A stretch of 35,889 bases of DNA from Deltaproteobacteria bacterium ADurb.Bin151 (GTDB lineage Bacteria > Desulfobacterota > Syntrophia > Syntrophales > Smithellaceae). Made by a program: the position numbers and the translations under genes. Where the stretch lies: contig MWDG01000025.1 in NCBI GenBank assembly GCA_002070455.1, forward strand, positions 1-35,889, given 5' to 3'. The first letter of the stretch is position 1. Each line of letters opens with the position of its first letter. Below are positions 1 to 35,889 of the stretch, piece after piece. The notes beneath the pieces were generated by a model that worked only from the letters and a program-made list of their open reading frames with translations, was not told where the DNA came from and did no database searches.

Positions 1-95
1 CCAGTTTGCAAAGTGGCTTCAACCCAATCTCCAGTTACATCGTTTATGCGCAATTATTTAAGACGCTGTGTATAATTATTATACAGAATGGCTTG

Positions 96-151
96 CGTGA
101 ACGCCATGATAAGCCGCAACTGCAAGGAGTCGGTCCATCCATTTGTTAAAC
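96..151 (-). other. attC-like integron recombination site (site 1)
   Basis: On the minus strand this starts three bases after the stop of the lipoprotein gene. It opens with GTTTAAC, a perfect RYYYAAC box, and closes with GTTCACG, which keeps the essential GTT but not the full GTTRRRY. Between them GATGGACCG can pair with CGGCTTATC if G-T pairs are allowed, with one mismatch. The 56 bp length and the position hard against a stop codon are typical of integron cassettes. The call is from pattern only; the right-hand box is degenerate. Confidence 0.55.
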
Positions 152-153
152 TG

Positions 154-720
154 TTATCGTGCCCGTATTGTCATGGTATTCATGGCCAATGGTTCGTGTA
201 GATAGTTCGGTATTTTGAAATCGCCCAGCGCTTGGCTTGCAGTCTTCTCGGTGAATGATCCAAAATATGGTTCAAGTCGCACCTCAACCTCGTACAGATT
301 ACCTTTCTCGATCCGATAGATCTGATCGAGTGTGCGGTACCGGTCCGCTTTGTATGAAATGGGAACGGGGATATTCTTCGTCTGGCGTGGCGCGATGATG
401 ATAAAATCATCCGGTTCCGGTGATGTGCGCATGTGAACCTTTATGTGTTCGTAGGGTTGAACTGAAACAAATTCGTCACCTTTGCGCATCTTGACGGAGA
501 CAACCATTGCCAGGGAAGATTGATTTACCGATATGATATTGTCTGATGTGTTCTGAATGCTTATCAAAGCACCATTCGAGCCATTGCTAAGTAACTCGAC
601 CTTTAGTCCATGCTGGATTCCCGGATGGACGCCATAACCAACAAGCTCTATGTTTCCTCTACACCCTACTATGAAGAAGACGAGCAATATGGCCAGTGAT
701 GCAACGCGCTGGTTTCGCAT
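154..720 (-). CDS. hypothetical lipoprotein, probable integron cassette gene
   Basis: This 188-residue protein starts with a short basic N-terminus, a hydrophobic stretch and a lipobox (FIVGC, Cys20), so it is probably exported and lipid-anchored. The remainder is mostly short beta-type segments with no catalytic motif that I recognise; the pattern of NTSDNIISV and later strands suggests an Ig-like or other beta-sandwich fold. The ribosome-binding site before the ATG is weak (GAGAG). An attC-like hairpin begins immediately after the stop, and another lies upstream at 912-966, so the gene may be a cassette in an integron array. Function is unknown. Confidence 0.7.
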   Translation of the reverse strand: MRNQRVASLAILLVFFIVGCRGNIELVGYGVHPGIQHGLKVELLSNGSNGALISIQNTSDNIISVNQSSLAMVVSVKMRKGDEFVSVQPYEHIKVHMRTSPEPDDFIIIAPRQTKNIPVPISYKADRYRTLDQIYRIEKGNLYEVEVRLEPYFGSFTEKTASQALGDFKIPNYLHEPLAMNTMTIRAR

Positions 721-911
721 GTACTTATCTCTCTTGTGTTAACATTGTTTATATGGATCGTTTCTAATACTGGACATGTTAACGATTGCGGGTTGTAACT
801 TAGCATAAATTTCTTAATTTGAGAATTGTGGAAGGCATCTGTAAAGCGTTGAAGGCACCTACAACGTTGCAAGATCGTTATGTCCGGTAATGTGTTTCTT
901 CCCAATTGAAA

Positions 912-966
912 GGTTTACGACAACATCAGCCGGAGCGTAGCGATCGGCTGTATGTATTGGTTTGGC
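912..966 (-). other. attC-like imperfect hairpin (site 2)
   Basis: This lies ten bases after the toxin stop codon on the minus strand. A GCCAAAC box (one mismatch to RYYYAAC) is followed by an imperfect stem in which CAATACATACAGCCG pairs with CGGCTGATGTTG, leaving unpaired bases as attC arms do. It ends in GTAAACC, a poor match to GTTRRRY. The position and fold fit an attC site; the boxes are eroded. Confidence 0.4.
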
Positions 967-975
967 ATTATTTTA

Positions 976-1299
976 TTAATGCATGCCGAGTTGAACTTTA
1001 ACGGCTTCCTCAACTTTGAGCATGTCCTCTTCTGAGAGAATTCCAGCGCAATTGAGTAGCCGTAATTTGCTTACAGTGGCCAATTGATCTGCCATAGCTT
1101 TGCTTTCTTTACCGTCAAAAAGAACCCTTGCCTCACTTGGATAAAGACGATCAGTGTTGCTCGTAAGCGGAACAACCTGAACTCTATTTAAAAATTTGTT
1201 TGATGCATTGTTACTGATGATTACGGCAGGACGTTTCTTTCTTATCTCTCCACCTACAGATGGATCAAAATTTACCCACCAAATTTCACATCGCTTCAT
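976..1299 (-). CDS. mazF: MazF/PemK-type mRNA endoribonuclease toxin
   Basis: The 107-residue protein is the normal size for MazF/PemK toxins, which cleave mRNA at short motifs when freed from their antitoxin. The family signatures are clear: a start of the form [15 protein letters not shown], then [16 protein letters not shown] and [14 protein letters not shown] along the SH3-like barrel. It starts inside the antitoxin gene (14-base overlap), so the pair is translationally coupled and transcribed from the promoter at 1539-1567. Attc-like sites flank the pair, consistent with a toxin-antitoxin cassette stabilising an integron array. The precise subfamily (MazF, PemK or NdoA) cannot be fixed by eye. 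Confidence 0.92.
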
Positions 1300-1516
1300 G
1301 CTCCATGTCCTTTATATTAATTTCAGCCCACTCCATTGCTTCATTTTCTCTTTTTCTATCTTTTGCCATTTCGGCATAGGCAGACTCGTAATCAGGACGA
1401 ACAACGTAAGGGCGAACTATTTCCTGAACAAATCTGCTTATTTTGCGTGGTCCAATGACCTTATGAAGTCCTGTGTAAACTTCTTCATCTACTGTTATGG
1501 TTAATTTCTTTTGCAT
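1286..1516 (-). CDS. ribbon-helix-helix antitoxin paired with MazF-type toxin
   Basis: The start at 1516 was chosen because GGAGGTGTGAT lies directly before ATG; a longer reading frame reaching 1567 would begin inside the promoter. The 76-residue product has an N-terminal strand ([12 protein letters not shown]) and two helices including ISRFVQEIV, as in RHH DNA-binding antitoxins. An acidic C-terminus (about residues 45-76) should bind and block the toxin. It precedes and overlaps the toxin gene. Antitoxins of this type normally repress their own operon; a near-palindrome overlaps the -10 box. Confidence 0.85.
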
Positions 1517-1538
1517 ATCACACCTCCATTGCACGTGT

Positions 1539-1567
1539 ATTATACGTATTAATGATAAGTATGTCAA
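1539..1567 (-). promoter_or_regulatory. consensus sigma-70 promoter with operator-like palindrome
   Basis: Reading the minus strand, TTGACA (1567-1562) and TATAAT (1544-1539) are both perfect consensus and are 17 bases apart. ATTAATACGTATAAT, a near-palindrome centred on ATACGTAT, overlaps the -10 box and is a natural binding site for the RHH antitoxin. The start codon of the antitoxin lies 23 bases downstream of the -10. Confidence 0.85.
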
Positions 1568-1580
1568 AGGATAATTTCAT

Positions 1581-1626
1581 GCCAACAATTAATATACCTG
1601 GCAGGTATTTTCCGAAATTTTGTTAT
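1581..1626 (-). other. attC-like dyad upstream of the toxin-antitoxin pair (site 3)
   Basis: The minus strand shows an AAC-containing arm, a tight ATACCT-GCC-AGGTAT hairpin and a GTT-containing arm, with AACAA at one edge and TTGTT at the other. AAC and GTT are the conserved triplets of attC sites. It would mark the left edge of the toxin-antitoxin cassette, but the boxes are degenerate, so a decayed site or chance dyad is possible. Confidence 0.35.
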
Positions 1627-1793
1627 CTTTATACTCTTTTTAAGAAAAATAAAAAGCAAAATAATGTTTAAAATCAAATGAAATAAAATTATGACACTGG
1701 GCATTTCATGGTAATAAAGACCAAAAGCCCGGCGGGTAATTTATGGGATATTTGTCCGGTTTAAACAAAAACCTACATTAATAAATTCTGGCT

Positions 1794-1894
1794 GAAAGGG
1801 GGTATGCTTATCTAAATTGCTTGATGCTCTCTTACAGGAAGGCGTTATTGTTAAGCGTTGAAAGGGAGTATGCTTGCCAAAATTGCCAAATGCT
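1794..1894 (+). repeat. imperfect 35-bp direct repeat
   Basis: Copies at 1794-1828 and 1860-1894 match at 28 of 35 positions; both begin GAAAGGG and contain GTATGCTT and AAATTGC. The second copy runs into the transposase remnant. It looks like a small local duplication in eroded insertion-sequence DNA. Confidence 0.6.
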
Positions 1895-2040
1895 TAGAAG
1901 AGGAAGTGTACAACGGCAAACGTCTGCATTCCTCTATTGGATACAGACCGCTTGTGGAATTTGAAGAACTGTTTTATCAAAACCCAAAACCCGGGCCAAC
2001 TGCTCTAACGCAATCTGTCTAACCAGAGGGGTACAGTCCA
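1855..2040 (+). pseudogene. IS3-family transposase, C-terminal remnant with right end
   Basis: The frame 1891-2022 reads as the end of an IS3-family OrfB (DDE integrase-type transposase). It contains YNGKRLHSSIGYRP followed by VEFEELFY, matching the family motif just past the last catalytic Glu. Stops close the frame upstream at about 1850, so only the last 50 or so codons survive. After the stop, AGGGGTACAGTCCA (2027-2040) resembles the right inverted repeat of IS3 elements (TGGACTGTACCCCT on the other strand). No matching left end is visible in the window. Confidence 0.75.
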
Positions 2041-2294
2041 TCTTGGCACTCAACATTTAGTTATATTAGTATCCCACACCCAAGGATTCTGAAATATTTT
2101 CTTAGGCTGAAGATTCCAAACCATCATTACATTTGGAAAACAGTATGGCCGTTGTCGGTCAGTTTGTCAGTATGAGTTTCATTCCGGTATGAAAGTACCT
2201 GATTCCGCTATACCAGCAGGTCATTCCGTTACATTTGAAAAACCTGCTGCTTTGCCCCGGAATAGGGTGCTGCTTTGGAGCGGATTCTCCATTT

Positions 2295-4238
2295 TTATTG
2301 GTCTTCAGTGCCGCGCCATCCAACAGCGCCGAACCGGGCATTTCCAAGCCATGTGTAAACGAGGCTGACGGTTCCAACCGTCTGGTGAGAATTGGACCGG
2401 TCAGGATAGCCGTGCTCACGAATGGACGTGATATATTGGATTCCGAGGGCGTGACGATCGTAAATGCGAACGGTGAATCCCATTTTTAAATGATCGATGG
2501 ACTCCGCTCTCTCTTTATCATCGCCACCCAGGCCTGTTAAACGATACGCGCGCCCCGTAAAATCGAGCATGGCTCGATCACCCAAAATTAACCGGAGTGC
2601 AAGGAGTCCCTGCGGTGTGATGCCATAGTGGTAGTCGTTTTGGCGTACCTCGTTAATATTCCCGGTTGCAGCATAACCGACCCCACCGAGAACCGAGCCC
2701 TGGAGCGCTATCGTCTGCGAGAGCCACCACTGAAAAGTAGTGCCGATAGAGACGGCTGTGTTGGAAACAGGAAAGATATGTGGCGATATATAGTCATAAC
2801 CGCCATAGAGACCCCATATCCCGCGATAGGAACTGCCGACTGCATAGTCCGATCCGAAGAGTAGACCGCGGATCATAATGCTATCTAAAGGATGATCCGA
2901 GTTGCCACGGCCTGTGAATTCAAAATCGAAGTAGTCAAATGGCCGCTCATAGCGATAGCCTGGTTTTCCGGGGAGGCCATAGGCCATTGAGAAATACATG
3001 ATCGCCTCGTACCGGTTAATAGTGCTCGAACTTTCTTCGTCGTTCAGACCCGTATTCAGACCTGTGCCGAACTGCATGGAGTAAAAGGTGGCCGGATGAT
3101 GGCTGGGAAACACGGACTTGAAACGTTCTCCAAAGACAAAACGGTTGATCCCCGTGGGCGGTGAGATAATAGCGGCGCCAAACTCGTGTAAGATGTCGGG
3201 TTTGTCACCGTCACCCTCGAGTGCGAGATTAGCCATGCGGAAAAGTACCTCCCCTAAAAAGCTCCCACCGGTGCCGGTGGCAATCTGATCATTGATGGAG
3301 GGAGGAGTGGTCTCACCACACATTTCCCATAGAAAACTGCCCACGTTGGCGTAAAAGAGTGATTCCCAATAATTGAGGCCTGCTGATCTTGCGAATCCAT
3401 GATGCATGGATCCTTGATACGGATGGGCGAACTGGTTCACGGAGAAGGTATCATGATCAACGCCCCAGGATCTGTGGACGAGATTATTCCAGAAAGTTGA
3501 CAAGTTTGTACTGAAGGTTTTTTCCCCATGCTCTACTTCGTTGGGATAAGCAAGCCGGTCGAACATGTTGAGGAGAAACAGAAAGGTTGGGATTTCCAGA
3601 GCCGGAATGAGGTAACTTTTAGCTGAGCCTATATCCCGGGGCAGGGACTTGGTTGCTTGCACAGGCTTTTCCTGTAACCATGTTACTTCATCTTTGAATT
3701 TCTCAATATCCACATTCTTAACATAGTCAATAGCATTCGACCAAATCGAATGAAACCCATATCCTCCATCGACCATTTCTCTAATGGCTTCATCTTTTGA
3801 CCATCCTTGTTCCACAATTCGATACATCGCAATCATAATTCCGGTGCGGTCTGCCCCATGCTGGCAGTGAATAAGAATAGGTCCATTTTGTTTTTTCAGG
3901 ACGATTCTTAAAACTCTAATGACGTCTTTATCTTTGATGTACCATGTATTAACACTTATTTCTTCGTTGAATAACCCTGTATTTCCCGTTTCATCTTTAT
4001 CAGAATGGAAGGCACGAAGGTTTATGATCGTTTTTACACCGATATTTTTTAAGTTATTCATGCCCTGCTTTGTTGGTTGTGCACTTCTGTAAAGGTTGTT
4101 ATTTATTTTATATAAATTGGGGACGCCGGACAGTTGTAGCGGAACTGCCCATTCCGAAGGACGATTCAACTCTGCTGCTAAAGCAGGTGAGCCAAAAATA
4201 AATACAATAAGCAGAAGTGGTAATATATTGTTTATCAT
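2295..4238 (-). CDS. secreted TpbA-like phosphatase fused to DUF3943 barrel-like domain
   Basis: The ATG at 4238 begins a clear signal peptide (MINNILPLLL to SPALAA); a GTG 18 bases upstream is possible, and neither has a good ribosome-binding site. Residues about 35-185 form a periplasmic dual-specificity phosphatase of the TpbA kind: NLYRSAQPT, then VKTIINLR, then the P-loop HCQHGADRT with nucleophile Cys125 and Arg131. From about residue 230 to the end lies a DUF3943-type region containing WGVDHDTFSVNQFAHPYQG and ETTPPSINDQIATGTGGS. A long series of amphipathic strands follows, as in an outer-membrane barrel. The phosphatase would then act in the periplasm, tethered to the outer membrane. 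Each domain is recognised from family knowledge; the linked function is inference. Confidence 0.8.
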   Translation of the reverse strand: MINNILPLLLIVFIFGSPALAAELNRPSEWAVPLQLSGVPNLYKINNNLYRSAQPTKQGMNNLKNIGVKTIINLRAFHSDKDETGNTGLFNEEISVNTWYIKDKDVIRVLRIVLKKQNGPILIHCQHGADRTGIMIAMYRIVEQGWSKDEAIREMVDGGYGFHSIWSNAIDYVKNVDIEKFKDEVTWLQEKPVQATKSLPRDIGSAKSYLIPALEIPTFLFLLNMFDRLAYPNEVEHGEKTFSTNLSTFWNNLVHRSWGVDHDTFSVNQFAHPYQGSMHHGFARSAGLNYWESLFYANVGSFLWEMCGETTPPSINDQIATGTGGSFLGEVLFRMANLALEGDGDKPDILHEFGAAIISPPTGINRFVFGERFKSVFPSHHPATFYSMQFGTGLNTGLNDEESSSTINRYEAIMYFSMAYGLPGKPGYRYERPFDYFDFEFTGRGNSDHPLDSIMIRGLLFGSDYAVGSSYRGIWGLYGGYDYISPHIFPVSNTAVSIGTTFQWWLSQTIALQGSVLGGVGYAATGNINEVRQNDYHYGITPQGLLALRLILGDRAMLDFTGRAYRLTGLGGDDKERAESIDHLKMGFTVRIYDRHALGIQYITSIREHGYPDRSNSHQTVGTVSLVYTWLGNARFGAVGWRGTEDQ

Positions 4239-4796
4239 AGTCACTAATTTACGCACGTATAGTCATATCGGCCTGCGCAGCTATTGGCCTCGAGTCTTTC
4301 ACCACAGTTAATTTTGTAATTTGGGAATTTTATGTTCTTCAAAGGGACTATCTTTTATTTTGCCTGTTTGGACAATTTCAAGAATTGCGCCATTAATGAA
4401 TGTTAAATTTAATATTCTGATTTCTTTTCCGGCACATTAATCAAATCCGATTTATGTCATCTCCTTATTAATATATTTTTCAATGATTATTTCCCAAGTG
4501 ATTAATCCGTTCCATTATGTAAACAATAGGGTTTTCAGATCGCAACCAAATAATTTTAATATAAAATCAATATTCTCGTCTGTATTCAACTTTAATATTA
4601 TTTACCAGGTCCACTTCACCTGCCTCAGATACATTCAATCAGCGAGTATCTGGGCTGTATCGTATTACATCATAATACATTTCTTACCACATGACGGAAT
4701 TGATGTCTATATTCTCAATATGTTATTTTTAATAAGTTTGAGTGCCAATATTGATTATTTCGGATTAAAGCTCACATACCGAGCTCTCAGCACAAA
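4239..4796. other. AT-rich gene-free stretch
   Basis: I see no convincing gene in this region. It separates the phosphatase fusion gene from the truncated recombinase and is rich in A and T with scattered stops. A 105-codon plus-strand frame at 4483-4800 has no recognisable motif, no ribosome-binding site and a composition typical of random AT-rich DNA. Confidence 0.5.
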
Positions 4797-5453
4797 TTAA
4801 AGCATAAATAACACGAGTCTCTTAATAAGTGATCTTGCCGTCGAATAACAGATGGGGAATATCCGGTCTTCTCCGTTGATGGCTTTCTCCTTGACATATT
4901 CAGCCAGTTTCTTCGCCACGTTCTCCGGCATGTAGGCTCTGTCCGTTTCTTTACCTGATTTGGGTTCCCGAAGGGTAATGGTTCTGTCAGAACCATCGGA
5001 TCCCTTGATCTTCAGTAATTCGCCAATACGCAGTCCGCAACGGGCCTGAAGTTCCAGTATCAAACGATCCCTCTGTCTCTTGGTGTTGTAGATCATCTCA
5101 TCCACCGTTTCCCGATCCAGAATCGTATGAGGGTGTTGTTTGGGCGCTTTGAAGGATTTGCTCAGTAACGACGTACTGCAGGGATTTCTCATATTCAGGG
5201 AGCAGCGATCAATGATGAAATTGTGAAAGGCTTTCAACTGGGCATATCTCAATCTTCTTGTTGATTTCGCCATGTTTCCGGTCAGGTTTTCCAGAAAATG
5301 AAAGATTTCATCAGGGGTGATGGTCTCCAGGTCTTTCTGTTCGTAGATCGCCTCAAATCTTTCCATCAGGAGGCGATAGCTCTCAATGGTTCTTGGTTTA
5401 TGGTTGGATTGAAGATAGTATTTGAACAATGTCATTGCTTCTTTTGTTGTCAT
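4797..5453 (-). pseudogene. tyrosine recombinase truncated before the catalytic tyrosine
   Basis: The start has a strong ribosome-binding site (GGGAGGTGGAGT before ATG). Residues about 1-95 form the SAM-like core-binding domain (PRTIESYRLLMERFE). The catalytic domain begins near residue 110 and keeps the first arginine in ARCGLRIGELL and a lysine in KSGKE. The protein then ends at residue 218 (RLVLFML) before the HxxR box and the tyrosine nucleophile, about 80-100 residues short of a XerC/phage-integrase. It should therefore be unable to cut DNA. It is not an integron integrase: I see no IntI-specific insertion. It is probably a relic of a lost mobile element. Confidence 0.85.
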
Positions 5454-5640
5454 ACTCCACCTCCCATTCTTTGCTCTGCGAGGTCTTTGGGGTTTGAATA
5501 TTATTAGACTTTAAACAGAATAAATGAATGAGGATGTATACAGGTCAAGAATGATATTGATCGATGAGTCCGCAGAAGGCACCAACAAAGTCGCACTTAC
5601 TTGCGCCACCAATAATCAATGATAACTATTTGTAATGCGC

Positions 5641-5676
5641 AAAAAAGGCAGAGCCATTGCTGACCCTGCCTTTTTT
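5641..5676. terminator. bidirectional intrinsic terminator
   Basis: A perfect 11-bp stem (AAAAAAGGCAG paired with CTGCCTTTTTT) around a 14-base loop gives a T-run on both strands. It ends the PEP-CTERM transcript on the minus strand and can also stop plus-strand transcription toward it. Confidence 0.9.
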
Positions 5677-5722
5677 ATTCCATGGTAAGAACCACGGTTT
5701 TTAAAATCCCATGAAAACGGAT

Positions 5723-6271
5723 TTATTTCTGAAACTTTCTTCTTACGCCTGCCAAACCCATCAAACCAAGTCCAAAAAGAATGATGGTGGCGGGTTCGGG
5801 AACGGCATTGTTAGAAACGGGGGTGTAGTTAATAGCCAGCACTGATTGATCAATATAAAAATCGCCTAATAGAGAGCCAACAGTTACCTGAAAAACGCCA
5901 TCGCTCATGAAGTTAACATTGACATTGTATGCGTAGTTTCCGGTATTCACTTCACCTAAGTCCCAGGTGCCGCTTTCCGTCCAGCCGAAACCGAACTCCG
6001 GTAGAAGTCTATCATTGTCATCACGCAGTGAGATTATTAGCTTTGCCGACTCGAGCGTATCAGCAGCGGGATCGAAGGTGAATTGGTGTCTCCACGTTAC
6101 ATAGTCACCAATACTGTTTAATTTATTAACATCCCCCCATCCATGATTCACATAGTCTTCCGCCGCAAATGTACCTGTTTCAGTAAACAGTGTTGTATCT
6201 GTTAGGGTTTCAGCACCAGCTGCTCCAGCCATACATAAAACAAAAGCCACCAGTAAAATAATTTTTTTCAC
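5723..6271 (-). CDS. PEP-CTERM sorting domain protein
   Basis: This 182-residue exported protein starts at GTG with AGGAGG seven bases upstream. A signal peptide (residues 1-20, ending GAAGA) leads into a beta-rich extracellular domain of about 130 residues that I do not recognise. The C-terminus is a textbook PEP-CTERM signal: VPEPAT, a hydrophobic helix, then RRKFQK. Such proteins are processed by an exosortase and sent to the surface or the exopolysaccharide matrix; no exosortase is encoded in this window. A sigma-54-like promoter lies upstream (6338-6353), and a strong terminator follows. The gene is monocistronic. Confidence 0.92.
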   Translation of the reverse strand: MKKIILLVAFVLCMAGAAGAETLTDTTLFTETGTFAAEDYVNHGWGDVNKLNSIGDYVTWRHQFTFDPAADTLESAKLIISLRDDNDRLLPEFGFGWTESGTWDLGEVNTGNYAYNVNVNFMSDGVFQVTVGSLLGDFYIDQSVLAINYTPVSNNAVPEPATIILFGLGLMGLAGVRRKFQK

Positions 6272-6337
6272 TTTTTACCTCCTTTTTCTATGCAATGAAT
6301 TTTTTGGTTATTCGTAATTTACTATATTTAAAAATTA

Positions 6338-6353
6338 AGCATCGCTCATGCCA
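6338..6353 (-). promoter_or_regulatory. sigma-54 (RpoN) -24/-12 promoter candidate
   Basis: The minus strand reads TGGCATGAGCGATGCT, which lines up with the sigma-54 consensus TGGCACGNNNNTTGCW at all but two positions and keeps GG and GC at the required spacing. The expected transcription start is about 55 bases before the GTG of the PEP-CTERM gene. PEP-CTERM genes in other bacteria are controlled by the PrsK/PrsR two-component system with RpoN, so the match is biologically sensible. Confidence 0.6.
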
Positions 6354-6605
6354 TATTTGTATGTTATTGATATAACTATTGTTTAAAAATTGACTGACCT
6401 TATGCGAATGAATCATCGTAAATTATTTCGACATAATATCATTAATGTAATTAATTGAAGTTATATGAATTATACAATTAGATCAATAAAAACATACATT
6501 TAGCTGTAAGTCTTTAGAAAAATGAGAGTGTAAGGCTTACTGATGTAGATATAACTCACCCCTCATCTTTTTTGCAGCCTCGTGGCGCATTTACGGATTG
6601 AAAGC
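6354..6605. other. AT-rich gene-free stretch
   Basis: I see no gene between the sigma-54-like promoter and the attC-like site. The sequence is strongly AT-rich with stops in all frames and could hold activator sites for the RpoN promoter, but no clear inverted repeat stands out. Confidence 0.4.
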
Positions 6606-6666
6606 TTGTAACGTGCCGATCACCGGCCCGCGGAACGCAGCTCTGGTGGATGAGAATGTGTTGGGC
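6606..6666 (-). other. attC site of the CPBP-protease cassette
   Basis: The minus strand opens with GCCCAAC, a perfect RYYYAAC box 29 bases after the CPBP stop. It closes with GTTACAA, which keeps GTT. Inside, ATCCACC pairs with GGTGAT leaving one unpaired C, as attC arms do. The opening box is the exact complement of GTTGGGC at 7529-7535 just before the CPBP start. That complementarity is what the two ends of one integron cassette show, because they join to form a single attC in the circular cassette. Confidence 0.65.
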
Positions 6667-6695
6667 ATCTTCTGCATGTCAGTCGTTCCACCTCC

Positions 6696-7517
6696 TTAAT
6701 ATTCTCGCTGCAAGAAGAAGTCCCGGTCTGTCATGACTACCACGATAGACAACACAAGCAGCAGCACGGTCTGAATGACCTTGCTGTCCGGGTGCGTGCG
6801 AAACAACTCGTTGAAGCATCCTGCTGTGATGTGAAATACAACGGCGACGAGGATACTCCGATGGGTCTTGTAATACAGCCAGTTCATCAGGATCACATAT
6901 GGCACCAGGCTGACCATGAAATTGATGCTGTAAATCAAACCAGTCTCGGCGACGTTGCTGTGGTAATAGCCCTTGATGAATGAAAGCGGCATGTGCCATA
7001 TCGCTCAGAAGACGGCGAAGAGGAGAGACGTTTTCAGAAGATTCATGCGCTGTCGCAGAGAATCGGTCCCGTAGGAGTGCCAGGCAAGCTCTTCCACCAA
7101 CGGCGCGAGAAAGAGCAAGAACCATCCCGGGAAAATTCCGGCAGTAAATGATGACTTTCCGGCAAAATGAAACTGATCGGCGCTGTGACCGAAGAGTAAA
7201 GAGATTGCTTGCGCCAGCAAAATGCTGGCAAGCATGAGGAAACAAGTCAACAAGCCATATGTGATCCCGATTCCCTTCAGGCCAATAATACGGTTCCTTA
7301 TATCCTCCCGCAATTCCGGATGCGGCCATATTATGGAAAACGCAATCACAGTCGGCCCAAGTAGCCCCAGTACTCCCAAAATGCCAACGACTGCGCCGAG
7401 AAAATCGTTTGTCGGGGTAATGTGGCTTACATACGCAGCCCCAAACCAGAAGGTCCACGGAATGACAGTGCATAAGCCATAGAACAGAAACGGGTGCCGG
7501 TACCTACTGATGATCAT
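6696..7517 (-). pseudogene. CPBP-family intramembrane metalloprotease with in-frame TGA
   Basis: The start at 7517 is preceded by GGAGG at good spacing. The product is a multi-helix membrane protein of the CPBP (CAAX protease/Abi) family, with EELAW at motif 1 and AIWHMP at motif 2. A TGA at 7005-7007 stands where the family normally has tryptophan in the run before WHMP; reading continues in the same frame to 6696, so a single TGG-to-TGA change explains it. Motif 1 has His where Arg is usual (EELAWH), and motif 3 is FHITAG with no Asn, which suggests loss of activity or a divergent branch. Integron cassette boundaries flank it. Confidence 0.75.
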
Positions 7518-7528
7518 GTCTGTCCTCC

Positions 7529-7535
7529 GCCCAAC
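7529..7535 (-). other. integron core box GTTGGGC at cassette start
   Basis: GTTGGGC on the minus strand is a perfect GTTRRRY box, followed at once by GGAGGACAGAC and the CPBP start codon. This is the usual layout of a cassette's 5' end. The upstream arm of the attC to which it would belong (about 7536-7590) is poorly preserved. Confidence 0.55.
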
Positions 7536-7600
7536 GTGGTGACCAATCGCCCGTGGAATGCGGGTCCGCGTGAATTGCATGGGTGGCGCTTTTTTCTTTA

Positions 7601-7786
7601 TTACCATATTGCCGGGAACAATCTTTTTCTCTCCTTTGCAAAATCTGAATAACCTTCAATTTCAAAAAGCATTTTTCCATCGATAAAGATTCGAAGAATG
7701 ATCGATGGCACTAATATGACAAGATATGCAGCTAGCGTAACCCCGTTAAAGAAATAGAGCAACAGACCGGCATGAGCAATGATCAT
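7601..7786 (-). pseudogene. isoprenylcysteine carboxyl methyltransferase-like fragment
   Basis: The 61-residue frame matches the C-terminal end of ICMT-family membrane methyltransferases. It has AYSGMII just upstream in frame (the family has RHPxYxG here), two hydrophobic helices, then EGYSDFAKERKRLFPAIW like the usual closing EYRxYxxxxRLIPxIW. The N-terminal two thirds are missing, and the frame upstream (NRQPFTQSDHQ) looks like a shortened version of the SAM-binding approach. This is probably a relic, perhaps the content of a second, older cassette. The assignment rests on short motifs. Confidence 0.5.
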
Positions 7787-7857
7787 CCCGGAATATGCCG
7801 GGGACCGGCTTGATTGGTGATCCGATTGCGTGAATGGTTGTCTGTTGATTATCGTTG

Positions 7858-9279
7858 CTATCGTCCTCTTGCTGCAATTGCATAGCTTTTTTCAAAGTCT
7901 TTACTCTTGAATGCGGCAATAGCATCCAGAATCAGAGTTTTCTGCCCGTTGTCCGATGTCTCTGATGATTGATCCATCAGTGCCTGTATCGCCCGTCCAG
8001 CCTTTATAGCAGCTTCACTTCGATCCGGGGTTGTGATCAGCACTCCCAGTTTGTCTTTCTCCTTCCAGAGGGGTATTATAGCAATGTTGCTCTTATGGAA
8101 GAGTCCTGACGACTTATCAATGAATACATTCCGGTTATTCATTTCCAGTTTGTATGTCGCATTGGTAAAATTGCGGGAACCGCCAGCAATCTTAACCTCA
8201 ACTGTGCCATCCCCTTCATTAACCTTGGGATTCACTTTCAGGATGAGGATTCCCGAATCCGGAAGTATCCTGTCGAATCCGATAGGTTGCCTGTTTTCCA
8301 CGAGATAATATGTCCCATCAGGTAATGGTACCTTAACACAGAGTAGCTCCCCTCCCTTTGATAAAGGAGAAAGAAAAGCGTATGAGGTTTCACCAGGTTT
8401 AACAATCTGAACCTGATTCTTTTTAATCCAATTGAGTCTTATCTTTGTGAAAGATGAAAGGCCTGGAGGCGGTTCACCTCGTTTTACGAAATGCTGTGAC
8501 ATAATGTCCCATGGTCCCATGTAAATTGCATTATGATCGAAAGAAGGAAGTCCGGCAGACTCGTCAGACTGACGATTAAAATCATACAGTCAGGGGGCAA
8601 GTCGCTTGCCGTCTTTTATTCCCGCGAGTGCATGGAAGTAGTCATGAGCAAACATGCCCAGGTTAGCATTTTCTGCTCCGACAAAAACACCGCCCTTAAA
8701 CTCTTTACCGCTTGCCGTTCTCAGGGTTAGATACATGGGAGTATAGCTCCTCCTCACACCTGAAAGCATTCCGGGATTGGCACAGTAGCAGATCATTCCG
8801 TATCCTTTTCCTGGCATGGTGTGTACAGCCGGTACGATCAACATGTGGTCGTAAGAAGAAAAATCAACCTCTCTCTCGATGGCGTTCATCGTGTCTTCAA
8901 TAAGTTTGCGTACCCTCCCTTTGTCCACACGAAAGTTGTATGGGCTAATCTCATAAAGGGAGAGGGAATCGGAAAGCATCACATATCCACGGAAATCGGC
9001 ATTTACGGAAGCAAGACCATAAGACTGTTCAACAACATACTTGCTCAATCCGTTTACTACTCTTTTCTTTACCGTTTCCATAGGCGTTGTCGGTGTTGCA
9101 TCAGGGAATCTGACCACAACGATGAGAATACGTTTTTCTCCAAGGGACTGAATCGACTGTGGACCCAGGTCAACCTCGTTGTCGGTGCTTTTTGCCAAGG
9201 CCTCATTGTTTATTATTAAGAAAATAAAGAAAAAGAGAGGAATAATAATTCTTCCGAACATCATAAATCTTCTTTTCAT
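7858..9279 (-). CDS. M6-like metallopeptidase with an in-frame TGA (pseudogene or selenoprotein)
   Basis: The ATG at 9279 has AGGAG seven bases upstream and starts a signal peptide (about residues 1-28, ending NNEALA). The frame runs 474 codons to 7858 with one internal TGA (8590-8592, codon 230). The N-terminal part has the M6-type peptidase layout, ending in the zinc-site-like AHDYFHALAG (His212, His216; Asp213 where Glu is expected). Just after the TGA the frame continues LYDFN and then MGPWDIMS and FTKIRLNWI, both family hallmarks. The rest is a beta-rich C-terminal domain. The TGA may be a nonsense mutation or encode selenocysteine; TCGTCAGTCTGACGA starts 14 bases after it. No other break is visible. 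Confidence 0.65.
8561..8592 (-). promoter_or_regulatory. TGA codon plus SECIS-like hairpin candidate
   Basis: On the minus strand the TGA is followed after 14 bases by a perfect 6-bp stem, TCGTCA-GTC-TGACGA, putting a G-U-C loop at about +21 to +23. Bacterial SECIS elements lie just 3' of the UGA and carry a small apical hairpin with conserved G and U in the loop. The spacing fits. Short hairpins also arise by chance, so this is a candidate only. Confidence 0.3.
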
Positions 9280-9637
9280 GATCACGCTCCTGTTCTTAAT
9301 ATCCCATACCTGTGCCTAATACTTATATCATACGTTAAGTTAGAATTCTGCCTCTTTTAAATTTTCAGCTCAGGCGCACCTCTGGTTCTGGAGGAAGGTA
9401 ATTCAAAGAACCATGTGATCTGAACGTGTTGTATTTCATGCACATTTTTTGATTACCCTTATTGCTTCTTATAAAGGATATAATATCTCTCAGTATCAAT
9501 GTTATTTATTGCAGATTGAGGTTGAGCTTTTTCATCAGTGTTTGATGGTTGTGAAGAGGAAGGCTTAAGTCTTTCAGATTATTTCTACATCCACTGTTCT
9601 GAAAATTTTATTTTAGGAAATATTACTGCGTTATTCT
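9280..9637 (-). other. intergenic stretch with IS3 transposase tail
   Basis: Apart from the transposase remnant at 9370-9456, I see no gene here. The side near the M6-like gene contains TATGAT and TATAAG elements that could serve as a -10, but no convincing -35. Confidence 0.45.
9370..9456 (-). pseudogene. IS3-family transposase, C-terminal remnant
   Basis: The minus-strand frame ends with YNTFRSHGSLNYLPPEPEVR and a stop at 9370. This matches the closing segment of IS3-family OrfB proteins (YNxxRPHSSLGYxPP). Only about 28 codons can be recognised, and the conserved SSLGY is altered to GSLNY. It differs from the remnant at 1891-2022, so two separate insertions have decayed in this region. Confidence 0.7.
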
Positions 9638-10588
9638 CTACCAGCTTCCCGATGCCCCGCCTCCACCGGACGAACCGCCTCCGCCCGAAAAGCTTGATCC
9701 GCCGGAACTCCACGAACTACCTCCCCCCCCGGATCCAACCGTAAATCCGCCGATATTGGCAGAGCCTTTGGTCTTCAAATCTTTCTGGGCTTTTTTATAC
9801 CAGTCCGTTCGTGTCAGAAGCAATTTGGCAATGGGGAATCCAACAATATAGGTTATGAGAAGGTAAAGTGTGCCGCTCGTCCCTAAAACAACGATGGGAA
9901 ATGTTGCCCAGAAAGGAATCAGGAAAAAATAGAGAAACCATCCCATTCCGGGTGTTAAAATTCCTACTGCCGTAAAGAGACCTATAATACCGAAGATAAA
10001 AGCACCAAACAGGATTTTTTCTGTAATAGATATGTCCGCCACTTCCAGATCTAGGGCTGACGATTTTTTAACATCCTCTCCTGATTTGGCTGTTTCAGCC
10101 GGCACCTGGCCGCCTTCCAGCACATTGATGATTGCCCGAACGCCTTCATCAATGCCTCTGTCATAGTCATTGTTTTTGAAGAAAGGGGTGATGGCATTAC
10201 GGATAATGCTTCCCGCGATGCCGTCCGTCATGGTGCCTTCCAGGCCGTACCCAACCTCGATGCGCATCTTTCTGTCTTTGGGAGCCACGATTAACAAAAC
10301 ACCATTGTCTTTACCCTTTTGCCCCAGTTTCCATGTGTTAAATACAGTCACCGCATATTCTTCAATCGAAACACCATCAAGAGTCGGCACCGTCAGCACA
10401 GCAATCTGGTTGGTGGTTTTTTCTTCGTGGGCTTTCAGATTGGCTGTAACGGCCTTGCGCGTTTCATCGGAGAGAATTTGCGCATTGTCGGTTACACGTC
10501 CGGTAAGAAAGGGAACATCAACAGCGAAAGCCGGAAAAACAGCCAGGGCAAAAGCAATGATTACAAAGAAAATGAATTTCTTTTTCAT
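9638..10588 (-). CDS. TPM-domain membrane protein, YgcG-like
   Basis: This 316-residue protein has a signal peptide (about residues 1-22, ending FPAFA). A TPM domain (TLP18.3/Psb32/MOLO-1) spans about 25-165, with GRVTDNAQILS, TNQIAVLTVPTLDG and RIEVGYGLEGTMTDG. Two or three transmembrane helices lie at about 190-260, and the tail is rich in Gly and Ser (many GGGGSS units) ending SGSW. That is the YgcG layout. The TPM fold is extracytoplasmic; its biochemical role in bacteria is not settled. Its start overlaps the stop of the preceding TPM gene by four bases (ATGA), so the two are coupled. The LemA gene that often accompanies this pair is absent. Confidence 0.88.
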   Translation of the reverse strand: MKKKFIFFVIIAFALAVFPAFAVDVPFLTGRVTDNAQILSDETRKAVTANLKAHEEKTTNQIAVLTVPTLDGVSIEEYAVTVFNTWKLGQKGKDNGVLLIVAPKDRKMRIEVGYGLEGTMTDGIAGSIIRNAITPFFKNNDYDRGIDEGVRAIINVLEGGQVPAETAKSGEDVKKSSALDLEVADISITEKILFGAFIFGIIGLFTAVGILTPGMGWFLYFFLIPFWATFPIVVLGTSGTLYLLITYIVGFPIAKLLLTRTDWYKKAQKDLKTKGSANIGGFTVGSGGGGSSWSSGGSSFSGGGGSSGGGGASGSW

Positions 10589-11226
10589 GCCCCCCTCTCC
10601 TCGATCACATTGGGCAGTTCATGAGATGGTTCGTCAGAGAGGATCACCTCTTCCAGCTTTTTCAAGCCTGTCTCCAGCGCTTGAGCAGTCTTACCGGAAT
10701 TGAGGTAAATACGCATGTGAACAATGATTTTATCGATGGTTTCCTGATTGATTTTCAGGTTAAGCCCGGCATCGGGAAGCACGACAATCCGCCGTTCAAA
10801 AAGGCTCACCAGCAGCAAAACAGCCCTGCGCTTTGGCGTACCAAACAGTTCATGGGACAGGAAAAGAGACCTCGCGTATTGCATGGTTTCGACTTCCGCG
10901 CGATGAGAATGAAGAAACAGCCTGGCAAAATCAGGAACAAAAACGGATAACAGGGCAAACCCCGCACCTGTCGCAAGCATAATGACAATGGCCAGAAGCG
11001 CCGCCATGACGGGATCAGGCAGCGGCCACATCCTGTTCATCAGCAAAACCAGCAGACCAGCCCCGGATGTTCCCAGTGCAAAAGCCTTCCAGGGAATTTC
11101 GGCATAGCTGTCACTGCGTTCGATGATGGCAAGCACAATCTGCGCACCCGTATGCTTTTCCGCGGCCTCTACCTTCCGGTTTAAACTGTCCCGTTCTTCC
11201 TCAGACAACGTCTGTTTCATCGACAT
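10585..11226 (-). CDS. TPM-domain membrane protein
   Basis: The 213-residue protein is a second, shorter TPM-domain protein. The N-terminal part (about residues 8-45: VEAAEKHTGAQIVLAII) begins the TPM fold, two transmembrane helices follow at about 50-100, and the fold resumes with RRAVLLLVSLFERRIVVLPD. It has no signal peptide. It is the first gene of a two-gene operon with the YgcG-like protein, from the promoter at 11263-11290. Its partner's tail and this split TPM layout match the pairs found in many Proteobacteria. Function is unknown. Confidence 0.85.
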   Translation of the reverse strand: MSMKQTLSEEERDSLNRKVEAAEKHTGAQIVLAIIERSDSYAEIPWKAFALGTSGAGLLVLLMNRMWPLPDPVMAALLAIVIMLATGAGFALLSVFVPDFARLFLHSHRAEVETMQYARSLFLSHELFGTPKRRAVLLLVSLFERRIVVLPDAGLNLKINQETIDKIIVHMRIYLNSGKTAQALETGLKKLEEVILSDEPSHELPNVIEERGA

Positions 11227-11262
11227 TCATCTTTCGTGAAAGCGCTGCTATATTGTGGACAA

Positions 11263-11290
11263 ATTACAAGAAATACGGGTTTTATGTCAA
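11263..11290 (-). promoter_or_regulatory. sigma-70 promoter of the TPM operon
   Basis: The minus strand has TTGACA (11290-11285), a 16-base spacer and TGTAAT (11268-11263), giving a perfect -35 and a five-of-six -10. It lies about 40 bases upstream of the first TPM gene and just after the terminator of the acyltransferase gene. Confidence 0.7.
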
Positions 11291-11298
11291 TATAATTC

Positions 11299-11321
11299 AA
11301 AAAGCCCCTTGCCGGCGGGGA
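11299..11321 (-). terminator. intrinsic terminator after the acyltransferase gene
   Basis: The minus strand reads a CCCC/GGGG stem around GCCGGCAA, followed by CTTTTT. The stem is short but GC-pure and sits about 30 bases after the acyltransferase stop, before the TPM promoter. Confidence 0.55.
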
Positions 11322-11348
11322 TAAATCGAATGTGAATCAGCCGCTATT

Positions 11349-12074
11349 TCAATCCCGCTCACAGGGGAACATTTTGCTCCTGAACCAACCCAGCAGTGTG
11401 TTTCCTTCCAGGGCTCTGCGTGTGAGTTCGTCGAATTCTTTCCTCGTTCTCCCGGGTTCAGCCATCCACTGTGATCTTGTTTTGATCGGTTTGTCTGTAT
11501 CCAGATATTTTATTACACAAGCGGGATTTCCTCCTGCAACGGCATTGGCGGGTATATCCTTGGTCACGATGGAGCCTGCCCCGACGATGGCGTTGTCACC
11601 GATATGAACCCCTTTGCAAATCATGGCGCTGTCGCCGATCCACGCATTTTTCCCGATCCGGATGGCTTCTGTTTTTCCAATCGGCTGGGTGCGGTCGTAA
11701 AGATCATGCCAGTCGGAATCGCTGATGCAAACATTGTTGGCCAGCATGCAATCATCTTCAATGGTGACACCTGTCGCCGCCAGAATTCTAACCCCCTGGC
11801 AAATCAGGCAATGTTTCCCGATCTCCACTTTTCCTGACGTTCCGTCGGCCGCCTGCCATGCGGTAATCATGACACGCTTATCAGACATGGCAATCACTGT
11901 CGTATAATCATCGATCGAAACCGGACGGCCATAGATATCGACATACCAGGGCTTTCTGAAAACGACATCTTTCCCTAAATGTTTGCATTGCGGTGCCAGA
12001 AAGTGCCGGGCATACCGGTTTTCAAATTGATCGGTCAGCTTTTTGAGGTAATAGGGTCGATGGTCTTTCTGCAA
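11349..12074 (-). CDS. hexapeptide-repeat acyltransferase
   Basis: This 241-residue protein is a left-handed beta-helix acyltransferase of the maltose/galactoside O-acetyltransferase or xenobiotic acetyltransferase kind. Hexapeptide turns run from about residue 85 to 190 (IGKHCLICQGVRILAATGVTI, then IGKNAWIGDSAMICKGVHIGDNAIVGAGSIVTKDI). SDSDWHDLYD near residue 120 carries the likely catalytic His of the family. The substrate cannot be read from sequence. The start at 12074 is TTG with a weak ribosome-binding site; no better in-frame start exists upstream of the conserved part. It stands alone between two hairpins. Confidence 0.85.
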   Translation of the reverse strand: MQKDHRPYYLKKLTDQFENRYARHFLAPQCKHLGKDVVFRKPWYVDIYGRPVSIDDYTTVIAMSDKRVMITAWQAADGTSGKVEIGKHCLICQGVRILAATGVTIEDDCMLANNVCISDSDWHDLYDRTQPIGKTEAIRIGKNAWIGDSAMICKGVHIGDNAIVGAGSIVTKDIPANAVAGGNPACVIKYLDTDKPIKTRSQWMAEPGRTRKEFDELTRRALEGNTLLGWFRSKMFPCERD

Positions 12075-12158
12075 AGCAATTTCTCTTTTCTAATGAGAGA
12101 TGAAGCAGGACAAGTGGCACCTGTTTATCTCGTCTTTTATTCCGAGTGAAAACGGGAG

Positions 12159-12181
12159 AATTTTGAGCTAATCTCAAAATT
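12159..12181 (-). terminator. AT-rich hairpin after the PEBP gene
   Basis: A perfect 9-bp stem (AATTTTGAG with CTCAAAATT) and a 5-base loop follow the stop of the PEBP-family gene by 15 bases on the minus strand. The T-rich tract is within the stem and a few bases after it, so it is a weak or partial terminator. Confidence 0.45.
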
Positions 12182-12196
12182 TCATCAATAATTTAT

Positions 12197-12742
12197 TTAC
12201 CGCTGCCTGCTGTATTTCCCCATCAGTTGAGCTTCCGCCAGCACATGACCCTTCATTGCACTCAGGACTTGCGCTTTTGTTGCTCCCGGTCTCATCTCCA
12301 TTGTTGTGTCAAGGGCATACAGTTTGAAATAATATCGATGAGTGCCTCCCGGGGGACACGGTCCTCCATATCCAATTTTACGCCCGTCATTGATGCCCTG
12401 TCTCATCCCATTTGTGAATTCCTGCTCAGGTTTCACGTTTTCGGCCAGCTTCGTTACATTTGACGGAATGTTAAAGGCAACCCAATGTACCCAGGTTCCC
12501 ACCGGCGCATCAGGATCATCACTGATCAGGGCAAATGTTTTTGTCCCAGCGGGAACATCGTGCCATTCGAGCGGTGGTGAAACATTCTGTCCGTCACAAG
12601 TGTATTTTGCCGGTATCACGTTGCCTTCCGTGAAAGCAGAACTTGTAATTTTCATCTTTCTACCTCCTTCTGCAAAAACGTCATGATATAGCCCGCTAAA
12701 AAGCGCGAAACATGCTAATGTAATAATGCCTTTCTTAATCAT
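12197..12742 (-). CDS. secreted PEBP-family protein (YbhB/YbcL-like)
   Basis: The start at 12742 (MIKKGIITLA) follows a GGGGGTG ribosome-binding site and begins a signal peptide ending near VFAEG, so the mature protein is periplasmic. The mature part is a full phosphatidylethanolamine-binding-protein domain. It has FTEGNVIPAKYTCDGQNVSPPL, then SDDPDAPVGTWVHWV and YGGPCPPGGTHRYYFKLYAL, which together form the anion-binding pocket. Bacterial members such as YbhB have no firmly proven activity. It stands alone, with a hairpin after its stop. Confidence 0.92.
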   Translation of the reverse strand: MIKKGIITLACFALFSGLYHDVFAEGGRKMKITSSAFTEGNVIPAKYTCDGQNVSPPLEWHDVPAGTKTFALISDDPDAPVGTWVHWVAFNIPSNVTKLAENVKPEQEFTNGMRQGINDGRKIGYGGPCPPGGTHRYYFKLYALDTTMEMRPGATKAQVLSAMKGHVLAEAQLMGKYSRQR

Positions 12743-13064
12743 CTTCGCACCCCCTGACATGAATTCGGACTGTTCAATCCTGTCCTTAAAACTATGCTCA
12801 TATTGTAACACATATCAATTTAAAGTTTATGATTTTCAGTTGAAATTCATGGCGGATGGAATCCCGGAATTTTTAGAATTAATTTTTGCCACATTAATGA
12901 ATTGCGAACCTGAAAAATGGCTGAACTCTTATGCATTATGTGTTAAAATTACTAAGTAAATTGTTAATGTTCGAACAAAATGTTTTCTCTATTGAATTTA
13001 AGAACCGCCTTCTCATCCTCAACCCTGTAAACACAATAAATGATAAACGGCAGGAAAACGTATC

Positions 13065-14075
13065 ATGTTCACAACCTTCTTAATCAATGACCCCTCGGGT
13101 GATCCAGGCGCCTATCTGGAACTTAAATACCGCCGCGGCGCTTTTTTGTTCGATCTGGGTGATCTACAAAATCTGCCGCCAAGACAGATTCGTAAAATTA
13201 GGCATATCCTTGTTTCACATACCCATATGGATCACTTTATCGGTTTTGATCACATGCTCCGCATTTGCCTTGGACGAAATCAGCATATTTCTCTTTTCGG
13301 TCCACCCGGTTTCCTGGCCAATGTGGAGAGTAAACTAGGGGCTTATGCCTGGAATCTTGTCAAAAATTATACCAATGATTTTGAACTTGCCGTCACGGAA
13401 GTTCATGAGACCAAAAGAATAACCAGATATTATCGCTGCCGCAACAGCTTCCTGCCTGAAGACGAAGAGACCTGCACAGTATTTGGCTCCAAACTCATCG
13501 AGGATGATTCCTTTATCGTCAAGACTGCTTTTCTTGATCACAGCATCCCCTGCATGGCTTTCAGTGTTAAAGAAAAAACCCGCCTGAACATCAAAAAAAA
13601 TGTCTTAAGAGAAATGGATTTGCCCACGGGCGCCTGGCTTACCGGGCTGAAAGAACAGATCATGAATAACGAACCCGGGAATGCGCCGGTGCGCATCTGG
13701 TGGAAAACCGAAGAAGGCAGGTTATTGGAGAAGTTTTTGCCTCTCGGCATGCTGCAAAAAAAAGTAGTGAACATTACCGCGGGACAAAAGGTTTGTTATA
13801 TTACCGATGCTGTCTGGAATGATGAGAATATCGAAAGAATGATCGAATTAGCAAGGGGATCGGAGATATTATTTATCGAAGCGCCTTTCCTTCATGAAGA
13901 TGCGGCAACAGCTGCCAAAAAATATCACATGACCGCTCATCAGGCAGGCACGCTGGCTTCAATGGCAGGCGTCAAACGTTTCATCATTTTTCACTTTTCA
14001 CCGAAATATAAGGGTAAGACAGATGCTTTACAAAGAGAGGCTGCAAACGCCTTTCAAAAATCAAACAACGGATAA
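13065..14075 (+). CDS. RNase Z-like metallo-beta-lactamase-fold hydrolase
   Basis: The 336-residue protein has the metallo-beta-lactamase signature SHTHMDH (His52, His54, Asp56, His57) close to the N-terminus. It also has DHSIP (His near 162), ITDAVWND with the bridging Asp, and a final FHFSPKY. This spacing is that of the ElaC/RNase Z branch, which matures tRNA 3' ends. The segment at about 175-235 (LNIKKNVLREMDLPTG, LKEQI) matches the RNase Z region that precedes the AGQKVCYITD strand. It is somewhat longer than the 300-odd residues usual for ElaC, so a related hydrolase role is possible. A ribosome-binding site (GGCAGG) precedes the ATG. Confidence 0.8.
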   Translation: MFTTFLINDPSGDPGAYLELKYRRGAFLFDLGDLQNLPPRQIRKIRHILVSHTHMDHFIGFDHMLRICLGRNQHISLFGPPGFLANVESKLGAYAWNLVKNYTNDFELAVTEVHETKRITRYYRCRNSFLPEDEETCTVFGSKLIEDDSFIVKTAFLDHSIPCMAFSVKEKTRLNIKKNVLREMDLPTGAWLTGLKEQIMNNEPGNAPVRIWWKTEEGRLLEKFLPLGMLQKKVVNITAGQKVCYITDAVWNDENIERMIELARGSEILFIEAPFLHEDAATAAKKYHMTAHQAGTLASMAGVKRFIIFHFSPKYKGKTDALQREAANAFQKSNNG

Positions 14076-14222
14076 TGGAGTCCGGGTTTTCAAGTGGCAT
14101 ATGATTTCCATTCTCAAAAAAGTCGGTTGCCAGCGAAAAAATATCTCTGGGAACATGGCGGTATATTGTTGTTCAAATCATCGGTGATTAAAAGAAACAT
14201 GGAGAAAATTGAGGACTCATAG

Positions 14223-14528
14223 ATGGCGACGAAATCCAAATCATCACAAAAGGTCCTCTGGTCTGGTAAGGTTACAAAGGAGAGCAGCGCTCTGGATCTG
14301 GAAACGGGCGTATTCACCTGGACGGATGCCAGAAAAATTGCGTTGTCTCTCAAGCAATCGGCAGACAACAGTACCCGCCGCAAGTCTTCGCCATTCCGAT
14401 CGGCGATGTCAATGCTTGTATTCTACATCAACCGGGCCGGCAGGAACCTGGACAAAAACCAGTTGAATATACTGGAACAAGCCAAGGAAGAGCTGCGCAT
14501 CCTGTATCAGAATGACCGACATCAGTAA
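14223..14528 (+). CDS. DUF3175 family protein
   Basis: This small basic protein of 101 residues matches the DUF3175 family throughout: WSGKVTKESSALDLETGVF, then DARKIALSLKQSA, then RKSSPFRSAMSMLVFYINRAG. Its function is unknown; such proteins are cytosolic, with no signal peptide or membrane helix. It follows the RNase Z-like gene on the same strand after about 150 bases and ends before a strong terminator. Confidence 0.85.
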   Translation: MATKSKSSQKVLWSGKVTKESSALDLETGVFTWTDARKIALSLKQSADNSTRRKSSPFRSAMSMLVFYINRAGRNLDKNQLNILEQAKEELRILYQNDRHQ

Positions 14529-14583
14529 TTTCTGCATCGCCGGACAGAAATGATAATACCAACAGTCTTTATTAAATTACAAG

Positions 14584-14619
14584 AAGGCCCCCTGTCCAAA
14601 TGAACAGGGGGCCTTTTTT
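14584..14619. terminator. bidirectional terminator between the DUF3175 gene and groEL
   Basis: A perfect 12-bp stem, AAGGCCCCCTGT with ACAGGGGGCCTT, closes an 8-base loop. It has a T-run on the plus strand and a partial A/T flank on the minus strand. It stops DUF3175 transcription and probably the groESL message coming from the other side. Confidence 0.9.
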
Positions 14620-14624
14620 ATTAA

Positions 14625-14660
14625 CCTAACAGCCTAAATGCCTACAGCCTAATGGCCTGC
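14625..14660. repeat. short degenerate CCTAA tandem array
   Basis: Between the terminator and the groEL stop, the unit (A/G)CCTAA(N1-3) occurs about four to five times in degenerate form. Its role, if any, is unknown. Confidence 0.4.
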
Positions 14661-14667
14661 TTTTCTT

Positions 14668-16323
<1,656 letters not shown>

Positions 16324-16334
16324 TTAATAGTTTC

Positions 16335-16625
16335 TTATTTTTCAATAACGCCCAGAATGTCGTCTTCTCTCATGATGAGATATTCTTCACCGTCGATCTT
16401 GACTTCAGTGCCGCCGTATTTGCTGAAAAGGACCTTATCGCCGACTTTGACATCCAAGGCGATCAATTTGCCATCGTCCGTCTTTTTGCCCTTGCCGACA
16501 GCAACGACTTTACCTTCAATGGGTTTTTCCTTGGCCGTATCGGGAATGATAATTCCTCCCTTGGTTTTGGTTTCCTCTTCCAAACGTTTTACAATGATTC
16601 GATCCTGTAAAGGTCTGATTTTCAT
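16335..16625 (-). CDS. groES: GroES co-chaperonin (Hsp10)
   Basis: The start at 16625 follows GAAAGGAG, giving a 96-residue protein, the normal size. It begins [14 protein letters not shown], contains the mobile loop region [15 protein letters not shown] and ends [18 protein letters not shown], all standard for GroES. It caps the GroEL ring. It is the first gene of the groESL operon and is transcribed from the promoter at 16687-16714. Confidence 0.98.
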
Positions 16626-16686
16626 ACTTTTTCTCCTTTCTCCCTTATTTATATTTGAAATGTATAAATTCTGTTTAAGCGGCGCT

Positions 16687-16714
16687 ATTTTATGCACGAT
16701 TTCATCCCTGTCAA
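16687..16714 (-). promoter_or_regulatory. sigma-70 promoter of groESL
   Basis: The minus strand has TTGACA (16714-16709), a 16-base spacer and TAAAAT (16692-16687), about 60 bases upstream of the groES start. No CIRCE element (TTAGCACTC-N9-GAGTGCTAA) and no clear sigma-32 box lie in this leader, so HrcA control is not evident from sequence. Confidence 0.75.
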
Positions 16715-16754
16715 GGTTTAGGACAAATTTTTGGGCAGTTTTTTTCAGGTGCGA

Positions 16755-18113
16755 TCAGAAAAGATTTTCCAAAAGGTCCTTCAAAGAACTGATTGCAGAT
16801 ATTTCCATTTTGGCTGTCCGATTAAGAGAAACCATGTTTGTTTTCGGCAGGATGCATCGGTTAAAACCCAGGCGGGATGCTTCTTTTACCCGCGTTTCCA
16901 TCTGGGAGACCGCCCTCACTTCGCCGGTTAGCCCCACTTCCCCGACAATGACCGTTTTCGGATCAACGGGACGGTCCAGGAAGCTGGACGCCATTGCCGC
17001 AACTACGCCGAGATCGACCGCCGGTTCTTCCACCCGGACTCCTCCCGCAACATTAATGAATATATCCGACCCGCCCAGATGCAGTCCGCAGATCCTGTCC
17101 AGGACAGCAACCAGAAGCGATACGCGGTTGTGGTCCACACCAATGGCCGTGCGCCGCGGCATGCCCAGATTGGACTGACTGACCAGCGCCTGAATTTCCA
17201 CTAAAATCGGCCGGGTACCTTCCAGGCTGGACACAACCACTGAACCGGGAGCGTTTTGCGGCCGTTCAGCCAGAAAAAAGGAGGACGGATTGGGAACTTC
17301 TCTGAGCCCCTTGTCCTGCATTTCAAAAACACCAATTTCATTGGTGGGACCGAAACGGTTTTTAATGCTTCGGATAATCCGGTAGGCGTGTCCGGCATCC
17401 CCCTCAAAATAGAGAACGGTATCCACCATGTGTTCAAGAACCTTTGGCCCGGCAATGGAACCGTCCTTGGTGACATGACCGATGAGGAATACAGGAATTC
17501 CGTTTTTTTTGGCCGAAAGAATGAGCCTTGATGAGGCTTCACGTACCTGCCCGACGCTCCCCGGTGCCGACAACAGATCACCCGAATACATGGTCTGAAT
17601 GGAATCAATCACCACGATGGCCGGGTCAATTTTTTTCACATGGTCGAGGATTTTTTCCAGGGACACTTCCACCAGAACCAGCAGATCCTTGGCAGCCGCA
17701 TCAATCCGGTTGCTGCGAAGTTTGATCTGATGGGCGGATTCCTCTCCGGAAACATAGAGAACCTTGCTGCCTCCGGAAGCAATATTTTTCATAACCTGAA
17801 GCATCAGCGTGGATTTGCCGATCCCCGGTTCGCCGCCGATCAGAATAGCGGAACCGCTTACGATGCCACCGCCCAGCACCCTGTCAATCTCTGCAATGCC
17901 GGTGAGCATCCGCTCGCCTTCATCGGCCGAAATCTCTTCGATGGGCAGCGGCTTACCGTCAAAAGACATATGGGCACGCCCACCCGAATCCGGCTCGGAA
18001 ACCAGCTCCTCGGCAAAACAGTTCCAGCCGTTGCAGGACGGACATTTACCCAGCCACTTGGGCGACATATAACCGCAATGCTGACAAAAGAAACTGGTTT
18101 TGGATTTTTTCAA
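16755..18113 (-). CDS. radA: DNA repair protein RadA
   Basis: I chose a TTG start at 18113, which follows AGGGAG by seven bases and yields MKKSKTSFFCQHCG, the usual RadA N-terminus. An ATG at 18179 lacks a ribosome-binding site and would add 22 unmatched residues. RadA drives branch migration in homologous recombination. It has a C4 zinc finger (CQHC to CPSC), Walker A GGEPGIGKST, the RadA-specific KNRFG, and a Lon-like C-terminal domain. It follows gltX after about 70 bases and closes the carD-to-radA block. Confidence 0.95.
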   Translation of the reverse strand: MKKSKTSFFCQHCGYMSPKWLGKCPSCNGWNCFAEELVSEPDSGGRAHMSFDGKPLPIEEISADEGERMLTGIAEIDRVLGGGIVSGSAILIGGEPGIGKSTLMLQVMKNIASGGSKVLYVSGEESAHQIKLRSNRIDAAAKDLLVLVEVSLEKILDHVKKIDPAIVVIDSIQTMYSGDLLSAPGSVGQVREASSRLILSAKKNGIPVFLIGHVTKDGSIAGPKVLEHMVDTVLYFEGDAGHAYRIIRSIKNRFGPTNEIGVFEMQDKGLREVPNPSSFFLAERPQNAPGSVVVSSLEGTRPILVEIQALVSQSNLGMPRRTAIGVDHNRVSLLVAVLDRICGLHLGGSDIFINVAGGVRVEEPAVDLGVVAAMASSFLDRPVDPKTVIVGEVGLTGEVRAVSQMETRVKEASRLGFNRCILPKTNMVSLNRTAKMEISAISSLKDLLENLF

Positions 18114-18183
18114 AATTCTGCTCCCTGAGGTTTCGTTACAAAAGGATGCACTTTTTACCGGATGCAACCATGAAGACATCGGG

Positions 18184-19623
18184 TCATGGATACGCCTGTT
18201 TTAGCCTTCTGGCCGCAGATTCTTTTCCTATAACGGCAAATACCCTCTCCAACTCGGGGCCCTGGACTTTTCCGGTAAGCGCCGCTCTCACCGGCATAAA
18301 TAAATCCCTGCCCTTGAGCCCGGATTTTTCCCTGGCATGTTTGATTGCCGCCGTGTAGATTTCTACCGGTGATCCTACGGCAGATTCCAGATATTCACCA
18401 AAAGCGAGAACCACTTTTTTCGCGCCTGCAGAATCGAGGATCTGTGCAGCCTCAGAAGTCATCTGATACCTGCCGTCAAAAAATATTGCAATGTGTTCCC
18501 CGATATCAGCCAGTGCCGTCAATTCGTCCCTCACGGTTTCAATGACCTGCTTCATCCACGAGGGATCGAGTTTTTCCGGCTGATAACCGGCGCGGCGCAA
18601 AAAAGGCCGGAGCCTGTTTGACAAATCATCAACCGTCAGGTTTCGAATGTAAATGGCATTGAGCCAGCGGAGCTTCTCTTCATCAAAAACCGCCCCGCTT
18701 TTCGATGCACGATCCAGGGAAAACGCTTCAATCATTTCAGCAGGGGACATCACTTCACGGGCCTCGGCAAACGAACTGCCCAGAAGCGCGAGATAGTTCA
18801 CCAGCGCTGCCGGAAGATATCCCTTCATGCGGAATTCGCCAACGGACACGGAACCGTGACGTTTGCTGAGTTTGGCGTGGTCTTTGCCCAGAATCAGGCA
18901 GTGATGGGCGAACACCGGCGGTTCAAAACCGAAAGCCCGGTAAAGCATGATCTGCAGGGCCGTGTTGGACAGGTGGTCTTCACCGCGGATCACGTGCGTG
19001 ATTGCCATTAAATGATCGTCGATGACCACTGCAAAGTTGTAGGCCGGCATGCCGTTGGAGCGGACGATGATGAAATCACCGATGGATTCACCTTCAAACC
19101 GGATTGATCCCCGAACCAGATCGTTGAATTCGACAGTTGTTTGTGGCACCTTAAAACGCCAGGAGGGCTTTCTGCCCTTTGCGGCCAGTGCATCACGCTC
19201 GCTGACGCTGAGGTTACGGCACTTCCCCATGTAACGTGGCATTCGCTTGCTCAATATGAGCGACTGACGCTCCTCTTCCAGTTCTTCCTCCGTGCAGTAA
19301 CAGGGGTAGACAAGATCCGCATCCATGAGCTTTTTCAGATGTTCTGTGTATAGATCGAGCCGCTCGCTCTGTTTATAAGGCCCGTACGTTCCGTCTTTTT
19401 CCGGGCCTTCATCCCAATCCAGACCCAGCCATTTCAAATCATCGACCAGACTGACCTGATAGGACACTGAACTGCGGGATTCATCCGTATCTTCTATCCG
19501 CAGGACCAGACGGCCACCGTGATGACGGGCAAACAGCCAGTTAAACAGAGCCGTACGTGCGTTTCCCACATGCAGTTCACCCGTGGGTGAAGGCGCGAAT
19601 CTTACCCTGGGCCTGTCAGCCAT
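18184..19623 (-). CDS. gltX: glutamyl-tRNA synthetase
   Basis: This 479-residue class I synthetase charges tRNA-Glu (and in many bacteria tRNA-Gln). The HIGH box is replaced by the usual GluRS form (APSPTGELHVGNART), the KMSKS loop reads AKLSKRHG near residue 250, and CYCTEEEL is in the zinc-site region. The C-terminal anticodon-binding domain is complete. The start at 19623 lies inside the end of ispDF (8-base overlap), so they are coupled. Whether it is discriminating or non-discriminating cannot be read by eye; no second gltX is in the window. Confidence 0.97.
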   Translation of the reverse strand: MADRPRVRFAPSPTGELHVGNARTALFNWLFARHHGGRLVLRIEDTDESRSSVSYQVSLVDDLKWLGLDWDEGPEKDGTYGPYKQSERLDLYTEHLKKLMDADLVYPCYCTEEELEEERQSLILSKRMPRYMGKCRNLSVSERDALAAKGRKPSWRFKVPQTTVEFNDLVRGSIRFEGESIGDFIIVRSNGMPAYNFAVVIDDHLMAITHVIRGEDHLSNTALQIMLYRAFGFEPPVFAHHCLILGKDHAKLSKRHGSVSVGEFRMKGYLPAALVNYLALLGSSFAEAREVMSPAEMIEAFSLDRASKSGAVFDEEKLRWLNAIYIRNLTVDDLSNRLRPFLRRAGYQPEKLDPSWMKQVIETVRDELTALADIGEHIAIFFDGRYQMTSEAAQILDSAGAKKVVLAFGEYLESAVGSPVEIYTAAIKHAREKSGLKGRDLFMPVRAALTGKVQGPELERVFAVIGKESAARRLKQAYP

Positions 19624-20803
19624 TCTTCATCCTTTCCATGCCGGTGGCTATGGCCAGCACGGCCACACCCTCCCCTCGTCCCACAAATCCCATGCCTTCA
19701 TTTGTTTTGGCCTTGATATTGACGGCTGGCTCCGGAATATGCAAAGTTCCGGCAATATTGGACGCCATGGCTCCGGCGTAGGGCGCCAGTTTCGGTTTTT
19801 CCATCATGACCGTTACATCAATATTATTGACACTGAATCCATTTGCCGTGATCATCTGCCAAACCCGTTCCAAAAGAATAAGGCTTGAGATATTTTTATA
19901 AGCCTCATCCGTATCCGGAAAATGCCTGCCGATATCCCCCGCCCCGGCCATGCCTAAAAGCGCGTCGCAGACGGCGTGAAGCACGACATCCGCATCTGAA
20001 TGTCCCTGCAGGCCATGATCGAAGGGAATTTCAACTCCTCCGAGAATGAGCTTCCTGCCCGGTGAAAACCGATGGCTGTCATACCCCAGTCCACTGCGGA
20101 CAGTCATTTTTTCTTTTCTTTTATTCTCCATCAGTGCTTCCGCCATCAACAAATCTTCGGGGGTTGTGATTTTGATGTTTTCATGCGAACCGGTAACCAT
20201 TCGGACTTTAACGCCGGTTCGCTCAACGAGGGACGCATCGTCTGTCCCATAGAAATGATCTCTTTGGGCTTCCGCATAAGCCCGGCACAAGACATCATAC
20301 CTGAAAGCCTGAGGGGTTTGCGTTTGCCACAGATTTTGACGCGGCAAAGTTGTTGTCACAATGTTTTCGACGGTTGTCTCCTTGATCGTGTCTTTGGCCG
20401 GAACCCCAATGGAGGCGGCGCCGTATTCAGCCGCCGCGGCAACGACCCGTCGGACCATATCCGGGGTAACAAAAGGACGAACGCCATCGTGCACAATCAC
20501 AACGTCACATGTTCCGGGAACCGCCTGCAGACCGTTCCGTACCGAATCCTGGCGCTCCCTGCCTCCGGCTACAATAGATATTACTTTTGTCAAACCGTAT
20601 TTTTCAACAATCTGCTTTTGGACGGACGCTTCATCTTCCTTCGGCACCACCAGAACAACAGCAGAAACCATTTCCGTCATCTGAAACACACGGAGCGTGT
20701 GAACCAGCATGGGCGATGAATCCAGCAGAAGATACTGCTTGGCAACCTCAAGCCCCAGTCTTTTTCCTGCACCGCCTGCTGGAATGATTGCTACTGTTTT
20801 CAT
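19616..20803 (-). CDS. ispDF: bifunctional IspD/IspF of the MEP isoprenoid pathway
   Basis: The start at 20803 has AGGA seven bases upstream; the frame is open further but unlike any IspD. Residues about 1-230 are IspD, which makes CDP-methylerythritol: AIIPAGGAGKRLG, PVKDT-like PAKDTIKE, and TQTPQAF. Residues about 232-395 are IspF, which makes the cyclodiphosphate: GLGYDSHRF, LGGVEIPFDHGLQGHSDADV with the metal-binding Asp and His, and KTNEGMGFVG. Separate ispD and ispF are the commoner arrangement; the fusion is known in Alpha-, Delta- and Epsilonproteobacteria. It overlaps gltX and follows the PIN/TRAM gene after a GC-rich hairpin. Confidence 0.96.
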   Translation of the reverse strand: MKTVAIIPAGGAGKRLGLEVAKQYLLLDSSPMLVHTLRVFQMTEMVSAVVLVVPKEDEASVQKQIVEKYGLTKVISIVAGGRERQDSVRNGLQAVPGTCDVVIVHDGVRPFVTPDMVRRVVAAAAEYGAASIGVPAKDTIKETTVENIVTTTLPRQNLWQTQTPQAFRYDVLCRAYAEAQRDHFYGTDDASLVERTGVKVRMVTGSHENIKITTPEDLLMAEALMENKRKEKMTVRSGLGYDSHRFSPGRKLILGGVEIPFDHGLQGHSDADVVLHAVCDALLGMAGAGDIGRHFPDTDEAYKNISSLILLERVWQMITANGFSVNNIDVTVMMEKPKLAPYAGAMASNIAGTLHIPEPAVNIKAKTNEGMGFVGRGEGVAVLAIATGMERMKNG

Positions 20804-20820
20804 GGTGATTCCTATAATGA

Positions 20821-20854
20821 AACGGGCCCGGAGAATCATTTTCCCGGGCCCGTT
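20821..20854 (-). promoter_or_regulatory. strong GC hairpin between the PIN/TRAM gene and ispDF
   Basis: A perfect 11-bp stem (AACGGGCCCGG with CCGGGCCCGTT) and a 12-base loop sit 18 bases before the ispDF start. There is no T-run on either strand, so it is not a classical terminator. It may stabilise the upstream mRNA end or restrain translation of ispDF. Confidence 0.75.
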
Positions 20855-20901
20855 CGCCAAAGGTATTTTCTTTCCGGCCAAAAAGACAGCAGAAATATCC
20901 G

Positions 20902-21921
20902 TTATGAATTGTTCGTTCTCTTTTCGGCGGCCTCTTTCAGTTCCGTGAAAATCATCCGGCCGGCTGTCGTCTGCAGCACGCTCGTAACGACAACCTCCAC
21001 CGTCATATTGATCATTTTCTGGGCGCTGTCCACGATAATCATGGTTCCATCATCCAGATAACCGACACCCTGCCCCTGTTCCTTGCCTTCGCGGATGATT
21101 TTGACCAGCATCTGTTCTCCGGGCAACACCACCGGTTTCATGGCATTGGCCAGTTCGTTGACATTGAGCACCCGTACGCCCTGCAACTCTGCAACTTTGT
21201 TCAGGTTATAATCATTGGTCAGCAGTTTGGCGTTTAATTTCTGGGCAAGCGCCACCAGTTTGCCGTCCACTCCCTTGATTTTCGGGAAATCCTGTTCAAC
21301 GATCTCAATATTGATGGACGAACTTTTTTGCATCCTGTTGAGAACATCCAGACCACGTCTGCCCCGGGAACGCTTCATGGAATCCGAGGAATCCGCGATA
21401 AACTGCAGTTCATTCAGGACAAAACGCGGCACGATCAGTTCCCCGTCCATGAACCCCGTATCGCAAATATCAGCGATTCTGCCGTCAATAATGACACTGG
21501 TATCCAACAGACGGTGATCAACAGCATGCTTGCTTTCGACTGCGCGGAAAGAGAACTCCTCGGCTTTTTTCGATCCGAGGACAAGCCCCAGATATCCCAG
21601 AATGCCTGTCAGGAGCAAATAAATCCACGGGACGACCTGCTGATCCTGTGTAATCTTGATGACCATATTCAGGCCAAAACCAAGAATTAAGGCGATCAGC
21701 AAACCGACGACCATGCCAATGACACCGCCCGCAATGACCTTCAGAGAAAGCTTGCGGATGTCTTTTTCCACCCGGATGACGAGCAGCGCAATGACTAAAC
21801 CTATAATAAAGCCGACAACTCCCTGCAAATAAGCATATGAACTGCCTGGCGCCGCCGAATAAAAAACGATAAAATAACCACTTACAGAACAGGCTAAAAC
21901 TAATAATGCTCTTATGATCAA
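20902..21921 (-). CDS. PIN/TRAM-domain membrane protein, YacL-like
   Basis: A TTG start at 21921 is preferred: it follows AGGAGG by eight bases, while the GTG at 21930 overlaps that ribosome-binding site. Four hydrophobic helices occupy about residues 5-120. A PIN nuclease domain follows from about 138 ([14 protein letters not shown], then [12 protein letters not shown], with the usual acidic residues). A TRAM RNA-binding domain ends the protein ([31 protein letters not shown]). This is the YacL layout. It sits directly upstream of ispDF, as in Bacillus where yacL precedes ispD. Confidence 0.9.
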
Positions 21922-22085
21922 TCGATTCACCTCCTTTCTATCAAATTAAAATCTATGAATGTATAAATATAATCCTGCTTAAAAAAACACTTCTTCAAAA
22001 TGGAGGTATTTTTATTCCCTGGATCAGGAAATCCGATTCATCCTTTTTCAGTTTTCAAAGAGCATAAGTTAATTATTGTAAAACT

Positions 22086-22571
22086 TTATTGCACAGTAAA
22101 AATCATCTGCAAATCACGTTCAACTTTGGCTTCCTGTGCATTCGTTGCGACAGAGATTTCCTTGACCAGCAGATTCTTCGCTGTGTCCATCATCTTCCGC
22201 TCTCCAAAGGAAAGATTCTTGTCGCTTTTCAAAATGAATAAGTCTCTTAAAACACTGGCAATTTCAAAAACAGAACCGGTTTTGATCTTTTCCAGATACT
22301 CCCGGTAGCGCTTGTTCCAGGTTTGTTTATCAATGGTAACATCTTTGTTGCGGAGTATTTCATAGACCTTCGGGATTTCCTTCTCCAGAATAACTTCACG
22401 CAGCCCAACAGCCTTGGCAGAACTGGTCGGAATCATGATTTTCATGCCGTTTCCCATGATTTTCATGACATAAAAGGGCTGTTTCTTCCCCATAACTTCT
22501 CTATTTTCAATGGCTTCAATAACTCCGACCCCCTGAGCCGGATATACCGCCAAATCACCTACTTTAAACAT
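22086..22571 (-). CDS. carD: CarD-family transcription factor (CdnL-like)
   Basis: The start at 22571 follows AGGGGA and gives a 161-residue protein. The N-terminal RNA-polymerase interaction domain is clear (FKVGDLAVYPAQGVGVIEAIENREVMG), followed by a helical C-terminal domain (YREYLEKIKTGSVFEIASVLRDLF and KLNLSFGERKMM-type helix). CarD/CdnL proteins bind the polymerase beta subunit and stabilise open complexes at rRNA and other promoters. It stands about 160 bases upstream of the PIN/TRAM gene. Short single-domain-pair size fits CdnL rather than Myxococcus CarD, which has an added AT-hook domain. Confidence 0.94.
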   Translation of the reverse strand: MFKVGDLAVYPAQGVGVIEAIENREVMGKKQPFYVMKIMGNGMKIMIPTSSAKAVGLREVILEKEIPKVYEILRNKDVTIDKQTWNKRYREYLEKIKTGSVFEIASVLRDLFILKSDKNLSFGERKMMDTAKNLLVKEISVATNAQEAKVERDLQMIFTVQ

Positions 22572-22695
22572 TTTACATTCCCCTGCCTTTCCGTAATAAC
22601 GTAGTAGATTACCACTTTTCATTCAATTAGTCAATGATTAATACAATTTACTGAAATGCTTCAGAAATGCGAGCAACAAAGAGGCCTTTATGCTT

Positions 22696-23592
22696 TCAGG
22701 GAAGATACGGCAGAGGATTCTGTGCCTTACCGTTACGACGGATTTCAAAATTAAGATAGACCTCCCCTTTTTCATCTTTCTCTCCGGCCAAAGCAATGGT
22801 TTCACCTTTTTTAACAGCCTGGTCCGCCACAACATGTCTTTTCTTGAGATGTGTATAAACCGTTGCAAAACCATTTGAATGGCGGAGGATGATGGTTTCT
22901 CCAAAATCTTTCAAATGAGCTGAAAAAATAACGGTCCCCCTGGCAGCCGCTTTTACCGGTGCTCCCGCCGGACAGGCAATCTTGATCCAGTTGTGGTAGG
23001 TTTTGTTCGGCTGAATCCCGAAACCTGTTTTTACCTTTCCCTTGACTGGCCATGCCAGTTTGCTATTATCCGGATAGGTTTGATCACTTGTTTCGACTGT
23101 TGGGCGTTTGTCTTCATAGGCTCCATCCGTGTCTGACGGGGTTTGGGATGGTTTCTCTCCGGGTCCGGTATCGGATGGTCCGTTCAAAACCGGCGCGGAT
23201 GTTTTTTCACGCCCTGAAACTTTTTCCTCCCGCCAGAGAGTGCTTCTGCGACTATCCGTATCGGCTGTTTTAGCGGCCGCCATCACGTCATCTATCCTGT
23301 AGACGGCATCGGGGATAAAAATAACAGAACCTACCTTGATATTTGAGACATCTTTAATGTTATTGATTCTTGCCAGTTCCTGCAGGCTGATCGAATAAGC
23401 CCGTGATATGCTGTAAGCCGTTTCACCTTTTTTGACAATATGATACACGCCTTTTGCCGGTTCTTTTTGAACTTGCGGTCCTGTGCAGGCAATCAGTAAA
23501 GACAAGCTGAAAACCGTCATGAAGAAAAAAAGGAACCAACTTTTCCACTTTTTGGACAAACGGGCACAAATCTGTCGGATCAGGATTTCCAT
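22696..23592 (-). CDS. NlpD-like LysM/LytM lipoprotein with degenerate peptidase site
   Basis: A lipobox (SLLIAC, Cys36) marks a lipoprotein. One LysM peptidoglycan-binding domain spans about 48-93 (YHIVKKGETAYSISRAYSISL). A low-complexity linker follows, then an M23/LytM domain from about 180. Its active-site residues are lost: the HxxxD motif reads HNWIK and the HxH motif reads YLNFE. This is the pattern of NlpD and EnvC, which activate amidases instead of cutting peptidoglycan themselves. It overlaps pcm by 13 bases, matching the pcm-nlpD order of E. coli, though surE is absent. Confidence 0.88.
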   Translation of the reverse strand: MEILIRQICARLSKKWKSWFLFFFMTVFSLSLLIACTGPQVQKEPAKGVYHIVKKGETAYSISRAYSISLQELARINNIKDVSNIKVGSVIFIPDAVYRIDDVMAAAKTADTDSRRSTLWREEKVSGREKTSAPVLNGPSDTGPGEKPSQTPSDTDGAYEDKRPTVETSDQTYPDNSKLAWPVKGKVKTGFGIQPNKTYHNWIKIACPAGAPVKAAARGTVIFSAHLKDFGETIILRHSNGFATVYTHLKKRHVVADQAVKKGETIALAGEKDEKGEVYLNFEIRRNGKAQNPLPYLP

Positions 23593-24233
23593 CCACTCTC
23601 CCCGATCAAACTGACAAAGCGAACGCCGCCCAGGTCTTCCTTTTTCATTTCGGAAGGATTGTCCGCAGATCGCGTCAGTTTATACAAAGTCTGAACGTCA
23701 CGGCTGCCGACCGGAACGACAAACCTGCCTCCCGGGGCAAGCTGTTCCGCCAGAAACGAAGGAATTTGCGGAGTTGCGGCAGTGATAATGATCGCGTCAA
23801 AAGGTGCTTCCTCTCTCCAGCCGTAAGAACCATCTCCCACACGAATAGCGACGTTGTAGCAGTTGAGCCTGTCCAGAATTTTTCTTGCCCGCGTGGCCAG
23901 CGAAGCCACCCGTTCGATGGAAAAAACCCGGTCAGCCAGTTTTGCTAAAATCGCCGTCTGGTAACCTGAACCTGTTCCGATCTCCAGAACGCGTTCCCGC
24001 CCCTTCAACTCCAGAGCTTCTGTCATTAAAGCCACGATATACGGCTGGGAAATGGTCTGGTGTTCTCCGATGGGCAGCGGATTATCGTTGTATGCCTGAT
24101 CAATTAAACCTTCATCCACGAAAAGATGCCGCGGGACGGTTTCCATCACTTTCAAAACACGGGTATCGCTGATTGAACGGGCACGGATCTGCGTCTCGAC
24201 CATCCGCATGCGCTGCTTTTTGTATCTATCCAT
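23580..24233 (-). CDS. pcm: protein-L-isoaspartate O-methyltransferase
   Basis: The ATG at 24233 overlaps the previous gene's TGA by one base. The 217-residue enzyme repairs isoaspartyl residues with SAM. It shows PRHLFV, then NDNPLPIGEHQTISQPYIVALMTE (family signature), the SAM motif VLEIGTGSGYQTAILA, and APFDAIIITAATPQIP. Length and motif order are standard. It sits between an unknown coiled-coil gene and the NlpD-like gene in one transcript. Confidence 0.96.
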   Translation of the reverse strand: MDRYKKQRMRMVETQIRARSISDTRVLKVMETVPRHLFVDEGLIDQAYNDNPLPIGEHQTISQPYIVALMTEALELKGRERVLEIGTGSGYQTAILAKLADRVFSIERVASLATRARKILDRLNCYNVAIRVGDGSYGWREEAPFDAIIITAATPQIPSFLAEQLAPGGRFVVPVGSRDVQTLYKLTRSADNPSEMKKEDLGGVRFVSLIGESGWKS

Positions 24234-24625
24234 CAAATAGCCTGTATTTTTTTCTTTTTCGGAGGGATCTGATAGAGTTGTCGAACCATTTCATGCCTTC
24301 TGAGCCCCAGGGCTTCACGAGTCACGATAAAATAATAATACTGCAGTTCAGCTTTTTGACAGGCCGTATTGTACTGATCGATAATGGTGTTGATTTCTTC
24401 CAATATCGTCACTTGATCCGTCAGGTCCTTCCGGCGGGACACATCATTCCGATGCGTCCGCAGCTCATTCATTTTCTCCTCAATCCGCTGATTAATCCTG
24501 ATCACCTGCTGCAGTGCATTTTCCACAGCAAAGCCCGCCCGGCTCAAAACGGCCGCTCGTTCCCGCAGAAGATCTTCGCACAAAATATCATGCACATCCT
24601 GTTTTAACGCACTGCCTATCTGCAT
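24233..24625 (-). CDS. hypothetical coiled-coil protein
   Basis: I do not recognise this protein. The start at 24625 follows GAAGGAT, giving 130 residues; it is charged, helix-rich and probably a coiled coil from about residue 25 to 90 (NALQQVIRINQRIEEKMNELRTHRND). It has no signal peptide or membrane helix. The C-terminus ends with PPKKKKIQAI. Its stop overlaps the pcm start, so it is translated with pcm and the NlpD-like gene. Its position suggests a shared condition of expression, not a known function. Confidence 0.7.
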   Translation of the reverse strand: MQIGSALKQDVHDILCEDLLRERAAVLSRAGFAVENALQQVIRINQRIEEKMNELRTHRNDVSRRKDLTDQVTILEEINTIIDQYNTACQKAELQYYYFIVTREALGLRRHEMVRQLYQIPPKKKKIQAI

Positions 24626-24797
24626 GTTAAATCCTTCAAAAATTTCTTTAAAATTCTTATCATTGAAGGGAAGAATTTTCAAGTTTAAAGGCCTTTTCAA
24701 CCACAAAACAGAATTTTTCCCCTTTACACTTTGGGATTATTTCGTTAGATAGTCATGAAATAAAATAAAGACTTCAAACGGATAAACTGGTGTTTTC

Positions 24798-26381
24798 ATG
24801 GGTCGTGATGTAAATTTTCCAATGTCAGGCGCCGTCTGCAGCGCCTATTCCCGCAACGAAGAAGACGAAACGCTCTCCCCGCTGGTTCTCGTGGATCAGA
24901 ACATGGCCCCCGCAGGACGCATCCGATCAGGTGATTCCGTTATTTTTTACAACATCCGGGGCGAACGCGAAATCGAATTGACCCGCAGCCTGACCGAAAA
25001 CACCTTCCGGGAATTCCCCGTTGATCCCAACCTTGCCGTAAATTTTGCAACCATGATTGAGTATCAAAAAGGGTTGAACGTCCAGGTCGCGTTTGAACCC
25101 CTGGGAACTCTTTCCGATACCCTGAGCGATGTCATTGCCGCTCACGGGTTGACCCAGGCAAAAATCACAGAAGCGGAAAAAGCCGTTCATGTCGGTTATT
25201 TTTTCAACGGCAAGAAAGCCGATCTTTTGCCCGGAGAGGAAAGAATCATTATTCCAACACGCAAAGACGTCAAACTGTTTGATGAAGCTCCGGAAATGTC
25301 CATCGCAGACATCACCCGCACGGCCATCGCCAAAATCAAAGATCCAGACTGTAATTTCATTTTGGTGAATTTCCCCAATGTGGATGTTGTAGGCCATATT
25401 GAAAATGAACCGGCCGTTCTTCGCGCAATTCAGGCAGTCGACCGGCACACCGGTCTCCTCATTGACGAGGCACTGCGACAGGAAATTGCGGTGATTGTTA
25501 CAGCCGATCATGGAACGGTTGAAAAATGGCTCTATCCTGACGGCGGTGTGGACACCGGACACACGGACAGTCCCGTTCCGTTTCTCGTTCTTCACCCCGA
25601 CAGAGAATTGACGCTGAAGGCTCAGGGATCCCTGATCGATGTCGCCCCAACGGTTCTGGATCTCTTCGGTATGCCTGCACCCCCGACGATGACAGGGGTT
25701 TCGCTTCTTGAACAAAGCAAGAATTCCTGCGCGCCTGTAAAGCGATTATTGTTTTTGATTCTTGACGGGTGGGGGCTTTGTGAAAACACGAAAGGCAATC
25801 TGATTGCCTGCGCCGAAACACCGGTCATGGATAAACTGATGAAGAGTTACCCGTCAGCACAGCTTTCCGCATCGGGCGTTGACGTGGGACTTCCGCCGAA
25901 AACCGTCGGCAATTCAGAAGCGGGACATATGCACATTGGCGCGGGACGTCGTATCTATTCCGACCGCCTCCGTATTGATGAATCCATCGCAAACAGTGAT
26001 TTTTATCAAAACCCGGCTTTTCAAAATACCATGAAACTGGCCAACCAAAAAGGCGGTTCTGTGCACCTGATGGGGATTGTTTCCTTCTTCAGTTCTCACG
26101 GCTCCATCGAACATCTTTTCGCCTTGATGGATATGGCGAAACAACTTCAGGTCTCCCGGCTTTTCATTCACTCTATGCTGGGCAGACGCGGCGAACAGGC
26201 TCAAAGCGGAGCCCGTTATATTCAGCAGGTGGAAGAAAAATGCCTGTCATTGCAACTGGGACAGGTCGTATCCGTCATTGGCCGCTACTGGTCGATGGAC
26301 CGCGAAGAAAACTGGGACCGGATTGAAAAGACATACCGAATGCTTGTTTACGGGGAAGGAAATGCGGTTCCCGGAAAGTGA
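24798..26381 (+). CDS. circularly permuted cofactor-independent phosphoglycerate mutase
   Basis: All parts of an iPGM (alkaline-phosphatase superfamily) are here, but in swapped order. Residues 10-305 match the usual C-terminal part: GDSVIFYNIRGER (Arg54, Arg57), EAEK (Lys128), NFPNVDVVGH (Asp196, His200), TADHG (Asp237, His238), TGHTDSPVPF (His255). Residues 315-527 match the usual N-terminal part: FLILDGWG (Asp323), GNSEAGHMHIGAG (Ser373), His434, then GRYWSMDR (Arg496, Arg502). The metal ligands are complete. Of the substrate site, Arg464 of the GRD motif is kept, its Asp is Gly, and the GG of GGVHSH is FF. A TAA stop in frame five codons before the ATG fixes the start. The new ends fall in one loop of the transferase domain. 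Lacks an obvious ribosome-binding site. Confidence 0.92.
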   Translation: MGRDVNFPMSGAVCSAYSRNEEDETLSPLVLVDQNMAPAGRIRSGDSVIFYNIRGEREIELTRSLTENTFREFPVDPNLAVNFATMIEYQKGLNVQVAFEPLGTLSDTLSDVIAAHGLTQAKITEAEKAVHVGYFFNGKKADLLPGEERIIIPTRKDVKLFDEAPEMSIADITRTAIAKIKDPDCNFILVNFPNVDVVGHIENEPAVLRAIQAVDRHTGLLIDEALRQEIAVIVTADHGTVEKWLYPDGGVDTGHTDSPVPFLVLHPDRELTLKAQGSLIDVAPTVLDLFGMPAPPTMTGVSLLEQSKNSCAPVKRLLFLILDGWGLCENTKGNLIACAETPVMDKLMKSYPSAQLSASGVDVGLPPKTVGNSEAGHMHIGAGRRIYSDRLRIDESIANSDFYQNPAFQNTMKLANQKGGSVHLMGIVSFFSSHGSIEHLFALMDMAKQLQVSRLFIHSMLGRRGEQAQSGARYIQQVEEKCLSLQLGQVVSVIGRYWSMDREENWDRIEKTYRMLVYGEGNAVPGK

Positions 26382-26387
26382 GACAAA

Positions 26388-26918
26388 ATGAAGTCCACAT
26401 TCAATCAGACAATCATTGAACTGGTAACAGGTGACATCACCGAGGAAGAAACGGATGCCATTGTCAACGCCGCCAACAGCCGTTTAGCCGGGGGGGCCGG
26501 TGTGGACGGCGCCATCCACCGGGCCGGCGGACCGGCAATTATGAAGGAATGCCGTCAGATCGGAGGATGCCCGACCGGCGAAGCTGTCATGACAACCGGT
26601 GGCAACCTCAAGGCGCGTTATGTTATTCATACCGTAGGACCCATCTACCGCGGCGGCACGCAAAATGAGGCCCGGCTGCTTTCTTCGGCTTATCAAAACA
26701 GCCTGAAACTGGCCTGCCGGAAAGGCTTGCAAAGCATCTCTTTTCCGGCGATAAGCTGCGGAGTCTACGGCTATCCGATTCACGAAGCCGCACATCTGGC
26801 ATTAAAAACGTGTATTGAATTTGCCCGTGAGAACACCGGGATTCAACTCATCCGCCATGTTTTATTTGATCAGCGGATATATGCTGTTTTTGCTCAAGAA
26901 TTCAAAAAAATCATCTAA
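26388..26918 (+). CDS. macro-domain ADP-ribose hydrolase
   Basis: The 176-residue protein is a single macro domain of the YmdB/Af1521/MacroD group. Signature parts are VTGDITEEETDAIVNAANS, LAGGAGVDGAIHRAGG, and ISFPAISCGVYGYP, with the phosphate-binding Gly-rich loops intact. Such proteins remove O-acetyl-ADP-ribose or mono-ADP-ribose from protein. It starts six bases after the mutase stop, so it is almost surely cotranscribed with it. The pairing with glycolysis is unusual and its meaning unknown. Confidence 0.93.
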   Translation: MKSTFNQTIIELVTGDITEEETDAIVNAANSRLAGGAGVDGAIHRAGGPAIMKECRQIGGCPTGEAVMTTGGNLKARYVIHTVGPIYRGGTQNEARLLSSAYQNSLKLACRKGLQSISFPAISCGVYGYPIHEAAHLALKTCIEFARENTGIQLIRHVLFDQRIYAVFAQEFKKII

Positions 26919-26932
26919 CAACCGGTCTGTCC

Positions 26933-28906
26933 ATGAATGTAAAGCCGACTTACGCAGAGCTTGAACAGGAAATCGCTAAATTAAAAGAAACCCTGCACGA
27001 GCAGAGCAGGCTTGAGAACCAGTGCCGTAAACTCGTTGATTCGACCAGCGACTCCCTGTATATTGTTGATGGAAACGGGCGCTACTTCTTCATGAATCAA
27101 ATTCATGCACAGCGGCTGAATATACCGGAAACCGGCTATACCGGCCTTTCTTATAAAGATGTTCATTCCCCCCAGCAAAGCGAACAGTTTGAAGCCAGAG
27201 TAAAGACCGTCTTTGAAACAGGCATCGCGATTCACGACGAGTATCAGCATCCGGAAGACGGCGGATATCTGCTTCGTACCTTCAGCCCGGTTAAAGATTC
27301 CACCGACCCGATGAAAATTACTGCTGTATCCGTTGTATCCAGAGACATCACAAAGATCAAAAAATTGGAAGAAGCTCTGGAAAAGTCCGAGGAAAAGTAT
27401 CGTCAGCTGATTGAATATTCCAGCGAGGCCATTTTTATTGTCACCAACGGAAAAATCAGCTACGCCAATAACAGCACACAAAAAATGATCGGTTATCCGC
27501 TTGAAGATCTGAAACTGATTTCTTTTATCAACCTGATGATCTCCGAAGACCGGGAAATGGTCTTTAACCGCCAGAAAGCCATCCTTCAGGGATACGAATC
27601 AGCAAATCATTACACATTCCGGATTGAAACCAAAGAAGGATCAACCATCTGGGTGGAGGCAGACAGTGTGGCAATCCAGTGGGAAGGCGTAACATCCACG
27701 CTGAACTTCATGCGCGACATCACAAAGCAGAAAAAAACGGAAACGAGACTGTTGCAGGCCCAGAAAATGGAATCCATTGGGACCCTCGCGGGCGGCATCG
27801 CTCATGATTTCAATAATCTTTTGATGGGTATCCAGGGACACACTTCCCTGTCTCTGCTGAAGCTGAATAAAAATGACATCCACTATGAGCATCTTTATGA
27901 ACACATCAAGACGATTGAAACCCTGGTTACAAGCGGAGCCAACCTGACCAAACAATTGCTCGGTTTTGCCCGGGGCGGCAAATACGAAGTCAAACGGGCG
28001 GACCTGAATACCTTAATTGAGAAAACATCGAAAACCATCGGCCGCACGAAAAAAGAAATCCGTATCCATCGCAACCTTGAAAAAGACCTTTGGCCGACAG
28101 ATGTCGATCAGGGACAGATCGAACAGGTTCTCCTGAACCTGTTCGTCAATGCCTGGCAGGCAATGCCCGACGGTGGCGATCTTTACATTGAAACAAAGAA
28201 CATCCTTCTGGACGAAGATCGATTTAAAGCCTATGGTAAAAGAAAAGGCCGGTATGTCAAAATCTCCGTAACGGATACAGGAATCGGGATGGATGAAAAA
28301 ACAAAGGAAAGAATTTTTGAACCATTTTTTACAACGAAGGAGATGGGACACGGCACAGGACTGGGGCTGGCCTCGGTTTATGGCATCATTAAAAACCACA
28401 ACGGTTTCATCAATGTCTACTCGGAAAAAGGCAAGGGGACAACCTTCAATATTTATCTTCCCGCCTCCACACCCGATGATCAAAAAGATGAAGACCGGGA
28501 ATTGGACGTTGCCGGCGACATCCTGTGTACGGAGACGGTTCTGCTGGTTGATGATGAAACCATGGTGCTTAACGTGGCCAGCGACATGATGAGAACCATG
28601 GGTTACACGGTCATCACTGCTTCCGACGGTTCCACGGCAGTGAACCTATACAGAGAAAATCATCAACGGATTGATCTCGTCATGCTCGATATGGTGATGC
28701 CGGACATGAGTGGCTCAGATGTCTTCGATGAAATAAAAAAGATCAACCCTCAGGCCAAAGTATTGCTGTCCAGCGGTTACAGTTTAAACGGACAGGCCAG
28801 CAGAATTATGGAACGCGGCTGTGACGGTTTCATTCAAAAACCGTTCACACTGGATGAAATATCCACCCTGCTACGGCAGATTCTGGGACAGTCCCGAAAA
28901 AAATAA
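26933..28906 (+). CDS. soluble hybrid histidine kinase (PAS-PAS-HK-REC)
   Basis: The 657-residue protein starts with a short coiled coil, then two PAS domains (about 33-140 and 150-270), a HisKA domain with His291 in GGIAHDFNN, and a HATPase domain. The N, G1, F and G2 boxes are intact (NLFVNAWQAM, DTGIGM, FEPFFTTK, GHGTGLGLASV). A receiver domain with phosphorylatable Asp586 (VMLDMVMPDMSG) ends it. There is no membrane helix, so it senses a cytosolic signal. No response regulator with an output domain is nearby. It follows the macro-domain gene after 14 bases, and a terminator closes the operon. Confidence 0.95.
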   Translation: MNVKPTYAELEQEIAKLKETLHEQSRLENQCRKLVDSTSDSLYIVDGNGRYFFMNQIHAQRLNIPETGYTGLSYKDVHSPQQSEQFEARVKTVFETGIAIHDEYQHPEDGGYLLRTFSPVKDSTDPMKITAVSVVSRDITKIKKLEEALEKSEEKYRQLIEYSSEAIFIVTNGKISYANNSTQKMIGYPLEDLKLISFINLMISEDREMVFNRQKAILQGYESANHYTFRIETKEGSTIWVEADSVAIQWEGVTSTLNFMRDITKQKKTETRLLQAQKMESIGTLAGGIAHDFNNLLMGIQGHTSLSLLKLNKNDIHYEHLYEHIKTIETLVTSGANLTKQLLGFARGGKYEVKRADLNTLIEKTSKTIGRTKKEIRIHRNLEKDLWPTDVDQGQIEQVLLNLFVNAWQAMPDGGDLYIETKNILLDEDRFKAYGKRKGRYVKISVTDTGIGMDEKTKERIFEPFFTTKEMGHGTGLGLASVYGIIKNHNGFINVYSEKGKGTTFNIYLPASTPDDQKDEDRELDVAGDILCTETVLLVDDETMVLNVASDMMRTMGYTVITASDGSTAVNLYRENHQRIDLVMLDMVMPDMSGSDVFDEIKKINPQAKVLLSSGYSLNGQASRIMERGCDGFIQKPFTLDEISTLLRQILGQSRKK

Positions 28907-28907
28907 T

Positions 28908-28929
28908 CCGGGCCGACCCGGCGGTTTTT
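28908..28929 (+). terminator. intrinsic terminator after the histidine kinase
   Basis: CCGGG and CCCGG pair around a CCGA loop, followed by CGGTTTTTG, two bases after the kinase stop. It ends the mutase-macro-kinase operon. Confidence 0.65.
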
Positions 28930-28956
28930 GTTTCGTCGTGATCAACCCTTTAAGTT

Positions 28957-29469
28957 ATGCCGTTTAAAAACATGCGAAGAAAGCATTCACATACCCGTCT
29001 TCAGCCTATAGGCGAAATACTGTCTGCCTCTTTGAAAAAAAAGGGGCTGGGCGCCAAACTGGAAGAAAACACCCTGATGAAGCTCTGGCCGGAGGCTGTG
29101 GGCGAGCAAATTGCGTCGCAAACCCAACCGGACAGATGGCGTGCGGGAACGCTGTTTGTCAAAACAACCTCCTCCATCTGGGTACAGCAGCTTCATTTCA
29201 TGAAAGAAGACATCCGGAATAAGCTTAATGAACTGGCGGGGAAAACAGTGGTCAGGGAAATTCTTTTCACCATCGGATATCTTCCCTCGCCCCGAAACAA
29301 CCCGCGCAATGCGTCCATTTCCGGCACGGCCGCTCTCAGCGAAAGGGACAAAAAAATGATTGCAGACTGCACGGGAAAACTTGCCGATCCGGAACTGGCA
29401 AAGATTGTTCAGCGGGTCATGAAAGCGGAAATCAGCAGACGGCGGCTTATGGAAAAGAAAGTTCGGTGA
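28957..29469 (+). CDS. DciA-like protein (DUF721)
   Basis: This 170-residue protein belongs to DUF721, whose best-known member DciA helps load the replicative helicase DnaB in bacteria without DnaC. The family core is IGEILSASLKKKGLGAKLEE, LWPEAVGEQIASQTQPDRWRAGTLFVKTTSSIWVQQLHFMKEDI, about residues 18-95. The C-terminal part (about 125-170) is charged and less conserved. It has no good ribosome-binding site, and an ATG at 28972 is an alternative start. Its 3' end overlaps that of trmN6 by 23 bases on the other strand. Confidence 0.85.
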   Translation: MPFKNMRRKHSHTRLQPIGEILSASLKKKGLGAKLEENTLMKLWPEAVGEQIASQTQPDRWRAGTLFVKTTSSIWVQQLHFMKEDIRNKLNELAGKTVVREILFTIGYLPSPRNNPRNASISGTAALSERDKKMIADCTGKLADPELAKIVQRVMKAEISRRRLMEKKVR

Positions 29470-30181
29470 AAATGTTTTTCATGTTTTCTGTGTACTGACA
29501 GGGAGACTGATAAATAAACAGAGGGGGTTCCATTTTCATCTCTTCGCGTGAACCGCTGCGTCCCTCGGCCAGAACGAACTCTGCATTGGATGACGCATCG
29601 GAAAAAACCAGCTTCATTCTCTTTGGCTCCATTTTCCTTTTGCGAAACAGACTGATCAGATCCACCATTCTTGATGCCGGGTAAATTGTAAACACCCGGC
29701 CTCCGGGTTTGAGCGTATGCTGGGCTGCCTGTAGAAAATAGTCAAGCGATCCGCTGATTTCATGACGGGCAATGGCCTTTTCCAGCAACGGATTAATGCG
29801 GCCTGAATTAATCTTCCGGTAGGGTGGATTAAAAACGATAGTGTCAAAAGAATTCGGGCTGTATATTTTTTTGATGTTCCGCGCATCTCCCTCATGGATG
29901 ATTACACGCCGCTGCATTCCGTTTAGCTCAACATTTTTTTTCGCCATCAGGGCAAGGCCGTGCTGAATTTCCAGTCCGTACCATCTCGAATGGACATAAC
30001 GGCCGGCCAGTACCAGTGCCATGACCCCGTTGCCGCACCCCAGATCAAGGTTCACGGTCCGGGACTTCACAGAAACAAAGTGGGCCAGAATGAGCGAATC
30101 CAGATTAAAACGGTAGCCACGTCTGCTCTGACATATTTTCAGCTTTCCATCCAGAATTTCATCAATCGTTTCTTCGTCCAT
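29447..30181 (-). CDS. TrmN6-like tRNA (adenine-N6)-methyltransferase
   Basis: The 244-residue SAM enzyme has the order of YfiC/TrmN6, which methylates adenine 37 of tRNA-Val: RGYRFNLDSLILAHF near the start, SAM motif LDLGCGNGVMALVLA, and the amino-methyltransferase motif NPPY (118-121). The last gene of the nadK-to-trmN6 operon, it follows mltA after about 110 bases that contain no clear terminator. Substrate assignment is from the family pattern; other N6-adenine methyltransferases share NPPY. Confidence 0.85.
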   Translation of the reverse strand: MDEETIDEILDGKLKICQSRRGYRFNLDSLILAHFVSVKSRTVNLDLGCGNGVMALVLAGRYVHSRWYGLEIQHGLALMAKKNVELNGMQRRVIIHEGDARNIKKIYSPNSFDTIVFNPPYRKINSGRINPLLEKAIARHEISGSLDYFLQAAQHTLKPGGRVFTIYPASRMVDLISLFRKRKMEPKRMKLVFSDASSNAEFVLAEGRSGSREEMKMEPPLFIYQSPCQYTENMKNIFTELSFP

Positions 30182-30295
30182 CCGTTTATAAACCCTGGAA
30201 CAAATTTTTTCGAGGCATCCTTGACCGGTCAGATCACTTGTTCCTCATTTTTTGGTGAGACCTACTTGTGTTCCCGTCAGAACAGCGTTTCCCCG

Positions 30296-31483
30296 TCATT
30301 TGCGGAGCAGAAAATATAATTCGCCTTTTTCCTTGAGAGAACCCGCTGTGGCCTGTGCTTCCGGACCAAATCCGCAGAAAAGGTCGACCCGGCCCGGTCC
30401 TTGAATCGCCGATCCCTTGTCCTGATTCAATACGAATCGGGAAAAATTGACACGCCTGATCACATTGTACTGGTCATCAAATACCGGCTTACGCAAACGG
30501 ATGAATCCCAGAGCGCCCTGCGGATAATAATCCGGATCTGTGGCAATCGAACGTGCCGGTGTCACCGGCTCGCCCATGGAACCAACCGGTTCATGATCCA
30601 CAAAGCGGAAAAAGATGTAGCGTTCGTTGACGCCCAGAATTTCATAAAGTTCCTGCTCACTTTTGCCCTTCAGCCACACTTTGAAGTTGCGGTATGTCGT
30701 GTCTCTCTTATCGATTCTGTTTTTGCTCAACATGCTGTGGGCGACGGAACTGAAAGGTCTACCGTTGTTTTGCGCATAGCTGACTGTCAGAATTCTTCCG
30801 TCTTCCAGTTTAATTTTGCCTGATCCCTGGGTGTGCAAAGTGTTCAGCTCGACCGGATCAGAAACCCAGACAAGCTCCAGTCCTTTTCCCCGGAGTACGC
30901 CATCAACATCGATTTCCCGGCGTGTATAATAGGGGACCTTCTTACCGTTCACGCTCCGGCTGATTTTCATTTTATTGTTTGATCCCTTTTCCATCACGAT
31001 ATCCGTAGGCGGCCGGTATAGGGGATACCTGTATTTTTCCGTCCGTGTAAGGGATCCCTCCAGCAGTGGTTCATAATAGCCGGTAAAAAGGATGGAACCG
31101 TCTCCGTTTTCCCCCGGCGCTTTGAGCATGATGAATTCTTCTTCAATCCGTTTTTTCTTCTGTTCCATCGAAACATCGGATTGGACAATCTCACGAAAAG
31201 CGACCAGCGTGTCTTTCATTTCCTTTGCCCCGACGGATCGGTCGGCCAGATTAAAGGTCCGGTTGCGCCCGCGACCATCGTAATAGCGAAGGCTTCTCTC
31301 AATCGCCAAAACCAGTGTTTCTTTATCCAGATCGTCAATGAAACCCGGCCCGGATGTTTCCATGGCAGCCAGAGGATCATCGGGTAAGGGAGCTTTCGGT
31401 TCATAGGTAGCCCGGCGCGCACATCCGGCGAAAACCAAAACCATCGTCAGCATCAGGAAGAAAACGATTTTCAGGTGTGTCAT
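30296..31483 (-). CDS. mltA: MltA-type lytic transglycosylase lipoprotein
   Basis: This 395-residue outer-membrane lipoprotein (lipobox VFAGC, Cys21) belongs to MltA, which cleaves peptidoglycan glycan strands to 1,6-anhydro products. Family segments include FTGYYEPLLEGS, YPLYRPP, VSYAQNNGRPFSSV, and the C-terminal 3D domain with FVLNQDKGSAIQGPGRVDLFCG, whose Asp is catalytic. The stop falls in the leader of trmN6, and the start overlaps the GNAT gene by four bases. Confidence 0.94.
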   Translation of the reverse strand: MTHLKIVFFLMLTMVLVFAGCARRATYEPKAPLPDDPLAAMETSGPGFIDDLDKETLVLAIERSLRYYDGRGRNRTFNLADRSVGAKEMKDTLVAFREIVQSDVSMEQKKKRIEEEFIMLKAPGENGDGSILFTGYYEPLLEGSLTRTEKYRYPLYRPPTDIVMEKGSNNKMKISRSVNGKKVPYYTRREIDVDGVLRGKGLELVWVSDPVELNTLHTQGSGKIKLEDGRILTVSYAQNNGRPFSSVAHSMLSKNRIDKRDTTYRNFKVWLKGKSEQELYEILGVNERYIFFRFVDHEPVGSMGEPVTPARSIATDPDYYPQGALGFIRLRKPVFDDQYNVIRRVNFSRFVLNQDKGSAIQGPGRVDLFCGFGPEAQATAGSLKEKGELYFLLRK

Positions 31484-31938
31484 AGTTCGATCATCATCGC
31501 GACTTCGTCACAGTAATCAGGATACTTGGGACAGCGGAAACAGTCCGACCAGATTTTTTCGGGCAGTGTGGACCGGTCCACTTCCTTAAATCCCAGCCTG
31601 GCAAAGAATTCCTTCTTATAGGTCAGGGAAAATATGCGAAACAGATCCAGGGTGATGGCTTCGGAAATGCAGAATTCAACCATTTTCCTGCCGATGCCTT
31701 TTTTCCGGAAGGCCTCGTCAACAAACAGAGAACGGATTTCGGCCAGGTTTTCCCAGATAATATTCATCGCGCAGATCCCGACGATCTTCTGTTCATTCTC
31801 GTCATAGTAAACGATGAAGTCCCGTACGGAATTATACATATCCATCAGTGACCGGGACAGCATTTCCCCTTTTGCCGCAGACTGGTTGATCATGCGGTGA
31901 ATGGTTTTGACGTCACTGATGCGCGCTTTTCTCAGCAT
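31480..31938 (-). CDS. GNAT acetyltransferase, short N-acetylglutamate synthase-like
   Basis: The start at 31938 follows an excellent ribosome-binding site (GGGAGGAGAAGAC). The 152-residue GNAT protein has the acetyl-CoA loop RKKGIGRKMVEF and the ArgA-like tail RLGFKEVDRSTLPEKIWSDCFRCP. This is close to the acetyltransferase half of ArgA, without the kinase-like half, as in the short NAGS enzymes of several Deltaproteobacteria. It carries four cysteines in its last 20 residues (DCFRCPKYPDYC). It overlaps recN by 26 bases. The substrate, glutamate, is inference. Confidence 0.75.
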   Translation of the reverse strand: MLRKARISDVKTIHRMINQSAAKGEMLSRSLMDMYNSVRDFIVYYDENEQKIVGICAMNIIWENLAEIRSLFVDEAFRKKGIGRKMVEFCISEAITLDLFRIFSLTYKKEFFARLGFKEVDRSTLPEKIWSDCFRCPKYPDYCDEVAMMIEL

Positions 31939-33649
31939 GTCTTCTCCTCCCTCTGCCGGGCGAAACACGCTCTGCTTTCGCGGCGGCAAGCATTTCGCGA
32001 GCGTGGTCTTTCGCGGTTTCGGTCACATCCACGCCTGCCAGCATCCGGCCAATCTCTTCTATTTTCTGCTTTTCGTCAATCTCTTCCACCATCGCGGATG
32101 TCCGGCCTCCCGACACCTGTTTGGTGACCCGCAGATGACGGCCCCCGAAACTGGCAATCTGCGGCAGATGGGTAATGCAAATCACCTGATGATGGGCGGA
32201 CAGATCCTGTAATTTCCGGCCTACAATTTCCGCCGTGGCACCGCCGATGCCGCTGTCCACTTCATCAAACACGACCGTGGCAACCGATCCGGTCTGCGAC
32301 AAAACGTTTTTCAGGGCCAGCACGATGCGGGACAGTTCACCGCCGGAAGCAATTCTGTTCAAGGCTTTCGGTTCTTCCCCTGTATTTGCCGTCAGATAAA
32401 ATTCTATTACATCGCCGCCTTTCGGACCATACGAAATTTCTTCCTCCGTGCAGCAACGCAAAAACTGAACAAAGAATCCGGCATGAGGCATATTCAAATC
32501 ATGAATTTCGGCGTCAACCGCTTCTTTTAATCGCGTCGCCGCCTGTGTTCTGAATTGCGAGAGCTCCAAGGCTTTTTGACGCAAATCACGGACTGCCGCA
32601 TCTTTTTCCTGCCGCAATCTCAGAAGTTCTTCCTCCACGCCGGAAACCTGCTGCAACTCTTCTTCCATTTCCCGCTTTCGGGCCAGCAGGGATTCCAGCG
32701 TCCCTCCGTGCTTTCGCTTCAGCCGGTTGATCATATCCAGACGTTCATCAATCGCCGCAAGCCGCTCGGGATCAAAAATCAGTTTCCCGCGATAATCACG
32801 CAATACCAATGCCGCTTCCTGCAGAGTTACATAACTGTTTTCCATGTCGGGAAGGGACAGTTTTAAGTTTGGATCAATCTTTTGAATATCATCAATCCGG
32901 GTGAGCACTTCTTTGAGCTGAGTGTTAATGCAGCCGCTTTCCTCATAAAGCAGGGTGTATGCCCGGTCGGACCAGTCCGCAAGCTTCTGGATATTTGACA
33001 GCACTTTTTTTTCTTCAGCCAGCGCCGTATCTTCACCTGCACACGGATCGAGGTTTTTGATTTCCGCAAGTTGAAACTCGATCAGATCGGTTCTTTCCTG
33101 CCGATGACGGCGCGCCTCTTCCAGCTTTTCGATCCGGCTACAGATCTGCTGATGCCGTAAATAGATGTCTTCATAAGCCCTGCGCTCACCGAGGCAGCCC
33201 CCGAATTCATCCAGGATATCAATGTGATTTTCCGCACATAAAATCACCTGATGTTCATGCTGCCCGCAGATGTTAATCAAAGATTCGCTGATCCGGCCCA
33301 GATTGGCCAGTGTGGCCATCTGTCCGTTGATTTGCACCCTGTTTTTGCCGTTGCGCGAAATCACGCGACGGATCACAAGTTCTGCACCCGCCGAAAATCC
33401 CATCGCAGTCAGCTTTTCCTGAAGCGGTTTATTATTTTGGATGTTAAAGAGAGCTTCCACCGTAGCGGTATCCATCTTCGTCCGAATCATTTCCGCTGTT
33501 GCCCGGTCTCCTAAAAGAAGGCTGACGGCTCCGATGAGAATGGATTTGCCAGCTCCGGTTTCACCCGATATGATGTTCAGACCATCCGCGAATGAAACAT
33601 GAAGCTCATCAATGATGGCAAAGTTGGTAATGCTCAGATCATGAAGCAT
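31913..33649 (-). CDS. recN: DNA repair ATPase RecN
   Basis: The 578-residue SMC-like protein acts in double-strand-break repair. It starts MLHDLSITNFAIIDEL, has Walker A GETGAGKS (29-36), a central coiled coil (about 160-370), the ABC signature region LNRIASGGELSRIVLALK, and Walker B VVFDEVDSGIGG. The length and motif order are standard. It overlaps nadK by 11 bases and the GNAT gene by 26, so all three are likely coupled. nadK-recN adjacency is widespread. Confidence 0.97.
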   Translation of the reverse strand: MLHDLSITNFAIIDELHVSFADGLNIISGETGAGKSILIGAVSLLLGDRATAEMIRTKMDTATVEALFNIQNNKPLQEKLTAMGFSAGAELVIRRVISRNGKNRVQINGQMATLANLGRISESLINICGQHEHQVILCAENHIDILDEFGGCLGERRAYEDIYLRHQQICSRIEKLEEARRHRQERTDLIEFQLAEIKNLDPCAGEDTALAEEKKVLSNIQKLADWSDRAYTLLYEESGCINTQLKEVLTRIDDIQKIDPNLKLSLPDMENSYVTLQEAALVLRDYRGKLIFDPERLAAIDERLDMINRLKRKHGGTLESLLARKREMEEELQQVSGVEEELLRLRQEKDAAVRDLRQKALELSQFRTQAATRLKEAVDAEIHDLNMPHAGFFVQFLRCCTEEEISYGPKGGDVIEFYLTANTGEEPKALNRIASGGELSRIVLALKNVLSQTGSVATVVFDEVDSGIGGATAEIVGRKLQDLSAHHQVICITHLPQIASFGGRHLRVTKQVSGGRTSAMVEEIDEKQKIEEIGRMLAGVDVTETAKDHAREMLAAAKAERVSPGRGRRRHAEKSAHQ

Positions 33650-34532
33650 TTTTTCTTTTCCCGGTACCTGTTGGTAAACTGCCCCAGCCCAGTTTGGATC
33701 GTAAGATCTCCCCGTAACCCCGGTGTGGTGAAAGAACCAGTCTTGTATAATATTTTGATTTTCGTATCGTCATAACATCGCCGGAGTTGATCCGGTAAGA
33801 TTCCTGGCCGTCCAGCGTCACGGTTGCACCGCTTTCTTTTGACCACAAAGTAATCTGCAAAGTGGATGTTTCAGAAATAATAACAGGGCGGTTGGTCAGG
33901 GTGTGGGGACAAATCGGATTGATAATGATCAAATCTTTCCCCGGAAACACAATCGGTCCGCCCGCCGAAAGGGAGTAGGCCGTGGACCCCGTGGGAGTGG
34001 AAACAATGAGTCCGTCAGATTTGTAGGTGGTCAGGTACCGGTCATTGATCATGGTCTCCAGCTCCACAATGCGGGACAGGTTACCGCGGTTGATCACCAC
34101 GTCATTTAACACAACGCCCGAACCAACGACACTTTTCCCCCGGCGGATCCTAACATCGAGCATCATTCTTTTTTCCGTCAGATAATCGCCTTTTAAAATG
34201 AGCTCCAGCGCCGCATTTGTTTCGTTCAAATTGACTTCCGTGAGATACCCAAAAGTTCCCATGTTGATGCCGACGATCGGTACGGAATGCTCCGCGATAT
34301 ATCGGGCTGTGCGCAGCATGGTGCCGTCGCCTCCCAGAACGGCAATCAAATTCGCCCGGGCGGCCAGGTCCTGGAGTTTGAATCCCCCTGTACCGCCAAT
34401 AGCAACTGCAAGGTTCGCCTCCAGGAAAACTTTAATTCCCCTGCTTTCCAGCCATTTTTTCAGGGAACCGGCAAATTGAGCGATATTTTCCTTTTCAATG
34501 TTGGCAACGATGCCGACTTTTTTAATTTTCAT
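33639..34532 (-). CDS. nadK: NAD kinase
   Basis: This 297-residue enzyme phosphorylates NAD to NADP. It has GGDGT (67-71) with catalytic Asp69, VGINMGTFGYLTEV, TPTGSTAYSLSAGGPIV, and a C-terminal LDGQESYRI. AGGAG lies 8 bases before the ATG. It is the first gene of an operon with recN, a GNAT enzyme, mltA and trmN6. It diverges from the rdgC-like gene across about 150 bases. Confidence 0.97.
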   Translation of the reverse strand: MKIKKVGIVANIEKENIAQFAGSLKKWLESRGIKVFLEANLAVAIGGTGGFKLQDLAARANLIAVLGGDGTMLRTARYIAEHSVPIVGINMGTFGYLTEVNLNETNAALELILKGDYLTEKRMMLDVRIRRGKSVVGSGVVLNDVVINRGNLSRIVELETMINDRYLTTYKSDGLIVSTPTGSTAYSLSAGGPIVFPGKDLIIINPICPHTLTNRPVIISETSTLQITLWSKESGATVTLDGQESYRINSGDVMTIRKSKYYTRLVLSPHRGYGEILRSKLGWGSLPTGTGKRKNAS

Positions 34533-34655
34533 CCTGAAAAACTCCTAAAAAGACGTGGTTTCGTAACATAAAAAGAAGATGCTGTCTATGGATAATTTTT
34601 TCAAACATGAATGTAACCTCTTTGATTTATAAAGATATTCTTAGAACATAAATCC

Positions 34656-34685
34656 TTGACAGAGAAGCGCCCGATGCGATACGGT
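34656..34685 (+). promoter_or_regulatory. promoter candidate for the rdgC-like gene
   Basis: TTGACA at 34656-34661 is a perfect -35. The best -10 is TACGGT (34680-34685), 18 bases on, a three-of-six match. The resulting leader is short but would include the GAGGTG ribosome-binding site. Confidence 0.4.
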
Positions 34686-34707
34686 GCGCGCCTGTGAGGT
34701 GAAGAAA

Positions 34708-35805
34708 ATGGGGTTAATCAAGGGCAATTTCTCTTTTATGCAGTTCTCCGTGGAAGGACAGCTGCCGCAGGCTTTCAATGCTTTTGTCAGCAACCGGATC
34801 AAGGGCAACTCTTATCGGGAAGCACGCAATGCCACGGAAGAAAAAAGGATGGGCTGGGTTTCACTGACGGACATTCTCGACGCTGACTTTGAAGGAGCCA
34901 ACTACGCGCTGGGCGACTATCTGATCTTTTCTCTCAGAATTGACCGCAAGCAGATTTCTCCGAAACTGATGAAGGTTCGCCTCATGGAAGAGCAGAGAAA
35001 ATTTCTGGCCGAGCACGAACAAACCCGAATCGGCAAAGCCATGAATGAAGGCATCAAAGACCGGGTCAGGCTGGAGCTCATGTCCAAAAGCGATCCTGTC
35101 CCTTCTTTCTATGATGTTTTATGGGCGGTGGGACAGAACAAATTATATTTTTCATCGCTGTCAGACAAAGTCGCTGATGATTTTGTGGAGTTGTTTAAAA
35201 AAACCTTTTCTCTGAATCTTGTAAGAATCCTGCCGCAGCAGCATCCGGCAATCCTTAAAATTAAAACGCAGGACAATGCTGACGGAGCTGATATTTCATC
35301 GATCGGCCGTGAATTTCTCACCTGGCTATGGTTTAAATCCGAAGAAAGAAGCGGCCACATCGCCCTGTCAAAGAATGAAGAAGTGGAACTGCATTTGCTC
35401 AAACGAATCGTTCTGGAGGCGGGTGAAGGAGAATACGCACAGGGTGTTGTCTGCTCGGGTCTGCATGCCGAACTTATTGAAGGCAAGGAAGCCATCCGTC
35501 AGGGTAAAAAAGTGAAAGAAGCCTGTATGAGGCTTCTCTGCGATCAGAATGAATGGGAGTTTCATTTTAAAGCAGATACCTTTTATTTCCAATCCATGAA
35601 AATGCCGGTTAAAGACTGGACCGAATCCCCGGAGGACCCTTCAGCAGCCCTGCTGGAGCGGATTTATCTGATTGAAAACGCGGTTAAAACCATGGATAAG
35701 ATTTATGAATCTTTCCTGTCTGTCCGCTTCTCCGCTAAATGGACAGAAAACGAAAAAGCGAAACTGAATCAATGGTTAAAAAAGACAAACAGGGAATCGG
35801 TTTGA
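34708..35805 (+). CDS. RdgC-like protein
   Basis: The ATG at 34708 has GAGGTG six bases upstream; a GTG at 34684 is less likely. The 365-residue protein has the RdgC pattern: FSFMQFSVEG, KRMGWVSLTDILDADF, then YALGDYLIFSLRIDRKQISPKLM and a helix rich in Lys and Glu (RLMEEQRKFLAEHEQ). A final region contains FLTWLWFKSEE. RdgC proteins form a ring on DNA and restrain RecA. This one is longer than E. coli RdgC (303) and the identity is from pattern only. It has no clear terminator in the remaining 80 bases. Confidence 0.7.
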   Translation: MGLIKGNFSFMQFSVEGQLPQAFNAFVSNRIKGNSYREARNATEEKRMGWVSLTDILDADFEGANYALGDYLIFSLRIDRKQISPKLMKVRLMEEQRKFLAEHEQTRIGKAMNEGIKDRVRLELMSKSDPVPSFYDVLWAVGQNKLYFSSLSDKVADDFVELFKKTFSLNLVRILPQQHPAILKIKTQDNADGADISSIGREFLTWLWFKSEERSGHIALSKNEEVELHLLKRIVLEAGEGEYAQGVVCSGLHAELIEGKEAIRQGKKVKEACMRLLCDQNEWEFHFKADTFYFQSMKMPVKDWTESPEDPSAALLERIYLIENAVKTMDKIYESFLSVRFSAKWTENEKAKLNQWLKKTNRESV

Positions 35806-35820
35806 TAAAAAACCCTGTTA

Positions 35821-35863
35821 GTAGCAAATAGAAAAGTCCTATTTTGTAGCACATGATATGTCC
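35821..35863 (+). repeat. paired direct repeats, possible IS21-type terminus
   Basis: GTAGCAAATAGAAAAGTCC at 35821-35839 and GTAGCACATGATATGTCC at 35846-35863 share GTAGCA(A/C)AT and the final GTCC. Multiple such terminal repeats are characteristic of IS21-family ends. The window stops 26 bases later, so the rest of the element cannot be seen. Confidence 0.35.
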
Positions 35864-35889
35864 GCTTTTAACGATGTTTAAGGAAAGGG

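Follow-up and report, generated by a model that had tools for sequence, protein, structure and literature searches.

Cofactor-independent phosphoglycerate mutase (iPGM) is a textbook glycolytic enzyme in which a second domain is inserted into the first, with two hinges that open and close. An open reading frame in the DNA analysed here (35,889 nucleotides from Deltaproteobacteria bacterium ADurb.Bin151, called the window) raises the question whether such a chain can occur in nature with its two parts exchanged, and whether a protein rearranged in this way would still be a phosphoglycerate mutase. An earlier note had read the frame as the C-terminal part of an iPGM followed by its N-terminal part. 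A natural rotation with its cut in the moving domain would be evolution's own experiment on chain connectivity and domain motion.

Comparison of the sequences confirms that positions 24798-26381 encode a naturally circularly permuted relative of iPGM (Table 1). The window protein departs from the canonical N-to-C order, in which the start of the phosphatase domain is followed by the whole transferase domain and the rest of the phosphatase domain. Instead, phmmer aligns it to the canonical enzyme 1EJJ in two collinear blocks in swapped order, query residues 15-304 with 1EJJ 222-509 and query residues 316-522 with 1EJJ 5-211, with scores far above chance (169.6 and 187.1 bits). Structural alignment by VIA-align lengthens the first block, so that residues 6-305 of the model correspond to 1O98 213-510. 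From these block limits the new ends fall at about 1EJJ 211 and 213, near-adjacent positions in the transferase domain, as the earlier note had proposed. Residues 1-305 would hold the second half of the transferase domain and most of the phosphatase domain. The joint does lie within the linker previously placed at residues 290-316 but is narrower, about residues 306-315, and differs in length and sequence across the permuted family, which is expected of a joint without a catalytic role. One locus (L038:8001-9704) has a linker between the halves far longer than in other loci and still consists of one open frame. Translation may start at M9 rather than at M1 (24798-24824), as the relative P0052 starts at the methionine equivalent to M9.

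Table 1. Features of the permuted gene and its 3' neighbours (window coordinates; protein residues numbered from M1).
Feature	Positions	Strand	Remarks
Permuted iPGM-like gene	24798..26381	+	527 aa, single open frame, ATG start
Residues 1-305, old C-terminal part	24798..25712	+	1EJJ 222-509 (phmmer), 1O98 213-510 (VIA-align)
Residues 306-315, linker from old C-terminus to old N-terminus	25713..25742	+	Variable length and sequence
Residues 316-527, old N-terminal part (phosphatase start and first transferase half)	25743..26378	+	1EJJ 5-211
D196, H200	25383..25397	+	1EJJ D403, H407; invariant in 75/75 permuted, 49/49 canonical
D237, H238	25506..25511	+	1EJJ D444, H445; invariant in 75/75 permuted, 49/49 canonical
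H255	25560..25562	+	1EJJ H462; invariant in 75/75 permuted, 49/49 canonical
D323	25764..25766	+	1EJJ D12; invariant in 75/75 permuted, 49/49 canonical
S373	25914..25916	+	1EJJ S62; invariant in 75/75 permuted, 49/49 canonical
SFFSSHG loop, residues 429-435	26082..26102	+	Canonical S-D/P-G-G-V-H-S/A; SSHG in 241/241 (window protein and 240 matches listed)
GRRGE, residues 462-466	26181..26195	+	Canonical DGRD(T/V); 241/241 (window protein and 240 matches listed)
Macro-domain gene	26388..26918	+	6 bases 3' of the permuted gene
PAS-histidine kinase-receiver hybrid gene	26933..28906	+	3' of the macro gene; less conserved
Terminator-like hairpin after the kinase gene	28908..28921	+	Weak, consensus match only

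Profile scores tie the protein to iPGM, with a mixed outcome among the equivalog models. Both Pfam domains of iPGM/GpmI, PF06415 (iPGM_N, 177.6 bits) and PF01676 (Metalloenzyme, 187.6 bits), are matched above cut-off, as is the equivalog model TIGR01307 with 456.2 bits against a cut-off of 330.65, while NF003897 stays below its cut-off with 382.8 against 862 bits. When the sequence is rotated back, an alignment of 124 proteins covers both halves end to end with canonical iPGM (blocks 1EJJ 5-211 and 1O98 213-510) at about 40% identity (median of the permuted-canonical pairs 0.398). The serine nucleophile and the metal ligands are those of iPGM/GpmI, and so are the His and six Arg/Lys residues at the substrate site. 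What sets the protein apart is the swapping of the halves, with the cut inside the transferase domain, together with GRRGE in place of DGRD, FSSH in place of GGVH and 11 columns fixed differently. Two other enzyme families are not matched: the protein scores 35.8 bits against a cut-off of 320 with archaeal-type ApgM (TIGR00306), a separate gene which shares the metalloenzyme fold, and 18.9 against 341.2 bits with phosphopentomutase DeoB (TIGR01696; 3M7V), whose cap domain differs.

An unusual gene order of this kind could also be produced by two genes, an assembly joint near position 25730 or two fused fragments, and no support for such an artefact was found in the data at hand. The window holds one open frame. 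A first protein search gave at least 120 relatives which cover 98-100% of the permuted query with identities down to 63%, and a second, profile-based search gave at least 120 further relatives at 48-59% identity; the total of 5982 from the profile search may include canonical enzymes and is not taken as the size of the family. The permuted order, GRRGE and SSHG are present in 241 of 241 proteins, that is, the window protein and the 240 matches listed, which are the best-ranked by likeness to permuted queries, so that forms unlike the query would be invisible among them. In addition, a one-genome-per-species scan, for which two family-typical peptide patterns were used, led from the best 80 of 91 relatives to 76 loci from Smithella, Syntrophus, Syntrophaceae, Chloroflexi, Thermoflexales, Zixibacteria, Aminicenantes, WOR-3, Armatimonadetes and Zipacnadia. 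After the truncated L069 and L070 had been left out, partial loci without both halves left unclassified, and re-fetched copies (L080-L111) and identical sequences counted once, the swapped order was seen in 75 of 75 near-complete genomic copies, nearly all of them from other assemblies, and the permuted gene is also present in a one-contig genome (G416). Because the order is common to the 240 matches listed and to all 75 genomic copies, an assembly joint is ruled out, and an artefact of any of these kinds deserves practically no credence. Values of dN/dS were 0.07-0.24 in all ten pairs computed.

The halves are also predicted to pack as one two-domain enzyme. The full-length model reaches a pLDDT of 90.3 and a pTM of 0.86, while the second half modelled alone reaches 64.9 and 0.65, and structure aligners that require sequential order match only one half of the model.

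The active site was examined across the 75 distinct near-complete permuted proteins and a reference group of 49 canonical ones; the set includes the copies from the genome samples, and the canonical rows come from the samples of the window's phylum and of the phylum of carrier genome G038 and from the window's own genome only. The equivalents of fourteen 1EJJ residues, D12, S62, H123, R153, R185, R191, R261, R264, K336, D403, H407, D444, H445 and H462, are invariant in both groups. They include the seven residues which had been listed as metal ligands, of which we take D196, H200, D237, H238, H255 and D323 to be ligands and S373 to be the nucleophile, and seven (H123, R153, R185, R191, R261, R264 and K336) which presumably bind phosphate and carboxylate. 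The earlier statement that most substrate residues are kept thus holds for all those checked. By contrast, Asp154, an active-site residue that orients the acceptor hydroxyl, is Gly465 in 75/75 permuted proteins and Asp in 49/49 canonical ones, in agreement with the loss of the Asp of the GRD motif already seen in the window protein. Asp151 is likewise Gly462 in 75/75 and Asp in 49/49, G152 has become Arg463 in 75/75 with Arg153 kept as Arg464, and Glu466 has been gained at a place where 4 of the 49 canonical enzymes have Glu. The second altered loop had been described as FF for the GG of GGVHSH, which does not survive the ungapped alignment: D119-G120-G121-V122-H123 of 1EJJ correspond to F430-F431-S432-S433-H434, so that FF stands for D119-G120.

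These changes are concentrated around the site. Each group is fixed to 95% or more at 84 shared columns; the two groups have the same residue at 73 of these and different residues at 11, and 10 of the 11 switched columns lie no more than two residues from a ligand, compared with 12 of 59 agreeing non-ligand columns (Fisher p 1.5e-5). The transferase domain contains eight of the 11, and glutamates near ligands have been gained at E58, E202 and E466. Judged by these columns, the enzyme has retained the chemistry side of the site and remodelled the acceptor side. The model says little on binding by the rebuilt loops, because both are among its least confident parts (block means 73 for residues 431-440 and 65 for residues 461-470).

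The reading that we regard as reasonably probable is that of a permuted iPGM relative, a single two-domain enzyme which likely transfers phosphate by means of Ser373 and the metal pair, likely on a phosphorylated hydroxy acid other than 2- or 3-phosphoglycerate; in other words, the protein would be a paralogous phosphotransferase that has taken on a new substrate. What the sequences themselves show is the permutation, the single clade that its carriers form in the tree, and the strict coupling of the permutation to the altered active site, and the fold is a prediction. Catalysis through a phosphoserine intermediate would follow from the invariance of the ligands. In the glycerate-binding loops Asp154 and Asp151 have been lost and Arg463 and Glu466 gained, which suggests a changed substrate; so do the other switched columns beside ligands and the fact that nearly all carriers in the class have a further phosphoglycerate mutase. 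In such an enzyme the two domains would close on a phosphorylated hydroxy acid, the phosphate would be taken onto Ser373 at the metal pair, and it would then be returned to an acceptor that the Arg/His residues hold in place. The loss of Asp151 and Asp154 and the gain of Arg463 suggest that the acceptor is not glycerate and may be more acidic; the glutamates gained at 58, 202 and 466 argue against reading the latter from charge alone. Evidence against a changed substrate comes from the equivalog TIGR01307, which is matched above its cut-off, although NF003897 is not.

Three other functions have to be weighed against this. An ordinary 2-/3-phosphoglycerate mutase in permuted form, in which E466 or another residue takes the place of Asp154, would account for the TIGR01307 score and for the invariant metal ligands and equivalents of Ser62, His123, Arg153, Arg185, Arg191, Arg261, Arg264 and Lys336, but it must also explain why Asp154 and Asp151 are lost in 75/75 and why 10 of 11 switched columns flank ligands; with the genomic distribution discussed below, we consider it unlikely while giving it real weight. 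The second is a phosphatase: without Asp154 to orient the acceptor hydroxyl, water would hydrolyse the phosphoserine and a small acid would be dephosphorylated. The ligands of the phosphatase domain are intact, this domain of iPGM is structurally related to alkaline phosphatases according to PMC5382265, and a histidine-phosphatase gene lies just 3' in two Chloroflexi loci; however, the acceptor-side Arg/His residues are as invariant as the metal ligands and are not obviously needed by a phosphatase, which makes this a rather unlikely solution. The third, a sensor that binds a phosphorylated acid and has little or no catalytic activity, could explain the loss of an otherwise invariant active-site Asp and the macro-domain and PAS kinase genes that come next in the window. 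It is very improbable in view of every metal ligand and the serine being invariant in 75/75 copies from several phyla, and of a kinase homologue within 1.5 kb downstream in 14 loci only, one of them on the opposite strand. The earlier judgement that the protein is probably active can therefore be kept in part: the 14 metal and substrate residues are retained in 75/75, but activity as an ordinary mutase is doubtful given the loss of Asp154 and Asp151, the rebuilt glycerate loops and the other mutases in nearly all carriers of the class.

These other mutases were sought in 43 carrier genomes, namely 42 chosen from the 76 loci and the window's own. ApgM is present above cut-off in 38 of them, dPGM in 4 and canonical iPGM in 13, with that of G005 being partial; the window's own genome holds a canonical-order iPGM and ApgM besides the permuted gene. 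None of these three types was found above the cut-offs in 4 of the 43 (G002, G027, G036 and G038), genomes whose completeness is not stated and of which G002 holds a partial ApgM below cut-off. Because of these four, the permuted protein may still be the mutase in some genomes. For G036 and G038 little follows from the absence of all three types, and the permuted gene is not accepted as their sole mutase, because in 40 of the 48 genomes of that taxonomic order neither the canonical nor the permuted form of iPGM is matched at E <= 1e-20, which hints at a mutase of an unrecognised kind there.

Within the window's class, which we take to be Syntrophia, the permuted gene is patchy (62 of 140 genomes), which also speaks against an ordinary mutase. 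ApgM is matched at E <= 1e-60 in 130 of the 140 genomes, in 127 above its cut-off, and canonical iPGM of the own genome's type in 48. Another phosphoglycerate mutase is matched in 61 of the 62 class carriers, in one of the 61 by a partial match only. ApgM accounts for 60 of the 62, with three matches below cut-off by best E-values and the tally: G465 has dPGM and G415 a canonical iPGM besides, and G412 rests on its partial match alone. G467, with no ApgM at E <= 1e-60 and no iPGM of the own type, was considered as a case where the permuted gene is the sole mutase and was rejected, as it has dPGM at 387 bits instead of ApgM; the 85%-complete G371 shows no other mutase. Replacement of canonical iPGM by the permuted form was also rejected, since in the class a canonical match is found in 19 of the 62 carriers and in 29 of the 78 genomes without the permuted gene. 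Elsewhere the gene is present in 9 of 148 genomes of the sample from the window's phylum, plus one fragment, in 2 of 121 of G038's phylum and 8 of 48 of its order, and in 5 of 99 of G030's phylum. All these samples include their centre genome, a known carrier, and a completeness floor of 80 or 85 applies to the class and phylum samples. With other mutases in nearly all carriers of the class and its rarity elsewhere, the permuted gene seems to be accessory and not a stand-in for the glycolytic enzyme.

The common descent of the permuted family with canonical iPGM is apparent from the 73 shared near-invariant columns. A quick maximum-likelihood tree was built from the rotated sequences left after an identity filter, 52 of them permuted and 45 canonical. 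In it a branch with support 100 separates the permuted proteins from all others, and their stem measures 1.03 changes per site, which fits a single origin. Labels of 'Myxococcota' in this tree reflect where NCBI places 'Deltaproteobacteria bacterium' and carry no weight here. The permuted clade stands beside iPGMs of the Chloroflexota sample with support 90, but the exact placement is unsure, since a single very long row, the canonical iPGM of the window's own genome, serves as the root and canonical sampling is limited. That enzyme (G000:C23:5682-7334, L002, 551 aa) belongs to the same superfamily and has the canonical order; with an identity of 0.32 after rotation and its very long branch, it is another subfamily and not near the parent. 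Swaps of this kind usually arise when a gene is duplicated in tandem and the outer ends are then lost, and this route is assumed here.

Natural circular permutation has a precedent in eukaryotic glutathione synthetase, an unrelated enzyme, according to PMC2876114. For iPGM no report of a permuted form was found in open-access full text, covered mostly by title and start of abstract and with few subscription papers, so that within this literature nothing contradicts the view that no natural permutation has been described in the family. A 2025 iPGM phylogeny is built on 338 reviewed UniProt entries by its main text, in which no word begins with 'permut' (PMC12077085). Many genome annotations may be wrong, as databases give phosphoglycerate mutase as the name despite a canonical active-site Asp that is Gly in every copy compared. 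The family also offers a possible new activity that can be tested.

The genes around the permuted gene differ between lineages. The macro-domain gene directly downstream is likely co-transcribed with it, and its product matches an O-acetyl-ADP-ribose deacetylase model with 217.6 bits against a cut-off of 200. A macro match within 1.5 kb downstream on the same strand is found in 51 loci of Syntrophia type, the window included, where 70 loci of all kinds have at least 700 bases downstream. The macro-domain protein is a possible functional partner in ADP-ribose metabolism. A wider proposal combines these elements: a permuted family that evolved once, spans several phyla and has left glycolysis, with the swap and the rebuilt acceptor site arising on the same branch, acting as a new phosphomutase or phosphotransferase on a substrate that is not phosphoglycerate and is possibly more acidic, and having the macro-domain protein as an ADP-ribose partner in Syntrophia. 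We advance it tentatively, as slightly less probable than its negation.

As a clue to one pathway, gene context was rejected. No cluster of neighbours was found at a like place in several phyla, and the few large clusters of mixed phyla (17, 21 and 22) vary widely in their distance from the permuted gene. Pfam was also run on twenty neighbours from loci other than the window. The macro domain was matched in three loci of Syntrophia type, PPK2 in one locus of Armatimonadetes, a 2-hydroxyacid dehydrogenase in one of Zipacnadia and parts of an ABC transporter in one of Aminicenantes; four further families came up once each, and five neighbours had no match. The histidine phosphatases of the two Chloroflexi loci (L051:9563-10186 and L053:9554-10177) lie directly 3' and reach the cut-off of none of the NCBIfam models listed, the best being MSMEG_4193 putative phosphomutase. 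Upstream and divergent in the window lies a gene for 157 aa without a Pfam match (24233-24706); 49 loci, the window included, have a homologue of it close to the permuted gene. Further upstream, positions 19616-20881 hold a single gene with the IspD and IspF (YgbB) domains of the isoprenoid pathway.
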